From Halomonas sp. 'Soap Lake #6' (GTDB taxonomy: Bacteria > Pseudomonadota > Gammaproteobacteria > Pseudomonadales > Halomonadaceae): DNA of 64,000 nt. Below, piece by piece: positions 1-64,000 of this stretch. The stretch covers positions 2,852,001 through 2,916,000 of the forward strand of contig NZ_CP020469.1 of NCBI RefSeq assembly GCF_003031405.1, written 5' to 3'. A model generated the notes under the pieces. The model worked only from the letters and a program-made list of their open reading frames with translations, had not been told where the DNA came from and did not search any database. The position numbers and the translations under genes were made by a program. Each line of letters begins with the position of its first letter. The first letter of the stretch is position 1.

Positions 1-308
1 AAAAACTCGCCGATATGCAAACCGAAATAACCCTGGGTCTACAAGCTGCCCTGCAAGTGGGCCGCCTGATGGATAGCGGTAACTGGGCTCCTGAAATGAT
101 CTCGCTGATAAAGCGCAATAACTGTGGCAAAGCGCTGGATATTGCGCGTGTTGCCAGGGATATGCACGGTGGAAACGGTGTCTCCGACGAGTACGGCGTG
201 ATCCGTCATATGGTTAACCTTGAGTCAGTAAATACCTATGAAGGCACCCACGACGTGCATGCCTTGATTCTTGGCCGTGCCCAAACTGGCATTCAAGCGT
301 TCTTTTAA
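1..308 (+). CDS. gcdH: Glutaryl-CoA dehydrogenase, C-terminal part (cut by window edge)
   Basis: The reading frame is open from the first bases, so only the last 102 or so residues are present. They match the C-terminal helical domain of acyl-CoA dehydrogenases. The segments [32 protein letters not shown] and [19 protein letters not shown] are typical of glutaryl-CoA dehydrogenase, which converts glutaryl-CoA to crotonyl-CoA and CO2 in lysine and tryptophan breakdown. The Glu in TYEGT is the expected catalytic base. A family III CoA-transferase follows 71 bp downstream on the same strand. That is the usual partner and supports a glutarate/glutaryl-CoA pathway. Confidence 0.9.
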
Positions 309-379
309 GCGGCCAGCTAATCCTCTAGCCGCCAGGCGTTGAATCTATCTATTTCAAGACCGATCAAGCGAGGCCGTTG

Positions 380-1594
380 ATGAGCATAGCAACCAAGCCA
401 CTGGCAGGCATTAAAGTACTCGATATTTCACGAGTGCTGGCTGGCCCGTGGTGCGGGCAAATGCTCGCTGATATGGGAGCAGAGGTTATTAAAGTCGAGC
501 GCCCTCTCTGCGGTGATGACACTCGTCATTGGGGGCCTCCATGGCTATCCGGCAGCACTGAATCTGCCTATTACCTATGCGCTAACCGAGGCAAACGCTC
601 TGTTACAGTGGATATGGCCAAGCCTGAAGGCCAAGCACTGATTAAGCAGCTTGCAGCGCGGTCGGATGTACTGCTGGAGAATTTCAAAGTTGGTGGGCTA
701 AAAAAATATGGCCTGGATTACGCCAGCCTCAAGGCGATTAATCCAGGACTTATCTACTGCTCGATTACCGGTTTTGGCCAGGAGAGCCCCTATGCTCACC
801 GGGCAGGCTACGACTTTATGATCCAGGCAATGGGCGGCATCATGAGTTTAACTGGCAAGCCCGATGGAGAACCAGGAGGCGGCCCAGTCAAAAGTGGCGT
901 TGCTTTTACCGATATTTTCACTGGCTTGTACGCAGCCAACGCAGTGCTTGCTGCCCTCTACCAGCGTCGTGATACGCAGCTAGGCTGCCATATTGATATG
1001 GCACTGATGGATGTGCAGGTGGGCGTACTGGCTAACCAAGCACTCAACTACTTAACCTCCAGTCAAGTGCCTCAGCGGCTAGGCAACGCACACCCTAATA
1101 TTGTGCCTTACCAAGCATTTGCGACGGCGAATGGCCACATGATTGTTGCAGTAGGTAACGATGAGCAGTTCAAACGCTTCTGTCAGGTGCTATCTCTACC
1201 TGAACTAACTCAAGACACACGCTTTGCGACTAACGGTGCACGTGTCTCCCATCGCAAAGAATTAGTCCCAATACTTGAAGCTGCGCTTGCCCAGCACAGC
1301 ACCGATGAATGGCTGTCAGATTTTGAAGCAGCAGGTGTTCCCTGTGGCCCTATCAATACTCTAGACCGAGTGTTTGATGATCCACACGTTAAAGCACGCG
1401 GCCTTAAACAAACCCTGCCACACAGCCAGGCAGGTCAAGTGGATCTGGTAGCTAATCCGATACGCATTAACGGCGAGTCGCTCAGTGCTACCACTGCTCC
1501 TCCCACCTTGGGTGAGCATACGGACCTCGTGTTAGATGAGATAGGCATTACCGCCGAACAGCGCCAAGCCCTTCGAGCGGCAGGTGTTATTTAA
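380..1594 (+). CDS. CaiB/BaiF family (family III) CoA-transferase, probably glutarate/glutaryl-CoA
   Basis: This 404-residue protein moves CoA between acyl groups without a classical ping-pong mechanism. The N-terminal segment LAGIKVLDISRVLAGPWC is the family signature, and the nucleophilic Asp is D178 in VAFTDIFTGL. The ATG at 380 is preferred to the TTG one codon earlier. It lies directly after gcdH, and such pairs usually activate glutarate with succinyl-CoA or another donor. That substrate is inferred from the neighbour, not read from the sequence. A strong hairpin-plus-T terminator follows about 50 bp after the stop. Confidence 0.85.
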   Translation: MSIATKPLAGIKVLDISRVLAGPWCGQMLADMGAEVIKVERPLCGDDTRHWGPPWLSGSTESAYYLCANRGKRSVTVDMAKPEGQALIKQLAARSDVLLENFKVGGLKKYGLDYASLKAINPGLIYCSITGFGQESPYAHRAGYDFMIQAMGGIMSLTGKPDGEPGGGPVKSGVAFTDIFTGLYAANAVLAALYQRRDTQLGCHIDMALMDVQVGVLANQALNYLTSSQVPQRLGNAHPNIVPYQAFATANGHMIVAVGNDEQFKRFCQVLSLPELTQDTRFATNGARVSHRKELVPILEAALAQHSTDEWLSDFEAAGVPCGPINTLDRVFDDPHVKARGLKQTLPHSQAGQVDLVANPIRINGESLSATTAPPTLGEHTDLVLDEIGITAEQRQALRAAGVI

Positions 1595-1646
1595 GCCTCG
1601 GCTATCAACCGCTTTTATGTAGCGTTTCTGAACCTCCCCCCTTCTC

Positions 1647-1669
1647 GCGCCCACCAGGGCGCTTTTTTT
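1647..1669 (+). terminator. Rho-independent terminator after the gcdH/CoA-transferase pair
   Basis: A perfect 6-bp GC-only stem (GCGCCC/GGGCGC) with the loop ACCA is followed by seven T residues. Confidence 0.85.
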
Positions 1670-1883
1670 GCGCCACTGCTAAGTATTTCACAATCATGTA
1701 CAGCACCCAAAAGGGAGACCACCTTCAAAGGGTGTACAACACTTATACGGATAGCGCCACGAGCAACTAAACTATTTATAGCTTATAGTCCTATCTCTGT
1801 TTTTATTTCACTGTAACCGGCCAGTGTCAGGATCAATTACCCACATTACTAGATCAATAGCGGTTATTTGAACAGGAGAGATT

Positions 1884-2660
1884 ATGGCTCAATGCGCACG
1901 GGTCAACGGAATGTGTAAGCGTTGCGAGGAAGAGCTTCCTTTTGATTTCACCATGGCGTTTCAACCCATTGTGGATGTCTCACTTACCCAGGTGGTAATT
2001 CACGAAGCCCTCGTGCGCGGCTTGCACGGAGAGTCTGCCTGGAGCGTCATTTCCCAGGTGACAGATGAGCTACTTTATCGCTTTGATCAAGCCTGCCGTG
2101 TTAAAGCTATCGAAATGGCGAGTGCGCTAAATATGCAGACGGATTTGTCGATCAACTTTTTGCCCAACGCAGTTTATGAACCTAACGCCTGCATTCAGGC
2201 AACCCTGGAAGTTTCAGAACGTGTAGGCTGGCCCATTCACAGGCTGATTTTTGAGATCACCGAAACAGAAAGAGTTCGTGACCGCCAACACCTACGCAAC
2301 ATCATCGACGCATATCGTTCTATGGGTTTTAAAACCGCACTGGATGACTTTGGCAACGGCTATGCCAATCTTGACCTGCTCACCGACTTAACCCCAGACA
2401 AGCTGAAAATCGACCGTGAACTGGTCATGAATTGCGACCATGACCCGCGCCGTCAAGCACTGATCAATGCGATTATTTTGCTAGCCACAGAGTTAAACAT
2501 GACGCTCATTGCTGAGGGGGTAGAAACTCGCGCAGAAGCCTTGTGGCTGGCACGCGCAGGTATCTCGCGTCAACAAGGCTTTTTCTATGCAAAACCTGCT
2601 ATCAATTCCTTAGGCCCTGATCTGACCGCTCTATTATTAGACTTAAGAGAAGAGCTATGA
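1884..2660 (+). CDS. Stand-alone EAL-domain cyclic-di-GMP phosphodiesterase
   Basis: This 258-residue protein is almost entirely an EAL domain, which hydrolyses the second messenger c-di-GMP. The catalytic set looks complete: EAL at 41-43, N91 in INFLPN, E124 in FEITE, DDFGNG at 154-159, K175 in LKIDR, E211 in AEGVE and Q231 before GFFYAKP. No GGDEF, PAS or membrane segment is present. The N-terminus carries three close cysteines (C4, C11, C14) that could bind metal or sense redox state; that is speculative. AGGAGAG lies just upstream of the ATG. It appears to be a single-gene unit. Confidence 0.9.
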   Translation: MAQCARVNGMCKRCEEELPFDFTMAFQPIVDVSLTQVVIHEALVRGLHGESAWSVISQVTDELLYRFDQACRVKAIEMASALNMQTDLSINFLPNAVYEPNACIQATLEVSERVGWPIHRLIFEITETERVRDRQHLRNIIDAYRSMGFKTALDDFGNGYANLDLLTDLTPDKLKIDRELVMNCDHDPRRQALINAIILLATELNMTLIAEGVETRAEALWLARAGISRQQGFFYAKPAINSLGPDLTALLLDLREEL

Positions 2661-2854
2661 GTAGGTTTATAGGCATCGAATTACTGACACGGCTCTTTTG
2701 CTTATCCCACACATGCTGATTGCACACGCTCTTAATTCCACGCGTTTCTTCGCCTAAACGACGATACTGAAACTACTAAGATTAAATTTGTCGTATGAGC
2801 AGTAACACTGCACATCATGCAAAAGCAACATCCAACACCCAAAGGAGTTGAGCC

Positions 2855-4129
2855 ATGAGCAATGCCGAGCTAAACGAACTAAAGCAGAAGTACGTCGCAG
2901 CAGGCGCTGCAAGCCCCGCTACAGCCTTTGCGGATCGTGCCGAAAACGCTGAGATCTGGGACGCTGACGGTAACCGCTTTATCGACTTCGCAGGCGGCAT
3001 TGGTGTACTAAACATTGGTCACCGCCACCCCAAAGTGGTAGCTGCCGTCAAAGCCCAGCTTGATAAGGTAATGCACACCTGCCAGACAGTGATGCCTTAT
3101 GAAGGCTATGTAAAAGTAGCGGAAAAACTCAGCCATATTGTACCGGTGCGTGGCCACGCTAAAGTAATGCTGGCTAACTCCGGCGCAGAAGCACTGGAAA
3201 ACGCTGTCAAAATTGCCCGTGCTGCCACCGGCCGCTCTAACGTCATCTGCTTTGACGGCGGCTATCACGGCCGTACTTTCTACACTATGGCGATGAACGG
3301 CAAAGTTGCTCCGTATCAAAGCGATTTCGGCCCGATGCCTGGCACAGTATTCCGTGCCCCCTACCCAGTGCCCTATCACGGCGTTAGTGAAGACGAAGCC
3401 ATTCGTGGCTTAAAAATGACGCTAAAAACTGATGCCAACCCTAAAGATACCGCAGCTATCATCCTGGAGCCGGTATTGGGTGAAGGCGGCTTCTATCCAG
3501 CGCCTACGAGCTTCCTAAAGAAGATCCGCGAGATTTGCGATGAGCACGGTATGCTGATGATTGTCGACGAAGTGCAGTCTGGCTTTGGTCGCACCGGTAA
3601 AATGTTCGCCATTGAGCATAGCGGCGTAGAGCCGGACATGATGACCATGGCGAAAAGTATGGCCGACGGCATGCCAATCTCTGCGATTGTTGGCACCGAC
3701 ACGGTCATGGACGCCTCAGGTCCAAACTCTTTGGGCGGCACCTATACCGGTAGCCCAACCGCCTGTGCCGCCGCACTTGCTGTGATGGAAGTGTTCGAAG
3801 AGGAGAACATCCTGGAGAAAAGCCAAGCGCTAGGTGAAAAGTTAGCGGCTCGTTTTGGTGAGTGGCAAGATAAGTTTGAATGCATTGATCATGTGCGCAA
3901 CATGGGCGCTATGGCGGCATTTGAGCTGGTCTCAAACAAAGCGGATCGCACGCCGAACCCAGAGCTTGCCGCTGCGCTGTGCAAGAAAGCCCGTGAAGAA
4001 GGGTTGATCCTGCTTTCTTGCGGCATGTACGGCAACACCATTCGTTTCCTGATGCCTGTCACGATTGAAGACAGTGTACTCAACGAAGGGCTGGATATTA
4101 TCGAATCTTGCCTGGAATCGCTGGTTTAA
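2855..4129 (+). CDS. gabT: 4-aminobutyrate aminotransferase
   Basis: This 424-residue class III PLP aminotransferase moves the amino group of GABA to 2-oxoglutarate, giving succinate semialdehyde and glutamate. Family landmarks are present in order: the FIDFAGGIGVLNIGHRHP substrate-site region, NSGAEALENAVKIAR (PLP phosphate cup), FDGGYHGRT, VDEVQSGFGRTG with the PLP-binding Asp, and the Schiff-base Lys in MTMAKSMADGMP. AAAGGAG precedes the ATG by a good distance. No succinate-semialdehyde dehydrogenase gene is adjacent. Related substrates such as 5-aminovalerate are possible. A strong terminator follows. Confidence 0.93.
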   Translation: MSNAELNELKQKYVAAGAASPATAFADRAENAEIWDADGNRFIDFAGGIGVLNIGHRHPKVVAAVKAQLDKVMHTCQTVMPYEGYVKVAEKLSHIVPVRGHAKVMLANSGAEALENAVKIARAATGRSNVICFDGGYHGRTFYTMAMNGKVAPYQSDFGPMPGTVFRAPYPVPYHGVSEDEAIRGLKMTLKTDANPKDTAAIILEPVLGEGGFYPAPTSFLKKIREICDEHGMLMIVDEVQSGFGRTGKMFAIEHSGVEPDMMTMAKSMADGMPISAIVGTDTVMDASGPNSLGGTYTGSPTACAAALAVMEVFEEENILEKSQALGEKLAARFGEWQDKFECIDHVRNMGAMAAFELVSNKADRTPNPELAAALCKKAREEGLILLSCGMYGNTIRFLMPVTIEDSVLNEGLDIIESCLESLV

Positions 4130-4150
4130 GCGTTATTAGCGACCAGACAA

Positions 4151-4187
4151 AACGCCGCCCAGTTCAAAGTCGGGCGGCGTTTTTTTA
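4151..4187. terminator. Bidirectional terminator between gabT and the YkoF-like gene
   Basis: AACGCCGCCC pairs perfectly with GGGCGGCGTT around an 11-nt loop, followed by a T run. The facing gene ends at 4185, so the structure probably serves both convergent units. Confidence 0.85.
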
Positions 4188-4433
4188 ACGTGGACGCCGG
4201 TCACCTTCAAGGAAGTTAGCCGTAAAGACGGCTTTTCCATGGGTCGCAAACGACCACTTCATTACATCGCTTAAGGCTGCCATCACCGCATCGAACTCCC
4301 CAAATACCTGGGTGCTCATTCGATTAGGGTGTACTTCCAACCCTGTGGCTTCCAAGCGTTTTACCACCTCTTTAACCACTGGCTTAAAATCATCGGCTAA
4401 TGGGTAATAGCTGAGCTGTACGGAAAGATACAT
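4185..4433 (-). CDS. YkoF-family thiamine/HMP-binding-like protein
   Basis: This small 82-residue protein has no signal peptide. Its pattern (MYLSVQLSYYPLADDF at the start, then GLEVHPNRMSTQVFGEFD and a central amphipathic segment) resembles the single ferredoxin-like domain of YkoF and related thiamine-pyrimidine binding proteins. Its function in proteobacteria is not well established. AAGGAGG lies before the ATG. It precedes the alpha/beta hydrolase, which starts on the same strand well upstream and ends at 4452, so the two may be co-transcribed with the hydrolase first. Confidence 0.6.
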   Translation of the reverse strand: MYLSVQLSYYPLADDFKPVVKEVVKRLEATGLEVHPNRMSTQVFGEFDAVMAALSDVMKWSFATHGKAVFTANFLEGDRRPR

Positions 4434-4451
4434 TCTGCCTCCTTATACTAT

Positions 4452-5273
4452 TTATACGCGCTTAATGGCTCCCTGTTTAAAACCCTGCCACGCCGCCAAT
4501 ATGGCTGCCCGAGTCTCATCGGGGTGCTCCATAGGGAACATATGCGTACCAGGAACTTCACTAATGACCAAGCCATGACGCTTAATTCGCTTAACTCGCG
4601 AGGGGGTGAGCAAGTGCGACTCCTGCCCTACCACCAATTGAAGCGGCACGCCGACTCGGCGTGGCAGTCCAGAAAGGTGATCCGGCAAATGGCGAAAAAT
4701 CTCCACCTCAACACGCGGGTCGAAAGTTAGCTCAGCGCTACCGTCATCTAACAAGCGCGTGCCTGCTTCAATGTAGTCGTTTAACGCCTCTGGGGTAAAG
4801 CGGCGAAATAGCCCACGGCGGCGCAACGAGTCAGCCATCGCTTCTCGGCTTGGCCACACACTGCGCCGCCCCTGGGTTTTGCCTGCAGGCGTAATACGAT
4901 CCATAAAGCCAAACCGCTTGGCCGCTTTCATCACCCAGGCATCCGGTCCCAACATCAACGGCGGATCGAGCATAATCACCCCGCAAAAGCGCTCTGGCTG
5001 CTTGTCTGCCGCCATGGCCATCAAAGTGCCACCAAGCGAGTGGCCAACACCCAATAGTGGCGCACCAGTATCAGGTAAGTAGCTCAGTAGCTCATCGACT
5101 AAATTGCCCCAGTTATGATTTACCGGGTAGTCAGGGTGGTGCCCCAAGCGATCCAGCGGGTGAAGATCAAAGGTGTCCGCTAGTGGATCCAGCAAGGTGC
5201 GGTAGCTTAAGCCAGGAAAGCCATTCGCATGGGCGAACACTAAGCGAGGGCGTTGGGCGACATGGGCAGACAT
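4452..5273 (-). CDS. Alpha/beta hydrolase
   Basis: This 273-residue protein has the alpha/beta-hydrolase fold. It shows an oxyanion-loop segment (VFAHANGFPG), the nucleophile elbow GVGHSLGGT with the catalytic Ser, and a C-terminal GTHMFPMEHP segment with the likely catalytic His. There is no signal peptide, so it should be cytoplasmic. The HANGFPG signature is common in a subgroup of uncharacterised bacterial hydrolases, and the substrate cannot be read from the sequence. Confidence 0.82.
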   Translation of the reverse strand: MSAHVAQRPRLVFAHANGFPGLSYRTLLDPLADTFDLHPLDRLGHHPDYPVNHNWGNLVDELLSYLPDTGAPLLGVGHSLGGTLMAMAADKQPERFCGVIMLDPPLMLGPDAWVMKAAKRFGFMDRITPAGKTQGRRSVWPSREAMADSLRRRGLFRRFTPEALNDYIEAGTRLLDDGSAELTFDPRVEVEIFRHLPDHLSGLPRRVGVPLQLVVGQESHLLTPSRVKRIKRHGLVISEVPGTHMFPMEHPDETRAAILAAWQGFKQGAIKRV

Positions 5274-5413
5274 GGTTTGGCTCGCAGAGTAATAAGATAG
5301 GAGAGCAGCGCTGGCGCAGTACCACCGCTATCGGTTACTTGGACAAACTATCATACATCTGTTTTAACTCGTGCCTGACAAACCGTCAATCGACATAAGT
5401 ATTAACAGGCTAA

Positions 5414-6460
5414 TTAAAACAGCGAGAGTTGCTGAACGGTGGCTTCTTCTGCCAAACGATAGCCAACACCTAGTAGCCGCACCGGCCTTGCCCCTCGTGA
5501 CCAGCCAACGTTAAGTAGCGTTTCGAATTGCTCAAGATTAGGCGCTGGGTCAGCGTGCTCCACAGTGGTTTGGGTAAAGTCGTTGAACTTCACTTTCACC
5601 ATTAGCCCCCGCACAGCGGGCGCTGGGTCTAGCCTGGCATAGCGCTGCTCCAGGTCACTAATTAATTCGGGTAGCTCTCGGCGACAGGCCTCCAGGGTAG
5701 GTAGGTCTTTAGAGTAGGTTTGCTCAGTGCTAATCGATTTCCGCTCACGGTGGGTTTTCACCGGTCGCTCGTCACGCCCATGGCTAAGCTCGAACAGCCG
5801 ATGGCCGAAGCGGCCAAACTGCTCTACCAGTTCGGTGAGCGGGCGAGCGCGCAAATCCGCGCCGGTATGGATACCCAGCCCTGCCAGTTTTTCAGCAGTG
5901 CGCGGCCCTACTCCGTGGATTTTCTTTACCGGCAGCTGCTGCACAAAGCTATCAATATCATCGGGAGTGATAACAAACAGGCCATCAGGCTTACGCCAAT
6001 CGCTGGCAATTTTGGCGAGAAATTTGTTAGGTGCGACTCCCGCTGAGACAGTGATGCCGACTTCACTTTTCACACGCTGGCGAATCGCCTCGGCCATGCG
6101 GGTAGCGCTACCGTGGTACAGAGTGACAGCGGAAACGTCTAAAAAGGCTTCATCAAGTGAGAGCGGTTCAATTAGCTCGGTCACATCTCGATAAATCGCA
6201 AAGACCTGACGCGCCACCGCCTTGTATTTGGCCATATCACCGCGAATGACTGTCAGGTGCGGGCAGCGCTTAAGTGCTTGGCCCATGGGCATCGCCGAGT
6301 GAATGCCAAACTCACGAGCCGGATAGTTACAGGTAGCAACCACCCCACGCTGCTCCACACTGCCGCCGATGGCAATGGGGATATCCCGCAGCGCAGGGTT
6401 ATCTCGCATCTCCACCGCGGCGTAAAAACAGTCACAGTCGCAGTGAATGATTTTGCGCAC
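5414..6460 (-). CDS. dinB: DNA polymerase IV (Y-family translesion polymerase)
   Basis: This 348-residue protein is the usual length for DinB, which extends mispaired ends and bypasses some lesions. The Y-family palm motifs are visible: HCDCDCFYAAVEM with the first metal-binding Asp, and the catalytic SLDEAFLDV. They are followed by GVAPNKFLAKIAS and the helix-hairpin-helix VKKIHGVGPRTAEKL. The C-terminal QQLSLF is a good beta-clamp-binding peptide. It starts at a GTG with AAGGTGG upstream. No LexA box was clearly seen upstream. Confidence 0.95.
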   Translation of the reverse strand: MRKIIHCDCDCFYAAVEMRDNPALRDIPIAIGGSVEQRGVVATCNYPAREFGIHSAMPMGQALKRCPHLTVIRGDMAKYKAVARQVFAIYRDVTELIEPLSLDEAFLDVSAVTLYHGSATRMAEAIRQRVKSEVGITVSAGVAPNKFLAKIASDWRKPDGLFVITPDDIDSFVQQLPVKKIHGVGPRTAEKLAGLGIHTGADLRARPLTELVEQFGRFGHRLFELSHGRDERPVKTHRERKSISTEQTYSKDLPTLEACRRELPELISDLEQRYARLDPAPAVRGLMVKVKFNDFTQTTVEHADPAPNLEQFETLLNVGWSRGARPVRLLGVGYRLAEEATVQQLSLF

Positions 6461-6504
6461 TGGCCACCTTTACCAACTGTAAAAAACCACAGTTTATCAC
6501 AGCA

Positions 6505-7968
6505 TCAGGTGCCACAGAATGTTCTTAACACCTGCTCGCTTTGGGTGGCGGGTGCCGCCAGACGGCGTGCGTCAACGGAGTCATCAAATGGTTTGGTGAC
6601 GACCGCTAACAGGGTGTGAAAAGGCGCAAAGTCGCCGTCGTAGGCCGCATCAATAACTTCTTGGATGCGGTGGTTACGGGGAATGATCACAGGGTTAGCA
6701 CGGCGCATGGCGGCCAAGCGCTGACTATCTTGGCTGGCAGCTTGTGCTGTTTGCCACCCCTCTAACCATACCGCCAACTGGTTGGGCTGGGTCGTCAGCG
6801 CTAGCAGTGCCTTTTTGTGCTGCTCACTTGAGGTTTCCGCATAATGGGTCAATGCATCAAAGGTGCCGGTCATATCCATGCGCCCTTGATGCATCTGATT
6901 TTCCAACCCTTCCATCAGTGATATAGCGTGGTCGCTTTCTGGTGAGAGGCCCAGCTTGTCAGCATGCAGGCGGCGCTGCTCGGCATCAAACAGTGGCTCA
7001 AAACGGCGGATGATATCAGTGGCCTGCGCTACGACGGTATCGCCCTCTTCGCGCATCAGTGGCAGCAGCGTTTCGGCAAAGCGGGCCAGATTCCATTGAG
7101 CAATGGCAGGTTGATTATCAAAGGCATAGCGCCCGCCTTGATCAATCGAGCTGTAGACCTTTTGCGGGTCAAACTGCTCCATAAAGGCGCAAGGGCCGTA
7201 ATCAATGGTTTCCCCTGCAATGCTGCAGTTGTCGGTATTCATCACACCATGAATAAAACCAAGGCTCATCCAGCGAGCCACCAACACAACTTGCCGAGCC
7301 ACCACTGCTTCTAACAGCGCCAAATAAGGATCTTCGGCACTAGCAGCTTCGGGGTAGTGACGGGCAATTACATGGTCGGCGAGGGCTTTTAGTGCCTGTT
7401 CATCCCGACGCACAGCAGCAAACTGGAACGTGCCCACACGAATATGACTGCTGGCCACGCGGGTAAATACTGCACCGGGCTCTGATAGTTGGCGTACCAC
7501 CCGCTCACCACTGGTGACGGCAGCCAGAGCACGAGTGGTGGGAACGTCCATTGCAGCCATGAATTCGCTGACCAAATACTCTCGCAGCACCGGGCCTAAG
7601 GGCGAGCGACCATCGCCGCCACGGGAAAATGGCGTACGACCACTGCCTTTGAGTTGCACATCGCGACGCACACCGTGCTGGTCGATGACTTCTCCCAATA
7701 GTAGCGCACGACCATCGCCTAGCTGCGGCACAAAGTTGCCAAACTGATGCCCAGCGTAGCCCAGCGCACGTGGCTCTGCGCCTGGAGGCAACTGGTTGCC
7801 ACTAAACCATTGGGCAAGGGTGGCATCATCAGGTTTAGCCTGCATGCCTAGCGTTTCTGCCAGACGCTCATTAAACGCAATCAGCGTTGGGTGACTCACT
7901 GGCGTTGGTTGGCAGGCAACCCAAAGTGGCTCGGGAAGCGAGGCGAAGTGGTGTTCAAAGGTCAGCAT
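6505..7968 (-). CDS. selO: Protein adenylyltransferase SelO (YdiU/UPF0061)
   Basis: This 487-residue protein is a pseudokinase-fold enzyme that transfers AMP from ATP to Ser, Thr or Tyr residues of proteins. Landmarks include ALGYAGHQFGNFVPQLGDGR, the LKGSGRTPFSRGGDGR nucleotide-binding segment, GFIHGVMNTDN and IDYGPCAFM. The C-terminus ends in FCGT, so the redox-active C-terminal cysteine (selenocysteine in animals) is an ordinary Cys here. It sits just upstream of dinB on the same strand with about 44 bp between them. A good Shine-Dalgarno (TTGGAGCG) precedes the ATG. Confidence 0.93.
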   Translation of the reverse strand: MLTFEHHFASLPEPLWVACQPTPVSHPTLIAFNERLAETLGMQAKPDDATLAQWFSGNQLPPGAEPRALGYAGHQFGNFVPQLGDGRALLLGEVIDQHGVRRDVQLKGSGRTPFSRGGDGRSPLGPVLREYLVSEFMAAMDVPTTRALAAVTSGERVVRQLSEPGAVFTRVASSHIRVGTFQFAAVRRDEQALKALADHVIARHYPEAASAEDPYLALLEAVVARQVVLVARWMSLGFIHGVMNTDNCSIAGETIDYGPCAFMEQFDPQKVYSSIDQGGRYAFDNQPAIAQWNLARFAETLLPLMREEGDTVVAQATDIIRRFEPLFDAEQRRLHADKLGLSPESDHAISLMEGLENQMHQGRMDMTGTFDALTHYAETSSEQHKKALLALTTQPNQLAVWLEGWQTAQAASQDSQRLAAMRRANPVIIPRNHRIQEVIDAAYDGDFAPFHTLLAVVTKPFDDSVDARRLAAPATQSEQVLRTFCGT

Positions 7969-8010
7969 AATCGCTCCAAGGCGTGGCTATTTCCGACCAT
8001 TCTAGTCAGG

Positions 8011-8892
8011 TTAACCCGTTGTCGATACCAGCGTAGACGAAAAGCGCAGTACCTTTAACGCATGTTCTAACACTGGCGTAATAGGGGCACGCCACTGGTG
8101 AGTTAACAATGCATCAGCACGGGTCACACCCAGTGAAAGCGAGGCAACTGGCAGGCCCATGGCGTGGGCATCACGGCAGAAGCGGTAACCGGAATAGACC
8201 ATCAATGATGTGCCCACCGCCAGTACCGCGTTGGCATTTTCAAGCCCAACCTGGGCAGCTAGGCGCCGAGCAGGTGGCACTACATCGCCATAATAGACAA
8301 CCTGGGGTTTTAAAATCCCCCCACAGCGCGGGCAATCCAGTATTTTAAACGTCGAGAAATCGGTTTCTAAATCCGCATCGCCATCTGGCGCATGGCGGGC
8401 ATCCAAGATTGCAAAATAGGGGTTCATAGTGGCCATTTCGCTGTGCATGGCATGACGCATGATTTGATAACCGCACGACATACACGCCACGATGTCTGCT
8501 CGACCATGCAGATCCACTACCTTTCTCGACCCCGCCCGCTGGTGTAGGCGATCCACATTTTGGGTCACCAATAGCTCTATATGCCCCATAGACTCAAGCG
8601 CTGCCAACGCCCGATGGGCACCACTCACATGGGCTTCGCGCATTGCTTTAAAACCGACCAGTGCTCGCGCCCAGTAACGCTGGCGCACAGCTACTGACGC
8701 CATAAAATCACCATGCTGGACCGGCGGCGGCCGCTTCCACTGCCCGTCTGCGTCGCGGTAGTCAGGAATACCGCTATCGGTACTCACCCCCGCCCCGGTA
8801 ATCACCCATAGTTTGGGATGGCGCTCAATAAACTCCGCCAGCGCTTCACCCGCCTGCGCGATGCTATTCATCATTTCCACGGCCTGCGTCAA
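8011..8892 (-). CDS. Sir2-family NAD-dependent protein deacetylase (sirtuin)
   Basis: This 293-residue sirtuin shows the NAD-binding GAGVSTDSGIPDYRD, the TQNVDRLHQRAGS segment with the Gln-Asn-x-Asp motif, and LHGR with the catalytic His. The zinc site is formed by CMSCGY and CPRCGG. It removes acyl groups from lysines using NAD. It is longer than CobB and resembles the class II (SIRT4-like) branch. The frame opens with a TTG at 8892, preceded by AGGGTGA. An ATG at 8874 is the alternative start. Confidence 0.9.
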   Translation of the reverse strand: MTQAVEMMNSIAQAGEALAEFIERHPKLWVITGAGVSTDSGIPDYRDADGQWKRPPPVQHGDFMASVAVRQRYWARALVGFKAMREAHVSGAHRALAALESMGHIELLVTQNVDRLHQRAGSRKVVDLHGRADIVACMSCGYQIMRHAMHSEMATMNPYFAILDARHAPDGDADLETDFSTFKILDCPRCGGILKPQVVYYGDVVPPARRLAAQVGLENANAVLAVGTSLMVYSGYRFCRDAHAMGLPVASLSLGVTRADALLTHQWRAPITPVLEHALKVLRFSSTLVSTTG

Positions 8893-8990
8893 TGGATCAC
8901 CCTAGGCAACATTGCGACAAGTAAACGATACTGTATGACAATCAAGGGACATGCAATGTGCCCTCATTATTCAACGTTAAGGAGAATCTC

Positions 8991-10163
8991 ATGCAGTGGG
9001 ATCACGAGATTATTATTGTCGGCGGCGGCATGGTGGGTGCCGCCTTGGCAGCTAGGCTAGGCCATGCGGGCATCTCTGTTGGGTTAGTGGAGCGCGGCCA
9101 CGCCCCTCCCTCACCCAACGGAGATTATGACCTACGGATCTCCTCACTCAATGCCCGCTCACTGGCGTTTGTGAAAGCGAGTGGCACCATGCTACCGGAA
9201 GAGCGCTGCTGCCCATTTCGTCATATCGATGTGGCGAATCAGGATGGCTCTGGCCACTCGCTGTTCTCTGCCCAAGACAGTGGCATGGAAGACTTTGGTA
9301 TTTTTATTGAAAATCGCACGCTGCAATATGCGCTGTGGCAGCGCCTGGAGAGTTTACCCAGCGTTACCTGCTACACCCAGTGCGTACCGCTAAGCACCAT
9401 GGCGACCAGCACCGCCCGTATGCTGGAACTGGATAACGGCCAAACCTTAAGCGCCCGTTTAATTATTGGCGCGGACGGCGCGCACTCAACACTCAGAGCA
9501 CTAGCGGGGATCAGCACCAGCAGCTACGACTACCATCAGCGGGCGTTGATTATCAATGTAGAGACCGAGCTTCCCCAACAAGATATAAGCTGGCAATGCT
9601 TCACCCCTACAGGCCCGATTGCCATGCTACCGCTACCAGGCCAGCGCGCATCACTAGTGTGGTACGACGGTGATGAAGCTTCTAAAGCACGCGAGCAACT
9701 CTCCGACGACGCACTTCAAATGGCGATAGAAACCGCTTTTCCCAAACGCCTGGGCAAGCTAACTCGCATTGTGGCCCGGGGCAGTTTTCCAATTAAACGC
9801 CAGCATGCCAAACGCTATATCAGCAAGCGCTTAGCGCTCATTGGCGACGCCGCCCATGTGGTACATCCCCTGGCAGGGCAAGGGCTTAATATCGGTCTTC
9901 ATGACGCCGACACCCTGGCCAAACTGATCATAAAAGGCCGCGACCCAGGCGACTCTATTACGCTGCACCGTTTTGAATGCCAGCGCCGCCTTGCCAACCA
10001 GGCGATGATCGCCGCGACCGACAGCTTCCACCACCTATTTACGGGTGCGAAGCCACTGCGCCAGTTAGGCGATCTCAGCCTTCACCTTGCCGAACGTATG
10101 CCGCTTGCCAAACGCATGATGATGCAGCAGGCCAATGGGCTTAACCCGTTTAAAATGCGCTAA
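8991..10163 (+). CDS. UbiH/UbiF/VisC-family FAD-dependent hydroxylase
   Basis: This 390-residue flavoprotein monooxygenase has the N-terminal Rossmann motif IIIVGGGMVGAALAARLG, the mid-protein IIGADGAHSTLR and the C-terminal GDAAHVVHPLAGQGLNIGLHDA. These mark the family that hydroxylates the ubiquinone ring. Which position it acts on (UbiF, UbiH, UbiI or UbiM type) cannot be decided here, because no other ubi gene is nearby. The start at 8991 is preferred to the GTG at 8958 because AAGGAG lies just before it and the Rossmann strand begins immediately. Confidence 0.88.
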   Translation: MQWDHEIIIVGGGMVGAALAARLGHAGISVGLVERGHAPPSPNGDYDLRISSLNARSLAFVKASGTMLPEERCCPFRHIDVANQDGSGHSLFSAQDSGMEDFGIFIENRTLQYALWQRLESLPSVTCYTQCVPLSTMATSTARMLELDNGQTLSARLIIGADGAHSTLRALAGISTSSYDYHQRALIINVETELPQQDISWQCFTPTGPIAMLPLPGQRASLVWYDGDEASKAREQLSDDALQMAIETAFPKRLGKLTRIVARGSFPIKRQHAKRYISKRLALIGDAAHVVHPLAGQGLNIGLHDADTLAKLIIKGRDPGDSITLHRFECQRRLANQAMIAATDSFHHLFTGAKPLRQLGDLSLHLAERMPLAKRMMMQQANGLNPFKMR

Positions 10164-10240
10164 AGCTGACTACGCTAAGAGGGTGGCAACGCAGCCGTTG
10201 CCTAAAACAATCACAATAATCCCTCATGTAAGGAAGGCGC

Positions 10241-11437
10241 ATGGTACTCAAGCAACGACACACGCTATTAACCGCGGCTACGTTAACAAGCCTCGGCTTG
10301 CTCGCGGCGTCACCGCTGTTGGCCTGGGACGGTATCGTAGAGAAACAAGTTTTTGAGATGCAGGAATTCACCACCCAAGGCGGTGAAACGATCCCCGAGC
10401 TTGCGGTGGGCTGGGAAGCTTACGGTGAGTTAAATGACGCCCGTGATAATGCCATTTTAATTACTCATTTTTTCTCTGGCACCAGCAATGCGGCAGGTCG
10501 CTATGACCCCGATGGAGAGCCGACCGGCTACTGGGATGCCATCATCGGCCCCGGCAAACCTCTTGATACCGATGAGTACTACATCATTGCTTCCGATACG
10601 CTGGTAAATCTTAACGCCCATGACCCTAATGTCACCACGACCGGCCCAGCCTCTATCAACCCAGACACCGGTGAGCCATGGGGAATGGACTTTCCTATAG
10701 TGACAATTCGTGACTTTGTCGAGGTACAGCACGCGTTATTAGAAAGCCAGGGAATTGAATCTCTACATGCAGTGATGGGCGCATCCATGGGAGCCCTTCA
10801 AGCGATTGAGTGGGCCAGTGCTTACCCTGACAAAGTGAACAGACTGATACCCGTGATCGGCGGCGGCGTTGCCGACCCCTGGTTACTGGCAACGCTAAGC
10901 TCATGGGCCGCCCCGATTCGCGTAGACGCCCACTGGAACGAGGGTAACTACTACGACAGCGAGCCACCCACCGCAGGGCTGAAAGAGGCTCTAAAACTGG
11001 TCACGCTCAACGCCAACCACTGGCAGTGGGCCAATGAAACCTTCAACCGTGATTGGGCCGATGAAGAGCGCGACCCAACCCAGGATATCAACGCCCGCTA
11101 TGCCATTGAGCAAACGCTGGATGATATCGCCGCTGCACGTGCAGAGCTCTCTGATGCCAACCACCTGCTATATCTGGTGCGTGCCAACCAAACCTTTTTA
11201 GCGGGTTATGGCGACTCTTTAGAGGAAGGGCTTGCCGCAATCGATGCCCCCACGCTGATGCTCTACAGCGAAAACGACCTTGTATTCGCCCCCGAAGGCG
11301 TACGCCACACAGCGGAGCTAATTGAAGCAGGTGGTAGTGAGGTAACGATTAAACCCCTAGAAGGCAATCGAGGCCATTTAGATGGCGTTGTCGCTATCGA
11401 CCAAGCCAGTGAAACGCTAAGAGAGTTTTTGAAGTAA
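10241..11437 (+). CDS. Exported MetX-like (homoserine acetyltransferase-type) alpha/beta hydrolase
   Basis: This 398-residue protein has a cleavable signal peptide (charged MVLKQRH, then a hydrophobic stretch ending near LLA at about residue 28). The mature part looks like homoserine O-acetyltransferase: AYGELNDARDNAIL, the nucleophile elbow GASMGALQAIEW (canonical MetX has GGSMGGMQALEW), a late Asp in SENDLVFAP and His in RGHLDGVV. True MetX is cytoplasmic, so an exported copy probably acts on another ester or acyl substrate. It follows the hydroxylase gene by 77 bp. AAGGAAG lies before the ATG. Confidence 0.82.
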   Translation: MVLKQRHTLLTAATLTSLGLLAASPLLAWDGIVEKQVFEMQEFTTQGGETIPELAVGWEAYGELNDARDNAILITHFFSGTSNAAGRYDPDGEPTGYWDAIIGPGKPLDTDEYYIIASDTLVNLNAHDPNVTTTGPASINPDTGEPWGMDFPIVTIRDFVEVQHALLESQGIESLHAVMGASMGALQAIEWASAYPDKVNRLIPVIGGGVADPWLLATLSSWAAPIRVDAHWNEGNYYDSEPPTAGLKEALKLVTLNANHWQWANETFNRDWADEERDPTQDINARYAIEQTLDDIAAARAELSDANHLLYLVRANQTFLAGYGDSLEEGLAAIDAPTLMLYSENDLVFAPEGVRHTAELIEAGGSEVTIKPLEGNRGHLDGVVAIDQASETLREFLK

Positions 11438-11444
11438 TGGATTG

Positions 11445-11474
11445 AGCGCTGGTTTTGAGTCAATAACCAGCGCT
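11445..11474. terminator. Hairpin after the MetX-like gene, possible terminator
   Basis: AGCGCTGGTT and AACCAGCGCT form a perfect 10-bp stem around a 10-nt loop. There is no strong T run, so termination is likely but not certain. Confidence 0.5.
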
Positions 11475-11513
11475 TGATTCAGTCGTAACGCAGCCGATTG
11501 TGAAAACCCACCC

Positions 11514-11531
11514 TGTACATCATTCTGTACA
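11514..11531. promoter_or_regulatory. Two TGTACA boxes, YefM-type operator of the broken TA locus
   Basis: TGTACA occurs at 11514-11519 and 11526-11531, 12 bp apart, just before the yefM-like start. TGTACA is the known core recognised by YefM in E. coli. The same hexamer recurs upstream of the intact yefM copy. Confidence 0.6.
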
Positions 11532-11559
11532 CAAACAGCATCATGAACAGGCGTTTCCA

Positions 11560-11811
11560 ATGGATGCCATTAGCTACACTGCCGCTAGAACTAATTTAGC
11601 GAAAACAATGGAACAAGTCTGCGAAGACCATGCCCCCGTCATTATCACCCGGAGCAAATCGCAGTCCGTGGTCATGATCTCACTTGAAGATTACGACGCA
11701 TTACAAGAGACCGCCTATCTTTTGCGTGCGCCAAAAAATGCCCGTCGACTACTGGAATCCATAGTCTGGCTAGCTACTGGACTCGTCGTATCAACGAAGA
11801 GCAGAGGATGA
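11560..11811 (+). pseudogene. Truncated YefM/Phd-family antitoxin (broken TA locus)
   Basis: The first 70 or so residues (MDAISYTAARTNLAKTMEQV to ARRLLESI) form a normal YefM/Phd DNA-binding antitoxin domain. The frame then leaves the family and ends in an unrelated tail. Directly after the break, the next frame encodes the last 30 or so residues of a YoeB toxin. This shows that a deletion removed the antitoxin's toxin-binding C-terminus and the first part of yoeB. An ATG at 11500 is also in frame, but 11560 matches the family start. The N-terminal domain may still bind the operator. Confidence 0.75.
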
Positions 11812-11867
11812 TTTACAAAGCGACTGACGATGCGTTGCTTATCGCCCAGCTTCGCTACCACTACTGA
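11766..11867 (+). pseudogene. yoeB toxin remnant (C-terminal third)
   Basis: In the frame beginning LASYWTRRINEEQRMIYK and ending IAQLRYHY, this segment matches the C-terminal core of YoeB mRNA interferase, including the conserved Arg, Tyr and terminal HY residues. It has no start codon or N-terminal two-thirds, and it lies in a different frame from the antitoxin remnant. Compare the intact copy at 12893-13159, which has FWSRRIDDTNRLVYAV and ISCRYHY at the same place. Confidence 0.75.
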
Positions 11868-11883
11868 TAAGCGCACGGAAAAA

Positions 11884-12846
11884 CTATTCACTCACCACTG
11901 AAGAAAAGTGGCCCGACTTTTCCAGGGTGTATTCGCTAAAATCCCGCGCCAAGAAAAGCGAGCCTGAATAGACGCTTTGGGCTTCTTTGCGGATGTCTTC
12001 TATGGAAGGCGACACATTGGGGTTGAGCTGGTAACGGGGGCTAAAGTGCGTCAGCACCAGGTTGGGGAGCTGTACGGTTTCAGCAAAATCAGCCACAAGT
12101 TTGGCGTAGCTATGCCCCACCTCACCGGCCTTCTGGGCCATCTCTTCGGTGTAGGTGGCTTCATGCACCAACACCTGTGCCCCAGCGCAAGCCTGGAACA
12201 ACAAGTCAGGCTGGTCGTTGTCCCCGGCGATCACGATTTTCCTTGGCTTGTTTTTGACGATTAGGTAGTCATGGCTTTTTAAACGCTCACCTGCAAACTC
12301 AACATCAAATCCTTGCTTCAACTGCCCCCACATAGGCCCTCTAGGAATTCCCTCTTGGGTCAACTTTGCAACGTTTAAATCAGCGTCGACCTTTCGCTCA
12401 GTAAACCCATAGGCATAGGATGGTACCCGGTGCGAAAGCCTGAACGTAGCAACCGCCATGTTCTCAAACTCAATGCTGGGCAGCTCATCGGAGCAGATAA
12501 ATTCCAAAGCAAAGGGCACACAAAGCTCAGTGGCCTCACAGGTGGCCTCCAACCAGGCTTTTATACCTGCGGGCGCCACAACAGTAAGCGGCTCTTTCCG
12601 GCCATTCATTCCCGCACTCGCCAGTATGCCCGGCAGCCCATAGCAGTGGTCACCGTGTACGTGGGTAATAAAGATGGCTTTCAGCGAATGAAACGATAGC
12701 TTCGTGTGCAACACTTGGTGCTGGGTGCCCTCACCGCAGTCAATCAGGTACCAGCCCTTCCCTTTGCTATCTCGTAAAGCGACGCCGGAAACGTTTCTTT
12801 GCTTGGTGGGCACACCGGCGGAAGTACCTAGGAAGAGTAGGTTCAT
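11884..12846 (-). CDS. rnz: Ribonuclease Z (tRNA 3' endonuclease)
   Basis: This 320-residue metallo-beta-lactamase-fold nuclease cuts the 3' trailer from tRNA precursors. It begins with FLGTSAGVPTKQRNVSG, typical of RNase Z, followed by the HxHxDH zinc motif in THVHGDHCYGLPG, AGDNDQPDL, VHEATY and THFSPRY. The length is usual for the short form. It sits between the broken and the intact yefM-yoeB loci. Confidence 0.93.
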   Translation of the reverse strand: MNLLFLGTSAGVPTKQRNVSGVALRDSKGKGWYLIDCGEGTQHQVLHTKLSFHSLKAIFITHVHGDHCYGLPGILASAGMNGRKEPLTVVAPAGIKAWLEATCEATELCVPFALEFICSDELPSIEFENMAVATFRLSHRVPSYAYGFTERKVDADLNVAKLTQEGIPRGPMWGQLKQGFDVEFAGERLKSHDYLIVKNKPRKIVIAGDNDQPDLLFQACAGAQVLVHEATYTEEMAQKAGEVGHSYAKLVADFAETVQLPNLVLTHFSPRYQLNPNVSPSIEDIRKEAQSVYSGSLFLARDFSEYTLEKSGHFSSVVSE

Positions 12847-12892
12847 AGCTTATTTTGAATGGCCTTTGAGATAGTCTGTGAAAGTGCCGAAT

Positions 12893-13159
12893 CTAATAGT
12901 GATAACGACACGAAATGATCGTAATCGCATTATTATCAACTGCGTAGACTAATCGATTCGTATCATCTATACGTCGCGACCAAAAACCAGCTAAGTTTTC
13001 CTTTAACGGCTCTGGTTTACCAATACCTTCAAAGGGTGAGCGTCTAACGTCGTTTATAAGCTTGTTTATTCGTTTAAGCGTTTTTTTGTCCTGGGTTTGC
13101 CAATATAGGTAATCGCTCCAGGATTCGTCAGTCCATGACAGTAAACGACTACTCATCAA
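12893..13159 (-). CDS. yoeB: YoeB-family mRNA interferase toxin
   Basis: This 88-residue RelE-superfamily toxin contains the family landmarks LYWQTQDKKTLKRINKLI, PFEGIGKPEPLK and FWSRRIDDTNRLVYAV, and ends in CRYHY, which carries the catalytic His and Tyr. YoeB cleaves mRNA in the ribosome and is neutralised by YefM. Its start overlaps the last codons of the antitoxin gene, so the two are translationally coupled. ATG ATG at 13154-13159 offers two equivalent starts. Confidence 0.92.
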   Translation of the reverse strand: MMSSRLLSWTDESWSDYLYWQTQDKKTLKRINKLINDVRRSPFEGIGKPEPLKENLAGFWSRRIDDTNRLVYAVDNNAITIISCRYHY

Positions 13160-13403
13160 TCAAGTCTCTGCGGGTTACCTTACCTGCTTTGAATTGTTCA
13201 ATTGAGCGATTCAAATGCTCAGCATTCGCCGGTGAGCGCAGTAAGTGCACCGTTTCCATCAGGCTGTTGTAGTAGTCTAGCGACATAACAACAGCATCTT
13301 CCGAATCACGGCGAGTAATCACCGCTGTATCTGCGTCATTAACAACGGAATCTAATACCGCTTTCAAACTATTTCTTGCTTCTGTAAAAGACACAATTTT
13401 CAT
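13149..13403 (-). CDS. yefM: YefM-family antitoxin
   Basis: This 84-residue Phd/YefM protein runs from MKIVSFTEARNSLKAVLDSV through TRRDSEDAVVMSLDYYNSLMET to the toxin-binding tail NAEHLNRSIEQFKAGK. It neutralises YoeB and represses its own operon. It is full length, in contrast to the truncated copy at 11560. GGAGG lies before the ATG, and TGTACA boxes lie in the promoter region. Confidence 0.92.
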   Translation of the reverse strand: MKIVSFTEARNSLKAVLDSVVNDADTAVITRRDSEDAVVMSLDYYNSLMETVHLLRSPANAEHLNRSIEQFKAGKVTRRDLIDE

Positions 13404-13415
13404 AGAACCTCCACA

Positions 13416-13461
13416 TGTACATTTTACAGGACAAGTATAGCCTTAAACCTCAACATGTACA
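13416..13461. promoter_or_regulatory. TGTACA boxes upstream of yefM-yoeB
   Basis: TGTACA occurs at 13416-13421 and again at 13456-13461, both within ACATGTACA. They fit YefM autoregulatory sites. The spacing is wider than at the broken locus. Confidence 0.5.
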
Positions 13462-13574
13462 GCATGATGAACATGTCACTTATGACAGCTAACGCCGCGC
13501 ATTTGCGGCTGGTTTGGAGCGCAGCGGAAAACCAGCCCGACAACATACGCTTGTTAGAACGCACTCGCGGCCCA

Positions 13575-13895
13575 TTAGCCAAGAATATCTGCGCCTTTGT
13601 GGCCGTCTGGGACACCCTGAACCAGCAGCACTTGACCCACAGTGTGCTCGGTCCGGAGGTGGCGAATCGCCTTGTAAGCATCTGACTCATACCATCCTTG
13701 AGCCTGCTCCATAGAGGGGAATTCGATGACAACCAAGTCGCCAGACCAGGCGCCCTCAAGAGGATGATAGGGGCCGCCATGCACCCGGTATTTCCCGGAG
13801 AACGGGACCAGCGTGTCGTCGATGCGTTGCAAGTATTCTCTAATCTCGTCACCAAAACGCGTTTCATGTATTACAGCAACAGCAAAAGCAGTCAT
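13575..13895 (-). CDS. DUF1330 domain protein (dimeric alpha-beta barrel)
   Basis: This 106-residue protein has FSGKYRVHGGPYHPLEG, LVVIEFPSMEQAQGWYESDAY and a C-terminal beta strand, typical of DUF1330. These small ferredoxin-like dimers have no firmly known function. GGAG precedes the ATG. It is monocistronic. Confidence 0.85.
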   Translation of the reverse strand: MTAFAVAVIHETRFGDEIREYLQRIDDTLVPFSGKYRVHGGPYHPLEGAWSGDLVVIEFPSMEQAQGWYESDAYKAIRHLRTEHTVGQVLLVQGVPDGHKGADILG

Positions 13896-14245
13896 CGTTT
13901 ACTCCAAATTTTTGTAGATGTATCAAGCGTTCTAACCCAATAAACGTGCCGACGCGCTTATTGAGGTTATCTAGCCAACTGATTATCTTCAAGGCAAAGC
14001 AAATATTGATGATTTAGCCAAAGTCGTGTGCCAGCGCGTTTTGCTAAGCCTGAAAGACCTGCATATAAAACGCTCGCCAGTTTTGCAAATCAGGCCCTTG
14101 GCGCGGATTAGAAAGGTAGCGGTTAACCTATGGAAAAATAGGAAAAATTAGCTTTGGAGCAACGATTTTATAGATGAAAGTTGCCTGCCTAACCTGATGA
14201 AATATTCGTTCAAGCTACTAGCAAGTGAGTTTCAACGAGTTTTTC
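13896..14245. other. Gene-free stretch of 350 bp
   Basis: No start-to-stop frame of convincing length is seen. The plus strand has a partly open frame around 13970-14150 (readable as ANIDDLAKVVCQRVLL) without a start codon or recognisable family, so it may be the decayed end of an old gene. No clear terminator hairpin was found. Confidence 0.4.
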
Positions 14246-15091
14246 CTAAGGCTTATAACGTGTCAACGCTATGCCGCAAGCGATCAGACCAGAAGAAACA
14301 AACCGCCATACGCCGAAACCTTCTTTCAGAATGATGGTGGAAATCAGTGCGGCGAACAGCACGCTGGTTTCTCTTAGGGCCGAAACCATGCCAAGTGGGG
14401 CGTAGGCCATGGCCCAGATAACTATCCAATACGCACCAACCTGCATCCCGCCGCCGACAACGGCAGGGGCCAAATTGCTCGATATAACTCTTTTTATCTC
14501 CTTGGCTTTCCATGTCAGGGCAATAGCGAACGTCAGTAAGCCGTTACCGAGGGTCAACAAGACCGCAAAGCCGAACACCGAGCCAGCTTGTCGTGCACCC
14601 AGACCACCCAACAGCGTGTAGGAAGCAATAAAGGCACCGGTGCCAAGGGCAAGGAGGATAGCACGGGGATTTCTGGTGATACCGGTGCTTGTATCGAATG
14701 CTAGCGACATCACACCTACCCCGAGAAATAGCACTCCGAGTAACGGGATAAAACCCAACATTTCGCCAGCGAACGCGGCAGCGCCGAGGGTAACAAGTAA
14801 TGGCGCCGATCCACGGGCAATGGGATAAACCTGGCCAAAATCACCGTACTGGTAGGCCATGGGCAGGCAAAAGTGATACGCGGTATGAATCAGTATGGCC
14901 AAGCCAAGAAGTGGCCAACTGGCAAGATCCGGGAGTGTTACGAAAGGCAAAGCGAGCGCAGAAACGATACTCCCCAATAAAGTGATCACCGCCATGACGG
15001 CGATCCTGTCACCACTCACTTTAACGATCGCATTCCAGCTGGCGTTAAAGATGGCAGCGAGCAGTACGATCATTGTGATTTCTGTGCTCAT
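14246..15091 (-). CDS. EamA/DMT-family transporter
   Basis: This 281-residue inner-membrane protein has about ten hydrophobic segments and two EamA repeats. The first has FNASWNAIVK and the second ends with ALRETSVLFAALISTIILKEG, a typical EamA motif. Members export or import small metabolites such as amino acids. The substrate is unknown. The gene stands alone. Confidence 0.87.
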   Translation of the reverse strand: MSTEITMIVLLAAIFNASWNAIVKVSGDRIAVMAVITLLGSIVSALALPFVTLPDLASWPLLGLAILIHTAYHFCLPMAYQYGDFGQVYPIARGSAPLLVTLGAAAFAGEMLGFIPLLGVLFLGVGVMSLAFDTSTGITRNPRAILLALGTGAFIASYTLLGGLGARQAGSVFGFAVLLTLGNGLLTFAIALTWKAKEIKRVISSNLAPAVVGGGMQVGAYWIVIWAMAYAPLGMVSALRETSVLFAALISTIILKEGFGVWRFVSSGLIACGIALTRYKP

Positions 15092-15191
15092 GCCATCGTG
15101 TCCTTGAGCGGTCAGAATGCAACGTTAAGAAAAACTAGTTTCCCCAGGATAGTCCAAATTCTTATGCCCGCACGCTCTGCTACTGCCACCC

Positions 15192-16058
15192 TCACGCCAA
15201 CCCCACACAAACCAACTCCCCACCAAACCACTGCTGTTTTAACCCACGCTGTTTTTCCAGTAGCACTAAGTACGGGCGTAGTGGATGGTGGTCCGGTAGC
15301 GTGACATGGAGTTGGCGCAAACGGCGCTGGAAAGGGAGCTGTTCGGCGGGCATGTGTAATGGTGAAACGTGCTGGGTTAGCCACTCTATTTCAGGTAGCA
15401 GCAGATGTGTCGCCCCGCTATCCAGTGCTAGGGTCACGCCTTTGGGGTCAAAATCACCTGCGTAAAGGTGTGGTCGATTGGTTTTTCGCCAAGCCTTTTC
15501 CAGCTGCGCAAAGCCGCCACCATAGTGGCTGTCGCCACGGTAAACCACCAGCGGGTTGGCGTAACCGCTCAGTGCATCTATCTCTGGTGAAAACACATAG
15601 AAGCTGTCCAAGTTTTCTACCTGGACTAATGCCCCAAACGCGGCCAGCTTTAAGCTGGTTATATCAACGTCTCGAATGCTACGCGGCTCTGGCGCAAGCC
15701 ATGTGGAGGGTTGTTGCGGAAGATTGATCAACAGCCGCTTTGCACGGGGGCCCTCACGAATGCTTTTATCCTCCTCCAGCCCCTCTATTGCTTGGGCGGC
15801 GCTACTTAAACCGCTTAGCGAGTGCCCAAGCGGTGCCAAACGGTCGCTTTCCAACATGCTATTGATTTGCGCCAATAGGTTGGCGTCAAAGCGCAGCGTT
15901 TGGTTGGAAATCCACATGGTCAGATCGATATCCTTCTGGTGGCACCAAGCCACTACATCTTCTACCCACTTACTGCGCGGCTTTTCTACCAAGGACTGGC
16001 GGTTAAGCTCTCGTACAACACCATTAAGCCCGGCTCGGGCACGACCTGATAACGTCAT
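15192..16058 (-). CDS. Toprim/DUF2220-type nuclease subunit, JetD/MksG-like
   Basis: This 288-residue protein is the last gene of a four-gene SMC operon. Its C-terminal half carries a Toprim-like metal site: E148 in QVENLDSFYVF and D202/D204 in YAGDFDPKG, preceded by VVYRGDSHYGGGF. The same arrangement is seen in JetD of Wadjet and MksG, related to the Spo11/TopoVI A Toprim fold. These proteins cut DNA handed to them by the SMC motor. It is shorter than usual JetD. The start overlaps the end of the kleisin-like gene by 4 bp. Assignment rests on motifs and operon position. Confidence 0.72.
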   Translation of the reverse strand: MTLSGRARAGLNGVVRELNRQSLVEKPRSKWVEDVVAWCHQKDIDLTMWISNQTLRFDANLLAQINSMLESDRLAPLGHSLSGLSSAAQAIEGLEEDKSIREGPRAKRLLINLPQQPSTWLAPEPRSIRDVDITSLKLAAFGALVQVENLDSFYVFSPEIDALSGYANPLVVYRGDSHYGGGFAQLEKAWRKTNRPHLYAGDFDPKGVTLALDSGATHLLLPEIEWLTQHVSPLHMPAEQLPFQRRLRQLHVTLPDHHPLRPYLVLLEKQRGLKQQWFGGELVCVGLA

Positions 16059-17284
16059 ACCGCCACCGCCAGCGCTACGTCGTGAATTAGCCGCAGATCA
16101 TTGAAGGCGCTGGCTTTTGTTTCCTGTTGATGCAGCTGGAACGCCTGCTGCTCTCTGCGCGGCAGGCCTTGGTACTCGGCAATCACCTGAAACAGCCAAA
16201 TCTCTCCTGGCCACTCCAAGTGGCTATCCTTCAGGTAGGCCAGCGCGCTAACCGGCTCGGCTTGGGGCTGATCCAACACCGCGAGGTAGAAACTCTCGAC
16301 ATCTAGCTTAAGTGCTTGTTGGCGGGCAGCAGCGAGATTGTCTTCCGGCGTGAGTGTAGGCACTGCCGACTCAACCGTTTGCGCTGCGTGGCGCGGAATC
16401 GGTAACTCATGTAGTAACTCTGCCAATACTCGGCTTTCCAGCACTCGATCTAGTGCCGGGGATGCCGCTGCGCTTAATGGCGCTGCGTGGTTGAACAAGT
16501 TTGGCACCTCGCTGCGCTTGGCATAGTTGCCGGGCACAAAGCCTGGGTGTTCACGCATAAATGCCACCATGCCACTGATCAAACGGCTGCGCGCTTGCTG
16601 CTTGCGAAAACGCGCCATAAGTTCAATCAGCCGCCTCTGAACTTCCCTCAGGCTGGTGTAGTGGTGGCTTAATCGCTGCTGTAACTGGCTGATGAGTAGT
16701 TTACGCAGGCTGCCATCACTACCCACCAGCTCAATGAGCTCGTCAAAGTCGATTAGCGCCAAGCCATCCAGTAGCCGAACAATCTGCTTTTGGGCGCGGT
16801 CGTTTTCGCGGATTTTATCGTTCAGCTGGCTGACAAAGCCAAAGTCGCTATTCAACCGCTGCCAGAGGCTATCGATGGCATCAGCAAAACGGCCATTCAG
16901 GTCATCAACTTCCTGGCGCAGGCGCAACAGTTGCTGTTCCTGTCGCCAGTGCTCACCACAGCTGCGGGCTTCCCGGTAACTATCTACTAACGAGCGCACC
17001 AGCTCCAGGGTTTCCGCCACGTCAGCGTTCACATGGCGGCGAGTTTCATCGGCCAACATCTCAGCGATGAGTTCTCGCACCTTGGGCGAAAGCTTCACCC
17101 CACTCTGCTCGTCAGGCCGCCATAGCACCCGAGCGGCTAGCAACTTACGTAGCGCGCCATCGCTTAAACCTTCTAAGGGTACGTCGTCTCGGGTGTAACC
17201 CTGCATCAGTCGTTCGGCATGCTTGCCCAACAGCGCCAGCCGTTCAGCACCGGTTTTCAGCAGGCGGCTTTCCAGCTCGTTCAC
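16055..17284 (-). CDS. Kleisin-like subunit of an MksBEF/Wadjet-type SMC complex (MksF/JetA-like)
   Basis: This 409-residue, largely helical protein lies between the MksE-like and Toprim genes, with 4-bp overlaps on both sides. The N-terminal part is helical, with long heptad-like stretches around 95-250 (for example LRLRQEVDDLNGRFADAID). The C-terminal part (LDVESFYLAVLDQ, LEWPGEIWLFQVIAEY) looks like a small folded domain, as expected for a kleisin that bridges the SMC heads. Relatives are often mislabelled phosphoenolpyruvate carboxylase, but no carboxylase motif is visible. The kleisin role is inferred from context. Confidence 0.65.
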   Translation of the reverse strand: MNELESRLLKTGAERLALLGKHAERLMQGYTRDDVPLEGLSDGALRKLLAARVLWRPDEQSGVKLSPKVRELIAEMLADETRRHVNADVAETLELVRSLVDSYREARSCGEHWRQEQQLLRLRQEVDDLNGRFADAIDSLWQRLNSDFGFVSQLNDKIRENDRAQKQIVRLLDGLALIDFDELIELVGSDGSLRKLLISQLQQRLSHHYTSLREVQRRLIELMARFRKQQARSRLISGMVAFMREHPGFVPGNYAKRSEVPNLFNHAAPLSAAASPALDRVLESRVLAELLHELPIPRHAAQTVESAVPTLTPEDNLAAARQQALKLDVESFYLAVLDQPQAEPVSALAYLKDSHLEWPGEIWLFQVIAEYQGLPRREQQAFQLHQQETKASAFNDLRLIHDVALAVAV

Positions 17285-17910
17285 AGCAACGCCTCCTGGG
17301 TGCCCTCTTCGCGCTCCGCATCAATCGGCAGATTTTCCTCATCGCGGATAAAGCGCACCACTTCGATCAAGTAGTCGATTTTACCAGTGACTACAAATAC
17401 CTGGCGTTCGGTATGAGGCTGAAGCAAGTAACCATGCTCTTTTAAACGCTTAAACAGCTGCTTGACCTGAGCATCTAGTTGATCACTTTGAGAGCCAAAG
17501 AAGCTATCCGTTGCCAGCCGCTCCAAACGCTCGCGCAGGCTTTGGTTATCTTCACACTTAGCGCTGAACTCGGCGGGTTTGAGCACATCGCCAGGGGCCG
17601 CTAAGGTATCGCGACCTAACGCTTCCTGAACCAGTTGCAGCCACTCCAGCAGCGGCAACAGGCTGTTGACTGTCTCACCCAACTGGCGTGAAAGCTGGTC
17701 TCGGGCAGCTTCGTTAAGCTGCCGCCAAGCCAAGAAATAAACGCTACCTTCATCATTACTGGCCAGCCGGCGGTTGAGCGGGCGCAGGTAGCTATCGATG
17801 GCTTCACGCGTCTCTTCATTTGTTAAATGGCGGAAGGCATTTTCATCGCTTACGGCGCAGATAAACTCTCCTGCCAGCAGGCGTTCCAGTAGCGGGCCAT
17901 GTTCAATCAT
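17281..17910 (-). CDS. MksE/JetB-like (kite) subunit of the SMC complex
   Basis: This 209-residue protein has an N-terminal segment LLERLLAGEFICAVSDENAFRHL and a C-terminal winged-helix-like part (LFKRLKEHGYLLQPHTERQVFVVTG). These fit the small winged-helix subunits (MksE, DUF4194/JetB) that bind the kleisin. It starts inside the stop of the SMC gene (ATGA overlap) and ends inside the start of the kleisin-like gene. The four proteins are therefore probably made in fixed ratio. Confidence 0.68.
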   Translation of the reverse strand: MIEHGPLLERLLAGEFICAVSDENAFRHLTNEETREAIDSYLRPLNRRLASNDEGSVYFLAWRQLNEAARDQLSRQLGETVNSLLPLLEWLQLVQEALGRDTLAAPGDVLKPAEFSAKCEDNQSLRERLERLATDSFFGSQSDQLDAQVKQLFKRLKEHGYLLQPHTERQVFVVTGKIDYLIEVVRFIRDEENLPIDAEREEGTQEALL

Positions 17911-20900
17911 GCGCTTACCTCCTGCTGACGCTCTTTGATCCGCTGCGCGATGGGGCTAAGGCGTGGCTCAATACGTTTTAGCTGGCGCTGGTTGTTGCTT
18001 GCACCCCGCTCAATCAGATAGCGGTTGGCGAATAATAGCAATACGTCCGACTCTGGATTGGGGAAGGCCCCGACAATATGAATGCGGTTACTATCACAGG
18101 CGTCGAACAACTTTTCGACGTTGTGGTAGGCCAATGTACCGATTTCATCGATAGGCCAGTGGATAGCGATTTGTGCATCGCCACGCAACAGCCGTGTAAA
18201 CGCCAGCAGAAACTTACACAGAATCAGGTAGGCCATACCGTGGCTGGAGGACTCCAGCAATTGGCGGTCATTCTTGATCACCAAATCCGTGCCGCCTTCG
18301 TTTAAGTGCAGTTCCAACCGCAGCAGGCTTTCAAAGCTGTACTGTTGGTCACTGCGCAGCAAATCGACAACATCCGCCAGGGCGTTGAGATAATCATCGC
18401 TGGGCAGTGCCTGTCCGGATTCCCGCCACGCTTTATAACGCTGAGCGAACAGTTTCAGCGGCTCCCAGAACCCTAGCTCGTCGATGGTGGACTGAATGCG
18501 TACTTCCGCCTTGCTGATGCCCTCTAATCGTAGGTCGTCGGCCACCTCATCGGAAAGTCGACGGCTCTGGGCACTAATGCGCCGATTAAGATCGCGGAAA
18601 ACAATAAAGAACTTATCCAGGTCATCGCTTAAATTGCGTCCTTCCTGAATCAGTTGCTGCTGTTGATCTTCTAGCAGTTTTAGCATGCCACGTAGCAGTG
18701 GCAGTAGCAGCCGAGGGCTATCATTTGGCAGCTTTTCACGCTCGCTTTGCAGTGCATCAGCAAAGCCGCTACTGGCATCTTTAATCAGCTGGCTTTCCAC
18801 CTCCAGGCAGCCCCGTCGCAGCTGTTCTAGCTGCTGATGACGGCTCGCCAACGCCTGACGGGCACGCTCGATACGTTCATCCATATCACCAACAGTGGCT
18901 TCTGCAGGAGCACTTTCTGCCACCAGCTCCAGGCTTTCCAGTTGTGTCAGTAGTGGTGTGAGCGCCTCCAGGCTACCGTGGGCATGGCTGCGCTGAGTTT
19001 TTAACTCATTAACTGCGCGTTGATACGCCTCCCTTGCAGCGTGAAAGTCATTTTTCAAACGGGCTTTGTCACGCTTGAGTTGTTGATCCTGCTGCTCCAG
19101 CTCTGCTTCCTGGGCGACTAGCTGCGGCTTATGCTGCCCCCACTCCACACGCATAAAGCGTTGGTACTCGGTGAGTTCTTCCTGGCGAGCAGCTGTTTTA
19201 CGGATGCGTTCACTCTGCTGCTCTAAACGCGTTTTGGTGGATTTTAACTGCGCGGGGTCAACGCCCTGCTCGGCAAGCTCCTGACTAAAGGCTGCTTCTA
19301 GTTCGCTACGCTGGCGTTGGTGTTCAGCATTGGCATCGTTGAGCTGCTGCTTATACTGGCGCAGCTGCGCATCCAGGCTATCCAGCTGGCTTTGGGCGTC
19401 GGCTTTTAGCTCTAGCAGTTGACCTTGATGGGTCTCGGCAAGAGCAGCAAGCGCCTGCTGTTTTTCTGCACGTAGTTCGGCTTGTGCCTGCTCCTGGCGA
19501 GCCAACGCGGCTTGGTGATCCGCCCGCCGTTGCTGCTGGCGTTTGGCATGGCGCTCATGCTGCTGGCGGCGAGCCTCAAGGGCATACTCCACTTCCTGTT
19601 CGGCGCGTTGATGGGCCATGCGCGCCTGATCTTGAGTCTCATCAGCCTGCTGCACCCGCTCGTTATGCTGCTTCAGGGCTTTTTCTGCGGCAAGGCACTC
19701 AGACTGGGCACGCTGCTTGGCACTGTCGGCATCTTCAATGGCGGCTAAGAGGCTGGCTTCGTCTTGGGCGTAATCAGGCAGGGCAATCGCGCTTAGGTCC
19801 AACGCCAGGCCGAATAGGTCCTCGCTTGCCCCTGCGGCTAACTGAGGGGCGAGGTCTCGCCGCTCAAGCAGCTCTGGTGCGATCACCTTGCCAAGTTGCT
19901 GCTCCCAACCAGGACGGTGGTAGCGTAGGAAATGACGCAGACTGCCCTGTTCGGGATCACGTTGCTGATAAAGTGCAAAACAGTGCTGCTCAGCGCGCTC
20001 ACGCTGCTGACGACACTGCACCAACTGCTGCTCGGCGGACGCCCGCTCCCGTTTGTGGCTTTCAAGCTCACGGCGCAGTGCTTCGAGGGTTGCAGCCGCC
20101 GCGCTGCGTTCCTGCTGCGACTGATCTAATCGCGCCTGGGCCAGCTCAGCCTCTTGGAGCTCTTCAGCAGTTTGGCTGGGCATGGCCAGTTGCGCTTTCA
20201 GCTCGGCCAGTTGCTCTACGCCCAGCTCTAACTGAGCCTGATACTCCCCCTCAAGGCGTTGGCGTTCCTGCTGATAGCGCTCATTGTGCTGCTGCTCGAC
20301 CTGCCACTGCTGCTCACGGCGCTCGGCTTTTTCCTCGGTCAGAGCATCAATCAGCTCCTGCGTTTCCTGGGTTTGCCGGGCTAACACTTCCGAAAGCTCG
20401 CGTAGCCTGCCATCCAGACGTGCCTGGCTCTCTTTCACCGCTTCCTGCATTACTTGCAGGTGCTGCTGGAGCTGGTCACGCTGCTCACGCCACTGAGGCA
20501 GCGCGTTGATATCCCTCTCCAAGCCGGGCATGTCAGCATCGGCGTAGTGCTCAAACTGCGTTTGCAGGTCGTTCAGGCGGCGCTGAGTGTGCTGTAGGTC
20601 ACTCGTCAATTCACTATGGCGATCATTCAAAGCATCCCGCTGCCGGGTGTAATCGCTCTCACGCTGCTGGAACTCGCGCTGAAGACGATTCAACTCACTA
20701 TCTAGATCCGCGATGCGCTGCTCGACCTTCTGGTGGTCGGCGCTTAACTGCGGCTTGAGCTGCCAGAGAGTGGTCTCAAGCTGAGCCAGCTCGCGGTCGA
20801 TGCCGCCAAGTTTGGTTAGAGATACCTGTAGCGGCTCCAGGCGCATCGACTGACGCATCTGGGCAATCCACTCCCGCGCTTTGGCACTACGAATTCGCGT

Positions 20901-21569
20901 AACGGGTAGCTCGACGCCATCTTCTTCAAAAATCGCCGCTAGCATAGTTTTGAGGGTGTCCATCTTGCCCTCTTTGGCATGCACAGCGGAGACAAGCTTT
21001 TCGATATGACGAATACGCCGCTCGGGGTTTACTAAGCTAAATTGCGCTGCAATCTGGCGCAGTTTTAGGCCATCACGGCTATTACCATGGAGCTGGGTAA
21101 AGTCGTTTTGGATCACCGAACGAAACTCTGAAGTGGCACCCAGCTTGGATGAAACGGGCACCCCGCTTCGGCGCAGCCCGCTAGACCACTGTGCGTACTC
21201 CAATGCCAGAGGGCCTTGCTCGGTCTCGATCAGATAATCTTCTGGCCGGTAAGGTGCGCCAACAAACCGATACTCCACACCACCTTCTGCTTTGCGCGTT
21301 AGCACGGCTTGGCAGATGTTGCCCGCCTCGCGACGATATTCGTATATCAGGTAACTATTGCGTGTCGGCAAATAGAACGCATCAAACTTCATGCGGGTTT
21401 TTGGAACTACTTTATTAGGCAGTTCGCCATAAAACACTGGCACCAAGCGTTGGAGCGTGGTTTTTCCCGAGGCGTTGGTGCCACAAATATTGGTGTGGCC
21501 ATCCACACTTAACTCGACCACTCCCGTTAAGTGGCCGTGAATCATAACGATGCGTAGCAGATGCGCCAT
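17907..21569 (-). CDS. SMC-like ATPase (MksB/JetC-like, DUF3584 type)
   Basis: This 1220-residue protein is an SMC/Rad50-type ATPase. The Walker A motif is GTNASGKTT at 30-38. A very long Gln/Glu/Arg/Ala-rich coiled coil runs from about 260 to 1000 with a less regular hinge region around 560-640. The ABC signature region is SSSHGMAYLIL near 1107, and Walker B is AIHWPIDEIGTL with D1141-E1142. Such proteins extrude DNA loops. With kleisin, kite and Toprim partners they form MksBEFG/Wadjet complexes that cleave small circular DNA. It is first in the operon, and AAGGA precedes its ATG. Confidence 0.88.
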   Translation of the reverse strand: MAHLLRIVMIHGHLTGVVELSVDGHTNICGTNASGKTTLQRLVPVFYGELPNKVVPKTRMKFDAFYLPTRNSYLIYEYRREAGNICQAVLTRKAEGGVEYRFVGAPYRPEDYLIETEQGPLALEYAQWSSGLRRSGVPVSSKLGATSEFRSVIQNDFTQLHGNSRDGLKLRQIAAQFSLVNPERRIRHIEKLVSAVHAKEGKMDTLKTMLAAIFEEDGVELPVTRIRSAKAREWIAQMRQSMRLEPLQVSLTKLGGIDRELAQLETTLWQLKPQLSADHQKVEQRIADLDSELNRLQREFQQRESDYTRQRDALNDRHSELTSDLQHTQRRLNDLQTQFEHYADADMPGLERDINALPQWREQRDQLQQHLQVMQEAVKESQARLDGRLRELSEVLARQTQETQELIDALTEEKAERREQQWQVEQQHNERYQQERQRLEGEYQAQLELGVEQLAELKAQLAMPSQTAEELQEAELAQARLDQSQQERSAAAATLEALRRELESHKRERASAEQQLVQCRQQRERAEQHCFALYQQRDPEQGSLRHFLRYHRPGWEQQLGKVIAPELLERRDLAPQLAAGASEDLFGLALDLSAIALPDYAQDEASLLAAIEDADSAKQRAQSECLAAEKALKQHNERVQQADETQDQARMAHQRAEQEVEYALEARRQQHERHAKRQQQRRADHQAALARQEQAQAELRAEKQQALAALAETHQGQLLELKADAQSQLDSLDAQLRQYKQQLNDANAEHQRQRSELEAAFSQELAEQGVDPAQLKSTKTRLEQQSERIRKTAARQEELTEYQRFMRVEWGQHKPQLVAQEAELEQQDQQLKRDKARLKNDFHAAREAYQRAVNELKTQRSHAHGSLEALTPLLTQLESLELVAESAPAEATVGDMDERIERARQALASRHQQLEQLRRGCLEVESQLIKDASSGFADALQSEREKLPNDSPRLLLPLLRGMLKLLEDQQQQLIQEGRNLSDDLDKFFIVFRDLNRRISAQSRRLSDEVADDLRLEGISKAEVRIQSTIDELGFWEPLKLFAQRYKAWRESGQALPSDDYLNALADVVDLLRSDQQYSFESLLRLELHLNEGGTDLVIKNDRQLLESSSHGMAYLILCKFLLAFTRLLRGDAQIAIHWPIDEIGTLAYHNVEKLFDACDSNRIHIVGAFPNPESDVLLLFANRYLIERGASNNQRQLKRIEPRLSPIAQRIKERQQEVSA

Positions 21570-21676
21570 GCCGTGTCCTTTCGTTTGCTAACCGGATCGT
21601 TTTTTCTGATCGCCGAAAGCGACTATCTTGCCAGACACAGGCCAAAGCGGCATCTGTTCACTTAACAGGCGCGGCG

Positions 21677-22354
21677 TTAAGTCTCCCCCACGCCCTTCAC
21701 CACGAAATCCCGAGCAACACCGATATGGTAGTCAATAGCCTCTCGGCAAGCGGCTGGGCTGCCGCTACCCAGTGCGTCCAATAGTTGAAAGTGGCAGGTG
21801 GCGATGGTGTCTGGGGCTTCGTGGGTTTTGGTAATTAGCGTGATACACAAGCGTAGCTCGTGGGATAAATCGTCAAAGGATCGCAGCAATCGCTCATTGC
21901 CCGCGTAATGCATCATCAAACGATGAAACTGCAAGTCTTCCTCAATACGCCGTGTTCCATCGTTACTGGCGGCCGCTTCGCACAAGGTCTCTACCTGCTG
22001 CTTTAACGCGCGCTCAGCTTCGCTGCTATAACGCTCCGATAAGCGCTGGATTGCGTGCCGCTCCAGGCACAGCCGTAGATCAAAGACATCCTCCAATTCA
22101 ACGGTATTCAACGCCCTAACAAAAAAGCCACGGCGCGGCTTAGAGATTAACAACCCTCGACTTTCCAGTAATCGAGCAGCTTCACGTACCGGCGCACGAC
22201 TAACGCCTAAATCACGGGAGAGCTGTACCTCCGAAAGCCGCTCTCCAGGTAAAAAGTGTTGCTGAATAATTGCTTGCGTCAAATAGTCGGCCACCTGTTC
22301 AACAAGGTTTTGCTGTTGAATGAAAGCGCCGGGAGCCGCTGTGTAAGGGGCCAT
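21677..22354 (-). CDS. GntR-family regulator (FadR/FCD subgroup)
   Basis: This 225-residue protein has an N-terminal winged helix (FLPGERLSEVQLSRDLGVSR, then APVREAARLLESRGLL) and a C-terminal all-helical FCD effector domain (LRLCLERHAIQRL, FHRLMMHYAGNERL). It is transcribed away from the ABC importer/oxidase/aminotransferase cluster, so it most likely controls that cluster in response to an organic-acid or amino-acid-like ligand. Palindromic candidate operators lie in the 360-bp divergent region. It ends 107 bp before the SMC operon on the same strand. Confidence 0.88.
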   Translation of the reverse strand: MAPYTAAPGAFIQQQNLVEQVADYLTQAIIQQHFLPGERLSEVQLSRDLGVSRAPVREAARLLESRGLLISKPRRGFFVRALNTVELEDVFDLRLCLERHAIQRLSERYSSEAERALKQQVETLCEAAASNDGTRRIEEDLQFHRLMMHYAGNERLLRSFDDLSHELRLCITLITKTHEAPDTIATCHFQLLDALGSGSPAACREAIDYHIGVARDFVVKGVGET

Positions 22355-22407
22355 ATTGTTTACTCTTATAGCGTGTTACGTGCTTTTAGTATGACGTAAA
22401 AAGACTC

Positions 22408-22440
22408 ACTGTCGACGGCCGATTGACGACTGTCGACAGT
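22408..22440. promoter_or_regulatory. Candidate GntR operator: ACTGTCGACAGT palindrome plus a half-like copy
   Basis: ACTGTCGACAGT at 22429-22440 is a perfect 12-bp palindrome. ACTGTCGAC recurs at 22408-22416, 21 bp away (two helical turns). Both lie about 50-90 bp upstream of the GntR start, in the region between it and the divergent ABC importer operon. Binding is inferred. Confidence 0.5.
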
Positions 22441-22492
22441 TTTACAAACCACTGCTATGTTCAAAAAAGGCCTCCAGTAATGCTGGCAACAA

Positions 22493-22622
22493 GCGTTTTT
22501 TTAACGACGGTTTTAACGACGGTTTTAACGACTGTGTTAACGACTGTGTTAACGACTGGTTAAACAACAGGCTCAATAACAAGCTCAATCACAATTTCAA
22601 TTTCAATTTCAATTTCAATAAC
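22493..22622 (+). repeat. Tandem 12-bp repeats followed by hexamer repeats
   Basis: About five imperfect units of a 12-bp repeat (GTTTTAACGACG, drifting to GTGTTAACGACT) run from about 22493 to 22560. A run of ATTTCA hexamers (about four perfect units) follows to about 22622, linked by CTCAATAACAAG-like units. Both families look like slippage products in the importer operon leader. Confidence 0.8.
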
Positions 22623-22717
22623 AATCAGGCTACTTAGTCTCACGCCTCGCTCGCCTAACGATAACGTAAGCCCATTGCGTGACATGCTTTGGCCTAATAA
22701 ACGAGGAGCAGGAAACG

Positions 22718-24274
22718 ATGAAAACACCTTTGGTTTTGGCAATTTCCGCAGCCGCATTCACCTTTTCGTCTATCACCCAGGCAGACGATCCAAAACAGGG
22801 CGGCACGGTGAATACGATTATCCAGCCGGAACCTCCGGGTTTAGTGCTGGGCATGATCCAAAACGCCCCTACGCGTACGGTGTCTGGCAATATCTATGAA
22901 GGCCTCCTCCGCTATACCACAGACCTGGAGCCTGTACCGCAGTTGGCCGAGTCATGGGAAGTAAGCGACGATGGCCGCACCTATACCTTCCACCTGCGCG
23001 AAGGCGTTACCTGGCACGACGGTGAGCCCTTTACCGCTGACGATGTCGTCTTCTCTGCCGATGTTTTCCACCGCGAGTTGAACCCCAGCGCGCGGGCCGT
23101 CTTACTGCATGTGGAAAGCATCGAAGCAACCGATGATCACACTGTTGTCTTTACCCTAACCGAGCCCTTCGGCCCTTTCTTGATTTCCTTTGAGGCAGGT
23201 ACCTTCACGATGGTGCCAGCGCACCTCTATGAGGGCACTGACTTCCGCAATAATGAGCACAACGACCACCCTATTGGCACTGGCCCGTTTAAGTTTGCCA
23301 ACTGGGATCGCGGTACCGTTATCGAGCTGGTTAAAAATGATGACTACTACGAAGAGGGGCTTCCCTACCTGGATGGTGTGAACTGGCACATCATTCCCGA
23401 TGGCGGTTCCCGTGCGGTGGCCTTTGAGAATGGCACTATTGACGTACTGCCAAGCGGCACCGTTGAGAACTTCGATATTCCACGCTTATCCGCCATGGAT
23501 AACGTCTGTATGACAGAAGAGGGGCACGAGTACTTCAGCCCCTTCGCCATGCTCTGGATGAATAATCGTGAAGGTCCCACCGCCGACAAACGCTTCCGCC
23601 AGGCGGTGATGTATGCCATGGATCGCGAATTCGCCAAAGATGTACTGTGGAATGGCTTAGGTAATGTGCCGCTCTCTGCCTTTGGCTCCAATGCGCGCTT
23701 CCAGCATGATGGTTTAGCGCCCTACGACCACAATCCAGACCGGGCCCGTGAGTTGCTGGAGGAGATGGAATACGACGGCGAAGAGATCACCATTCTACCG
23801 CTGCCCTACGGCGAAACCTGGACCCGCTGGGCCGAAGCCGTGCAGCAGAACCTACGTGAAGTGGGCATTAACGTAAGAACTCAAGCCACCGACGTAGGGG
23901 GCTGGAACCAGCGCCTTGGCGACTGGGATTATGACCTTGCCTTCACCTATCTCTTCCAGTATGGCGACCCGGCACTGGGTATTTCACGTACCTACCTTTC
24001 CGACAATATTGCCAAAGGTTCGCCCTGGAATAACGTACAAGGCTATGAAAATGAGCGTGTCGACGAGCTGTTTAATGCCGCGGCCACGGCTTTCCCCGAT
24101 GAAGAGCGGGAAGCGCTTTACCACGAAGTTCAGGAAATCCTGCATGAAGATGTGCCTGTTGGTTGGCTAATGGAGCTGGGCTTTCCGACCCTCTACCGCT
24201 GTGACGTACAAGACCTCGTCACTTCCGGCGTAGGTGTCAACGATGGCTTTAAGGATGCTTGGCTAGACCGCTAG
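22718..24274 (+). CDS. Peptide-type ABC transporter periplasmic binding protein (SBP_bac_5)
   Basis: This 518-residue protein has a Sec signal peptide ending near TQA-DD. It then shows family 5 features: GGTVNTIIQPEPPGL, YEGLLRYTTDLEPVPQLAESW, REGVTWHDGEPFTADDV and the late YDHNPDRARELLEE. It binds an oligopeptide, dipeptide, opine or similar ligand in the periplasm for the two permeases downstream. The ATG at 22718 is chosen over the upstream ATG at 22679 because GAGGAGCAGG precedes it and the signal peptide starts there. Confidence 0.92.
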   Translation: MKTPLVLAISAAAFTFSSITQADDPKQGGTVNTIIQPEPPGLVLGMIQNAPTRTVSGNIYEGLLRYTTDLEPVPQLAESWEVSDDGRTYTFHLREGVTWHDGEPFTADDVVFSADVFHRELNPSARAVLLHVESIEATDDHTVVFTLTEPFGPFLISFEAGTFTMVPAHLYEGTDFRNNEHNDHPIGTGPFKFANWDRGTVIELVKNDDYYEEGLPYLDGVNWHIIPDGGSRAVAFENGTIDVLPSGTVENFDIPRLSAMDNVCMTEEGHEYFSPFAMLWMNNREGPTADKRFRQAVMYAMDREFAKDVLWNGLGNVPLSAFGSNARFQHDGLAPYDHNPDRARELLEEMEYDGEEITILPLPYGETWTRWAEAVQQNLREVGINVRTQATDVGGWNQRLGDWDYDLAFTYLFQYGDPALGISRTYLSDNIAKGSPWNNVQGYENERVDELFNAAATAFPDEEREALYHEVQEILHEDVPVGWLMELGFPTLYRCDVQDLVTSGVGVNDGFKDAWLDR

Positions 24275-24297
24275 TTTTTTAGCCTATGCCTAAGCCC

Positions 24298-24325
24298 CGC
24301 CCAGGTAGTGCAGGCTGCCTGGGCG
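24298..24325 (+). terminator. Intercistronic hairpin between binding-protein and permease genes
   Basis: CGCCCAGG pairs with CCTGGGCG around a 12-nt loop, with no T run. Such hairpins often protect the abundant binding-protein mRNA and reduce read-through to the permease genes. Confidence 0.5.
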
Positions 24326-24350
24326 ACTCAGCTACGTTAGGAAGGTTCCC

Positions 24351-25328
24351 ATGCTCTATGCTCGCTTAATTGCCATGCGGCTGTTCAAAGCCGTCATCGT
24401 GCTGTTTTTGATCGTTATCTTTAATTTTTTCCTAATCCAGATGGCTCCTGGTGACCCGGCGGCAATTCTTGCTGGCGAGGCAGGAGCCACTGACCAGGAA
24501 TTTCTTAACCAACTGCGTGAACGCTTTGGCCTGGATCAGCCCATGTATGTGCAACTGTGGCGCTACGTTTCAGGTATTGCCATGCTTGATTTTGGCTACT
24601 CCTACCGGTTAGGTGTCCCCGTTTTTGACCTTATTATGTCGCGCCTACCCGCCACGCTGCTGCTAACAGGCACGGCATTTGTGCTCTCGTTAGTGCTGGG
24701 CATTGTGGCAGGCTCCATGGCGGCCGCGCGGGTTAAAAAGCCTTCAGGATCACTGATTATGGCGCTGGCCCTGGTGTTTTATGCCACCCCCCTGTTCTGG
24801 GTCGCGCTGATGTCAGTGGTGGTGTTTTCCGTCTATCTCGGCTGGCTGCCCGCCTATGGCCTTTATACAGTTGGTGCAGGCCACACTGGCTTTGCACTAG
24901 TGCTTGATGTCGCCAAGCACCTGATCCTGCCTGCCACCACTCTGGCACTGTTCTTTATGGCGATTTATACCCGTATGACACGCACCTCAATGCTGGATGC
25001 AGCTCAGCAGGACTACGTTAAAACCGCCCGTGCCAAAGGGTTAAAACCGAGTGTCATTCAGCGTCGGCATATTCTCCGCAATGCCCTACTTCCCATTATC
25101 ACACTGGCGGGCCTCCAGGCGGGGCAGATGGTTGGGGGCGCTATTTTGACGGAAACCGTGTTTGCATGGCCGGGTATCGGGCGTCTGATGTTTGAGGCGC
25201 TACAACAGCGTGACTACAACCTGCTGCTGGGTATTTTCTTCTTCTCGGCGGCGTTGGTAATTGTCTTCAATATCCTGACCGATTTGGTTTACCACTTAGC
25301 AGATCCGCGTATTAAGGGGGCCTCATGA
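24351..25328 (+). CDS. ABC transporter permease, DppB type
   Basis: This 325-residue inner-membrane protein has six predicted membrane segments. The first is FKAVIVLFLIVIFNFFLIQ, followed by the DppB/OppB-type periplasmic segment APGDPAAILAGEAGA. The EAA loop that contacts the ATPases is QDYVKTARAKGLKPSVI. It forms the channel with the next gene. Its stop overlaps the start of the second permease by 4 bp. Confidence 0.92.
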   Translation: MLYARLIAMRLFKAVIVLFLIVIFNFFLIQMAPGDPAAILAGEAGATDQEFLNQLRERFGLDQPMYVQLWRYVSGIAMLDFGYSYRLGVPVFDLIMSRLPATLLLTGTAFVLSLVLGIVAGSMAAARVKKPSGSLIMALALVFYATPLFWVALMSVVVFSVYLGWLPAYGLYTVGAGHTGFALVLDVAKHLILPATTLALFFMAIYTRMTRTSMLDAAQQDYVKTARAKGLKPSVIQRRHILRNALLPIITLAGLQAGQMVGGAILTETVFAWPGIGRLMFEALQQRDYNLLLGIFFFSAALVIVFNILTDLVYHLADPRIKGAS

Positions 25329-26158
25329 GCTTTTTCGCACGCTTTGCGCAAAACCGTGGTGCCCTGGTAGGGCTTATCATTCTGCTGTTGATTATTACCA
25401 TGGCGGTGCTTGCCCCGCTGCTCTTTCCTGAGTCGCCATGGCGCATGGTGCAGCGGCCCTTTTTACCGCCGCTTTCCCAAGAAGGTTTTCCGTTGGGAAC
25501 CGATACCATGGGCCGCAATGTAGCCGCAGGATTAATGCATGGCGCCTGGGTGTCACTGCTGATTGGCTTGGTCTCCACCAGCGTTGCCCTGCTGATTGGC
25601 GTGCCTCTGGGGGCGATTGCAGGCTACTACGGTGGACTGATTGACGACATACTGATGCGCTTTACCGAGTTCTTTCAAACCATCCCCAACTTTGCCCTGG
25701 CGATTGTGCTGGTGGCAATTATGCAACCCAGCGTCACCTCTATTGTGCTGGCAATTGCGATTGTCAGCTGGCCACCAGTGGCACGCTTGGTACGCGCCGA
25801 GTTTATGTCGCTGCGCAACCGAGAGTACGTCGAGGCAGCGCGCCTGGTCGGTCAATCCAACACCACTATTATCCTGCGTCAGATTCTGCCCAATACACTG
25901 TCGCCGATTATTGTGCTGGCCTCGTTAATGGTGGCCACCGCCATACTGCTGGAGTCGGCGCTGTCGTTCTTAGGCCTGGGCGACCCTAACGTGATGTCCT
26001 GGGGCTATATGATCGGCGCGGCGCGTACGGTTATCCGCCAAGCGTGGTGGCTAAGTTTCTTTCCTGGTGTGGCGATTCTACTAACCGTCCTCGCGCTTAA
26101 TCTCGTGGGTGAAGGACTAGACGATGCATTGAACCCCAAGCTTTCACGCGAGCGCTAG
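25325..26158 (+). CDS. ABC transporter permease, DppC type
   Basis: This 277-residue membrane protein starts with the short DppC-type N-terminus, one membrane segment, and FPLGTDTMGRNVAAGLMHG, a DppC/OppC hallmark. The EAA loop is REYVEAARLVGQSNTTII, and SFLGLGDPNVMSWGYMI follows near the end. It pairs with the upstream permease. The ATPase gene begins 10 bp downstream. Confidence 0.92.
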   Translation: MSFFARFAQNRGALVGLIILLLIITMAVLAPLLFPESPWRMVQRPFLPPLSQEGFPLGTDTMGRNVAAGLMHGAWVSLLIGLVSTSVALLIGVPLGAIAGYYGGLIDDILMRFTEFFQTIPNFALAIVLVAIMQPSVTSIVLAIAIVSWPPVARLVRAEFMSLRNREYVEAARLVGQSNTTIILRQILPNTLSPIIVLASLMVATAILLESALSFLGLGDPNVMSWGYMIGAARTVIRQAWWLSFFPGVAILLTVLALNLVGEGLDDALNPKLSRER

Positions 26159-26167
26159 GAGCCCCTT

Positions 26168-27823
26168 ATGCCTGTCACTACCGATTCTGCAACAGAGAAG
26201 CCACCAGCTGAAACAGTGCTGAGTATTCGCGACTTGAGCGTAGCGCTACCCAAAGGGGCTGACCGCGCCCTGGCTGTGGAGAATGTCAGCTATGACGTCA
26301 AGCGTGGCGAAATCATGTGCGTGGTAGGAGAGTCCGGTTCAGGGAAATCCATGGCCGCCAACACCGTGATGGGCTTGCTGCCCAAAGGGGTGCGCCCCGT
26401 TCAAGGTGAGGTGATTTTCCAGGGGCAGAGTGTGCTCAGCTTAACTGAGAAGCAGCACCGTACCCTGCGTGGCCTTAAAATCGGCATGATCTTCCAGGAG
26501 CCCATGACCGCGCTTAATCCATTGATGCGAGTGGGCGCACAAATCGCCGAGGTATTCGAAGCCCACAATCAATTCACCCCTAAACAGCGCCAAGAGCGTG
26601 CCTTAGAGCTGTTGATTGAAGTGGGCATACCACAGCCAGAAAAGGCCATTCGCGCTTACCCATTTGAACTATCCGGCGGCCAGCGTCAGCGGGTAATGAT
26701 CGCCATGGCATTGGCACTGGAACCCGTGCTGTTGATTGCCGACGAGCCGACGACGGCACTGGATGTCACCACCCAGGCGCAGATTCTGGCGCTGATTCGT
26801 GACCTACAGCAGCGCCGGGGCATGGCGGTGATGTTTATTACCCATGATTTTGGTGTGGTTGCTGAAATTGCCAACCGTGTTTGTGTGATGCGCTATGGCC
26901 AAATCGTCGAAATTGGCGAAGCCAACGCTGTGCTGAAAAACCCACAAAACGCCTATACACAGGCACTTATTGCCGCCATTCCCAGCAATGCGGTGCCGCC
27001 CCATCGCGAGACTAGCCAAGTTGCCCCGCTGCTGGAGATTAAACAGCTCAATAAAGTGTTTCGCTCCCGGGGCGGGCTATTTGAGCCTGCCAGGGAAGTG
27101 CGCGCCCTTGAAGATGTATCGCTCACCTTGGCACGAGGCGAAACGGTGGGCATTGTAGGCGAATCGGGCTCGGGGAAATCCACCCTCGGGCGTTGCGTGG
27201 TGCGCCTTGAGCACCCTGATAGTGGTGAATTGTTACTGGATGGCATCAACCTTTCACAGCTTAAGGGCGACGCTTTACGCCGAGAACGCCATCGGGTACA
27301 GATGATTTTTCAGGACCCTTACGCCTCCCTCAATCCACGTACCCGTATAGGCATGGCCATTGCTCAGGGACCAATGGCCAATGGCACTCCCAAAGCCGCA
27401 GCACTCAAACAAGCGGGCGAGCTGCTTGATATGGTGGGCCTTGGCGCCAGTGCTGTAGAGCGCTACCCCCACGAATTTTCCGGTGGTCAGCGCCAGCGAA
27501 TCGGCATTGCCCGTGCATTGGCGCTAAACCCAGAGCTTATTGTGGCAGATGAAGCGGTATCAGCCTTGGATGTCTCTATTCAAGCGCAGGTGTTGGCGCT
27601 TCTTGAAGAGCTAAAACAGCGACTCGCGCTTTCACTGCTGTTTATCACCCACGATTTACGCGTAGCAGCGCAGATTTGTGATCGAATTGTTGTGATGCAG
27701 TCTGGCCGTATTGTTGAGCAAGGCAGCGCCGAGCAAATATTTCTTGAGCCGAAAGAAGCCTATACACAGTCTCTGCTGGATGCGATTCCAGGTCGTGAAG
27801 CACCGGTGGCCGCTACGGCCTGA
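26168..27823 (+). CDS. Fused double ABC ATPase of the peptide-type importer (DppD-DppF fusion)
   Basis: This 551-residue protein holds both ATPases in one chain. Domain 1 has Walker [24 protein letters not shown] and Walker [14 protein letters not shown]. Domain 2, after a linker near residue 275, has a second [23 protein letters not shown] and [13 protein letters not shown]. In domain 2 the usual DEPTSALD reads DEAVSALD, so the catalytic Glu is kept. It powers the two permeases. The fusion of DppD-like and DppF-like parts is common in this subfamily. Confidence 0.92.
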
Positions 27824-27858
27824 CAATTGGATTAACATCTCCGTATCAAGGAATACAT

Positions 27859-29241
27859 ATGCAGATAACCCTGGAGGCGCTACGCGCACTTGTTGGCCCA
27901 GCCCATGTACTCACAGGCAATGACGTTACTAGTCGCCGCGTGGACTGGATGACTGGCGCACCCTGCCAAGCAGGAGCCATTGTGCGACCAGCAGATACCG
28001 AGCAATTAGCCGCCGTGATGCACGCATGTCACGCGCTTAAACAGCCCGTAGTTACCCATGGTGGCTTAACCGGTTTGGTACATGGTGCTGAAGCCAGCCC
28101 AGATGAGTTGGCCATTTCCCTAGAACGCATGACCGCTATTGAAGAGATTGACCAAGTCGGAGGCACAATAACCGTCCAGGCAGGCGTGCCACTTCAGCGG
28201 GTGCAGGAAGCGGCCAGCGAGGTAGGGCTACAGTTCCCGTTAGATTTGGGTGCCCGTGGCAGCTGTACGATTGGCGGTAACATCGCTACCAATGCAGGCG
28301 GCGTTAGGGTGATTCGCTACGGCATGATGCGCCAGCAAGTGCTGGGGCTTGAAGCAGTAATGGCAGATGGACGCATTGTCAGCTCCCTGAATCGCATGCT
28401 GAAAAACAACGCAGGATTTGATTTAAAGCAGCTGTTTATTGGCAGCGAAGGAACCCTAGGCATCGTTACACGGGCTGTTCTGCGGCTGCAACCACCTACC
28501 CCGAGTGAGCAAACGGCCCTGGTTGCCTGCCCCTCGTTTGATGCTTTAACCAAGCTATTGAGCCACATGGGTAAAGCCCTGGGGGGTAGCCTTGGTGCTT
28601 TTGAGGTAATGTGGCAAAACTACTATCGCCTGCTCACCGAAACGCTGCAGAGACATACGCCCCCCATTCCAGCAGAGCACCCTTTTTACGTGATTATTGA
28701 GTCGCTCGGCAGTGATGCATCACGCCATGGGGAGCAATTTCGCGAGGCGCTTGAACAGGCATTTGAGCACGCCTTGATCGTCGATGCAGTGATTGCCCAG
28801 TCAAGCACACAACGCGATGGGTTATGGGCGATACGAGAAGATATTGAGGGTCTGGTTAAAGGGCTGACCCCAGTGCTCACTTTCGATGTTAGCCTACCCA
28901 TTGCCGATATGCAGCGCTATACCGATGCACTGGAGATGCAGCTAGCTCAACGCTGGCCCCATGGGCAACTGGTGGTATTTGGCCACCTTGGCGATGGCAA
29001 CCTGCATATTTCTGTAAGCGTTGGCAGCGATGCACCTGAAGAGCGCCACGCGGTAGAGACGCTGGTTTACGAGCCACTTAAAGCGCTGGGTGGCTCTGTT
29101 TCAGCAGAGCATGGCATTGGCTTGGAAAAACGCCCCTGGCTGAGCACTTGCCGCTCTCAGGCGGAAATCGAATTAATGCACACGTTAAAGCAGGCATTCG
29201 ACCCGCACCGATTGCTTAACCGCGGTAAAATCTTGAGCTAA
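27859..29241 (+). CDS. FAD-linked oxidase, GlcD/D-2-hydroxyacid dehydrogenase type
   Basis: This 460-residue flavoprotein of the VAO/PCMH fold carries the FAD-binding core VVTHGGLTGLVHGAE and IGGNIATNAGG. The C-terminal metal/substrate motif FGHLGDGNLHISV is followed by SAEHGIGLEKRP. Relatives oxidise D-lactate, glycolate or D-2-hydroxyglutarate and pass electrons to the respiratory chain or a flavoprotein. It lies in the importer operon, between the ATPase and an aminotransferase. That suggests oxidation of an imported or derived 2-hydroxy acid, an inference from context. Confidence 0.88.
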   Translation: MQITLEALRALVGPAHVLTGNDVTSRRVDWMTGAPCQAGAIVRPADTEQLAAVMHACHALKQPVVTHGGLTGLVHGAEASPDELAISLERMTAIEEIDQVGGTITVQAGVPLQRVQEAASEVGLQFPLDLGARGSCTIGGNIATNAGGVRVIRYGMMRQQVLGLEAVMADGRIVSSLNRMLKNNAGFDLKQLFIGSEGTLGIVTRAVLRLQPPTPSEQTALVACPSFDALTKLLSHMGKALGGSLGAFEVMWQNYYRLLTETLQRHTPPIPAEHPFYVIIESLGSDASRHGEQFREALEQAFEHALIVDAVIAQSSTQRDGLWAIREDIEGLVKGLTPVLTFDVSLPIADMQRYTDALEMQLAQRWPHGQLVVFGHLGDGNLHISVSVGSDAPEERHAVETLVYEPLKALGGSVSAEHGIGLEKRPWLSTCRSQAEIELMHTLKQAFDPHRLLNRGKILS

Positions 29242-29277
29242 GTAACCTCTCATTATCTGATTTTCTAGGACACTGCT

Positions 29278-30381
29278 ATGCCCTCTTACCCCCATCACCT
29301 TACTGGTGAAGGCCCCGTTAATCCGTTTCCTGGGATTAAAGTGCTGGAGCGCCGAATTGGCCGCGAGATCCCCCACCGATTGGGCTCAAATGAGGGCCTG
29401 GATATGCCCCATCGTGCGCTGCGTGAACATTTTGGCGACGCCGTCGCTGAGCATGTTTACTGCTACGGCGATGCGGAAGCACTAGGTGTGCGCCAGCGGT
29501 TAAGCGCTCAGCAGGGTATCCCGCTTGATCACCTGCTAGTGGATGCGGGTGCAGATAGCCTGATCGCTTTAGCACTTCGCACCACTTGCACCGCAGGCGA
29601 GACAGTGGTGAGCACCGCGGGCACTTACCCCACTTTTGGCTATTTCGCTCAAGGTCAGGGCTGCCGCCTAATTGAACCCAGCTACTATGAAGCACCTGGA
29701 GTACTAGCACCTGATTTGGAGGCGCTGATCGCTGCGGCGCACCAGGAAAACGCAAGGCTCGTTTATGTGGCTAACCCAGACAACCCTAGCGGCCACCTGC
29801 ATAGCGATAGCGCGATCCTCAAGCTACGCGAAGCGCTACCCGACACCTGTTGGCTACTGTTAGACGAAGCTTATGGAGACTTTCGCGACGACGCTAATAG
29901 CGACTTCGCCGCTAAAACGCTGCCTGGGGTAATTCGTCTGCGCACGCTCTCCAAGGCTCACGGCCTAGCGGGATTACGTATTGGCTACGCCATCGCCGAC
30001 CCCGAGGTGCTGGCGATGATGATGAAGGTGCGCATTCACTACGCGGTATCCGCTTTTACCCTGGCCACTGCCGAAGTGGTACTCGACCACCCGGATGAAG
30101 TACTCCAGCACGTCGCCGATGTAAAAGCGCGCAGGTTACAACTAACGGAGCACTTTCGCTCACTGGGAGCCGACGTACTGCCTAGCGCCACCAACTTTAT
30201 CGGCATTCGCTTACCAAGCGCTGAACTCGCCACTGAGGCACAGCAGCAGCTGTTAGCAAACGGAGTGTTGGTCACTCGTTTGGCACATCCTGCGCTTGCC
30301 AATGTGATACGTATTACCGCCGTACAAGCAGCGTTGGAACCTGGGAGATTGGCTGCCTTAGAGAGTGTTATTAGAACTTAG
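29278..30381 (+). CDS. PLP-dependent aminotransferase, class I/II (HisC-like)
   Basis: This 367-residue fold-type I aminotransferase has VDAGADSLIALALRTTC (phosphate cup), VANPDNPSGHL, LLDEAYGDFRDD and the Schiff-base Lys in LRTLSKAHGLAGLRIGYA. The pattern is closest to histidinol-phosphate aminotransferases, but there are no his genes here. A role in breakdown of the importer's substrate, paired with the FAD oxidase upstream, is more likely. AGGACACTGCT separates it from the oxidase gene. Confidence 0.87.
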   Translation: MPSYPHHLTGEGPVNPFPGIKVLERRIGREIPHRLGSNEGLDMPHRALREHFGDAVAEHVYCYGDAEALGVRQRLSAQQGIPLDHLLVDAGADSLIALALRTTCTAGETVVSTAGTYPTFGYFAQGQGCRLIEPSYYEAPGVLAPDLEALIAAAHQENARLVYVANPDNPSGHLHSDSAILKLREALPDTCWLLLDEAYGDFRDDANSDFAAKTLPGVIRLRTLSKAHGLAGLRIGYAIADPEVLAMMMKVRIHYAVSAFTLATAEVVLDHPDEVLQHVADVKARRLQLTEHFRSLGADVLPSATNFIGIRLPSAELATEAQQQLLANGVLVTRLAHPALANVIRITAVQAALEPGRLAALESVIRT

Positions 30382-30430
30382 GTCAGAGCACGCCGCTTAA
30401 GCCAGAATAAGCCAATAGCCAAGCCCATCC

Positions 30431-30459
30431 CGTTAGCGGCGGGTTATCCGCCGCTAACG
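30431..30459. terminator. Perfect 12-bp hairpin between convergent operons
   Basis: CGTTAGCGGCGG and CCGCCGCTAACG pair perfectly around the loop GTTAT. It lies between the stop of the aminotransferase and the stop of the facing amidohydrolase gene. There is no T run, so it may stall transcription from both sides rather than act as a classical terminator. Confidence 0.55.
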
Positions 30460-30525
30460 CACTTCACATGCCCAGCGCTTCGCGAGCCAGTTGAAGCCAG
30501 CCAACACGCCTATCAAGCGGTATCA

Positions 30526-31653
30526 CTACTGCCATTGCTCCCACTGCCGACACCAGCCGTCGATAAGCGCTTGCTGGTGTGGCTGTAGGGACTGATAGCC
30601 CCATGCAGCAATTTCATCATTTTGCGGGTCAGGGACACTGATGGTGCTACCCGCCAAGGTTTGAATCACACCATGCCCACATAGCGGCACATAACCTTCC
30701 GAGTAGCCGCCTTCATGAACGAAAACCAGCTTACCCTGGCAGCAACGGGCGGCAAGGGCTTTCAGCTGTGTGGTCATTTCGGCAAAAGCGGCACTATTGA
30801 GCAGCATCTTGCCCAGAGGGTCTTTTGCGCAGGCATCGTAACCACAGGCCACCACAATCATATCTGGATGAAAGGCTTCCAACGCCGGTAGCACCAATGT
30901 CTCCATCGCGTATGCGTAGGCACCCAAGCCACAACCCGGTGGCAGCGGTAAATTGAGGTTCGCTCCCAGCCCTTCACCTTCTCCCTGCTCTTCAAAACTA
31001 CCGGTGTCGAGAGGGTAGTTAGCCGCCTGATGAACTGAAACGGTGAAGACATCGGGGTTACTATAAAACGCTGCCTGCTGACCATTGCCGTGATGCACGT
31101 CCCAATCCAGAATCGCGATACGGTTAGCGTGGCCTAATGCCCGGGCGCGCATCACCGCCACGGGGATATTGCCAAGCAAACAAAACCCACGCCCCTGGTC
31201 GGCCTCAGCATGGTGACCAGGTGGGCGGCACAGGGCATAGGCATTATTGATCTTACCTAGCGCCACAGCTTCTACGGCAGCAATTGCCAGCCCAGCAGAG
31301 TGCCTTGCTGCCGCCCAACTGCCAGGCATGTAAGGCGCACAGTCGCCGCCGTTGCCACCCCGCGCCTGATCACCTGCCTGGAGCGCTTCAAGATAGCGAG
31401 CCGTGTGAAAGCGCAGTAGGTCATCAACAGCAGCAGCGGGAGGTTTTACAACACTAAGCTCATCAATCAACCCACTCACCTCAAGGAGATTCTTAAGGCG
31501 CCGTTTGCTTTCGGGGCTTTCAGACGCTGTTTGAGGCTGTAGGAACTCACCCGGCGCTGAAAATACGCCTATCGCTCCCTGGTCGTGCCAAAAACAGCGC
31601 TCATGCCAATAGAAGCCTGTTGTCTTGGTGAGCGTACCAGTAAACGCCCTCAT
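30526..31653 (-). CDS. Histone-deacetylase-fold amidohydrolase (acetylpolyamine/acetylamine type), second copy
   Basis: This 375-residue protein has the arginase/deacetylase-fold zinc site: LCRPPGHHAEADQGRGFCLL, then AILDWDVHHGNGQQAAF with the zinc-binding Asp and His, and a later CGYDACAKDPLGKM with the second Asp. Such enzymes remove acetyl groups from polyamines or other amines, or more rarely act on lysine. It starts 2 bp after the stop of another member of the family, so the pair is tightly coupled. Both have complete metal sites. They share an operon with a cyclodeaminase-like protein and RidA. Confidence 0.87.
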   Translation of the reverse strand: MRAFTGTLTKTTGFYWHERCFWHDQGAIGVFSAPGEFLQPQTASESPESKRRLKNLLEVSGLIDELSVVKPPAAAVDDLLRFHTARYLEALQAGDQARGGNGGDCAPYMPGSWAAARHSAGLAIAAVEAVALGKINNAYALCRPPGHHAEADQGRGFCLLGNIPVAVMRARALGHANRIAILDWDVHHGNGQQAAFYSNPDVFTVSVHQAANYPLDTGSFEEQGEGEGLGANLNLPLPPGCGLGAYAYAMETLVLPALEAFHPDMIVVACGYDACAKDPLGKMLLNSAAFAEMTTQLKALAARCCQGKLVFVHEGGYSEGYVPLCGHGVIQTLAGSTISVPDPQNDEIAAWGYQSLQPHQQALIDGWCRQWEQWQ

Positions 31654-31655
31654 GG

Positions 31656-32690
31656 CTAGGCCTGCTGAAACCCACGCATAAAGGCAGCTAGATTGTCGCC
31701 TAAATGCTTAGTGGGATAGCCACCCTCTTGGATAATCACCGTGGGCAGTGACAGCGCCGCAAGACGTTTTCCTACATCTACAAAAGCTTCGGTTTCTACC
31801 GTTAAACCTGCTAGTGGATCATCCTTATGGGCATCCAGCCCCAGTGCAACAACTACCGCTTCTGGTGAATATTGCTGCAAATGATCAACCAGCATCGCTA
31901 GGGCATCAAGGTAGACGTCACTATCACTCCCGACTGGCAGCGGTAGATTTACGTTCGCCCCTTCGCCTTCGCCACTGCCCTGCTCGTCCGCGCCACCCCA
32001 GAAGAAAGGGTAAAAGTCGCTAGGGTCAGCATGCAGCGAGCCTGTCCAAACATCGCCACGGTCATAAAAAATATCCTGGGTACCATTACCATGGTGCAAG
32101 TCGACATCAATGATGGCGACTTTTGCAAATCGCTCACGTAACACCGTCGCAGCGAGACCAGCATTGTTAAGCAGGCAAAAGCCGCCTGCGCGCTCAGGCC
32201 CCGCATGGTGACCGGGCGGACGGCAAAGCGCATAAGCGCTAGGCGCCCCTTTCACCACCTCTTCAGCCGCCGCTTGTGCAGTCGCTGCAGACGCCAACGC
32301 CCCGCGAAAGCTGGTTGCACTCAGCGGGCAGGCCATATCGTGCAGGTGCCAACCAGCCTGACCAATAGGGTGCCGTGGGTAGTGGTGCCCGCCACCACAT
32401 GGATGAATATTGGGGGCGACAAACTCTGCTGCATTAGGCAACGCCTGCCAACGTTCATAAATTGTTTCCAGGAAGCGTAAATAGCGTAGCGTGTGAATTT
32501 TCCCTAAGCGAGTACGAAGCTCCAGAGAGTCCGCCTCAGCAGGTGCAGTGAGGGTCAACCCGATGCCCTCCAGCCCCTGACTGAGCATTGCGGAACGTAG
32601 CGGTCCTTCTGGCGAAGGGGCTGGCTGGCCTCGTAGCAGAAAGGTCGCTGGCGCGTGGTAGGCTTGATCAGCATGGTAGAAGCATTTCAT
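31656..32690 (-). CDS. Histone-deacetylase-fold amidohydrolase (acetylpolyamine amidohydrolase-like), first copy
   Basis: This 344-residue protein shows MKCFYHADQAYHAPATFL at the start, as in acetylpolyamine amidohydrolases (AphA). It also has YALCRPPGHHAGPERAGGFC, AIIDVDLHHGNGTQDIFY with zinc ligands, and LGLDAHKDDPLAGL. It should remove an acetyl group from a cationic amine such as an acetylpolyamine. The extra N-terminal loop YPRHPIGQAGWHLHDMACP is typical of polyamine-specific members. It lies 88 bp after the cyclodeaminase-like gene. Confidence 0.88.
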   Translation of the reverse strand: MKCFYHADQAYHAPATFLLRGQPAPSPEGPLRSAMLSQGLEGIGLTLTAPAEADSLELRTRLGKIHTLRYLRFLETIYERWQALPNAAEFVAPNIHPCGGGHHYPRHPIGQAGWHLHDMACPLSATSFRGALASAATAQAAAEEVVKGAPSAYALCRPPGHHAGPERAGGFCLLNNAGLAATVLRERFAKVAIIDVDLHHGNGTQDIFYDRGDVWTGSLHADPSDFYPFFWGGADEQGSGEGEGANVNLPLPVGSDSDVYLDALAMLVDHLQQYSPEAVVVALGLDAHKDDPLAGLTVETEAFVDVGKRLAALSLPTVIIQEGGYPTKHLGDNLAAFMRGFQQA

Positions 32691-32778
32691 GATTCGTTCG
32701 CAGTCCCTGGCAACCCGTTAATTAGAAAAGAGCCCCGCTGAAAAGCGCTATTAATGAACAGCGCTGTAATGAAATGCG

Positions 32779-33714
32779 CTAGGCTGGCAGAGCTTCCCAC
32801 ACCTCAATAGCAGCCGCTAAATCTTCCAGCGAAGCGCCCACCGATTTAAACAGCGTAATGGTGTCCTCACTGGTACGGCCAGTTTTGTCGCCAGACAGCA
32901 CTTCAGCAAGCTCTGCCTTAATGTCTTCAAAGCGGAACACGCCTTCATCGATCGCTTGAAGAATATCGCCTGCTTCACCTTTAGCGCCTGCATAGGTATC
33001 TACAAACACGTCAGCTCGGCGAAGGCACTCGGCATCGGTTTCGCGCATCTGGGGACGAAAAGCACCGATTAGATCAAGGTGTGTACCTGGCGTTAACCAC
33101 TCACCTTTAATCAAAGGTTCTGTGGAAAGCGTTACACAACTAATAATGTCCGCCTCAGCGACTGCCCCTGCTAGTTCTTCAACCACATAGGTCTCAAAGC
33201 GATCAGCGTATTCGTCAGCAATCGCTGCCGCTTTGCTAGTGCTACGTCCCCAGATAAGCACCCGCTTGATAGGTCGTACGCTGGCGTGGGCTTCAATCAC
33301 CATGGGTGCTAGCTTGCCCGTACCCACCACTAACAGCGTCTCTGCATTTTCATTTGCCAGTGCCTGTGCCGCCAGAGCAGAGGCAGCTGCCGTACGGCGC
33401 CGGGTTAACTCACTGCCATCAATACAGGCTAGCGGCTGGCCGTACTTGCCCTCACTGAGCAAGTAAAGCCCGGAGATCGCCGGAATACCGTGGTCAGCAT
33501 TTTGCGGAAACACATTGACCATTTTAACGCCGATATAGCCCGCCGCTTCCCAGGCGGGCATGAGTAGCATCGTGGCTTCGCCATCTGGCCGATGCATGGC
33601 GTGGTGATGGCGTGGAGGAGACTCCACGCCATTCACAAAGGTGGTGTGTAGCCGCTTGATCAAGCCGTCCCACTTAAGCGTGTGAGCGACTTCTTCAGCA
33701 GAAACAACCCGCAT
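32779..33714 (-). CDS. Ornithine cyclodeaminase / mu-crystallin family protein (possible ketimine or P2C reductase)
   Basis: This 311-residue protein has the family core GVKMVNVFPQNADHGIPA, DGSELTRRRTAAASALAA, the NAD-binding VVGTGKLAPMVIEAHASV and HLDLIGAFRPQMRE. Family members include ornithine cyclodeaminase and delta1-pyrroline-2-carboxylate reductase. The GTGKLAP loop is nearer to the reductase group than to true OCD. Next to RidA, which clears imine intermediates, a role in imine or cyclic-imine chemistry downstream of the amidohydrolases is plausible. It begins 2 bp before RidA ends. Confidence 0.83.
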   Translation of the reverse strand: MRVVSAEEVAHTLKWDGLIKRLHTTFVNGVESPPRHHHAMHRPDGEATMLLMPAWEAAGYIGVKMVNVFPQNADHGIPAISGLYLLSEGKYGQPLACIDGSELTRRRTAAASALAAQALANENAETLLVVGTGKLAPMVIEAHASVRPIKRVLIWGRSTSKAAAIADEYADRFETYVVEELAGAVAEADIISCVTLSTEPLIKGEWLTPGTHLDLIGAFRPQMRETDAECLRRADVFVDTYAGAKGEAGDILQAIDEGVFRFEDIKAELAEVLSGDKTGRTSEDTITLFKSVGASLEDLAAAIEVWEALPA

Positions 33715-33715
33715 A

Positions 33716-34072
33716 TCAGGCCCCCGGCAGCGCCGCTACCACCATGATTTCAACTTTCCACTCAGGCTTGGCGAGTTTGGCTTCAAGTGCTGCACGCACG
33801 GGCGGGCGACCCGGCACCACCCATGCGTCCCAGGCTGCGTTCATTTGGTCAAATTCTGCCATGCTAGTAACCCAGACCTGCGCCGAAATCAGGTGCTCTT
33901 TTGAGGTACCTGCCTGAGCTAGCAGCTGATCGATACGGGTTAGCACTTGCTCAGTTTGGCCGCGCATATCCGCCGTGGCATCCGCAGGCACTTGGCCAGC
34001 GAGGTAAACAGTACCGTTGTGAATCGCGACTTGGCTCATACGCGCATTGCTGTCTTGGTAAGTGACGCTCAT
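33716..34072 (-). CDS. RidA-family imine deaminase
   Basis: This 118-residue protein has the RidA core NGTVYLAGQVPADATADMRGQTEQVL, LISAQVWVTSM and the conserved Arg in PPVRAALEAKL. It speeds hydrolysis of reactive enamine/imine intermediates made by PLP enzymes and oxidases. The ATG at 34072 is used because AAGGAG lies 8 nt upstream. A longer frame would begin at 34120 but has no good ribosome site. It is the first structural gene after the AraC regulator. Confidence 0.9.
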   Translation of the reverse strand: MSVTYQDSNARMSQVAIHNGTVYLAGQVPADATADMRGQTEQVLTRIDQLLAQAGTSKEHLISAQVWVTSMAEFDQMNAAWDAWVVPGRPPVRAALEAKLAKPEWKVEIMVVAALPGA

Positions 34073-34223
34073 GGTGTTGCTCCTTAAAAGGGTATCTGCT
34101 GGTATAAAAGGATTCTTCAAAGAGTAAAGCGCTTACGGGCAAATTACTTGCCCGAAGCTGAGGTAGATTTGCCCGCAAGTCATGCAGACAAGAAAATATT
34201 ATCATTAACGGTCAGTCGAAGGA

Positions 34224-34991
34224 CTAGCGATCTGAAGAAGGGGCAAGTTCAAAGTGACGTCGATAAGCGCGGGAAAAACTGCCCTGATCGCGAAAACCGA
34301 CCAGCATGGCGATATGCCCAAGACTAAGTGTGCTATGACGCACCAATGTGCGTGCGTGTTCTAAGCGCCTACGCTGCACATAAGCAAGCGGCGTTACACC
34401 GGTTAGTTCACGAAAACAGGCATGAAAGTGGCCAGGACTTAAAGCACATAATGCAGCGAGCTGCTCAACCCGAACTTCATCCGCTAAGTGCTGGTCAAGC
34501 CAAGCATCCAAGCGCTCCAAATCAAGCCGGTCGCTGACACAGCGAACCCCAATCTGGTCAGCTACCTGTTTTGGCTCATCTTGGAGATACATATACAGCG
34601 CCCGCAGTAGCAGCACGGCAATTTCATTTTGCAGCGCTGGGCATTGCTCCAATTGATGCGCCAGAGCATGGGTCAGTTGATTGAGCGCAGGAGGTACGGT
34701 AAAAAAGCGCGGCTTATCAAAAAGGCGCTCAATCTCGCTGCCTTTTTCAAGTGAGGCCAGATGGGCAATGGGAATATCCAACACCAAGGTACGGTTACTG
34801 CCATCACCCTGAAACTCATGATGGCGTGACGAAGGAATCAGACAGCCCCGGCGGGCGGTCACCCGCTCCCCTTGCCCCTCCATGGAAAGCTCAGTAACGC
34901 CACAGGTGGCTAGAATAAGCTGATGGAAGTCGTGGGTATGGGCCACCTGCTCTTGGGCTAAATTGCGACTATGCAGCTCAAAAAGGGCCAT
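34224..34991 (-). CDS. AraC-family transcription regulator with cupin sensor domain
   Basis: This protein of about 255 residues has an N-terminal cupin (HTHDFHQLILATCGVTELSMEG) and two C-terminal helix-turn-helix units (VEQLAALCALSPGHFHACFRE and LGHIAMLVGFRDQGSFSRAYRR). The ATG at 34991 (MALFELHSR) is preferred; an in-frame start at 35048 is less convincing. It is transcribed in the same direction as the RidA-cyclodeaminase-amidohydrolase genes 150 bp downstream and is their likely activator. Confidence 0.85.
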   Translation of the reverse strand: MALFELHSRNLAQEQVAHTHDFHQLILATCGVTELSMEGQGERVTARRGCLIPSSRHHEFQGDGSNRTLVLDIPIAHLASLEKGSEIERLFDKPRFFTVPPALNQLTHALAHQLEQCPALQNEIAVLLLRALYMYLQDEPKQVADQIGVRCVSDRLDLERLDAWLDQHLADEVRVEQLAALCALSPGHFHACFRELTGVTPLAYVQRRRLEHARTLVRHSTLSLGHIAMLVGFRDQGSFSRAYRRHFELAPSSDR

Positions 34992-35176
34992 GGTGGTGTT
35001 CCCATCTTTCGTCGAATGCCAGAGCAGCACTATAAAACGATGATGCAATAAAAAGCGAGGGGCAGCTAACTGCGCGCTAACGCAGGACCGGACGGTACAT
35101 ATGGGCGCTGGCTGTCATCCGCCAGTCATGGACTCAAGATAGCTTGTTAGTCAGCTGCCACGAGAGTCTAAATAAC

Positions 35177-36538
35177 ATGTCACAACGCCGACGCCCTACT
35201 CTTAGCGACGCAGAAGTCTCAGCACTCACTCAATTAGCCAACGGCAATGCCCTGTACCGACAACACGAAGCTAACCGTAAGGCGCAGCAGGCGTCTAGCT
35301 TCCCACTGTTTCACTCGACGTCACCCGCCTGCGAGGCTCAACCGGGTGGCATGAAGATATTGATGATTTCAGATGCCTACTTCCCACGCGTTAACGGTGT
35401 CTCTACCTCCATTGCCAGCTTTCGCGGCGCCCTTGAGCGTCTAGGCCACTCTGTCACACTGGCTTGCCCTGCCTACCCAGTGGGCCAGATGGATGAGCCG
35501 GGCGTGCTGCGAATTCGCTCGCGCCAAGTACCTGGCGATCCAGAGGATCGTATGATGCGTTACAGGGACCTGCTCGCCCTAACGCCGCAGCTTGCCGCAG
35601 AGGCCTTCGACCTTATTCATGTCCATACGCCCTTTACCGCCCATTATGCTGGTGTTGCCCTGGGTCGTCGGCTCGGGCTTCCAGTGATAGCGACCTACCA
35701 CACCCTGTTTGAGGAGTATCTGCACCACTACATCCACTGGATTCCACGACGCTGGTTGCGCCTTGCCGCGCGGCGACTTTCAGTACACCAGTGTCAGCAG
35801 CTCAACGCCCTAGTGGCGCCCTCCCAAGCGATGCAACAAACACTAACCCGCTACGGCGTAACCACGCTAACTACAGTGGTTTCAACCGGCCTGTCACTGG
35901 AGACGTTTTGCCAGCCCCAGGATAAGAGCGACTTTCGATCCCACTATGGCTTAGCGCAGAAGGCCCGTTTACTGCTTTATGTTGGCCGTGCCGCCTTTGA
36001 GAAGAACATCGATTTTCTCATCGATATGCTGCCCAAAGTATTGGCCGAACACCCCACTACCCTACTGATTATTACCGGCGAAGGCCCGGCCCATGACACG
36101 CTGGTGCGGCGCGCCCAGGAAATGGGCGTGGCAGAATCGGTGCTATTTCTTGGCTATCTTGGCCGCAACGGCCCACTGCAAGCCGCCTACCGCGCCGCCG
36201 ACGTTTTTGTGTTTGCATCACGTACGGAAACCCAGGGGCTGGTACTGCTGGAAGCGATGGCGTTGGGCACGCCGGTGGTTTCCACCGCCATGATGGGGAC
36301 CCTTGATGTGTTGAAGGACGGAGAAGGCTGCCTAATCGCCGACGAGAACCATGACCACTTCTCTACCAAGGTGAACCAACTATTAAACGATGAAGCCCTG
36401 CGCCAACAACTTGCCAAACGCGCCCAAATCTACGCCGCCAGCTGGCACGAGGATGTCAAAAGTGCGGAGCTGGTTGCTCTTTATCGCAAGGTGACGGCTG
36501 AGCGTTTGGCTAAGCAAGAGGCGCCAGGGACACCTTGA
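35177..36538 (+). CDS. Glycosyltransferase family 4 protein
   Basis: This 453-residue GT-B enzyme has an N-terminal disordered segment of about 58 residues and then MKILMISDAYFPRVNGVSTS, the donor-free N-domain of GT4. The catalytic-domain part has LYVGRAAFEKNIDFLIDML, and the nucleotide-sugar site is FASRTETQGLVLLEAMALG with the conserved EX7E pattern. It resembles lipid or alpha-glucosyl transferases of the MgtA/diacylglycerol type. The acceptor is not known. ATG at 35177 is chosen; the TTG at 35144 lacks a ribosome site. Confidence 0.85.
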   Translation: MSQRRRPTLSDAEVSALTQLANGNALYRQHEANRKAQQASSFPLFHSTSPACEAQPGGMKILMISDAYFPRVNGVSTSIASFRGALERLGHSVTLACPAYPVGQMDEPGVLRIRSRQVPGDPEDRMMRYRDLLALTPQLAAEAFDLIHVHTPFTAHYAGVALGRRLGLPVIATYHTLFEEYLHHYIHWIPRRWLRLAARRLSVHQCQQLNALVAPSQAMQQTLTRYGVTTLTTVVSTGLSLETFCQPQDKSDFRSHYGLAQKARLLLYVGRAAFEKNIDFLIDMLPKVLAEHPTTLLIITGEGPAHDTLVRRAQEMGVAESVLFLGYLGRNGPLQAAYRAADVFVFASRTETQGLVLLEAMALGTPVVSTAMMGTLDVLKDGEGCLIADENHDHFSTKVNQLLNDEALRQQLAKRAQIYAASWHEDVKSAELVALYRKVTAERLAKQEAPGTP

Positions 36539-36620
36539 TGCTGGCTGCTAATACCAAAATATTGGCTTCGAACACCAAGTTGTCTTGAGTACGCTTTAAT
36601 AGATCATGGGGAGGAAATGG

Positions 36621-37547
36621 CTAATCTCCCCGAGAGATACCGTCAATCACTAGCCTAATTTGATCTCGCAACCAAACCAACCCAACATCTTTATCCGTCC
36701 ATACCGCCCAGTTCATGGTTACTGGCGGAAAACTGAGAGGAATCGGCATTTCACAAAATGCCAGCCCGAATAGCGGTGCATACTGCTCGGCAATCCTTCT
36801 GGGCACGGTCGCCACAATAGGTGCATTACGTGCCGCGGCAAGCAACGGCATAAAGTCAGGTGCTGCCAAGATGACATTAAGCTCTATTCCTAAACCACCC
36901 AAGGCATCACCGACACAGCCTGCCACATTTGCCGTCTGGGATAGCACCGCATGTCGAGCGCCAAGATAGTCGTCACGCGACAATGGCGGGGTCAATCGAC
37001 AGAGAGCAGCATTAAAGCAGCAGGCCACATTGGATTCGAACAGCACTTCTCCTCGGTGGCGCGACTGTTTACAGCCAATAGCCAAATCAATTTCGCCCGA
37101 ATCCATCATTAGATCCACGGTTTCGACTGAAACCGCACGGCTTAACAGCCGGACACCCGGTGCAGTTGATTGCAGCCGATCCATCAATGCAGGCAGCAGA
37201 ACCATCTCCATCTCACCGGTAATACCCACTCGAAAAACCCGGTCTGCTGTTTGTGGCTCAAAACTATCCGTTGCCTGCAGCGCACTTTGCGCCTGGGTCA
37301 AAGCAGCCCGTACCGGTCCTGCCAGCGCTCTTGCCTTAGCCGTTGGTTGCATCTTTTGCCCGACACGGACGAACAGGTCATCCTGCAATAACATCCGCAG
37401 CGTCGATAAATTATGGCTCATTGCCGACTGGCCAATGCGGAGCTTCTCAGCAGATTTGGTTACACTCAACTCTTGCATCATTGCGTCAAACGCGATCATG
37501 AGGTTGAGGTCAAACGAACGTAAATTGAAATGATCAATATTATCCAT
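36621..37547 (-). CDS. LysR-family transcription regulator
   Basis: This 308-residue protein has an N-terminal HTH (LRSFDLNLMIAFDAMMQE, then SAEKLRIGQSAMSHNLSTLR) and a LysR substrate-binding domain. It begins with FNLRSFDLNL, as in NodD/LeuO-like regulators. It faces away from the MBL hydrolase gene 108 bp upstream, the classic arrangement in which LysR controls the divergent gene. The start at 37547 (MDNIDHF) fits the family better than the one 3 codons earlier. Confidence 0.87.
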   Translation of the reverse strand: MDNIDHFNLRSFDLNLMIAFDAMMQELSVTKSAEKLRIGQSAMSHNLSTLRMLLQDDLFVRVGQKMQPTAKARALAGPVRAALTQAQSALQATDSFEPQTADRVFRVGITGEMEMVLLPALMDRLQSTAPGVRLLSRAVSVETVDLMMDSGEIDLAIGCKQSRHRGEVLFESNVACCFNAALCRLTPPLSRDDYLGARHAVLSQTANVAGCVGDALGGLGIELNVILAAPDFMPLLAAARNAPIVATVPRRIAEQYAPLFGLAFCEMPIPLSFPPVTMNWAVWTDKDVGLVWLRDQIRLVIDGISRGD

Positions 37548-37654
37548 GACTGGCATCGATTTGATTGCTAACCGATGAAAATATACCTTTTCTTCACCGC
37601 GTTACAAGCCGCCGGTTAAATATCGGCCATTTAAATTGAGTGGGGAGTGTTTTG

Positions 37655-38638
37655 ATGATTTCACGCAGAGATATGCTTAAAGGCTCGCTTGCTGCCGTTG
37701 CCATCGGAGCGGCGGCCAGCACCGTGTTCATTCCATTACATGCCGTAGCCAAAGCACCGCTGGTTGGCACGCAGGCGCCGGGCTATTACCGCTTGATGGT
37801 GGGTGATGTCGAAGTCACCGCGCTTTCGGATGGTACTGGTCTGTTTCCGATTGCCGACCTTTACCTGAACATCACGCCCGAACAAGCCCGCACGGCACTT
37901 GCCAATGCGTTTCAAGGCACACCAACCCATCTGTCGGTCAATGCCTATCTGTTGAATTTCGGCGACCGGCTTATTCTTTTGGATGCTGGCACCAGTGACC
38001 TGATGGGCCCATCCCTGGGCAAACTGACAAGCAACATCATCGCATCAGGCTATCACCCCGACCAGATTGATGATGTGGTGATTACCCACATTCACCCCGA
38101 CCATGTCGGAGGGCTTGTCCTGAATGGCCAAAAGGTGTTTACCAACGCCATGGTGCATGTACCGAAACTAGATGCAGAATATTGGTTTAGTGCTGAAAAT
38201 CGTGAACAGGCCCCTGACGATGCCAAGCAGTTCTTTGATCAGGCTGTCTCGTCAACAAAGCCTTATCTCGATAGCGATATGCTCAGCACCTACGACACAG
38301 GTGCGCCAGCTATTCCAGGGATGATTAACTCAACCCACCGCCCAGGCCACACCCCCGGCCATAGTGCATTATGGTTTGAAAGCAACGGCGAAAAATTTGT
38401 CTATTGGGGCGATATCACCCATGGCGATGTCGTGCAGTTCGACGATCCTGGCGTGGCAATTGCCTTTGACGTTGACCCGGATCAGGCGGTCATCACTCGC
38501 GAAGCAGCCTTTGCCGAAGCCGTCGCAGAGAAGTACATGGTGGCAGGTTGCCATATCGCATTCCCAGGTATCGGGTACGTGGTCGAAGACAGCACCATGT
38601 TTGATTGGGTAGCCATAAATTATCGCGCCGATGTCTGA
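37655..38638 (+). CDS. Tat-exported metallo-beta-lactamase-fold hydrolase (methyl parathion hydrolase-like)
   Basis: This 327-residue protein begins with the twin-arginine signal ISRRDMLKGSLAAVAIGAAA and a cleavage region near AVAKA. The mature part has GDVEVTALSDGTGLFP, LLDAGTSDLMGP, the zinc motif THIHPDHVGGL, PGHTPGHSALW and YWGDITHGDVVQF. This layout is close to methyl parathion hydrolase and quorum-quenching lactonase-like enzymes. It should act in the periplasm on an ester or lactone. GGGGAG precedes the ATG. The LysR gene upstream is the likely regulator. Confidence 0.86.
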   Translation: MISRRDMLKGSLAAVAIGAAASTVFIPLHAVAKAPLVGTQAPGYYRLMVGDVEVTALSDGTGLFPIADLYLNITPEQARTALANAFQGTPTHLSVNAYLLNFGDRLILLDAGTSDLMGPSLGKLTSNIIASGYHPDQIDDVVITHIHPDHVGGLVLNGQKVFTNAMVHVPKLDAEYWFSAENREQAPDDAKQFFDQAVSSTKPYLDSDMLSTYDTGAPAIPGMINSTHRPGHTPGHSALWFESNGEKFVYWGDITHGDVVQFDDPGVAIAFDVDPDQAVITREAAFAEAVAEKYMVAGCHIAFPGIGYVVEDSTMFDWVAINYRADV

Positions 38639-38783
38639 CCACCCTTCCCAACCTCGAACTGCAAATATCACGCGCAGTCATTCCCACATGCTCGACCAAG
38701 GGTTAGACGGCCTGGGAAGCAGCTATCACATCTAAACGCAGCTATCTGCGAGCATGCACTAACCGCCAGGAGAAAACAGGCAT

Positions 38784-38820
38784 AAAAAAAGGGCTTAACG
38801 CGATAAACGTTAAGCCCTTT
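38784..38820 (-). terminator. Original tRNA-Leu terminator, now separated from its gene
   Basis: AAAGGGCTTAACG pairs perfectly with CGTTAAGCCCTTT (13 bp, loop of 7). Read on the minus strand it ends in seven U residues. It abuts the left att copy directly, so before integration it lay just after the tRNA-Leu 3' end. Confidence 0.85.
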
Positions 38821-38822
38821 TG

Positions 38823-38882
38823 AAATATGGTGCCGGTGGCCAGACTCGAACTGGCACACCCGTAAAGGCGGCGGATTTTGAA
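38823..38882 (-). repeat. Left attachment site: 60-bp copy of the tRNA-Leu 3' part
   Basis: This segment is identical over 60 bp to 50069-50128. It contains the tRNA 3' half from the anticodon loop to the CCA end plus 5 bp beyond, and stops after TTTTGAA. The anticodon-side 5' half is absent, so this copy cannot be a tRNA. Confidence 0.95.
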
Positions 38883-39002
38883 GCCTTGGCGTACCTGCTC
38901 ATTGCGTCACACTACATTGATTTAAAAGGAATTTCACATAGAAAAATGCTCGTTTTGGCTCGCTATAGCTAAGTTTTGTTGTCGCTATGTGGACACCTTG
39001 CG

Positions 39003-40133
39003 CTATTTTCTACTCGCCTTCAGCAGCCTTTCTGTCACCTCCCCTATATCTTTTAAGGCATCTGTAGGTTTCGGCTCCACATCGGAACGATCTAATAAAT
39101 CTTTATTAAAAATGAAATCTTCATACTTACGAATACTACTTTCACAATCTACGCCTGAGTCCTGCACAAACTTCATGTATCCTTCAATGTAAAAGGCAAT
39201 AACAGCTTTAAACTCATAGTCCTCTAGCTTTCTAGCATTACGTTGATATATATCAAGAACGACTCTAAAAAAATAAACACCTAGAAAAATTATGGTAGAG
39301 GATATTAGTAGCATTTTAACATCATAAAGTCTTATCTCTTGCCAAAAAGGAACTCTTACCCCCCCTTCCCCTAAACTATAACCACTTAAAAAGTTACTAT
39401 CGCTTATCAAAAGATAAGCTACAAAACCAAAGTACATTAACGTTATAGCGCCAATAAATATAGTTAGCGAAAAACTCACCATCACTCGAGTTTTTACCGA
39501 CTTCTCCAGGTTATGAAATGCTTTAGATGAGTATAAAAAACTTGTATCACCTCTTAGGTAGCTCAAGCTTTCTTTTATATCATTTAGCTCTTTGGCTAAC
39601 CTAGCTTCTCTATTTTCATAACTTTTAAACTTATCTTCAACTTCTTTGCGAATAAAAGAATCTGCAGCATTTATTTTTCTAAACTGAGATAATTTTTCTT
39701 TATCTATAGAAACATACTTCCTATAGCAACTGAATAGATTCTCCTTACTTTTATTATTAGATTTTATAAACCCCCTTACTTCCTGCAAGTTATCAACTTC
39801 TTCTTTTACTTTTAAATTACCACTAATCTCGTAGATCTCGTTCAAAAAAACAATTAAAACATCAAGAATAACCACTTCGTTATTATTTTTTATTGATTGA
39901 ATATCAAACAGTTTTTTTACTTCTTCAATTAATGTATCTTTGTAAAATTCCCATGGATCGGCACCCTCATTTTCCTGAAGGCTTTTCTTATACTTAATAA
40001 TTAATTTAAAATAGCCATCTAATGTATTTGTTTTTTTACCTGACACAACACTAAAGCTATCTCTATCTTTTTTATTTATATATTGCCCTAGCACTTTAAT
40101 ATAATCTTCTTGTCTTATTCTTTTGTAACTCAT
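39003..40133 (-). CDS. Two-TM, coiled-coil protein of unknown function (prophage cargo)
   Basis: I do not recognise a family. The 376-residue protein is Lys/Glu/Asn rich and its gene is much more AT-rich than its neighbours. The cytoplasmic N-terminal part (about 1-200) is helical with a likely coiled coil (ENREARLAKELNDIKESL). Two hydrophobic segments follow, near VMVSFSLTIFIGAITLMYFG and LLISSTIIFLGVYFFRVVL, then an 85-residue cytoplasmic tail. It lies at the att end, on the opposite strand to the phage genes, where accessory genes of temperate phages often sit. AGGGGAG precedes the ATG at 40133. A superinfection-exclusion or anti-phage role is a guess. Confidence 0.8.
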   Translation of the reverse strand: MSYKRIRQEDYIKVLGQYINKKDRDSFSVVSGKKTNTLDGYFKLIIKYKKSLQENEGADPWEFYKDTLIEEVKKLFDIQSIKNNNEVVILDVLIVFLNEIYEISGNLKVKEEVDNLQEVRGFIKSNNKSKENLFSCYRKYVSIDKEKLSQFRKINAADSFIRKEVEDKFKSYENREARLAKELNDIKESLSYLRGDTSFLYSSKAFHNLEKSVKTRVMVSFSLTIFIGAITLMYFGFVAYLLISDSNFLSGYSLGEGGVRVPFWQEIRLYDVKMLLISSTIIFLGVYFFRVVLDIYQRNARKLEDYEFKAVIAFYIEGYMKFVQDSGVDCESSIRKYEDFIFNKDLLDRSDVEPKPTDALKDIGEVTERLLKASRK

Positions 40134-40369
40134 CCCCACTCCCCTTTAATCAAAATCAATCTCTAGGCATTATTTTAATACCAATTAATATAAAACCACT
40201 TCTAAAAAATTAATGCTCAAGCACTTAATCACAAACCTTTTACAGCCAACCATAAAAGTGTAGCGTCATACAATTATTCTAAACTCCATTAAACGGCCAC
40301 ACCAAAAAACAATTTATAAATGGATTATGCAGGTATCCCTCAAAACTCCGCAATGAATTTGCAATAATT

Positions 40370-40546
40370 CTATCTATATTTCCCACTACTTTTTTCCCTT
40401 TTCTTTTTCCATTTCTTTAACAGCTTACTTTCAAACCATATATACAAAACGGCAATTGCTGTCAGTATAATGGCCAATTTGATTACATGAAAAAAAATCT
40501 CCCTCATTGCATCTTCGGGCCCCACAACCATTCCCCCTTTATCCAC
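40370..40546 (-). CDS. Small single-TM protein downstream of the repressor
   Basis: This short basic-tailed membrane protein of about 58 residues has one hydrophobic helix (IKLAIILTAIAVLYIWF) followed by KLLKKWKKKREK. The start is uncertain: a GTG at 40546 with AGGGGG 8 nt upstream is preferred, while an ATG at 40531 or a TTG at 40579 is possible. It lies just behind the repressor gene on the same strand, so it may be expressed in the lysogen. Function unknown. Confidence 0.45.
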   Translation of the reverse strand: MDKGGMVVGPEDAMREIFFHVIKLAIILTAIAVLYIWFESKLLKKWKKKREKSSGKYR

Positions 40547-40588
40547 AATGCCTTCCCCCTGAATACCATCTATCCACAACCCGTTGTG

Positions 40589-40873
40589 CTAGTTGGTACC
40601 CGTCCCCGTTTTCTTCAACGTACGGCGTGCCCGCTCTATGTCCGGGCTTACTTGTCCGCACCCTTCATCTACCTGATCAGTCATCAGCCAAAGCGTGTAC
40701 TTAGTAAATGCCTTGCTCACATCAGCTAATAGTTTCCCTGATGGGCCACTACGCCCAGTTTCAATATTGATCAGTGTTTGCTTAGGCACATCGATGAGAT
40801 CGCAGAAGGCTTGGCGTCCCATCTCCTCCGCTTCTCGTATTTCACGCACTTTTTTGCCAAGTTCGCTTGACAT
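40589..40873 (-). CDS. XRE/Cro-CI-type repressor of the prophage
   Basis: This 94-residue protein has a lambda-repressor-like HTH (LGKKVREIREAEEMGRQAFC, then LIDVPKQTLINIETGRSGPS) and a short C-terminal tail, with no peptidase domain. It is transcribed away from the phage early genes, with operator-like direct repeats just upstream. It is therefore the probable lysogeny repressor. Confidence 0.88.
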   Translation of the reverse strand: MSSELGKKVREIREAEEMGRQAFCDLIDVPKQTLINIETGRSGPSGKLLADVSKAFTKYTLWLMTDQVDEGCGQVSPDIERARRTLKKTGTGTN

Positions 40874-40891
40874 ATATTTATTTCTGCCTAT

Positions 40892-40926
40892 ATTCAGATA
40901 TAGATACTGTATTCAAATCTAGATAC
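40892..40926. promoter_or_regulatory. Operator-like direct repeats in the prophage switch region
   Basis: ATTCAGATATAGATAC (40892-40907) and ATTCAAATCTAGATAC (40911-40926) match at 14 of 16 positions and start 19 bp apart, in the gap between the divergent repressor and HTH genes. Confidence 0.65.
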
Positions 40927-40984
40927 ACACGAAACCATCTCTGATTTGAAGATAACACAACATGCCACAGTGAGCAGGTACAGC

Positions 40985-41194
40985 ATGGAAACGAGCAACA
41001 CGCCCCACGTCCCCGCGCCCCAGGTGCCCGTTATGACGATCGAGCGTTTCTCAGAGCTAACAGGCCTTTCCCCCGACACTGTGCGGGGCCAGCTTAACCA
41101 GGGAAACCTCCCCCTTATTAAGGTGGGGCGTCGTCGCCTCGTGAATGTCGCGCTCTTTACCGCTGAGTGCCTGCAATCGGAGGACTGGAGCTAA
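40985..41194 (+). CDS. Small HTH protein (excisionase/Cro-like)
   Basis: This 69-residue protein has a winged-HTH of MerR/AlpA/excisionase type: MTIERFSELTGLSPDTVRGQ, then NLPLIKVGRRRLVNVALF. It is divergent from the XRE repressor and first in the rightward phage operon. It is thus a candidate for Cro-like control or for directing the integrase to excision. ATG 40985 is preferred to the TTG at 40946. Its stop overlaps the next start by 1 bp. Confidence 0.75.
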   Translation: METSNTPHVPAPQVPVMTIERFSELTGLSPDTVRGQLNQGNLPLIKVGRRRLVNVALFTAECLQSEDWS

Positions 41195-41880
41195 TGACTG
41201 CTATCGCCCCCCAAGCCCCCGTTGTCACTCTTAGCGTGCCTAATGCGCTCGTGGACACCGATACCTTAGCTATCAACGTTCAAGAGCTCTTGATGGACGA
41301 CCTGCCCACTCCTGGCTTGGTGTTGCTTCACCAGCACATTGCAAAAGATTATGAAGACGGTGGTTTCAGCTTCATCAACGTCCCAGCGGCGCACATGCTC
41401 GCCCTAGACCTTGACGATGCCACTATTACCCAAGTGTTCAAGCTTAACGAAGATCACCGTTACAGCATCCTTTTCAAGCACCTGCACCACGCTCTGGCTT
41501 ACCTCGCCAAGCACTACGGCCTATCCCTGGCCGATCCTCGCGACCCCGCACCTGCCAACGCCTCCCCTCGTCGTTCGGTCATTGTGGTACCCGCGCCTTT
41601 ATCCACACCCCCACGGCTAACGCGTCGCCCGCTATCCACAACGGCCTTTAGCCCTTTCGGAGTTATGCACATGAGTAAAAAACAGCCCATTCGGGTCTTT
41701 CTCGACCAAGAGATTCACAGCCGGTACTTGATCCAGGCAGGCACCAACGGCTTGACCCCCTCTGCCTTGGGGGAACACCTGATTCAGTACGGTCTTACCC
41801 AGCTGGAACGCGGCGAAAAAGCCCCGCTGAATGCTCCTGCTGGTGACGCCTCCCCCGCTCCCCACGGCAACGAGGCTTGA
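41194..41880 (+). CDS. Prophage early protein with C-terminal ribbon-helix-helix-like segment
   Basis: This 228-residue protein has an unrecognised N-terminal domain (about 1-120, with LVLLHQHIAKDYEDGGFSFI), a Pro/Arg/Ser-rich linker, and a C-terminal 69-residue part (MSKKQPIRVFLDQEIHSRYL to LIQYGLTQLERG) that looks like a ribbon-helix-helix DNA-binding unit. An internal ATG at 41671 with CGGAG upstream could also produce the C-terminal part alone. It starts within the TAA of the HTH gene (TAATG). Confidence 0.65.
   Translation: MTAIAPQAPVVTLSVPNALVDTDTLAINVQELLMDDLPTPGLVLLHQHIAKDYEDGGFSFINVPAAHMLALDLDDATITQVFKLNEDHRYSILFKHLHHALAYLAKHYGLSLADPRDPAPANASPRRSVIVVPAPLSTPPRLTRRPLSTTAFSPFGVMHMSKKQPIRVFLDQEIHSRYLIQAGTNGLTPSALGEHLIQYGLTQLERGEKAPLNAPAGDASPAPHGNEA
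41671..41880 (+). CDS. Possible internal-start RHH protein
   Basis: In the same frame as the longer gene, TTTCGGAG lies 8-9 nt before the ATG at 41671. Translation from here would give a free 69-residue ribbon-helix-helix-like protein. The Pro/Arg linker before it looks less constrained than either side, which supports two separate domains. The alternative product has not been shown. Confidence 0.35.
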   Translation: MSKKQPIRVFLDQEIHSRYLIQAGTNGLTPSALGEHLIQYGLTQLERGEKAPLNAPAGDASPAPHGNEA

Positions 41881-41884
41881 TCCT

Positions 41885-42247
41885 GTGTCCCCTGCCCGTC
41901 ATCCGTCGCCCTTCGGTCGCACGGTGCCCTTAGCCAGCAACGGCCAGCCTGTCAACCCCTGGTCGGGGGTTGGAGCAGGGGTTGACAGGCTGGACGGTGT
42001 TGGCTGCCGTGCGACGCGACAGAAGGGCCACGGAGGGCGGGTAGGGGACTCCCCCTGCCTCGATTCCCGAGCTTTGAGGGAGCGGGGCCTGCGGTGCCTC
42101 CACGGTAGGGACTATGCACGGGCCGCGACGTACTACGCCGAGGCTGAATACCGTCTCTTAGTCGTCGATGGCATTACACCTGAAACCACTGAGCTAGCCA
42201 TTCTCGCGGACTACTGCCTAACCCAGGCCGCCAGAACCCAACGCTAA
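41885..42247 (+). CDS. Uncertain early prophage gene overlapping the large hairpin
   Basis: The frame is open from 41831 to 42247. The last 60 or so residues (RALRERGLRCLHGRDYARAA to LAILADYCLTQAARTQR) look like a real helical, TPR-like segment. The first half is encoded across a 133-nt inverted repeat and is Pro/Gly/Arg rich, so it may not be protein coding. No good ATG precedes the helical part. A GTG at 41885 with GAGG upstream is the best start. Confidence 0.4.
   Translation: MSPARHPSPFGRTVPLASNGQPVNPWSGVGAGVDRLDGVGCRATRQKGHGGRVGDSPCLDSRALRERGLRCLHGRDYARAATYYAEAEYRLLVVDGITPETTELAILADYCLTQAARTQR
41902..42034. repeat. Large inverted repeat, candidate phage origin or packaging signal
   Basis: The central arms CCAGCCTGTCAACCCCT (41944-41960) and AGGGGTTGACAGGCTGG (41977-41993) pair perfectly over 17 bp around a 16-nt loop. 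Outside them AGCCAGCAACGG/CCGTCCAG-side sequences pair at 9 of 12 positions. Further out GTCGCCCTTCGG.CGCACGG matches the complement of CCGTGCGACGCGACAGAAGG with a small bulge. Confidence 0.85.
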
Positions 42248-42265
42248 CGAAAAGGAAACACGACC

Positions 42266-42592
42266 ATGATCAACACTATTCACGCCCACGTTATTGGTGC
42301 CTCTCGCTACAGCATGGATAACGGCGTTAAGGGCGCAAAAATCACCATCATGCAGCCGTCTGCCACGGATAACGAAAACCAAATTGGTTATCAGGTCAGC
42401 ACCATGTCTGCACCTTATGAAATTCTCGATCAGCTCCACGCCCATGCGGTGCACATGCCTTGCAACATGGAGCTAGACATTGAATTTCGCTCCTCTGGCG
42501 GCAAAGCCACTCTGCACGTTCTCGCCGTCCGCAAACCCAACGCCACTGGTAGCGCCCATCCACCGGCTGCCACCAGCAGCGACAAGAAATAG
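42266..42592 (+). CDS. Probable ssDNA-binding protein (Ff gene V position)
   Basis: This 108-residue protein lies immediately before genes VII-IX-VIII, where Ff phages encode the ssDNA-binding protein pV that coats new genomes. It starts with a beta-rich segment (INTIHAHVIGASRYSMDNGV, then KGAKITIMQPS) and ends in a Ser/Thr/Pro/Lys tail, as in many small ssDNA-binding proteins. Direct similarity to Ff pV is weak by eye, so the call rests mainly on size and position. AAAAGGAAA precedes the ATG. Confidence 0.65.
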   Translation: MINTIHAHVIGASRYSMDNGVKGAKITIMQPSATDNENQIGYQVSTMSAPYEILDQLHAHAVHMPCNMELDIEFRSSGGKATLHVLAVRKPNATGSAHPPAATSSDKK

Positions 42593-42603
42593 GATTCTGA
42601 GCC

Positions 42604-42702
42604 ATGGACACGTCTGAACTCTCCGGTCTATGGCTCCTGGTTTATTGCGTCGGTCTCGTTCTCTGCTTCGGACTTGGCGCAATAAATGGGGGCCAACGAT
42701 GA
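42604..42702 (+). CDS. Minor tip protein pVII (Ff gene VII homologue)
   Basis: This 32-residue protein is one hydrophobic helix ending LVLCFGLGAINGGQR. Ff pVII, as I recall it, is 33 residues and ends VVLCFALGIIAGGQR, so the C-terminal half matches almost residue for residue. pVII sits at the tip that leaves the cell first and, with pIX, binds the packaging hairpin. The gene lies right after the ssDNA-binding gene, and its TGA overlaps the next ATG (ATGA). Confidence 0.85.
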   Translation: MDTSELSGLWLLVYCVGLVLCFGLGAINGGQR

Positions 42703-42815
42703 ACGATCCCAGCATTACGTTTGTGGTTAGCTCCCTCTTTACCTCGTATGCCATTGGTTGGGCATTCGGTCACATCCTTGTTATCACGAAGAAATTTATG
42801 GAGTCAGTCACATGA
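42699..42815 (+). CDS. Minor tip protein pIX (Ff gene IX homologue)
   Basis: This 38-residue membrane protein has LFTSYAIGWAFGHIL and ends KKFMESVT. Ff pIX (32 residues) has SFASFVLGWCLRSGI and ends RLMETSS, the same spacing of the GW and ME pairs. With pVII it caps the first-emerging end of the filament. Start ATG at 42699 is coupled to the gene VII stop, and its own stop overlaps the coat gene start. Confidence 0.8.
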   Translation: MNDPSITFVVSSLFTSYAIGWAFGHILVITKKFMESVT

Positions 42816-43060
42816 CCATGAAATCACTCTTTCAAAACGCAAAAAATGCCGTTGGGTCCACATCTACCAAAGTAGCTGCAGGCGCTGCTGTGTCTGTTGG
42901 CATGATCGGTAACGCCCAGGCAGATGCATCCGCTGCCTTTAGCGAAATCCAGTCCACCGGTGCAGATATGGCCGGTCAAGCATGGCCTGTGGTGGCGGCG
43001 ATCACCGCCTCTTTAATTGGCATCAAGCTATTTAAGAAATTTGCTAACCGCGCTTCTTAA
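42812..43060 (+). CDS. Major coat protein pVIII precursor (Ff gene VIII homologue)
   Basis: This 82-residue precursor has a long leader (about 37 residues, ending IGNAQA) and a 45-residue mature coat beginning DASAAFSEIQ. The mature C-terminus LIGIKLFKKFANRAS closely matches Ff pVIII TIGIKLFKKFTSKAS, and the preceding AAF..IQ and AWPVV positions also line up. Thousands of copies form the filament wall, with the basic end facing the DNA. ATG at 42812 is in an ATGA overlap. A terminator follows directly, as in Ff. Confidence 0.92.
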   Translation: MTMKSLFQNAKNAVGSTSTKVAAGAAVSVGMIGNAQADASAAFSEIQSTGADMAGQAWPVVAAITASLIGIKLFKKFANRAS

Positions 43061-43080
43061 TACCACTAAGCAAGGGATAC

Positions 43081-43105
43081 AAGGGGCGGAAACGCCCCTT
43101 TTTAT
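43081..43105 (+). terminator. Terminator after the major coat gene
   Basis: AAGGGGCG/CGCCCCTT pairs over 8 bp with the stable tetraloop GAAA, followed by T residues. Ff phages also place a terminator after gene VIII to keep coat expression high and gene III low. Confidence 0.88.
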
Positions 43106-43119
43106 ATCGTGAGGGGAAC

Positions 43120-44802
43120 ATGATTAAAAAAGCCTTTTTAATACTAACTTTACTACCTTTTTTAATGGTGTTTTCTAACAACTCTTTTGCTTGTCCTTTT
43201 ATTTCTCACCCTTTGCAATCTGGGTATCCTAAAAGGATTACTGCAACGACTGGCCCTTATTATATTCTCTATATGTCTTGGTATGATTCAAAAACGTATC
43301 GCGCCTGTCAGGTTTACGATAGTGAGATTACGCCCAGTCAGTTTTCTACATTAGTCAAAAATCCGATGACTGTTTTGAAAAAGACTGATTCAGAATGTCA
43401 ATCTGAATTTGGTGGCACAGGTACCCGTATTGTCTCTGAAAGCGCTTCCTACGGTTATTTAGCGGGGGGTGGTGTTTGTACTGTGCGAGCGTCAGGCCCT
43501 ACTGTTTGCATACCCGCTCTTGATGGTGATCCTGCCCAATGTTCATCCACATGGGTTGCTGAGTCTACTAACAATAATGGCAGTCTTGATCAATATATAG
43601 AAGATTTAAACACTGATTCATCTACTGGCTCTGAATCTGTTTTTAGTGTGCCTGATTATCTGCATGCGTTGCCTGGTGAGTGCTCTGATCCATCTAGTTG
43701 CGTCACCATCGGTGAAACTGCGTATTTGGTTGATTGGGACTCTGCACCTGATTTTTTTAGTTATGTTGATTCTAATGGCGTTACTCATTCTAAGCCGTCG
43801 CCTGATACTGGGGGAGATGACTCCGATGGATCGTCTGGCGGTGATACTGGGGGTGGCGACTCCAGTGGCTCATCAGGTGGCGGTTCATCTGGCGATGGTG
43901 GTTCTTCCGGTGGTGGTTCATCTGGCGGTGGTGGTTCATCTGGTGGCGGTGGTTCATCTGGTGGCGGTGGTTCATCTGGCGGTGGCTCATCTGGCGGTGG
44001 CTCATCTGGTGGTGGTGGTTCATCTGGCGGCGGGGGTTCATCTGGCGGCGGTGGTTCTTCCGGTGGTGGTGGTTCACCTGGCGGCGGTGGTTCTTCCGGT
44101 GGTGACTCTACCGTGCCAGATTTTGAGTTTGATGATTCCGACATTATCGAAGCAATCCGCTCTTCTGGTACATCCAACCAGCGGGGTCTTGATGCTGTTT
44201 CTAACGACGTAACCGGCGCTATCGCAGGCCAGACTGACGGCATTATCGAGGCCCTTGGCGATGCCATCGGTGAACAGACTGGCGAACTACAAGGCACCTT
44301 CGATGCGTTAGGCCAATCGCTTACCAGTGCGCTTGGCTTGGGTACGTGCTATCCCGATGATCGTCACACCGATGATGGCCACACCGCCGCGACAAATGAC
44401 AAGGGCATTCTTGGCTGCATCCAAAACATTGCCGATGGCATGGTGAACAACCTGGTTAACCGCTTCACCGAGGAGGTTGGCGACGGTAACGACCTCTTTA
44501 ACACCACCGACATGGATGAAACCCTTGACGGGCTGGCCGAGCAGCAAGCGCTTTACAACGACGACGTTAACTCGCTGATGGAGGAGATCGGCGACGGCTC
44601 AAGCTCCGGCATTGCTGAACAAGTGACCTCTCGACTGCCCTCCCTGCCTTCCCGTAGCTGCACCCCGTTGCAGTTAGGTCCTATGCAAATTTCTTGTCAG
44701 GCATCCAACACCGTCAAGCTTTGGCTCTCCTGGATTGTTTACTTCTGGACGGTCGTGAGCATCGTGGACACCTTCTTCCACTCTGGTCAGAGGACTGCAT
44801 AG
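43120..44802 (+). CDS. Adsorption/tip protein pIII-like
   Basis: This 560-residue protein has a signal peptide (MIKKAFLILTLLPFLMVFSN, then NSFA), a Cys-rich N-terminal receptor domain (about 25-225), a long Gly/Ser linker (about 227-328) and a C-terminal domain ending in a membrane anchor (VKLWLSWIVYFWTVVSIVDTF). This is the layout of Ff pIII: receptor and co-receptor binding domains, glycine linker, anchor. The N-terminal sequence is unlike Ff pIII, as expected if the host receptor differs. Codon use in the N-terminal domain is more AT-rich than in the rest. Confidence 0.85.
   Translation: MIKKAFLILTLLPFLMVFSNNSFACPFISHPLQSGYPKRITATTGPYYILYMSWYDSKTYRACQVYDSEITPSQFSTLVKNPMTVLKKTDSECQSEFGGTGTRIVSESASYGYLAGGGVCTVRASGPTVCIPALDGDPAQCSSTWVAESTNNNGSLDQYIEDLNTDSSTGSESVFSVPDYLHALPGECSDPSSCVTIGETAYLVDWDSAPDFFSYVDSNGVTHSKPSPDTGGDDSDGSSGGDTGGGDSSGSSGGGSSGDGGSSGGGSSGGGGSSGGGGSSGGGGSSGGGSSGGGSSGGGGSSGGGGSSGGGGSSGGGGSPGGGGSSGGDSTVPDFEFDDSDIIEAIRSSGTSNQRGLDAVSNDVTGAIAGQTDGIIEALGDAIGEQTGELQGTFDALGQSLTSALGLGTCYPDDRHTDDGHTAATNDKGILGCIQNIADGMVNNLVNRFTEEVGDGNDLFNTTDMDETLDGLAEQQALYNDDVNSLMEEIGDGSSSGIAEQVTSRLPSLPSRSCTPLQLGPMQISCQASNTVKLWLSWIVYFWTVVSIVDTFFHSGQRTA
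43808..44105 (+). repeat. Tandem Gly/Ser-codon repeats within gene III
   Basis: Units close to GGTGGTTCATCTGGCGGT recur about 15 times, in frame, encoding SGGGGS-type linkers. Near-identical units suggest recent slippage and array-length variation. It is coding repeat DNA, not a CRISPR array. Confidence 0.85.
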
Positions 44803-45153
44803 ATGGCCTTACCTGCAATGCTCGGCATGGGTGCGCTGATTGGCTTTTTCACTCGTATCATTGAGTGGTTCATTACCCGTATTGCCTCCCGTTTTACTAA
44901 CCGCCTCGCGGGCATTTTGATCTGGACGACGCTATATATCTCGCTCCTGGTCGGGCTCGCCGTGACCTTCGTTAGCATTGTTAACGGTATTAGCGCCTCT
45001 CTCCCTGGCGATCTCGCCCAGGGGATTGGTGCTATCAAACCGGATAACTTTGAAGCCTGCATGGCGGCTATTTACAGCAGTAAGGTCGCGGTCTGGGTCT
45101 TCCAGCAGAAACGTCAGTTGATCGACTGGGAGCAAGGGAGGCCCGTTCTCTAA
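44803..45153 (+). CDS. Tip protein pVI (Ff gene VI homologue, DUF2523 type)
   Basis: This 116-residue protein has three hydrophobic segments. Its C-terminal half, ISASLPGDLAQGIGAIKPDN then KVAVWVFQQKRQLIDW, lines up with Ff pVI ISAQLPSDFVQG and VKAAIFIFDVKQKIVSYLDW as I recall it. pVI joins pIII at the end that leaves the cell last. The start follows the gene III stop directly and the stop overlaps gene I. Confidence 0.9.
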   Translation: MALPAMLGMGALIGFFTRIIEWFITRIASRFTNRLAGILIWTTLYISLLVGLAVTFVSIVNGISASLPGDLAQGIGAIKPDNFEACMAAIYSSKVAVWVFQQKRQLIDWEQGRPVL

Positions 45154-46205
45154 TGGCGGTCTATGTCGTCACCGGCAAACTGGGGGCCGGTAAAACCTTG
45201 GTGGCCGTGGGCAAGATCAAGGATAAGCTCAACCAGGGCTGTAAGGTCGCCACCAATCTGGATTTAAATCTGGATAAGCTGATTGGTGAGAAAGCCAAAG
45301 AAACCCGCTGCTACCGCCTTCCTGATAAACCTGTCCTGGCCGACCTGGAATCTATCGGCACCGGTACCGATGAGTACGACGAGAACAAGAACGGCTTACT
45401 GGTGCTAGATGAATGCGGTACCTGGTTTAACGCCCGATCCTGGGCCGATAAAAGCCGCCAGGACGTTATCAATTGGTTTTTACATGCCCGTAAATTGGGT
45501 TGGGACATTATTTTCCTGATCCAAGACTTATCCATCATGGATAAGCAGGCCCGCGTTGCGCTGGCGGAGCACGTTGTTTACTGCCGTCGCCTGGATAGGG
45601 TCGCCATCCCTTTTATCGGCACGATTTACTCCCTGATTGTTGGTGCCAAGATGCCCATGCCAAAAGTGCATTTGGGCATCGTCAAATATGGCGACTCTCC
45701 GCAAAGCCTTACCGTGGAACGCTGGACCTACACCGGACGCGTGCTCTACCCCGCATACGACACCAAGCAAGCCTTCTCTGACCATTACCCCCATGGCACT
45801 TATTCCGTGCTGCCGCCCTGGTACACCCACGGCATGCACCGCGTACCCCATGACGCGAGGTTCTATATGAAGATGACCCGTATTTACTGGAAGCGCTTCA
45901 ACCGCCCTTTTCTCTCCCTGGCTTCGTTTGGGCTGGGCGTTTTCCTCACGGTATCGGTACTCGTCGCTGACCGTGTTAATGCTCGCACGGCTCCCACAGT
46001 CCCCCTCGAACTTCCCGACTTCAGCACTACCCGCATCGCCAGCTTTAGCCAGCTTGGTGATCACACCCTTTACCGCCTCATTGATAGCGACCGTAAGACA
46101 CTCACCACCGACGATCTCAGCAGCCAAGGGTTTGCCATCGTCCCAATGAGCGCCTGCCTTGTTCGCGTAGAAAATGGAGTTACCCATGAAGAAATTCGCT
46201 GTTAA
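45153..46205 (+). CDS. Assembly ATPase pI (Ff gene I homologue, Zot family)
   Basis: This 350-residue protein begins MAVYVVTGKLGAGKTLVAVG with Walker A at 8-15 and continues with NGLLVLDECGTWFNARSW, where D86-E87 is Walker B. The segments WFLHARKLGWDIIFLIQDLS and LAEHVVYCRRLDR are nearly as in Ff pI. One membrane segment lies near 250-272 with a periplasmic tail. It drives extrusion of the filament with pXI and the pIV channel. Despite the name of the family (zonula occludens toxin), no toxin role is implied. Confidence 0.95.
   Translation: MAVYVVTGKLGAGKTLVAVGKIKDKLNQGCKVATNLDLNLDKLIGEKAKETRCYRLPDKPVLADLESIGTGTDEYDENKNGLLVLDECGTWFNARSWADKSRQDVINWFLHARKLGWDIIFLIQDLSIMDKQARVALAEHVVYCRRLDRVAIPFIGTIYSLIVGAKMPMPKVHLGIVKYGDSPQSLTVERWTYTGRVLYPAYDTKQAFSDHYPHGTYSVLPPWYTHGMHRVPHDARFYMKMTRIYWKRFNRPFLSLASFGLGVFLTVSVLVADRVNARTAPTVPLELPDFSTTRIASFSQLGDHTLYRLIDSDRKTLTTDDLSSQGFAIVPMSACLVRVENGVTHEEIRC
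45867..46205 (+). CDS. pXI, internal restart product of gene I
   Basis: In Ff phages an internal start in gene I yields pXI (108 residues), beginning MKLTKIYLKKF. Here the same position has MKMTRIYWKRF, and GCGAGG lies 6 nt before its ATG. The product would be 112 residues: the membrane anchor and periplasmic part without the ATPase. This is a prediction from alignment and ribosome site. Confidence 0.65.
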   Translation: MKMTRIYWKRFNRPFLSLASFGLGVFLTVSVLVADRVNARTAPTVPLELPDFSTTRIASFSQLGDHTLYRLIDSDRKTLTTDDLSSQGFAIVPMSACLVRVENGVTHEEIRC

Positions 46206-47634
46206 AGCCGCTGCCGTTATCGCTCTCGCCGCCACCAGCCTTAGCGGCGCCCATGCCACCCCGATTCATATGCAAGACACTGACATTCGGGACTTCGTGC
46301 GCTGGTACGTGGAGCAAACCGTTACCCCGCTGGCCATTCACCCAGCAGTCACTGGCACGCTCACTGTTTACGCGCCGAACGTGCCCGATCACCAGTTGGA
46401 TGAGTTCTTCCAGGGCGTGTTGAGCTCCCATGGCTACACCATTCTGCCCGGCAATCCACCCACCGTGGCCCTTGCCAACCAACGGCCACGCGCCGCCGAT
46501 ACAAAAACACCAGGCGTTTTTTCCCTGCCACAAACACCAGGTGTTTTTGCTCAGTCAGCAGGGCTACACGATCCCACGAAGATGCTCACGCTCACACCAC
46601 CACCAGAACCCCAGGCAACCCACCTGTTCTCGTTTGACAACGTGCGCGCCGACGACATTGCCCCCCTGGTGACTAGCTTTTTGACCCAGAACGCGCAAGA
46701 CGGTGTGACCCCGCCGCGTGTCCAGGTACTTCACGCTTCTAATGCCATCCTGGCCAAGGGGCCAGAAAAGCAGCTTGAGCAGCTTCAACAATTCATCCCC
46801 CAGGTGGATGTTGCCCACCCTCAGTTACTCATCCAGGCGGTCATCTTTGAAACCTCGGATGGTGATACGTTTGATCTCGGCGTTGCCCTCGGTCGCGCTA
46901 CCGGTTCCCGCATTGCAGGCGGCTTCAACACCGGTAACTTAGGCACCTCGCTAGCCTCCTCCGGTGGTACCTTCGGGATCTTCGACGGCAACGTACTCGC
47001 CTTGGCGATTAACGCATTACAGCGGGACTCCCGCTCCAACGTGTTATCCACACCGCAAATACTCACCCTCTCCGGTAAGCGTGGCACCATTTCCATCGGT
47101 CAGAATGTCCCCTTTGTGACGGGTCGCGTTACCGGTGAATCAGCCAACGTTAACAGCCCCTTTCAGACCATCGAACGCCGCGACGTAGGCATCCGTTTAA
47201 ACGTGCTGCCGGTGGTCACCGCGTCCGGATTGGTCATTATGGATATCACCACCTCTGCCGACTCACTCACAGATTCCCTGTTGGCCTCCGACATCATCAC
47301 CAACCAGCGCCAAATCAACACCACCGTACAAATCCGCTCCGGCCAAACCCTGCTATTAGGCGGCCTCTCGTCACAGGACGACCGTTCCCAGGTCTCCGGC
47401 GTTCCTGGCCTCTCTAGCCTCCCTGTTGCCGGTCGTTTGTTCCAAAACGAATCCACCTCCACCCAGCGTACCAACCTCCATGTTCTGCTCCAGGCAACGG
47501 TATTACCCCGTTATGACGCCCACCACATGCATCAAGCAATGGCTGCCGCCAGCCCGTTACTACCTGCGCAGCACGGGGTGACGGGCTGGCGGCAGCAGGT
47601 CGAGACCATCCCTGTAACACGTCTCGCAGAGTAA
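46186..47634 (+). CDS. Outer-membrane secretin pIV (Ff gene IV homologue)
   Basis: This 482-residue protein has a signal peptide (MKKFAVKAAAVIALAATSLS ending AHA). It then has N-domains with MQDTDIRDFVRWYVEQTV, a short linker containing two TPGVF repeats, and the secretin core: GGTFGIFDGNVLALAINAL, VLSTPQILTLSGKRGTISIG and NVPFVTGRVTGESANVN are nearly identical to Ff pIV. It forms the gated pore through which the phage leaves. ATG at 46186 overlaps the end of gene I by 20 bp. GGAG precedes it. Confidence 0.94.
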   Translation: MKKFAVKAAAVIALAATSLSGAHATPIHMQDTDIRDFVRWYVEQTVTPLAIHPAVTGTLTVYAPNVPDHQLDEFFQGVLSSHGYTILPGNPPTVALANQRPRAADTKTPGVFSLPQTPGVFAQSAGLHDPTKMLTLTPPPEPQATHLFSFDNVRADDIAPLVTSFLTQNAQDGVTPPRVQVLHASNAILAKGPEKQLEQLQQFIPQVDVAHPQLLIQAVIFETSDGDTFDLGVALGRATGSRIAGGFNTGNLGTSLASSGGTFGIFDGNVLALAINALQRDSRSNVLSTPQILTLSGKRGTISIGQNVPFVTGRVTGESANVNSPFQTIERRDVGIRLNVLPVVTASGLVIMDITTSADSLTDSLLASDIITNQRQINTTVQIRSGQTLLLGGLSSQDDRSQVSGVPGLSSLPVAGRLFQNESTSTQRTNLHVLLQATVLPRYDAHHMHQAMAAASPLLPAQHGVTGWRQQVETIPVTRLAE

Positions 47635-47702
47635 TAAGCCCAATTGAGTAATTGGCTCACTACAGCACATTGTGACATTTAGAAATTTATAGGAAATAGG
47701 CC

Positions 47703-48995
47703 ATGGAACGTTGGAATCGTTATTCGTTAGCATCGTTACAGCGAGGGGAAGAAGATCAGTTTGGCAAGCTGCTGATTAGCTCGGCTGGGCAGCGTGAAAT
47801 GCACAAGATTCACCTTCTGAATGCTGGAGTAGATACTGTTCGCCAGCTTTACCAAGGCAAACCATGCCTTCACCAGTTTGATGAAATCATTAACGTTTAC
47901 AACGAAGGTAAAGGCGCCACTATGCGTCTCTTTGATGTGGATTGGGCAGTAGGTGCCGGCGCAGCCGGTTCCGGCTTCCGCTATCGACTCCAGAACAACG
48001 AACTGGGCGTTATCGTCTTCTTCCAAGCAAGACACGTCAAAGTAGAGAACATAGGCACTCACCTGAAAATTGAGCTCTCCCCACACTTCCTCCAGGAGCG
48101 CAGCCCCCAAGAGTGCCAAGACTTCATGTACAACATCGCGGCTCACATGCTCGCCCATGTTGAACCTATTGGCTGTGCCATCCACCTAGCGTTAGACGTA
48201 CAAGGCTGGGAGCCACCTAGCGACTTTATGCAGCGCTTTGTGACCCGTTCTAAAAAAATCATGCGCATTGATGGCATAGACGAACTGGAGTTCTCACACA
48301 GCACCATTGCCACTACCTATGGCCGCGGTGAAACCTACATGTTCGGTACTGCTGGAGCGCTCCAATGCTGCATCTACAACAAAACACTAGAAGCCAAGCA
48401 CCGAGACAAAATGCACTTCTGGGAAGGTATCTGGCAAAACGCTGTCGATGACAACCTAAAGGCCACCTACAACCCAGAAGTAACCGTGTGGCGTATCGAA
48501 CTACGCTTTCATCAATCGGTGCTGCGTGAATATGCTCAAGGCATACCCTGCAATGTCGATACCGGTGAGGTGCTAGATGCCTCCCACGGCTTCAACCGCT
48601 TCATTGACGTAGTACCTCACCTCTCCGGCCTCTGGCGTACCGCTATGCAGTCTTACCGCCTAGATGCTCGCCGCAACCTGATTGACCCCGCTTGGCAAGT
48701 GATGCAAGAAGACGCCCGCTTCTACTGTCATGAGCCTGGCTTCATGTACAAACGCGCCCGTAAAGCTCCTGGGCTTGGTAATGAAAAGAACGTAACCCTG
48801 GCGTTTGGCAACCTCATTAGCATTTACGCCCGCCAGGGCTTTCGCACCCATGAAGCTGTTCGATTTCTCCAACGCTCCGGCATGTGGGAAGACCTCGCAG
48901 AATACTACCGTCGTCGAGGAGTCGACTCGGGGCAGTTTAGGCAGATCGTAGAGCAGAAACTGATAGAGCGACGATTGGTAGGGACAGCCGCGTAA
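47703..48995 (+). CDS. Rolling-circle replication initiator (Rep) of the prophage
   Basis: This 430-residue protein occupies the gene II position after gene IV. Segments such as TTYGRGETYMFGTAGALQCC then IYNKTLEAKHRDK and VWRIELRFHQSVLREYA match the replication-initiation-factor type of Rep (Rep_trans-like), with a candidate catalytic Tyr in CCIYNKTLE. It is not visibly similar to Ff pII, so it is probably from another inovirus lineage such as Pf. It should nick one strand at an origin hairpin. Its stop overlaps the integrase start. Confidence 0.8.
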   Translation: MERWNRYSLASLQRGEEDQFGKLLISSAGQREMHKIHLLNAGVDTVRQLYQGKPCLHQFDEIINVYNEGKGATMRLFDVDWAVGAGAAGSGFRYRLQNNELGVIVFFQARHVKVENIGTHLKIELSPHFLQERSPQECQDFMYNIAAHMLAHVEPIGCAIHLALDVQGWEPPSDFMQRFVTRSKKIMRIDGIDELEFSHSTIATTYGRGETYMFGTAGALQCCIYNKTLEAKHRDKMHFWEGIWQNAVDDNLKATYNPEVTVWRIELRFHQSVLREYAQGIPCNVDTGEVLDASHGFNRFIDVVPHLSGLWRTAMQSYRLDARRNLIDPAWQVMQEDARFYCHEPGFMYKRARKAPGLGNEKNVTLAFGNLISIYARQGFRTHEAVRFLQRSGMWEDLAEYYRRRGVDSGQFRQIVEQKLIERRLVGTAA

Positions 48996-50056
48996 TGAGC
49001 ATTAAGAAAGTCGATAACGGTTGGCTGGTTGATATAAGACCGCAAGGGAAGCACGGCAAACGTGTGCGTAAAACCCTGCCGAGCTTAGCTAAAGCCAAGC
49101 GCTTTGAAAGCTATGTCATTGGTCAAATGGCTATTGGTGAACCGTATGAGGCAAAAAAACGTGATAAACGACGCTTAAAAGATTTAATCCAACTCTGGTA
49201 CAGCTATCACGGTGTCTCGCTAAAAGATGGCAAACGGCGCTTCTCACAGTTGAACGCCCTGGCTGATCTTATGGGCAACCCGCTAGCCATATCGATCACC
49301 CCCGTAGACGCCACACGACTACGCCAACAACGCCTTGAAAGCGGCGTAACCCCCAACACGGTGAATCATGACCAAGCGCACCTGAGAGCCGTTTTTAACA
49401 AATTGATCAGGCTAGGCGAATGGAACGACACCAACCCCTTTGCCCAGGTGCAACCACTGCGGGTAGATGAAAAAGAGCTCACCTACCTCACTCATGAAGA
49501 TATTGACGCCTTGTTCAAAGTGCTGAGCAAGTCCACTAATCGCGATGTATTGCTAATCACCCATCTATGCCTAGTAACTGGCGCACGGTGGAGCGAAGCC
49601 CAATACCTAAGGGCAGAAATGCTGCGCAATGGCCGTGTGACCTTCACCGGCACAAAGAACGGTAGGAATAGAACCATCCCCGTTCCTGACGATCTTTACC
49701 AAACCCTAATCGCCCATGGCCCTAGAATTGGAAGGCTATTTCCCAGTGCTGCGTATAACCCCTTTTCAGCGGCCATTATTGAAGCGGGGATACGCTTACC
49801 CCCAGGGCAACGGACCCACGTTTTACGCCATACCTTTGCATCTCATTTCATGATGAACGGTGGCGATGTGCTCACGCTTCAGAAGATTCTAGGCCATCAA
49901 ACCATCGCCATGACCATGCGTTACGCACACCTGTCCCCCGACCATTTAGCCGACGCAATTAGATACGCCCCAAAAATCGAGGTGGACAAAAAGTGGACAG
50001 ATTCAGATATTCAGGAGGGAAAATCACAAACTACAGACACAAAAAAAGGGGCCTAA
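48995..50056 (+). CDS. int: Tyrosine-type phage integrase
   Basis: This 353-residue recombinase has an N-terminal arm-binding part (MSIKKVDNGWLVDIRPQGKH), a core-binding SAM-like domain and the catalytic residues: Arg in VTGARWSEAQYL, HVLRHTFASHFM (H-x-x-R) and the Tyr in MTMRYAHLSPDHL, with LGHQTIAM before it. It lies next to the tRNA-Leu gene that serves as attB. Its last codons overlap the phage-borne terminator for that tRNA. Start is in a TAATG overlap with Rep. Confidence 0.94.
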   Translation: MSIKKVDNGWLVDIRPQGKHGKRVRKTLPSLAKAKRFESYVIGQMAIGEPYEAKKRDKRRLKDLIQLWYSYHGVSLKDGKRRFSQLNALADLMGNPLAISITPVDATRLRQQRLESGVTPNTVNHDQAHLRAVFNKLIRLGEWNDTNPFAQVQPLRVDEKELTYLTHEDIDALFKVLSKSTNRDVLLITHLCLVTGARWSEAQYLRAEMLRNGRVTFTGTKNGRNRTIPVPDDLYQTLIAHGPRIGRLFPSAAYNPFSAAIIEAGIRLPPGQRTHVLRHTFASHFMMNGGDVLTLQKILGHQTIAMTMRYAHLSPDHLADAIRYAPKIEVDKKWTDSDIQEGKSQTTDTKKGA

Positions 50057-50061
50057 GCCCC
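50041..50061 (-). terminator. Phage-borne replacement terminator for tRNA-Leu
   Basis: Read on the minus strand, GGGGC-TTAG-GCCCC is followed by seven U residues, 12 bp after the tRNA 3' end. It overlaps the integrase stop codon. Confidence 0.85.
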
Positions 50062-50068
50062 TGATTTT

Positions 50069-50128
50069 AAATATGGTGCCGGTGGCCAGACTCGAACTGG
50101 CACACCCGTAAAGGCGGCGGATTTTGAA
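50069..50128 (-). repeat. Right attachment site: 60-bp repeat inside the intact tRNA-Leu
   Basis: Identical over 60 bp to 38823-38882. It covers the tRNA from the anticodon loop through the CCA end plus 5 bp beyond. Confidence 0.95.
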
Positions 50129-50160
50129 TCCGCTGCGTCTACCAATTCCGCCACACCGGC
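50074..50160 (-). tRNA. tRNA-Leu(CAA)
   Basis: The 87-nt gene has acceptor arms GCCGGTG/CACCGGC, an encoded CCA end, the D-arm TGGCGGAATTGGTAGACGC, anticodon stem GCGGA/TCCGC with loop TTCAAAA (anticodon CAA, reading UUG), a long variable arm as in class II tRNAs, and a GGTTCGA-like T arm (AGTTCGAGT). It remains complete after phage integration because the phage supplies the 3' part. Confidence 0.96.
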
Positions 50161-50273
50161 AATGGAGGCGTATTATACGTAAATAACCCCGCAGGTCAAT
50201 CACATTGACTGACTTTATCCAACTAAAGCGCTATCCTATGCCGCCTGTTTGATCACTGAAAAGAGCTATATCC

Positions 50274-51305
50274 ATGCAGCGTGCGGATTTCCATTTCGAG
50301 CTACCTGATGAGCTAATTGCCCGCTACCCTTCCGAGCAGCGTAGCGACTGCCGCTTGCTGTGTGTGGATGGCCAAAACGGCGCGCTTGAACATCGCCGCT
50401 TTGCTGATTTACTTGAGCTACTTGAACCCGGCGACCTACTGGTGTTTAACGATACTCGGGTGATACCCGCCCGCCTGCACGGCCATAAAGCCAGCGGCGG
50501 AAAAGTGGAAATGCTGCTGGAGCGCCCCCTGGACAGTCATCGTGGGCTTGCCCATATTCGCTCCAGCAAGTCACCCAAGCCAGGCACCGAGCTAATCTTT
50601 GAGGGCGATATTCATGCCGTTGTTGAAGGTCGGCGCGATGCACTGTTTGAGCTGCGCTTTTTAGGCGACACGCCAATGATTGCACTGCTTGAAAAACATG
50701 GCCACATGCCCCTGCCGCCTTACATCACCCGTGAAGATGAGCTGAGCGACCGTGACCGCTACCAAACAGTATATGCCCAACGCGACGGCGCGGTGGCGGC
50801 ACCGACTGCAGGCCTGCATTTTGATCAGCCACTGCTAGACGCACTGGCTGCAAAAGGCATTAACAGTGCATTTGTGACTCTGCACGTAGGCGCAGGTACG
50901 TTTCAACCTGTGCGGGTAGATAATATCCTAGAACACCATATGCACAGTGAGTGGATTGAAATTACAGACACTGCCTGCAAAAAGGTTCGCGACACTCAGG
51001 CAGCAGGCAAGCGGGTTGTTGCTGTAGGCACTACAAGCGTTCGCTGCCTAGAGAGCGCCTGTATGAAAAGTGCTGACGGCCAGATTGCACCTTACAGCGG
51101 TGATACCGATATTTTTATCTACCCTGGTTATGAGTGGCACTGCGTGGATGCGCTGATCACCAACTTCCACTTGCCAGAGTCTACGCTGCTGATGCTAGTG
51201 TCAGCGTTTGCTGGCTATGACCATATGATGCAGGCCTACCGCGCAGCGGTGGACGAACGTTACGCCTTCTTTAGCTACGGCGACGCCATGCTGTTGACCC
51301 GCTAA
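50274..51305 (+). CDS. queA: S-adenosylmethionine:tRNA ribosyltransferase-isomerase
   Basis: This 343-residue enzyme moves the ribosyl part of SAM to preQ1 in tRNA, forming epoxyqueuosine. Family segments are present: [58 protein letters not shown] and [20 protein letters not shown]. The neighbour tgt carries out the preceding step of the same pathway, and the pair is probably co-transcribed. Confidence 0.95.
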
Positions 51306-51352
51306 CTTAATACACGCTTAGCGCCTTAACCGATTATCAAGAGTTGTTTTAG

Positions 51353-52489
<1,137 letters not shown>

Positions 52490-52559
52490 TCGTCGCTCGC
52501 TACTGGCGGGCGGCTTAACCTGTTAACCCATTAGTTTTCTAACTCAGGAGTTCTCTGTA

Positions 52560-52886
52560 ATGCTGGATTTCTTCATCTCACCAGCCCATGCCCAAGAAGC
52601 CGCTGCCGGCGGTGGCATCGCGCAAATCGTCATGCTGGTCGGCTTCGTGCTGATTTTCTACTTCCTGCTGTGGCGTCCCCAGGCAAAACGTGCCAAGCAG
52701 CACAAACAGCTGGTGACTAGCTTAGCCAAAGGCGATGAAGTCGTTATCGGCGGCGGTCTGGTAGGCCGTATTACTAAAGTTAGCGATGAGTTTCTAACCC
52801 TGGAAGTTTCAGAAGGCAACGAAGTAAACGTGCAGAAGAATGCCGTCGCTGCCGTTCTGCCAAAGGGCACTATTAAGTCCATCTAA
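52560..52886 (+). CDS. yajC: Sec translocon accessory subunit YajC
   Basis: This 108-residue inner-membrane protein has one membrane segment (GIAQIVMLVGFVLIFYFLLW), the RPQAKRAKQHKQLVTSLAKG signature and a small cytoplasmic beta domain (GDEVVIGGGLVGRITKV). It associates with SecDF-SecYEG. AGGAG precedes its ATG closely. It is followed by secD and secF as in most gammaproteobacteria. Confidence 0.95.
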   Translation: MLDFFISPAHAQEAAAGGGIAQIVMLVGFVLIFYFLLWRPQAKRAKQHKQLVTSLAKGDEVVIGGGLVGRITKVSDEFLTLEVSEGNEVNVQKNAVAAVLPKGTIKSI

Positions 52887-52898
52887 CGCCCACCTCCG

Positions 52899-52989
52899 CC
52901 CCTGCCGAATCAGTGCCAGCCACCCCGGCAGGGGTGACATGGTAGCTACGATGGTGAACGTTGCTGCACACGGCCCAGCCGTGTGCAGC
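52899..52989 (+). other. Two hairpins between yajC and secD
   Basis: CCCCTGCCG (52899-52907) pairs with CGGCAGGGG (52926-52934). GCTGCACACGG (52963-52973) pairs perfectly with CCGTGTGCAGC (52979-52989) around CCCAG. Neither is followed by a T run, so they are more likely mRNA-processing or attenuation structures. Confidence 0.6.
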
Positions 52990-53020
52990 ACTTCCCTATG
53001 TAATTGAAGGCAGGGCTTGC

Positions 53021-54874
53021 ATGCTCAACCGTTACCCCCTGTGGAAGTATCTGTTGATACTGGTCATCCTGGTGGTTGGCCTTATCTACTCGCTTCCCAA
53101 CTTATTTCCCGCAGATCCCGCTATCCAAGTCAGCAGCGCCCAGGGCGATGCGCTGGATGAGCGGCAGTTAACCCGTGTCGAAGAAGCGCTTAACGAAAAT
53201 GGCATCGAAATCAAAGCCATTGAGCAGGAAAATGGCCAGTGGCTAATTCGTCTGCAAAATAACGATGATCAGTTAAATGCGCGGGACATCGCCACCGATG
53301 TACTGGGCAACCAGGCCAGTGTTGCGCTCAATCTCGCAGAAGCAACGCCGAGCTGGCTACAAGCCTTTTCCGCATCTCCCATGACATTGGGCTTAGATTT
53401 ACGTGGTGGCGTCCACTTCTTGCTTGAAGTGGATATGGACGCCGCTCTTACCCAGCGGCTAGAAGTCAACGCTAGCGCCATGCGTGAACTACTGCGCGGC
53501 GAACGTATTCGCTACCGCAATACTGAAGTGGCCGAGCGCTCGCTATCCATTGACTTTGCCAGCGCCGAAGACCGTGATACAGCGCGCCGCTTAATCAGCC
53601 GCGATTTCCCCGACTTTGACTACAGCAGCGAAGGCGATGGCCGTACCTCACGACTGGTGATGTCGCTTAGCGACCAAACAGTCAATGAAATACAGGATTA
53701 TGCGGTTAACCAAAACTTAACCACGCTACGCAACCGAGTAGATGAGTTAGGCGTTGCCGAGCCTATGGTACAACGCCAAGGCCCCAGCCAGATTGTCGTT
53801 GAGCTACCCGGCATCCAGGACACCGTCGCTGCCAAACGTATTGTCGGCGCTACGGCCAACCTGGAGTTCCGCCTGGAAGCCCGTAACGACACGCCTGACA
53901 TGGAGACCGAACGGCACACCTTCCGCAATGACCCTTCTCGCACGGCGGAATTGATGCGTGATGTCATCATCACTGGCGACAGCGTTTCAAGCGCCAGTCA
54001 CAGCTTCGATGAAAACGGCCGCCCTCAGGTTAACATTAACCTGGATGGCACCGGTGGTACCTTAATGAACCGTGCTACGCGCACCAATATTGGTCGCAAT
54101 ATGGCGGTGCTGTTTATTGAGCATAAAAGTGAAGACCGCGTTGAAATCGACCCGGAAACCGGCGCAGAAACCGTCATTCGTGAGCCTTACGTTGAGCGTG
54201 GCCTAATCAGCCTTGCCACCATCCAGAGCGCGCTGGGCAACAGCTTCCGCATTACCGGACTGGACTCACCCACCGAGGCCGCTGAGCTTGCGCTACTGCT
54301 ACGCTCTGGCTCATTGGCAGCGCCTATTTACTTTGTACAAGAACGCACCATTGGCCCAAGCCTGGGCGCCGAGAACATCGAACGCGGCTTACTATCGGTT
54401 CAGATCGGCCTGCTACTCGTAGTGATATTTATGCTCGTGCGCTACAAAGTGTTCGGCATATTTGCCAACATCGCCCTGGCGCTCAACCTGACCCTACTGA
54501 TTGCCGTTATGTCGATGTTAGGGGCAACGCTTACATTGCCAGGTATTGCAGGCATTGTACTAACGCTAGGCATGGCGGTGGATGCCAACGTGCTGATATT
54601 TGAGCGCATACGCGAGGAGTTGCGCAATGGTCTGTCAATCCAGCAAGCCATACATGCGGGCTATGAGCGTGCTTTCACCTCCATTGTGGATGCCAATATC
54701 ACCACGCTGCTGGTAGCCGTGATTCTGTTCTCTATTGGCACCGGCCCGGTCAAAGGCTTTGCCGTTACGCTCTCCATCGGCATTTTGACGTCGATGTTCA
54801 CCGCCCTACTGGTGACCCGAGCCATGGTTAACCTGACCTATGGCAGCAAACCCGTCAAAAAGCTGTGGATCTGA
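53021..54874 (+). CDS. secD: Protein translocase subunit SecD
   Basis: This 617-residue protein has the N-terminal membrane segment LWKYLLILVILVVGLIYSLP, a large periplasmic domain with LGLDLRGGVHFLLEVD, and five C-terminal membrane segments with the RND-type motif GMAVDANVLIFERIREE. It uses the proton gradient to pull proteins to the periplasmic side. The ATG at 53021 (MLNRYPLWKY) matches the family. Upstream in-frame codons cross the hairpins and are probably untranslated. Confidence 0.95.
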   Translation: MLNRYPLWKYLLILVILVVGLIYSLPNLFPADPAIQVSSAQGDALDERQLTRVEEALNENGIEIKAIEQENGQWLIRLQNNDDQLNARDIATDVLGNQASVALNLAEATPSWLQAFSASPMTLGLDLRGGVHFLLEVDMDAALTQRLEVNASAMRELLRGERIRYRNTEVAERSLSIDFASAEDRDTARRLISRDFPDFDYSSEGDGRTSRLVMSLSDQTVNEIQDYAVNQNLTTLRNRVDELGVAEPMVQRQGPSQIVVELPGIQDTVAAKRIVGATANLEFRLEARNDTPDMETERHTFRNDPSRTAELMRDVIITGDSVSSASHSFDENGRPQVNINLDGTGGTLMNRATRTNIGRNMAVLFIEHKSEDRVEIDPETGAETVIREPYVERGLISLATIQSALGNSFRITGLDSPTEAAELALLLRSGSLAAPIYFVQERTIGPSLGAENIERGLLSVQIGLLLVVIFMLVRYKVFGIFANIALALNLTLLIAVMSMLGATLTLPGIAGIVLTLGMAVDANVLIFERIREELRNGLSIQQAIHAGYERAFTSIVDANITTLLVAVILFSIGTGPVKGFAVTLSIGILTSMFTALLVTRAMVNLTYGSKPVKKLWI

Positions 54875-54924
54875 AAAAACCGGGATCTGACACACGTGCT
54901 TTGCTCAGAACTTAAGAGGTGGTA

Positions 54925-55851
54925 ATGAAACCCCTATCACACCTGCGGATAGACTTTATGGGACGACGCAACCTTGCGTTCGTTGTCTCAGCCGCGATGC
55001 TTATAGTGTCGATTGGCGCCATTCTGTTTCAGCAGCTCAATCTAGGGCTCGACTTTACTGGCGGTACGCTAGTTGAGGTGCGCTATGGCGTGGCACCGTC
55101 CCTTGACGCTATTCGCCAGTTACTGGAAAGCAGCGGCTTTCAGGATGTTTCGGTGCAAACCTTTGGCGCTTCCACCGAAGTGCTAATACGTTTACAGCAG
55201 GCCTTCGACCCCGAAGTGGGCAACGAAGTAGTCAACCTGCTGCGTGCCGAAGGTGACAGCGTTACGCTAGTACGTGCAGAGTTTGTCGGCGCACAGGTTG
55301 GCGAACAACTGCGCGACCAGAGCGGGCTGGGCATGATAATCGCCCTTGGTATCGTGATGCTCTACGTAGCCTTGCGCTTCCAGTACAAATTTGCAATCGG
55401 CGCGCTTTTCGCCCTGCTGCATGACGTTATTATCGTGGTGGGTGTGTTTGCGCTGTTTCAGCTCGACTTCAACCTCACGGTTCTTGCAGCCATTCTGGCG
55501 GTAATTGGCTACTCGCTGAATGATACGATTGTGGTATATGACCGAATCCGTGAAACCATCCGTACGTCGCGAATTGATGATATGCCGCAGATCTTTAACG
55601 AAGCAATCAACGCCACACTCTCGCGTACCCTCGCAACGTCGGGTACCACTATGTTAGTGCTGCTCGCCCTGCTATTGCTGGGGGGCGACATGATTGAGAA
55701 CTTCGCGATTGCGTTGTTAATCGGCGTTGTAGTGGGCACCTTCTCTTCAATTTACATTTCCGGGGCGCTATTAATTCCGCTTAAGCTCTCGCGGGAAGAT
55801 TTGATCCCCACCAAAAAAGAGGTCGACGAAGAGGAAGAAGAGCTGCCTTAA
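54925..55851 (+). CDS. secF: Protein translocase subunit SecF
   Basis: This 308-residue partner of SecD starts with RIDFMGRRNLAFVVSA, has LGLDFTGGTLVEVRYG and the RND-type motif VIGYSLNDTIVVYDRIRE, and six predicted membrane segments. AAGAGGTGG precedes the ATG at 54925; the GTG two codons earlier is less likely. A strong terminator follows the gene. Confidence 0.95.
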   Translation: MKPLSHLRIDFMGRRNLAFVVSAAMLIVSIGAILFQQLNLGLDFTGGTLVEVRYGVAPSLDAIRQLLESSGFQDVSVQTFGASTEVLIRLQQAFDPEVGNEVVNLLRAEGDSVTLVRAEFVGAQVGEQLRDQSGLGMIIALGIVMLYVALRFQYKFAIGALFALLHDVIIVVGVFALFQLDFNLTVLAAILAVIGYSLNDTIVVYDRIRETIRTSRIDDMPQIFNEAINATLSRTLATSGTTMLVLLALLLLGGDMIENFAIALLIGVVVGTFSSIYISGALLIPLKLSREDLIPTKKEVDEEEEELP

Positions 55852-55873
55852 CCCAGCGCTTCTGATACGCAAC

Positions 55874-55909
55874 AAAAAGCCCTGCTGGAAAAACCAGCAG
55901 GGCTTTTTT
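55874..55909 (+). terminator. Terminator of the yajC-secD-secF unit
   Basis: AAAAAGCCCTGCTGG and CCAGCAGGGCTTTTTT form a stem of about 15 bp around five A residues, ending in a T run. Confidence 0.9.
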
Positions 55910-56025
55910 AATGCCTGACTAAGTAGCCAAAGCGGCGGGATATAGCTAGAGCCTTGGCAGCTCCAACGCCTGATATAACCCCAGCGCCTAGGCGACAAAC
56001 GCAGACCTGTCACTTACATGCTGGC

Positions 56026-56820
56026 TTAGAAGTGCGGCGCCAGTTGCTTAATCAGTGCTTTATAAAGGCGCGGGCCTGCGGCCATCAGTTGCCCTTCGGC
56101 ATTTACCGTGGGCTTACCATCTGGTGTACCCATTAGCGCGCCCGCTTCTTTAAGAAGCAGTGTACCCACCTGCATGTCCTGCTCTTCAAGGCCCAATACA
56201 AAAACACTATCTACGCGGCCACATGCCAATTCACACATATCAAGCAGACCACTACCGGTAGCCAGCAAGGTTTCGACTTGAGGAGCAAGCTGCTGGGCAA
56301 TGGTAAGGTAAGCAGGCAAATTGCTTGGACGCAGCCACACTTCCGGCAGGCTCATCGCCATCCGTGTACCCGTAATCGCCGTTGGCTTGCTAACACGCAT
56401 ACGCTTGTCGTTATGCTGTGCACCACGGCCACGGCTGGCAATATATTCATCATCGCCAAACGGAGAGAGAAGTACCGCATGTTCGGGGCGGCCTTTCACG
56501 AGACACACCACTGAGAGAGCAAAGCCCTTGCCTGCTACTGCTAAATTTGAGTAGCCATGCATTGGTTCAATCTTCCAAACGGTATCCGCACCTTCGCCTT
56601 CACCAGCTTTATACGACGTATAACGGCCAGCATAGCCATGGTGGGGATAACCACGCTCCAACTGTTGAACAATAGTCGCCTCAGCCTTGCGTGCCGTATC
56701 TTCAAGCAGACGATCGAGATTAAATTCTTCATGAGCATTTTCAATGCGCTCACGAACGCGTAAAAAGTGTTCAACAGCGCTACGCGCAGCGCGCAGCGTA
56801 AATTGGACCATCGGATTCAT
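56026..56820 (-). CDS. suhB: SuhB-family (inositol monophosphatase fold) protein with degenerate active site
   Basis: This 264-residue protein is collinear with SuhB (MNPMVQFTLRAARSA, CLVKGRPEHAVLLSPF, LASRGRGAQ-like YIASRGRGAQHND, GLEEQDMQVGTLLLKEAGA). However, the metal site is not kept: the usual EES(G) is replaced around residue 67 (RYTSY), and DPLDGT reads EPMHGY at 85-90, so two aspartates are lost. Only the late Asp of the WDxxAG motif remains. SuhB also acts with NusA in rRNA antitermination independently of catalysis, and that role may be what is retained. Divergent from trmJ. Confidence 0.85.
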   Translation of the reverse strand: MNPMVQFTLRAARSAVEHFLRVRERIENAHEEFNLDRLLEDTARKAEATIVQQLERGYPHHGYAGRYTSYKAGEGEGADTVWKIEPMHGYSNLAVAGKGFALSVVCLVKGRPEHAVLLSPFGDDEYIASRGRGAQHNDKRMRVSKPTAITGTRMAMSLPEVWLRPSNLPAYLTIAQQLAPQVETLLATGSGLLDMCELACGRVDSVFVLGLEEQDMQVGTLLLKEAGALMGTPDGKPTVNAEGQLMAAGPRLYKALIKQLAPHF

Positions 56821-56965
56821 GATCGGGGCCTTGTCACAGTGATGTTAAAGAACGTAAGACAGTTCCAGGACTGCCTTTGGCGCGCAATTCTATCAGAGCC
56901 CCCTCGGGCATGCCATCGACTCATGCTAAACTGCGCGGTTTCCGCATTTGATTACCGAGCCTATT

Positions 56966-57709
56966 ATGCTTGAGCGCATCCGTATTGTACTTATCGGCAC
57001 TAGTCATCCCGGCAACATTGGCGGCGTCGCCCGCGCGATGCACAATATGGGCTTGGCCGATTTAGCCCTGGTGGCCCCTCGCTGCGATGTAATTACCCAA
57101 GACAGCATCTCCCGCGCCTCTGGCGCTGACCACCTGCTTCATCAGGCTGTGGTTTATCCAACGCTTGAGGACGCTGTTGCTGACTGCACTTTAGCAGTAG
57201 GCGCCAGTGCGCGCTCGCGGACACTGCCCTGGCCGATGATTTCACCCAGAGAACTGGCCGAGCGTCTGCCTGGTGAATGCCAGCATGAAAGCGCGCGTGT
57301 CGCGCTGGTATTTGGCCGCGAAGACAGCGGCTTAACCAACGCCGAGCTGCAGCGCTGCCATGCCCATGTGCACATTCCTACCAATGCTGATTTCAGCTCG
57401 CTCAACTTGGCCGCGGCAGTGCAAGTGTTAGCGTACGAGTGCCGCATGGCATGGTTAAGCCAACTGCAACTAGAACCGATAACGGAGGGTGAAGACGAGC
57501 TAGCTACCCACGCGGAGCTAGAGCGCTACTTCGAACATTTAGAACGTGCTCTCATCACCATAGAGTTTCACGACCCAGCACAGCCACGCCAGCTAATGGC
57601 AAGGCTTCGCCGTTTATACCTGCGTGCTCGCCCAGAAAAAATGGAAATGAATATTTTACGTGGCATTCTTTCAGCAACAGAAAAATCAGCACGACCCAGG
57701 CAGCCTTAG
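56966..57709 (+). CDS. trmJ: tRNA (cytidine/uridine-32-2'-O)-methyltransferase
   Basis: This 247-residue SPOUT enzyme has the knot-forming segments IVLIGTSHPGNIGGVARAMH, VALVFGREDSGLTNAEL and HIPTNADFSSLNLAAAVQVL, typical of TrmJ. It methylates position 32 of the anticodon loop in several tRNAs. The ATG at 56966 is preferred to the TTG at 56948. The order trmJ-cysE-iscR is common in gammaproteobacteria. Confidence 0.93.
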   Translation: MLERIRIVLIGTSHPGNIGGVARAMHNMGLADLALVAPRCDVITQDSISRASGADHLLHQAVVYPTLEDAVADCTLAVGASARSRTLPWPMISPRELAERLPGECQHESARVALVFGREDSGLTNAELQRCHAHVHIPTNADFSSLNLAAAVQVLAYECRMAWLSQLQLEPITEGEDELATHAELERYFEHLERALITIEFHDPAQPRQLMARLRRLYLRARPEKMEMNILRGILSATEKSARPRQP

Positions 57710-57810
57710 CGATGAACGCCTAAGCAACCAAAATAACCTAAACTTGAAGTCATGGCTGAGTGCCCCAACATCGCCTCATTGTTAACGTTATTTCATTACG
57801 CTTCCTACTG

Positions 57811-57870
57811 TTGTTAGCTCGACCATTGTTCGCTCGACCATTGTTAACTCGGCCATTGTTAACTCGACCA
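57811..57870 (+). repeat. Four tandem 15-bp repeats in the cysE leader
   Basis: TTGTTAGCTCGACCA, TTGTTCGCTCGACCA, TTGTTAACTCGGCCA and TTGTTAACTCGACCA follow one another without gaps. They lie 36 bp before the cysE start. Confidence 0.9.
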
Positions 57871-57906
57871 TGCGACGCCGCTGCCCTTAACGCCCAAGGA
57901 TCACCC

Positions 57907-58788
57907 ATGTTTCAACGCCTACGTGAAGACATTAATAGCGTATTCGACCGCGATCCTGCGGCACGTAATTTTTTGGAAGTGCTAACCAACTACCCCGGTC
58001 TGCATGCTTTGCTGATGCACCGCTGCGGCCACTGGCTATGGAAGAAAAACCTCAAATGGCTGGCACGCACGCTCTCAACGTTTGCCCGCTGGCTAACGGG
58101 TATTGAAATCCATCCAGGTGCAACTATTGGCCGGCGCTTCTTCATCGACCACGGCATGGGCGTGGTGATCGGTGAAACAGCACTGGTAGGCGATGACGTG
58201 ACGCTTTACCAAGGGGTCACTTTAGGCGGTACCAGCTGGAATAAAGGCAAACGCCACCCAACACTGGAAGATGGTGTGATTGTGGGCGCTGGCGCCAAAA
58301 TCCTCGGTCCTTTTACGGTGGGGGCAGGCGCTAAAATTGGCTCAAATGCCGTTGTCACTAAAGAGGTGCCACCTGGTGCAACAGTGGTCGGCATTCCTGG
58401 TAAAATCGTTAAGCGCATCGACCCGGATGTAGAGGAAGCACTCGATGTAGATCCCGCCCGCCGAGAAGCTATTTGCCAAAAGTTTGGCTTTGACGCCTAT
58501 GGTGTTAGCCAGGACATGCCCGATCCCATGGCGCGCTCTATGCAAGCGATGCTAGACCACATGCATGCCGTTGATGAACGCATTGAACGTATGTGCTCCA
58601 CGCTTCGTAAATTGGATGCAAGCTATCGAGACGGCCAATTGCCTGCCCTGCGGGATGAAGATTTTGCTGATATTCTTGATGAAAATGATACCGGCTGCCC
58701 AGGACTGGGCGAACAGCAACATGCCCCACAGCCCCAAGATGCCGCAGCCAGCTCAACTACCGATACTTCGACCACGCGCAATAGTTGA
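57907..58788 (+). CDS. cysE: Serine O-acetyltransferase
   Basis: This 293-residue enzyme makes O-acetylserine for cysteine synthesis. It begins [20 protein letters not shown] and has the left-handed beta-helix with hexapeptide repeats, including [33 protein letters not shown] and [12 protein letters not shown], with the catalytic His in IDHG. The C-terminal 70 residues are acidic and unlike the short CysE tail that binds CysK. The frame is open further upstream across the 15-bp repeats, but the family start is at 57907. It feeds cysteine to iscS just downstream. Confidence 0.92.
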
Positions 58789-58865
58789 CCAAAGCACTCA
58801 GGATTTCCATAATGGCAACACATTTGCCGTTAGTACGCTGATGGCTCAGCGTCGAGGTTCCTGCC

Positions 58866-59333
58866 ATGCGCTTGACTACAAAAGGCCGTTACGCTGTTAC
58901 CGCCATGCTCGACCTAGCCCTCAACGTCCAGTATGGCCCCACCAGCTTAGGCGATATTTCACAACGCCAAGAGATTTCACTCTCTTACCTTGAGCAACTA
59001 TTCGCTCGCTTGCGGCGTGCGGGGCTCGTAACCAGTGTGCGCGGTCCTGGGGGTGGTTACCTGCTAGCCATACCTGCCGAAGATATCAGCGTTTCAAAAG
59101 TTATTGACGCGGTAAACGAAACAGTTGATGCGACACGCTGCCAGGGTTTATCTGACTGCCAGCAGGGCGACACCTGTTTAACCCACTTCTTGTGGTGCGA
59201 ACTTTCCGGGCAAATTCGCAATTTTCTTGACGACATCACCCTTGCCCAATTGATGCAGCGCCCCGATGTTATACGTATCGCCTTACGGCAAAAACATCGC
59301 GTTGATGCAGGCATTCTTGCCTCATCCCCTTGA
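58866..59333 (+). CDS. iscR: Fe-S-sensing transcription regulator IscR
   Basis: This 155-residue Rrf2-type regulator has the winged HTH ([18 protein letters not shown], then [20 protein letters not shown]) and the cluster ligands C92, C98 and C104 in [16 protein letters not shown] with H107, the same spacing as in E. coli. Holo-IscR represses the isc genes; apo-IscR activates other promoters. It leads the iscR-iscS-iscA cluster. Confidence 0.95.
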
Positions 59334-59358
59334 AGGCTTACACCGCACACGGGTACCC

Positions 59359-60531
59359 ATGACCACAACAACCTCACCTTCGCTGCCAATTTACTTAGAT
59401 TATGCTGCCACGACGCCAGTAGATGCCCGTGTGGCTGATGTAATGCAGCGCTATCTGACGGTTGACCAATTATTTGCTAACCCGGCCTCGCGTAGCCACA
59501 TGCTCGGTTGGCAGGCTGAACAAGTAGTCGAGCAGGCACGTCGCCAAGTGGCTGATACTATCGGCGCAGATCCACGCGAAATTGTCTGGACCAGCGGTGC
59601 AACCGAGGCCAACAACTTAGCGTTAATCGGCTTTATGCGCGCCAACCGTGAACGCGGCATGCATCTGGTGACCTCAACTATTGAGCACAAGGCAATTGTT
59701 GATACCGCCAAAGCCTTGGAAAGCGAAGGTTTTGAAGTAACGTGGCTAACGCCAGGGCGGGACGGCCGTACAACGCCAGAGCAGCTCCGCCAAGCAATGC
59801 GCGATGACACTGCTCTTGTATCGCTGATGGCGGTAAATAACGAATTGGGCAGTATCAACGATATCGCAGCACTTGCGGAGGTTGCCCACGAATTCGGCGC
59901 TGCGTTTCATACCGATGCAGCTCAAGCTGTGGGCCGGATCCCCCTTGACGTAGTGGCACAGCAGATTGATTTGATGTCGCTTTCTGGTCACAAAACCTAT
60001 GGCCCCAAAGGTATTGGCGCACTATACGTGAAACGCCACCCAGCTATTCGGGTTGAAGCATTGATCCATGGTGGCGGCCACGAGCGCGGCATGCGCTCGG
60101 GCACCCTCCCTACCCACCAAATTGCCGGGATGGGGGAAGCCTTCGCGTTAATGCAACAACAGCACCAGGACGACCAAACGCACATTGCCAAGCTACGTGA
60201 GCAATTTTTAAGCGGGCTTAAGGGCGTTGACGGCATTATCGCCAACTCCCCATCTGAGCACGTAGTGCCTAACATTTTGAATTTAGCGTTTGAAGGGGTT
60301 GATGGCGAGGCGTTATTGATGGCGCTGCGCGATGTTGCTGTATCGACCGGATCTGCCTGTAACTCAGCCAGCGTCGACCCCTCTTATGTTCTGCTGGGCA
60401 TCGGTACGCCACGCAGCCTAGCACTTTCATCGCTACGCTTTAGCTTCGGGCGTTTTACCCAAAGTAGCGATATTGATCACGCCCTAACCCTGCTGCGCCA
60501 CGCGGTGAGCGGCTTACGTGCCACACGTTAA
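59359..60531 (+). CDS. iscS: Cysteine desulfurase
   Basis: This 390-residue PLP enzyme takes sulfur from cysteine. Landmarks are YLDYAATTPVDARVADVM, SGATEANNLALIG, the Schiff-base Lys in SLSGHKTYGPKGIGALY, and the active-site Cys loop STGSACNSASVDPSYVLLG. The start at 59359 matches the family; frames upstream overlap iscR. It passes sulfur to a scaffold, but no iscU gene follows; iscA comes next. Confidence 0.93.
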   Translation: MTTTTSPSLPIYLDYAATTPVDARVADVMQRYLTVDQLFANPASRSHMLGWQAEQVVEQARRQVADTIGADPREIVWTSGATEANNLALIGFMRANRERGMHLVTSTIEHKAIVDTAKALESEGFEVTWLTPGRDGRTTPEQLRQAMRDDTALVSLMAVNNELGSINDIAALAEVAHEFGAAFHTDAAQAVGRIPLDVVAQQIDLMSLSGHKTYGPKGIGALYVKRHPAIRVEALIHGGGHERGMRSGTLPTHQIAGMGEAFALMQQQHQDDQTHIAKLREQFLSGLKGVDGIIANSPSEHVVPNILNLAFEGVDGEALLMALRDVAVSTGSACNSASVDPSYVLLGIGTPRSLALSSLRFSFGRFTQSSDIDHALTLLRHAVSGLRATR

Positions 60532-60585
60532 GCAGTTGATGCTCTCCTGACGCACTCTCAACGACTTCTATAAGGAGAATGCTCC

Positions 60586-60912
60586 ATGGCAACACTCAAC
60601 ATTACGCCTGCTGCAGCTGAACAGATACACCGCGCACTGGCCGAACGCGGCCAAGGACTCGGCCTACGGGTATCAGTTAAGCCAAGTGGCTGCTCAGGCT
60701 ATAGCTATGTACTGGATTTCGCTGATGAGGAACACAGCGATGATATTCGCTTCGAAGCTCACGGTGCCAGTGTTTATGTCGCCCCCAATGCCCTAGAAAT
60801 GTTAGACGGTAGCGAGGTGGACTACGTAAGCGAAGGGCTAAACCGTTTTTTCCGCTTCAACAACCCTAATGTAAAAGATCAGTGCGGCTGCGGTGAAAGC
60901 TTTACTGTTTAA
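60586..60912 (+). CDS. iscA: A-type Fe-S carrier protein (IscA/SufA-like)
   Basis: This 108-residue protein has the HesB fold with three ligand cysteines: one in SGCSGYSYVLDFAD and two in the C-terminal CGCGESF. It carries Fe-S clusters to apoproteins. AAGGAG precedes the ATG. It follows iscS directly. The usual iscU, hscB, hscA and fdx are not here, so a scaffold elsewhere (IscU or SufU/B type) would be needed. Confidence 0.93.
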   Translation: MATLNITPAAAEQIHRALAERGQGLGLRVSVKPSGCSGYSYVLDFADEEHSDDIRFEAHGASVYVAPNALEMLDGSEVDYVSEGLNRFFRFNNPNVKDQCGCGESFTV

Positions 60913-61019
60913 GCTCCTCAGTAATATCACCGGTATTCATCCCCAACGGGAAACGCTATAATCGCGGCCACTCGGCACCCAGGCCACTTTGGAACATGTG
61001 CCGAAAATCACTTTCCTGC

Positions 61020-61043
61020 GCCGCCTCGGCTTTCCGGGGCGGC
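61020..61043 (+). terminator. Hairpin between iscA and ndk
   Basis: GCCGCC pairs with GGCGGC around a 12-nt loop and is followed by AATTTT. A moderate terminator or attenuator. Confidence 0.55.
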
Positions 61044-61076
61044 AATTTTGCTTATCTCAATTAAGGAGAACGCCAC

Positions 61077-61502
61077 ATGGCAACTGAACGCACTCTTTCG
61101 ATCATCAAGCCTGACGCCGTTGCTAAAAATGCTATTGGTGACATCATTGCTCGTTTTGAAAAAGCTGGCTTGAAAGTCGTTGCCGCTAAAATGGCGCATC
61201 TCTCTGAAGAGAAAGCGGGCGGTTTCTACGCCGAGCATAAAGAGCGTCCTTTCTTCAAAGACTTGGTCGGTTTCATGACCTCTGGCCCTGTCGTTGTTCA
61301 AGTACTGGAAGGCGAAGGCGCTATCGCTAAAAATCGCGAACTGATGGGTGCAACTAACCCTAAAGAAGCCGCCCCGGGTACTATCCGCGCTGACTTTGCT
61401 GAAACAATCGACGCTAACGCTGTCCATGGCTCTGACTCTCCGGAAAGCGCTGAGCGTGAAATTAGCTACTTCTTCGGTAACGACGAAATCTGCCCGCGCT
61501 AA
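61077..61502 (+). CDS. ndk: Nucleoside-diphosphate kinase
   Basis: This 141-residue protein starts [20 protein letters not shown] and has the active-site His in [16 protein letters not shown]. It transfers phosphate between nucleoside di- and triphosphates. AAGGAG precedes its ATG. A hairpin (GCGGGGGC/GCCCCCGC, 61546-61564) follows, then rlmN. Confidence 0.97.
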
Positions 61503-61545
61503 GCAGCTTGCGCCGCCGTTTCAACATCCGTTGCCGGCCATTTTC

Positions 61546-61564
61546 GCGGGGGCCACGCCCCCGC
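61546..61564 (+). terminator. Hairpin after ndk
   Basis: GCGGGGGC and GCCCCCGC pair perfectly around CAC; it is followed by CTCTTTC, so termination would be weak. Confidence 0.45.
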
Positions 61565-61586
61565 CTCTTTCTGAACGCTGATCGCC

Positions 61587-62771
61587 ATGACCACCACCGT
61601 AGCTCAACATACACCCGCTCCCCATTCAACCATTGACAGTGCCTCTGCCCAACAGACAGCGGCAGCGCGTCAAAATCTGCTCGGCTTATCCCGCGAGCAG
61701 ATGGAAGCTTTTTTTGTTTCCATTGGCGAAAAGAAGTTTCGTGCCACCCAGGTGATGAAGTGGATCCACCAGGAAGGCAGCGATGACTTTGCAGCGATGA
61801 CTAATCTATCAAAGCCGCTGCGGGAAAAGCTGGCGAAGGTGGCGGAGATACGAGGCCCTGCGGTTGTCTACGAGGGAACCTCAAGCGACGGTACACGTAA
61901 GTGGGTGCTTGAGGTAGAAGATGGCAGCTATGTGGAAACGGTGCTAATTCCGGCTGAAAACGGTAAGCGCCGTACGTTATGCGTCTCTTCCCAGGTCGGC
62001 TGCTCGCTGGACTGTAGCTTCTGCTCTACCGGAAAGCAGGGATTCCAGCGTAACTTGACCGCCGCGGAGATCATCGGCCAGGTATGGGTCGCTCAACGCA
62101 GCGTTGGGCCACGCCGGGACACCGCCAACCGTCCAGTTACCAACGTCGTCATGATGGGCATGGGGGAACCCCTACTCAACTTCGATAACGTTGTGCCTGC
62201 AATGAAATTAATGCTGGATGATAACGGCTACGGGCTTTCGAAGCGCCGGGTCACGCTCTCTACCTCCGGCGTTGTTCCGATGATTGACAAGCTAGGTGAT
62301 GAGATGGACGTTAGCCTAGCCATTTCGCTACACGCGTCAACTGACGAGTTGCGTAATGAGTTGGTGCCCATTAACCGTAAGTACAATATCCGTGCGCTCC
62401 TGGATGCCTGCCACCGCTACTTATCAAAATGCCCTGACAACCGCCAGGTCACTATCGAGTACACGCTGATCCATGATGTGAACGACCAACAGGAGCACGC
62501 CGAGCAACTGGCAGCACTGCTCAAAGAGCTACCTTGTAAAATTAATTTAATACCGTTTAATCCGTTCCCAAACTCAGGGTACGAGAAGCCGTCACGCAAC
62601 CAAGTCATGCGTTTCCAGCAATGGCTATACGATTTAGGCTACAACGCTACGGTGCGCACAACCCGCGGTGACGATATCGATGCTGCCTGCGGCCAGCTTG
62701 TCGGACGTGTAAAAGATCGCACCAAACGGAGCGCGCGCTATATTCAGTCCGTACAGCTTGATGCAGACTAG
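61587..62771 (+). CDS. rlmN: Dual-specificity RNA methyltransferase RlmN
   Basis: This 394-residue radical-SAM enzyme methylates A2503 of 23S rRNA and A37 of some tRNAs. It has the cluster motif [40 protein letters not shown] and the C-terminal [14 protein letters not shown] with the catalytic cysteine. The N-terminus has a 40-residue Ala/Thr/Gln-rich extension before [10 protein letters not shown]. It is in the conserved ndk-rlmN-pilW order. Confidence 0.95.
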
Positions 62772-62914
62772 TCTTATCCACCTTGACTTCCATTGAACAC
62801 AGCGCTTTGATGGTCTCGTTTTGTGGGCAGCACCGGGCAAAATTCAGAAGCATAAAATTTAGAACAAACCGTCTATTAGTATTAGAGTTTAGAGGCTACA
62901 TCAAGAGGGCATAC

Positions 62915-63646
62915 ATGACCGGTATTTGCAGACGCTTCCCATCCAGGGTACCCATGCTGTGTGTGCTTGTAGGCAGCATGTTGCTAACCGGCTGTGCAAC
63001 ACCAAACGGAGTAACTACCCAAGGAAACGAGGATGCAGCTGATGCCTATACTCAATTAGGTGTCGCCTACTTAGAGCGCGAGAATCTGCCCCGCGCATTA
63101 AACGCCCTAGACCGCGCCTTGGAAATTAATCCTCGTCACGCTGAGGCACTTCAGGCCCTAGCGCTGGTCTACCAGCAGCAAGGAGAGAACAAGCTTGCTC
63201 ATCATTACTTTCAGCAAGCCGTTAACACAGCACCCTCTTTTACCCGGGCGCGTAATAATTATGCCGCGTTTCTCTACCAACAAGCACAGTTTGCAGCGGC
63301 CTGCGAACAGCTAGAAATCGCATCGCAAGATGCCCAGTATGCCAACCGAGCCCAGCTATTTACCAATTTAGGGCAGTGTTACGTAGCACTGGAAAAATTT
63401 GATAGTGCCCGCGAAGGCTTTCAACGCGCGCAGAGTATCGACCCACGTAATGCACGTGGCTATTTAATGTTAGCTGAGTTAGAAGTTTCGCAGGGCAATT
63501 ACGGGCAAGCCTGGGAGCCACTGCAGAGCTATTTGCAATTGACCGGGCCAGACCCAGCAGCACTGGAAATGGCGATTGATCTCGCCCACGCACGCGGCGA
63601 CCACGCCGCAGCGGCGGATTACCAGCAGTTGCTGAATACCAATTAA
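62915..63646 (+). CDS. pilW: Type IV pilus biogenesis/stability lipoprotein PilW (PilF)
   Basis: This 243-residue protein has a lipoprotein signal with the lipobox LTGC (Cys 27) and then about six TPR units (for example AYTQLGVAYLERENLPRALN and HAEALQALALVYQQQGENKL). It helps the pilus secretin assemble in the outer membrane. The ATG at 62915 gives the lipoprotein signal; the upstream start would bury it. The next gene (rodZ-like) follows. Confidence 0.9.
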   Translation: MTGICRRFPSRVPMLCVLVGSMLLTGCATPNGVTTQGNEDAADAYTQLGVAYLERENLPRALNALDRALEINPRHAEALQALALVYQQQGENKLAHHYFQQAVNTAPSFTRARNNYAAFLYQQAQFAAACEQLEIASQDAQYANRAQLFTNLGQCYVALEKFDSAREGFQRAQSIDPRNARGYLMLAELEVSQGNYGQAWEPLQSYLQLTGPDPAALEMAIDLAHARGDHAAAADYQQLLNTN

Positions 63647-63686
63647 TGGATGCCTTGATCACCTATTTATTGAAGGATGCTCAGCC

Positions 63687-64000
63687 ATGAGCGAAACACA
63701 ATTACTTGATAGCGCCACCTCAAATACGGCCACTCCTGGTGAGCTTTTGTTACGCCAACGTGAAGCACTTGGCGTACCTCTGGTTGATGCCGCCCGCGCC
63801 CTCAACCTGCGCCCAGCAGTGATAGCGGGGCTGGAACAAGACAATTATGATGAAATCCCGGTTACCGCCTACCGCCGCGGCTACCTTCGCTCTTATGCTA
63901 AGTACTTGGATATGGACGACCGCCTAGTACTCGATGCCTATCAGGCACGCCACGGCAGTGCCGACACTGATCGCAAAGTCACACCTGTTTCAGTTGCCAG
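63687..64000 (+). CDS. rodZ: RodZ-like HTH protein, N-terminal part (cut by window edge)
   Basis: The first 104 residues show the cytoplasmic HTH of RodZ/YfgA: PGELLLRQREALGVPLVDAA then LRPAVIAGLEQDNYDEIPV and AYRRGYLRSYAKYLDMDD. The membrane segment and periplasmic part lie beyond the window. RodZ links MreB to the cell-wall machinery. It follows pilW as in many gammaproteobacteria. Confidence 0.85.
   Translation, partial: MSETQLLDSATSNTATPGELLLRQREALGVPLVDAARALNLRPAVIAGLEQDNYDEIPVTAYRRGYLRSYAKYLDMDDRLVLDAYQARHGSADTDRKVTPVSVA

Follow-up and report, generated by a model that had tools for sequence, protein, structure and literature searches.

Parts of three reports (PMC10586767, PMC10123090 and PMC7485682) describe the cleavage or limitation of plasmids by JetABCD/MksBEFG and the organisation of the chromosome by MksBEF of Pseudomonas aeruginosa. 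In the part of PMC10123090 that deals with Corynebacterium glutamicum, the operon is given as mksFEBG and MksG as a protein with DUF3322 and DUF2220. The genes are arranged as kleisin-KITE-SMC-JetD in Wadjet types I and II and as mukF-mukE-mukB in Escherichia coli. The window studied here, a 64,000-nucleotide stretch of Halomonas sp. 'Soap Lake #6', holds on its minus strand (positions 15192 to 21569) an operon with the same four subunit kinds as Wadjet types I and II, namely a MukB-like SMC, a KITE, a kleisin and a Toprim protein of the topoisomerase VI-A family, but in the order SMC-KITE-kleisin-Toprim. A MukB-like SMC, an MksE-type KITE and a kleisin in one operon are also what the broad MksBEFG/MksBEF superfamily has in common with it. 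A preliminary description had proposed a MksBEFG/Wadjet-like system, and the kinds of subunit were borne out by Pfam, profile and fold matches. Judged by its sequence, the operon is neither canonical MksBEFG nor a PADLOC-recognised Wadjet; it appears to be a separate DUF3584 branch. No description of the family was found in the literature searched, though Petrushenko 2011 may already contain relatives, and no paper on DUF7281, to which the Toprim protein belongs, was found there. Among the literature matches listed, DUF3584 appeared in single mentions under titles that are not on an SMC-KITE-kleisin-Toprim system, and the one paper naming both Wadjet and Halomonas was on marine biofilms.

The four-gene operon was confirmed as real by open reading frames at these coordinates and three 4-bp overlaps. 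Gene 1 encodes the SMC/MukB-like ATPase of the DUF3584 family (17907 to 21569, 1220 aa, ATG start). It is followed on the same minus strand by the KITE (MksE-like) subunit (17281 to 17910, 209 aa, ATG start), the start of which overlaps the SMC stop by 4 bp, the kleisin (MukF/JetA-like) subunit (16055 to 17284, 409 aa, GTG start), with a 4-bp overlap with the KITE gene, and a short Toprim (topoisomerase VI-A/JetD-like) subunit of DUF7281, a predicted nuclease (15192 to 16058, 288 aa, ATG start), with a 4-bp overlap with the kleisin gene. The overlaps, which read ATGA, GTGA and ATGA, are as reported at the outset except for their number, since four genes have three of them. The arrangement is not a chance one because the same gene order recurs in dozens of loci, the Toprim residues E148, D202 and D204 are invariant and dN/dS is below 0.5 in all genes and pairs with a computable ratio.

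The SMC matches PF12128 (DUF3584) over residues 8-1187 with 762.7 bits (curated Pfam cut-off 31), while the MukB family PF04310 is absent from its Pfam matches at E up to 1. Profile-profile comparison matched it with MksB (99.1%) and JetC (98.4%) and weakly with MukB (45.9%, the MukB row having ended at residue 1391). Both ATPase motifs of the preliminary description were found in the 1220-aa frame: Walker A, GTNASGKTT, at residues 30-38 (21456 to 21482, minus strand), and the Walker B with DE, IHWPIDEIG (1136-1144), which together with the ABC signature SSSHGMAYL (1107-1115) spans 18138 to 18251 on the same strand. Across 12 diverse SMCs, G34, N36, G39, K40 and T41 of Walker A (first-row numbering), the W, D and E of Walker B and one S and G of the signature are invariant. 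In the head tree of 53 rows, from which the most divergent member (L102) is absent, the SMC heads group together as a clade that holds none of the JetC, MksB and MukB rows included. This DUF3584 clade leaves out the MksB rows with a support of 99/100, the MksB rows being three in number and so named from an MksE-type neighbour gene; these comparators are 917-943 aa long, against 1220 aa here. The separate SMC branch suspected from the first reading finds support in the head phylogeny with these rows.

The second gene, initially read as MksE-like, passes the Pfam MksE model PF21980 (33.6 bits, cut-off 27) and has weak profile matches to JetB (57.6%) and MksE (51.8%), in agreement with a KITE. 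A search of PDB sequences with all four proteins returned nothing meaningful. For the third gene, Pfam, PADLOC, the PDB sequence search and profile comparison gave no support for a kleisin by sequence alone; this failure is uninformative since a control JetA failed as well against MukF and MksF. The kleisin assignment, made earlier and now upheld, comes from the predicted structure. Its first Foldseek row is a chain of a JetABCD core. Seven of the eight top structural rows are chains from MukBEF/MukEF entries with the length of MukF, and we take them to be MukF; on one chain of this length, residues 1-408 of the model aligned with residues 8-440. The kleisin model resembles its counterpart in E. 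coli MukBEF end to end, whereas the gene order differs and the SMC lies outside the MukB clade.

The model of the Toprim protein matches topoisomerase VI-A, Spo11, JetD and MksG and is set clearly apart from other Toprims in structure comparison, while the N-terminal ~100 residues lie outside the aligned ranges listed for topoisomerase VI-A/Spo11. The catalytic-glutamate motif VENLDSF (residues 147-153, with E148; 15600 to 15620, minus strand) and the metal-binding motif GDFDPKG (residues 201-207, with D202 and D204; 15438 to 15458, minus strand) were both located, and they align with the EN and D-x-D motifs of JetD. All 40 Toprim proteins aligned have E148, N149, D202, D204 and G207. The glutamate and the DFD pair were read correctly from the sequence, and the comparison with JetD, set beforehand as the test of the Toprim site, gave a match. 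In contrast to topoisomerase VI-A/Spo11, the protein is encoded with an SMC core. Its shortness, also remarked upon earlier, holds against both comparator JetDs (288 aa versus 388 and 429 aa) and, together with the leading SMC gene, distinguishes the operon from C. glutamicum MksBEFG. DUF3322 is absent from the Toprim protein of the window and from three relatives, with a type I JetD as control giving 195.3 bits. The 429-aa JetD, from a DUF5716-type locus, is likewise without DUF3322, so its absence separates the Toprim protein from type I only.

PADLOC recognised no system in the operon, with neither JetA nor JetB matched at E up to 1 and with best Jet scores of 20.6 bits (JetC1) and 13.5 bits (JetD3); Jet matches of ten proteins of relatives did not exceed 25 bits with these models. 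The family is missed by the defence-gene models used. A clear Wadjet type III locus was not found: 16 genomes out of 249 from the phylum had only weak JetD3 matches, none above 29.9 bits. A one-pattern scan of the genomes of 84,980 species gave 440 confirmed stretches, the best 80 of which, ranked by similarity to a methanotroph SMC, are the named loci; Halomonas-type genomes are under-sampled among them as a consequence of this ranking. All 80 are gammaproteobacterial. The SMC gene comes first in every one, and the order SMC-KITE-kleisin-Toprim was seen at every locus examined, while the JetA kleisin comes first in all eight comparator loci with a PADLOC-recognised JetA (five DUF3375 and three DUF5716, the latter counted here as type II although the PADLOC label is JetA1 for all eight). 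The order is unusual, as had been claimed.

The Toprim gene is often missing, in many parts of the SMC tree, while the SMC-KITE-kleisin core is kept. On a 134-row tree, its presence or absence changes at least 17 times, with 14 changes forced by supported branches and an average of 43 for shuffled labels. In this scoring, L075, with a split Toprim gene, was taken as bearing and L123 as lacking, though 100 N follow its kleisin gene, while L133 and L136, the contigs of which end early, were left unscored; 16-17 changes were obtained once doubtful rows were dropped or re-scored. Some of the changes are recent enough that 36-38 codons from the start of the nuclease gene are still in place. The core is under strong purifying selection after Toprim deletion in two pairs sharing a deletion (L077/L081 and L080/L083), with core dN/dS of 0.03-0.07; these are the only clean pairs, since the deletion junction of L113 differs from that of L077 and L081. 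Six Toprim-less pairs from Alteromonas, Shewanella and Catenovulum gave 0-0.053 wherever the ratio was computable; in three of seven Toprim-less pairs, dS exceeded 1.8 or could not be computed. Higher values were obtained for the Toprim-bearing Halomonas-type pairs L091/L108 (0.09-0.12) and L110/L107 and L110/L111 (0.11-0.23), and 0.16-0.35 for the Toprim-less L082/L084 and L082/L085, which have no proven single shared deletion. Among pairs that bear it, the Toprim gene evolves faster than the core in nine of ten, the exception being L116/L124, in which its dN/dS equals that of the SMC or the kleisin.

We consider it probable, from the analysis as a whole, that the operon encodes a second condensin of MukBEF/Wadjet type, from the DUF3584 branch, with a detachable nuclease, which would act as a Wadjet-like cutter of circular DNA when the Toprim subunit is present. 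As suggested by the set of subunits, SMC, KITE and kleisin would assemble into an ATP-driven ring able to load on DNA and extrude it; the Toprim subunit would dock on this motor and, in the manner of Wadjet, cut once extrusion encounters the geometry of a small closed circle. Small plasmids would be lost, while chromosomes and large replicons would escape. Without the Toprim subunit, the motor would still work, its likeliest role being to organise the chromosome alongside SMC-ScpAB. Such three-gene relatives would resemble P. aeruginosa MksBEF as a second condensin beside SMC-ScpAB without a nuclease, though the gene order there is opposite and the SMC falls in a different clade from the three MksB rows. 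The host genome also encodes SMC (1043.9 bits) and ScpA, and ScpA is found in 24 of 25 other carriers and MukB in none of the 25. The repeated absence and faster evolution of the Toprim gene fit an accessory effector. As to whether the operon excludes plasmids or organises the chromosome, the frequent absence of Toprim beside a conserved core points to probably both.

A purely chromosomal condensin, whose Toprim protein would work on the host chromosome as a topoisomerase-like or structure-specific enzyme (resolving or cutting entangled DNA, for example) and be dispensable in some lineages, appears unlikely. It would account for a core conserved without Toprim, for an operon carried by 43 of the genus's 50 genomes at a conserved locus (at least one flanking gene is common to the window and 18 of 20 loci), and for SMC-ScpAB alongside, as in P. 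aeruginosa. It sits poorly with the accessory behaviour of the Toprim gene, with JetD and MksG, both plasmid nucleases, among the nearest Toprim folds, though topoisomerase VI is one too, and with four-gene copies on plasmids and on one phage record. The four plasmids checked are large replicons (110-341 kb), which is what a system aimed at small circles would predict, and the phage record is 209 kb long. In viral contigs, 402 pattern matches gave none confirmed. One plasmid record, an Enterobacter IncC plasmid, has the operon close to genes for nucleotidyltransferase, ThiF, Mov34 and SAVED proteins that presumably resemble another defence system. This neighbourhood and the patchy Toprim gene would suit a defence against phages or mobile elements in general, triggered by something other than small circular DNA and with the Toprim-less core as silencer or decoy. 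We regard this as improbable, given that PADLOC recognised no system and that a decoy role would hardly account for the three-gene forms retained through the Alteromonas and Shewanella clades. A Lamassu-like or Rad50-like ABC system in place of an SMC-kleisin condensin is scarcely credible: weak LmuB matches in the coiled coil (22.6 bits, and 25.9 bits for one relative) are set against the full-length DUF3584 match, the MksB and JetC profile matches of the SMC heads and the kleisin fold match, and it was rejected because the operon also holds genes for a KITE and a MukF/JetA-like kleisin.

The condensin with a detachable nuclease, our preferred reading, can be extended more tentatively to a dual-use family. 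The DUF3584 motor would then be a chromosome organiser by default, converted to a circular-DNA nuclease by a small, exchangeable topoisomerase VI-A-like subunit, and repeated, in part recent, loss of this subunit would represent defence complexes turning into housekeeping condensins; large plasmids, along with at least one large phage, might also employ the four-gene form to fend off smaller circular competitors. Whether a defence SMC became a chromosome organiser or was an organiser all along can be tested directly in Halomonas-type bacteria that are close relatives, as the family combines many separate Toprim changes, some of them recent, with a motor still under purifying selection. Two minor observations concern the gene records of relatives. 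The Toprim gene of G102 is a single open frame with an internal gap. The kleisin-like protein had been said to be commonly misnamed; among the 120 kleisin relatives listed, with their names truncated, one bears a wrong name ('Phosphoenolpyruvate carboxylase', P0077), and several others are named 'DUF3375 domain-containing'.

The four genes of the operon, encoding SMC (DUF3584), KITE, kleisin and Toprim (DUF7281) proteins, lie at 15192-21569 of the window (itself 2852001-2916000 within one 4.80-Mb contig), in agreement with the preliminary description; they are on the minus strand and their junctions are ATGA/GTGA/ATGA. The unusual gene order claimed in that description was likewise borne out: the SMC gene comes first here, whereas the order is kleisin-KITE-SMC in all eight comparator Wadjet loci having a PADLOC JetA, with KITE and SMC recognised in these from position and length. 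PADLOC gave no JetA or JetB match and weak JetC1 and JetD3 matches for the operon proteins, and no Jet match above 25 bits for relatives' proteins (3 SMC, 3 Toprim, 2 kleisin, 2 KITE). Another difference is that type I JetD has a DUF3322 half, which is missing from the 288-aa Toprim protein of the window; JetD of a DUF5716-type locus also lacks a DUF3322 match, yet is longer (429 aa).

The proposal of a separate SMC branch found support in a tree of 53 SMC heads (38 DUF3584, seven DUF3375-type JetC, two of these assigned from position alone, three DUF5716-type JetC, three MksB, MukB and the host SMC). The DUF3584 heads are split off from all others by one branch with a support of 99/100, present in 200 of the 200 bootstrap trees counted, while relations between the families are unreadable from this tree because of very long inter-family branches, flagged by the tree program.

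The window's family, which as grouped here apparently takes in Marinospirillum- and Oceanospirillum-type genomes too, is represented by 201 genomes; DUF3584 exceeded the cut-off in 91 of them, one of which (G183) has a short fragment. This piece, with an SMC Walker A motif at about 8944-9336 of locus L114 and no other operon genes found nearby, is probably a decayed copy. For the other 90 genomes, a tally compiled by hand gave a Toprim gene in 77, none or a start fragment only in 12 and a split gene in one (G178). Of 50 genomes from the window's genus, 43 carry the SMC gene. The operon is probably ancestral there, since four SMC-less genomes retain Toprim remnants: G102 (L281:10118-11340) an open frame of 287 codons that shows an internal gap when aligned to the profile and directly follows a kleisin fragment, and G117, G142 and G168 fragments. 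At least one flanking gene is common to the window and 18 of 20 same-genus loci (exceptions L076 and L066); in other genera the flanking genes are different. The nearest named relative of the window kleisin, among the matches listed, is from Vreelandella venusta (91% identical), which places the host among Halomonas-type bacteria.

Class-wide, 8 of 321 genomes, the window's own among them, exceeded the DUF3584 cut-off. When the genomes of 84,980 species were scanned with one pattern, 440 stretches were confirmed, of which the best 80 were kept; all 80 have the order SMC-KITE-kleisin and, judged by their titles, are gammaproteobacterial. A Toprim gene follows the kleisin gene in 32 of these 80 (in two pieces in L118) and is missing in 48, of which L133 and L136 end at a contig end and L123 enters an assembly gap; it was not found after kleisin in the remaining ones. 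As the Ectothiorhodospira locus L158 sits among Halomonas-type rows of the 134-row SMC tree described below, some horizontal transfer is suggested. Certain genomes within the window's family (loci L094, L095, L096, L104, L105 and L066) have a second, distant four-gene subtype, with an SMC about 25% identical to that of the window and a stronger DUF7281 match.

Toprim presence or absence was mapped on a quickly built SMC tree with 134 rows, of which 132 were scored (75 with, 57 without). This trait requires no fewer than 17 changes, supported branches forcing 14 of these, vs a mean of 43 with shuffled labels; the minimum is 16 or 17 when the doubtful rows L075 and L123 are left out or scored anew. 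Losses are directly visible in two pairs of loci. In L080 and L083 the Toprim gene is reduced to its first 36-38 codons by a deletion whose junction is apparently common to both, and L077 and L081 have another junction in common. At the missing gene's place in the latter (L077:11066-11488, L081:11066-11488) an ORF of 140 aa, unrelated and by eye resembling a globin, overlaps the kleisin stop. Toprim 3'-half fragments are dispersed or duplicated in the same-genus genomes G178 (L075:129-7523), G117, G142 and G168; L075 has a 116-bp repeat (80%) and, between the two Toprim parts, a 1324-aa predicted protein without assigned family. The gene's 3' end may serve as a site of insertion.

The core, SMC, KITE and kleisin, persists without Toprim. 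Its dN/dS values are 0.068, 0.038 and 0.033 in L080/L083 and 0.054, 0.031 and 0.028 in L077/L081, and 0-0.053 wherever computable in six pairs lacking Toprim, from Alteromonas, Shewanella and Catenovulum, with dS near saturation in two; in a seventh pair dS is saturated throughout. In nine of ten Toprim-bearing pairs Toprim evolves faster than the core. Some Halomonas-type pairs have higher core dN/dS, up to 0.35, which weakens the selection argument there; we suspect that dS is underestimated in these.

What has been observed, as a base for a mechanism, is the set of subunits, their constant gene order, the active-site residues and the retention of the core where Toprim is absent. By analogy with Wadjet and MksBEFG, as presented in PMC10586767 and PMC10123090, the core would extrude DNA in an ATP-driven manner, the complex would recognise small circles and a Toprim dimer would cleave them, while the core alone would serve a chromosome role by analogy with MksBEF (PMC7485682). 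A published parallel is P. aeruginosa, described there as having MksBEF alongside SMC-ScpAB. The host here has a canonical SMC (1043.9 bits) and ScpA in addition to the operon, and among 25 genomes picked from the 80 named carriers ScpA was found in 24 and MukB in none. We consider rather probable the combined reading of a small-circle cutter with Toprim and a chromosome role for the core alone. A purely chromosomal function of the operon is unlikely, and a defence system responding to another trigger seems slightly less likely still.

A complete operon of this family, with all four genes, is also present in the 209-kb record of Dolichospermum phage Dfl-JY45 (L279:2687-9042; PP438435.1 86907-93262), annotated merely as hypothetical, with scores of 920, 212, 315 and 157 bits for SMC, KITE, kleisin and Toprim. 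Of ten proteins checked, two match phage families (exonuclease/helicase; methyltransferase) and none structural ones, so the record may be mis-assembled; three queries found no further copies among 50,697 phage records. A kleisin search of plasmid records gave four matches (110, 196, 213 and 341 kb), each with all four genes in the window's order. With a plasmid kleisin as query, ten plasmid records were obtained, none smaller than 109.8 kb and five of about 0.9 Mb, the operon layout being read in four. An operon gene is broken in two of the four operon-bearing records: the SMC and kleisin genes are in pieces in that of V. campbellii, and ISSod4 interrupts the SMC gene in the Enterobacter hormaechei IncC plasmid (L275, NZ_OR497351.1 137667-150731).

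Several neighbouring genes were observed as well. In the window, a GntR/FCD regulator gene (PF00392, PF07729; 21677-22354) lies on the SMC gene's strand, 107 bp upstream of its start. Two small overlapping genes at 12893-13403 (minus strand) presumably resemble a YefM/YoeB-type toxin-antitoxin pair, and we take an ORF at 11500-11811 to be an additional YefM-like one. On the E. hormaechei plasmid, nucleotidyltransferase, ThiF, Mov34 and SAVED genes, a set which we take to be CBASS-like, are located a few genes downstream of the operon.

What the first reader, a model, noticed from the sequence alone, without database searches (positions are those of the whole stretch)
15192..21569. Four-gene SMC-Toprim operon in unusual order (MksBEFG/Wadjet-like)
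Four genes overlap by 4 bp each: SMC ATPase (Walker A GTNASGKTT, Walker B with DE), MksE-like, kleisin-like, then a protein with a Toprim Glu (E148) and DFD (D202/D204). These parts match MksBEFG and Wadjet, which destroy or exclude small circular DNA. In canonical jetABCD the order is kleisin, kite, SMC, Toprim; here the SMC gene is first. The SMC type (DUF3584-like) and the short Toprim protein (288 aa) suggest a separate branch. The kleisin-like protein is commonly misnamed. It may be an under-described plasmid-exclusion or chromosome-organising system.
Basis: partly seen in the sequence, partly recalled or inferred. Interest (0 to 1): 0.78.

Follow-up and report, generated by a model that had tools for sequence, protein, structure and literature searches.

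The report
Nuclease-armed DNA-loop motor operon
Salt-loving bacteria carry a four-gene operon that looks like a DNA-loop motor with its own DNA-cutting subunit, built like known anti-plasmid systems but from a separate branch, and several relatives have dropped the cutter while keeping the motor, so the step from defence weapon to chromosome organiser may be visible.

Summary
In detail: four genes with 4-bp overlaps, SMC (1220 aa), MksE-like kite (209), kleisin-like (409), Toprim (288), in a Vreelandella/Halomonas chromosome that also has Smc and ScpA. The Toprim model has the JetD/MksG/topoisomerase VI-A fold, with E148, D202 and D204 aligned to JetD's acidic residues. The kleisin model most resembles MukF, by coverage rather than by score. 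PADLOC's Wadjet models miss the operon but find all four subunits of two canonical Wadjets at 9e-39 or better. SMCs of 11 SMC-first loci form one clade apart from JetC and MukB. It is an unlisted branch of the SMC-Toprim (Wadjet/MksBEFG) kind. New here: in 10 of 76 readable named loci the Toprim is lost or broken while the other three genes are full length, with at least six changes on the tree. Eleven such genomes, six among those 10 loci, hold no other DUF7281 or JetD_C gene at E 0.001. One nuclease-less pair keeps dN/dS of 0.03-0.05. Most likely a plasmid-cutting loop extruder whose core also has a nuclease-independent job. No activity was tested.

The parts
17907..21569 (-). SMC ATPase (MksB/JetC counterpart), 1220 aa, first gene of the operon
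   Evidence: DUF3584 8e-229; head tree places it in a clade of 11 SMCs of SMC-first loci, support 100/99
21459..21482 (-). Walker A GTNASGKT (residues 30-37)
   Evidence: place checked; G30, N32, G35, K36 invariant in A6
18231..18254 (-). ABC signature region ESSSHGMA (residues 1106-1113), where the genome's canonical Smc has SGGE and canonical JetCs have SGGEK or similar
   Evidence: alignment of heads; place checked
18144..18149 (-). Walker B acidic pair D1141-E1142
17281..17910 (-). kite subunit, MksE-like, 209 aa
   Evidence: Pfam MksE 6.3e-8, above gathering cut-off; no structure predicted
16055..17284 (-). kleisin-like subunit, predicted MukF-like layout, 409 aa
17090..17248 (-). predicted N-terminal winged-helix region of the kleisin (residues 13-65)
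   Evidence: model; boundaries approximate
16058..16348 (-). predicted C-terminal winged-helix region of the kleisin (residues 313-409), after a low-confidence linker 253-312
   Evidence: model; boundaries approximate
15192..16058 (-). Toprim nuclease (MksG/JetD counterpart), DUF7281, 288 aa
15615..15617 (-). Toprim Glu, E148
   Evidence: invariant; aligned to E271 of a canonical JetD; place checked
15447..15455 (-). Toprim DFD, D202 and D204
   Evidence: invariant; aligned to D313 and D315 of a canonical JetD; place checked

Best explanation
The operon encodes a MukBEF-like SMC motor (SMC, MksE kite, MukF-like kleisin) armed with a short JetD/MksG-type Toprim nuclease. By analogy with Wadjet, two SMC motors joined through the kleisin extrude small circular DNA to completion, and this releases the Toprim dimer to cut it through E148, D202 and D204. 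In addition the SMC core has a nuclease-independent role, most likely chromosome organisation as for MksBEF of Pseudomonas aeruginosa. The Toprim is therefore a detachable, fast-evolving effector that lineages lose repeatedly while keeping the core. Shown here: the genes, the Toprim fold (predicted), the active-site residues, the conserved order, repeated absence of the Toprim with a full-length core, and low dN/dS of the core without the nuclease. Less sure: the kleisin fold. Inferred: dimer-of-dimers, loop extrusion, plasmid cleavage, and chromosome organisation by the core.
For: Genes and active site. Folds. The order SMC-kite-kleisin-Toprim occurs in gammaproteobacterial loci of other families L017-L021 and L179, L181, L182, L206, L209 (the kleisin of L206 by position only). 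Named loci (80 best of at least 545 relatives): 63 with intact Toprim, 13 lost or broken, 4 cut by contig ends (L084, left out by my distance rule, was checked intact). Of 64 Toprim frames of 200 aa or more whose residues were read, 62 keep E, N, Y, G, D, D, G; the two others (L087, L144) are truncated. Of the 13, 10 have full-length SMC, kite and kleisin frames; 8 changes on the tree, at least 6 forced by starred branches. Eleven kleisin-positive, Toprim-negative genomes have all three core genes full length and no hit to DUF7281, JetD_C (E 0.001) or the A3 Toprim profile (E 0.01). Positive controls rang (G308, G365; G605); for JetD_C only the built-in control C. glutamicum rang. A more distant genome, G007, has the core without a Toprim. 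Chromohalobacter pair L100-L101, with the Toprim slot taken by the same globin-like gene: SMC omega 0.054, kite 0.030, kleisin 0.033, against five neighbours 0.026-0.086 and the slot gene 0.110. Where the Toprim is present its omega is 0.16-0.34 in 20 of 21 pairs (0.90 in one near-identical pair), against 0.01-0.16 for core genes. Smc and ScpA are encoded elsewhere in the genome.
Against: No activity was tested. dN/dS is pairwise Nei-Gojobori, not a formal test, and recombination could keep alleles intact: the gene filling the Toprim slot in L100-L101 has dS 0.174 against 0.356 for SMC, so the loss may be younger than the split in SMC; L106 and L109 are much closer in kite and kleisin than in SMC; L093 shares its deletion with L094 though it is nearer to L096, which has the Toprim. 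Tree changes do not separate loss from gain; of the 10, only L087, L093, L094 and L133 show remnants. The kleisin fold match is tied in Z with unrelated helical proteins, and by sequence the kleisin does not match JetA (hhalign P 0.45) and the kite hardly matches JetB (P 0.022). The first 100 or so residues of the Toprim protein have no confirmed counterpart of the JetD CAP domain. A defence-gene slot next to the operon in Vreelandella (hand-picked genes) fits a purely defensive role too.
Confidence: 0.55

Rival explanations
1. Plain anti-plasmid defence of the Wadjet kind and nothing else. Copies without the Toprim are recent wrecks, or are kept intact for a while by recombination with complete copies.
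For: Same four kinds of part as Wadjet/MksBEFG; active site invariant. Some whole operons are broken (L144, L146, L147). A slot beside the operon in Vreelandella holds known defence genes. Patchy presence: kleisin match in 57 of 151 family genomes.
Confidence: 0.25
2. A chromosome condensin of the MksBEF kind in which the Toprim protein serves chromosome metabolism, for example decatenation or repair, and plasmids are not the target.
For: Kleisin model nearest MukF by coverage; high presence in the window's own genus (kleisin match in 21 of 25 genomes listed, two of them weak or partial); Toprim model nearest Top6A.
Against: The Toprim is lost repeatedly and evolves faster than the core, unusual for a chromosome-maintenance subunit; Smc and ScpA are present anyway. 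[quoted passage not shown]
Confidence: 0.13
3. The core alone excludes extrachromosomal DNA by compaction or silencing, as described for Smc5/6, and the Toprim is an optional second weapon.
For: Core retained without the nuclease.
Against: No direct evidence here; all four Wadjet subunits were needed to suppress plasmid transformation in B. subtilis (PMC10586767, section 4).
Confidence: 0.07

Closest known systems
MksBEFG of Corynebacterium glutamicum / Wadjet (JetABCD)
   Different: Order SMC-kite-kleisin-Toprim instead of kleisin-kite-SMC-Toprim (PMC10123090, passages); Toprim protein of 288 aa against 399-427 in the five canonical JetDs aligned here; PADLOC models miss it; SMC clade separate; signature SSSHG instead of SGGE(K)
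MukBEF of Escherichia coli
   Same: Kleisin model nearest MukF by coverage; kite and SMC counterparts
   Different: mukF-mukE-mukB order and no Toprim gene annotated beside them in K-12; SMC of 1220 aa against 1486; AU test against one clade with MukB, p 0.020, with long branches
MksBEF condensin of Pseudomonas aeruginosa
   Same: A core without the nuclease, like the Toprim-less loci found here
   Different: Order mksFEB is recalled; chromosome role from PMC10586767 (section 4) and PMC7485682 (passages and the abstract start in a listing); not compared by sequence here
DUF7281 proteins beside short SMCs (917-924 aa), L024, L183-L185
   Same: DUF7281 Toprim match
   Different: Order kleisin-kite-SMC-Toprim in L024 and L183 (kleisin by position; kite of L024 by Pfam MksE); short SMC, L024, L183 and L185 in another clade

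Membership tests
Wadjet (JetABCD) | Four subunits: SMC, kite, kleisin, Toprim | tested here: met
   SMC, kite and Toprim by Pfam and fold; the kleisin by position, predicted layout and coverage against MukF, the weakest of the four
Wadjet (JetABCD) | Gene order jetA-jetB-jetC-jetD | tested here: not met
   order is SMC-kite-kleisin-Toprim; canonical loci L171 and L176 show jetABCD
Wadjet (JetABCD) | Match to curated type I-III models (PADLOC) | tested here: not met
   best: JetC1 2.3e-5 over 42 residues, JetD3 0.008, none for JetA or JetB; the two control loci score 9e-39 or better for each subunit. A distant relative's Toprim (L017) does reach JetD3 at 4e-6
Wadjet (JetABCD) | Toprim with JetD-type acidic triad | tested here: met
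   hhalign P 1.3e-5, prob 80.7, E, D, D aligned; fold
Wadjet (JetABCD) | Restricts small circular DNA | not testable with these tools
   needs an experiment
MksBEF(G) | Kite of the MksE family | tested here: met
   PF21980 6.3e-8, above cut-off
MksBEF(G) | Operon order mksFEB(G) | tested here: not met
   order B-E-F-G; mksFEBG stated as conserved in PMC10123090 (passages)
MksBEF(G) | Toprim subunit of the MksG fold | tested here: met
MukBEF | MukF-type kleisin | tested here: inconclusive
MukBEF | SMC of the MukB clade | tested here: not met
   tree and AU test p 0.020; long branches weaken this

The most novel reading that the evidence does not exclude
This SMC-first branch is the Wadjet-to-condensin transition caught in the act: one and the same SMC core is a plasmid-cutting machine in some species and, after repeated independent loss of the Toprim gene, a working chromosome-organising condensin in close relatives, with the Toprim as a plug-in weapon.
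Probability: 0.35. Interest if true: 0.82.

Novelty: new variant of a known kind. Interest (0 to 1): 0.62.

Why it matters
The review read here calls the origin of Wadjet and its relationship to other SMC complexes unresolved, and suggests that MukBEF and likely MksBEF arose from it (PMC10586767, section 4). Species of one family, some with and some without the nuclease on the same SMC core, make this testable by ordinary deletions and contact maps. The branch is also missing from the defence-gene library used here (PADLOC-DB of 2023), so annotation with those models would not see it. Halomonas is an industrial chassis (recalled), and a native plasmid-cutting system would limit its engineering.

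Tried and rejected
Canonical Wadjet by models: rejected, with positive controls. JetA and JetB homology by profile comparison: kleisin no match, kite weak. Solved relatives by sequence: none for the Toprim alone; the Toprim profile gave only a poor hit to an ABC transporter; the SMC alone gave none, and the SMC profile one Smc coiled-coil fragment at 7.6e-4. NCBIfam: nothing over a cut-off. A Toprim moved elsewhere in the genome: not found in the 12 core-positive, Toprim-negative genomes searched (11; G007 only). Note that PF23947 missed the divergent Toprim of G605 (not among the matches), which the A3 profile found, and that the A1 profile finds short remnants in G329 and G376, so absence is only as good as these profiles. 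The Onishia pair L093-L094 as a clean post-loss comparison: rejected, because L093 is nearer to L096, which has the Toprim. MukF membership of the kleisin: left inconclusive. Absence from print: searches for DUF7281 (0 papers), DUF3584 (5 papers, none about SMC systems by title), Wadjet/MksBEFG/DUF3584 (104 papers, 40 listed), MksB and gene order (59 papers, 20 listed), type IV Wadjet (18), JetABCD (13), type II structures since 2024 (6), Halomonas with Wadjet or MksB and the like (41, 20 listed); subscription papers and preprints are mostly not held, so this is no proof.
Full report
What is there. The window lies at 2,852,001-2,916,000 of a 4.80-Mb single-contig genome. The named relatives of its proteins at the top of the lists are Vreelandella and Halomonas; the SMC is 98% identical in its best segment to that of V. 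nigrificans. On the minus strand four genes follow each other with 4-bp overlaps: SMC 17907-21569, kite 17281-17910, kleisin-like 16055-17284, Toprim 15192-16058. Pfam assigns DUF3584 (8e-229), MksE (6e-8) and DUF7281 (1.5e-11); the kleisin-like protein reaches no cut-off. The genome also has a canonical Smc and ScpA and no JetD_C match, so this is an additional SMC complex.

A separate branch. PADLOC gives no usable hit for any of the four proteins, while two canonical loci from other Gammaproteobacteria score 9e-39 or better for all four subunits. A more distant SMC-first Toprim (L017) does touch JetD3 at 4e-6. A tree of SMC heads puts 11 SMCs of SMC-first loci in one clade (100/99) apart from JetC of canonical Wadjets, short SMCs beside DUF7281, and MukB; several branches are long, so the deeper order is unsure. 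The signature motif reads SSSHG or a variant instead of SGGE(K). The order SMC-kite-kleisin-Toprim recurs in other families of the class. In draws of 321 genomes of the class, DUF7281 rings in 12 (10 over its cut-off) and DUF3584 passes its cut-off in 8. Seven of those 8 have a full-length SMC (the eighth, G652, is a fragment); of the seven, six (own genome, G515, G605, G626, G682, G733) have a Toprim next to the kleisin and one (G007) has none.

Loss of the nuclease. In the family, the kleisin profile matches 57 of 151 genomes (a few matches are partial) and the Toprim profile 50 of 151 (several are short remnants). Among the 80 best named loci, the Toprim is intact in 63, lost or broken in 13, and unreadable at contig ends in 4 (L084 checked). 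In 10 of the 13 the other three genes are full length: L087, L093, L094, L100, L101, L104, L106, L133, L141, L143. In L144, L146 and L147 the SMC is broken too, and in L148 the SMC is broken while the Toprim is intact; sequencing errors are possible in these four. The tree of the three core proteins (72 rows) needs 8 changes of Toprim state, at least 6 forced by well-supported branches; such changes could in principle include regains. Remnants or interruptions show real loss in L087, L093, L094 and L133. Eleven core-positive genomes of the family, six of them apparently the same assemblies as named loci, have full-length core genes and no hit to DUF7281, JetD_C or the A3 Toprim profile; controls rang, and for JetD_C only the built-in C. 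glutamicum control.

Is the bare core still under selection? In Chromohalobacter moromii and C. canadensis (L100, L101) the Toprim slot is filled by the same globin-like gene (the Pfam scan was of the L100 copy). Between them omega is 0.054 for SMC (54 nonsynonymous and 243 synonymous differences), 0.030 for the kite and 0.033 for the kleisin, against 0.026-0.086 for five neighbouring genes and 0.110 for the slot gene. Across the pairs compared, with and without the Toprim, core genes have omega 0.01-0.16, and the Toprim where present 0.16-0.34 in 20 of 21 pairs (0.90 in the near-identical pair L102-L105). Caveats: the slot gene has dS of only 0.174, recombination is visible in this genus (L106 and L109), and no formal relaxation test was run.

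Neighbourhood. In 27 of the 80 loci, nearly all Vreelandella or close Halomonas, the GntR regulator upstream is the same as in the window, while the stretch after the Toprim varies. Ten hand-picked cargo proteins at nine loci include DSR2, a type IIG restriction enzyme, a SIR2 protein, a retron with its Toprim part and Lamassu LmuB; seven of the nine loci have a PADLOC match better than 1e-40 and two only weak ones. The operon thus sits beside a slot for defence genes. This supports a defence role only by association, and the choice was not random.

Mechanism. By analogy with Wadjet (PMC10586767, section 4 read in full), two SMC motors joined by the kleisin would reel in a small circle until they meet, and the Toprim dimer would then cut. 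That a core without the nuclease persists suggests a second task; the same review says MksBEF of P. [quoted passage not shown] The loci found here are candidates for this step in living relatives. Papers: PMC10586767, outline and section 4; PMC10123090, PMC12287153, PMC7485682 and PMC4255302, passages only; all others search listings; the original Wadjet and MksBEF papers are recalled, not read.

Verdict. The feature is real and correctly read. It is a new variant of a known kind: an SMC-first, short-Toprim branch of the SMC-Toprim systems with a probably MukF-like kleisin. Its main interest is the repeated absence of the nuclease from an apparently constrained SMC core.

Noticed in passing
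downstream of the Toprim gene in Vreelandella and Halovibrio loci, e.g. L080:16542-20102, L081:16772-20419, L085:17716-19425, L099:17024-18619, L114:16884-18743: A variable slot right behind the Toprim gene carries different defence genes in different species (DSR2, type IIG RM, Lamassu, SIR2, retron I-C), hand-picked examples.
   Followed up: partly
L087:15539-22948 and L133:8433-13995: Toprim gene interrupted by several kilobases of other genes in two species: a 1324-aa protein with a weak PADLOC match in one, unassigned genes in the other, followed in both by a short-chain dehydrogenase-like gene and a small regulator-like gene (labels by eye).
   Followed up: partly
L024:3356-8876, L183:5770-11259, L184, L185: Another branch: DUF7281 Toprim with a short SMC of 917-924 aa; order kleisin-kite-SMC-Toprim in L024 and L183 (kleisin by position). 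The L024 SMC, Toprim and kleisin-position protein had only weak PADLOC matches.
   Followed up: partly
L025:3479-9349: A further arrangement, Toprim-SMC(998 aa)-472 aa-204 aa, next to a helicase-like and an OLD-like gene that look like Gabija (labels by eye and recall, not scanned).
   Followed up: no
L100:15587-16009 and L101:15587-16009: A bacterial globin gene sits exactly in the former Toprim slot, overlapping the kleisin gene by 4 bp as the Toprim gene does in L109.
   Followed up: partly
window 12893-13403: A pair of small genes that looks like a YoeB-YefM toxin-antitoxin pair near the operon, with another YefM-like frame at 11500-11811 (by eye).
   Followed up: no
alignment A1, rows P0096 and P0098 against the window and P0099: Toprim proteins of Halomonas look mosaic: N-terminal and C-terminal halves follow different groups, suggesting recombination within the gene (by eye).
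   Followed up: no
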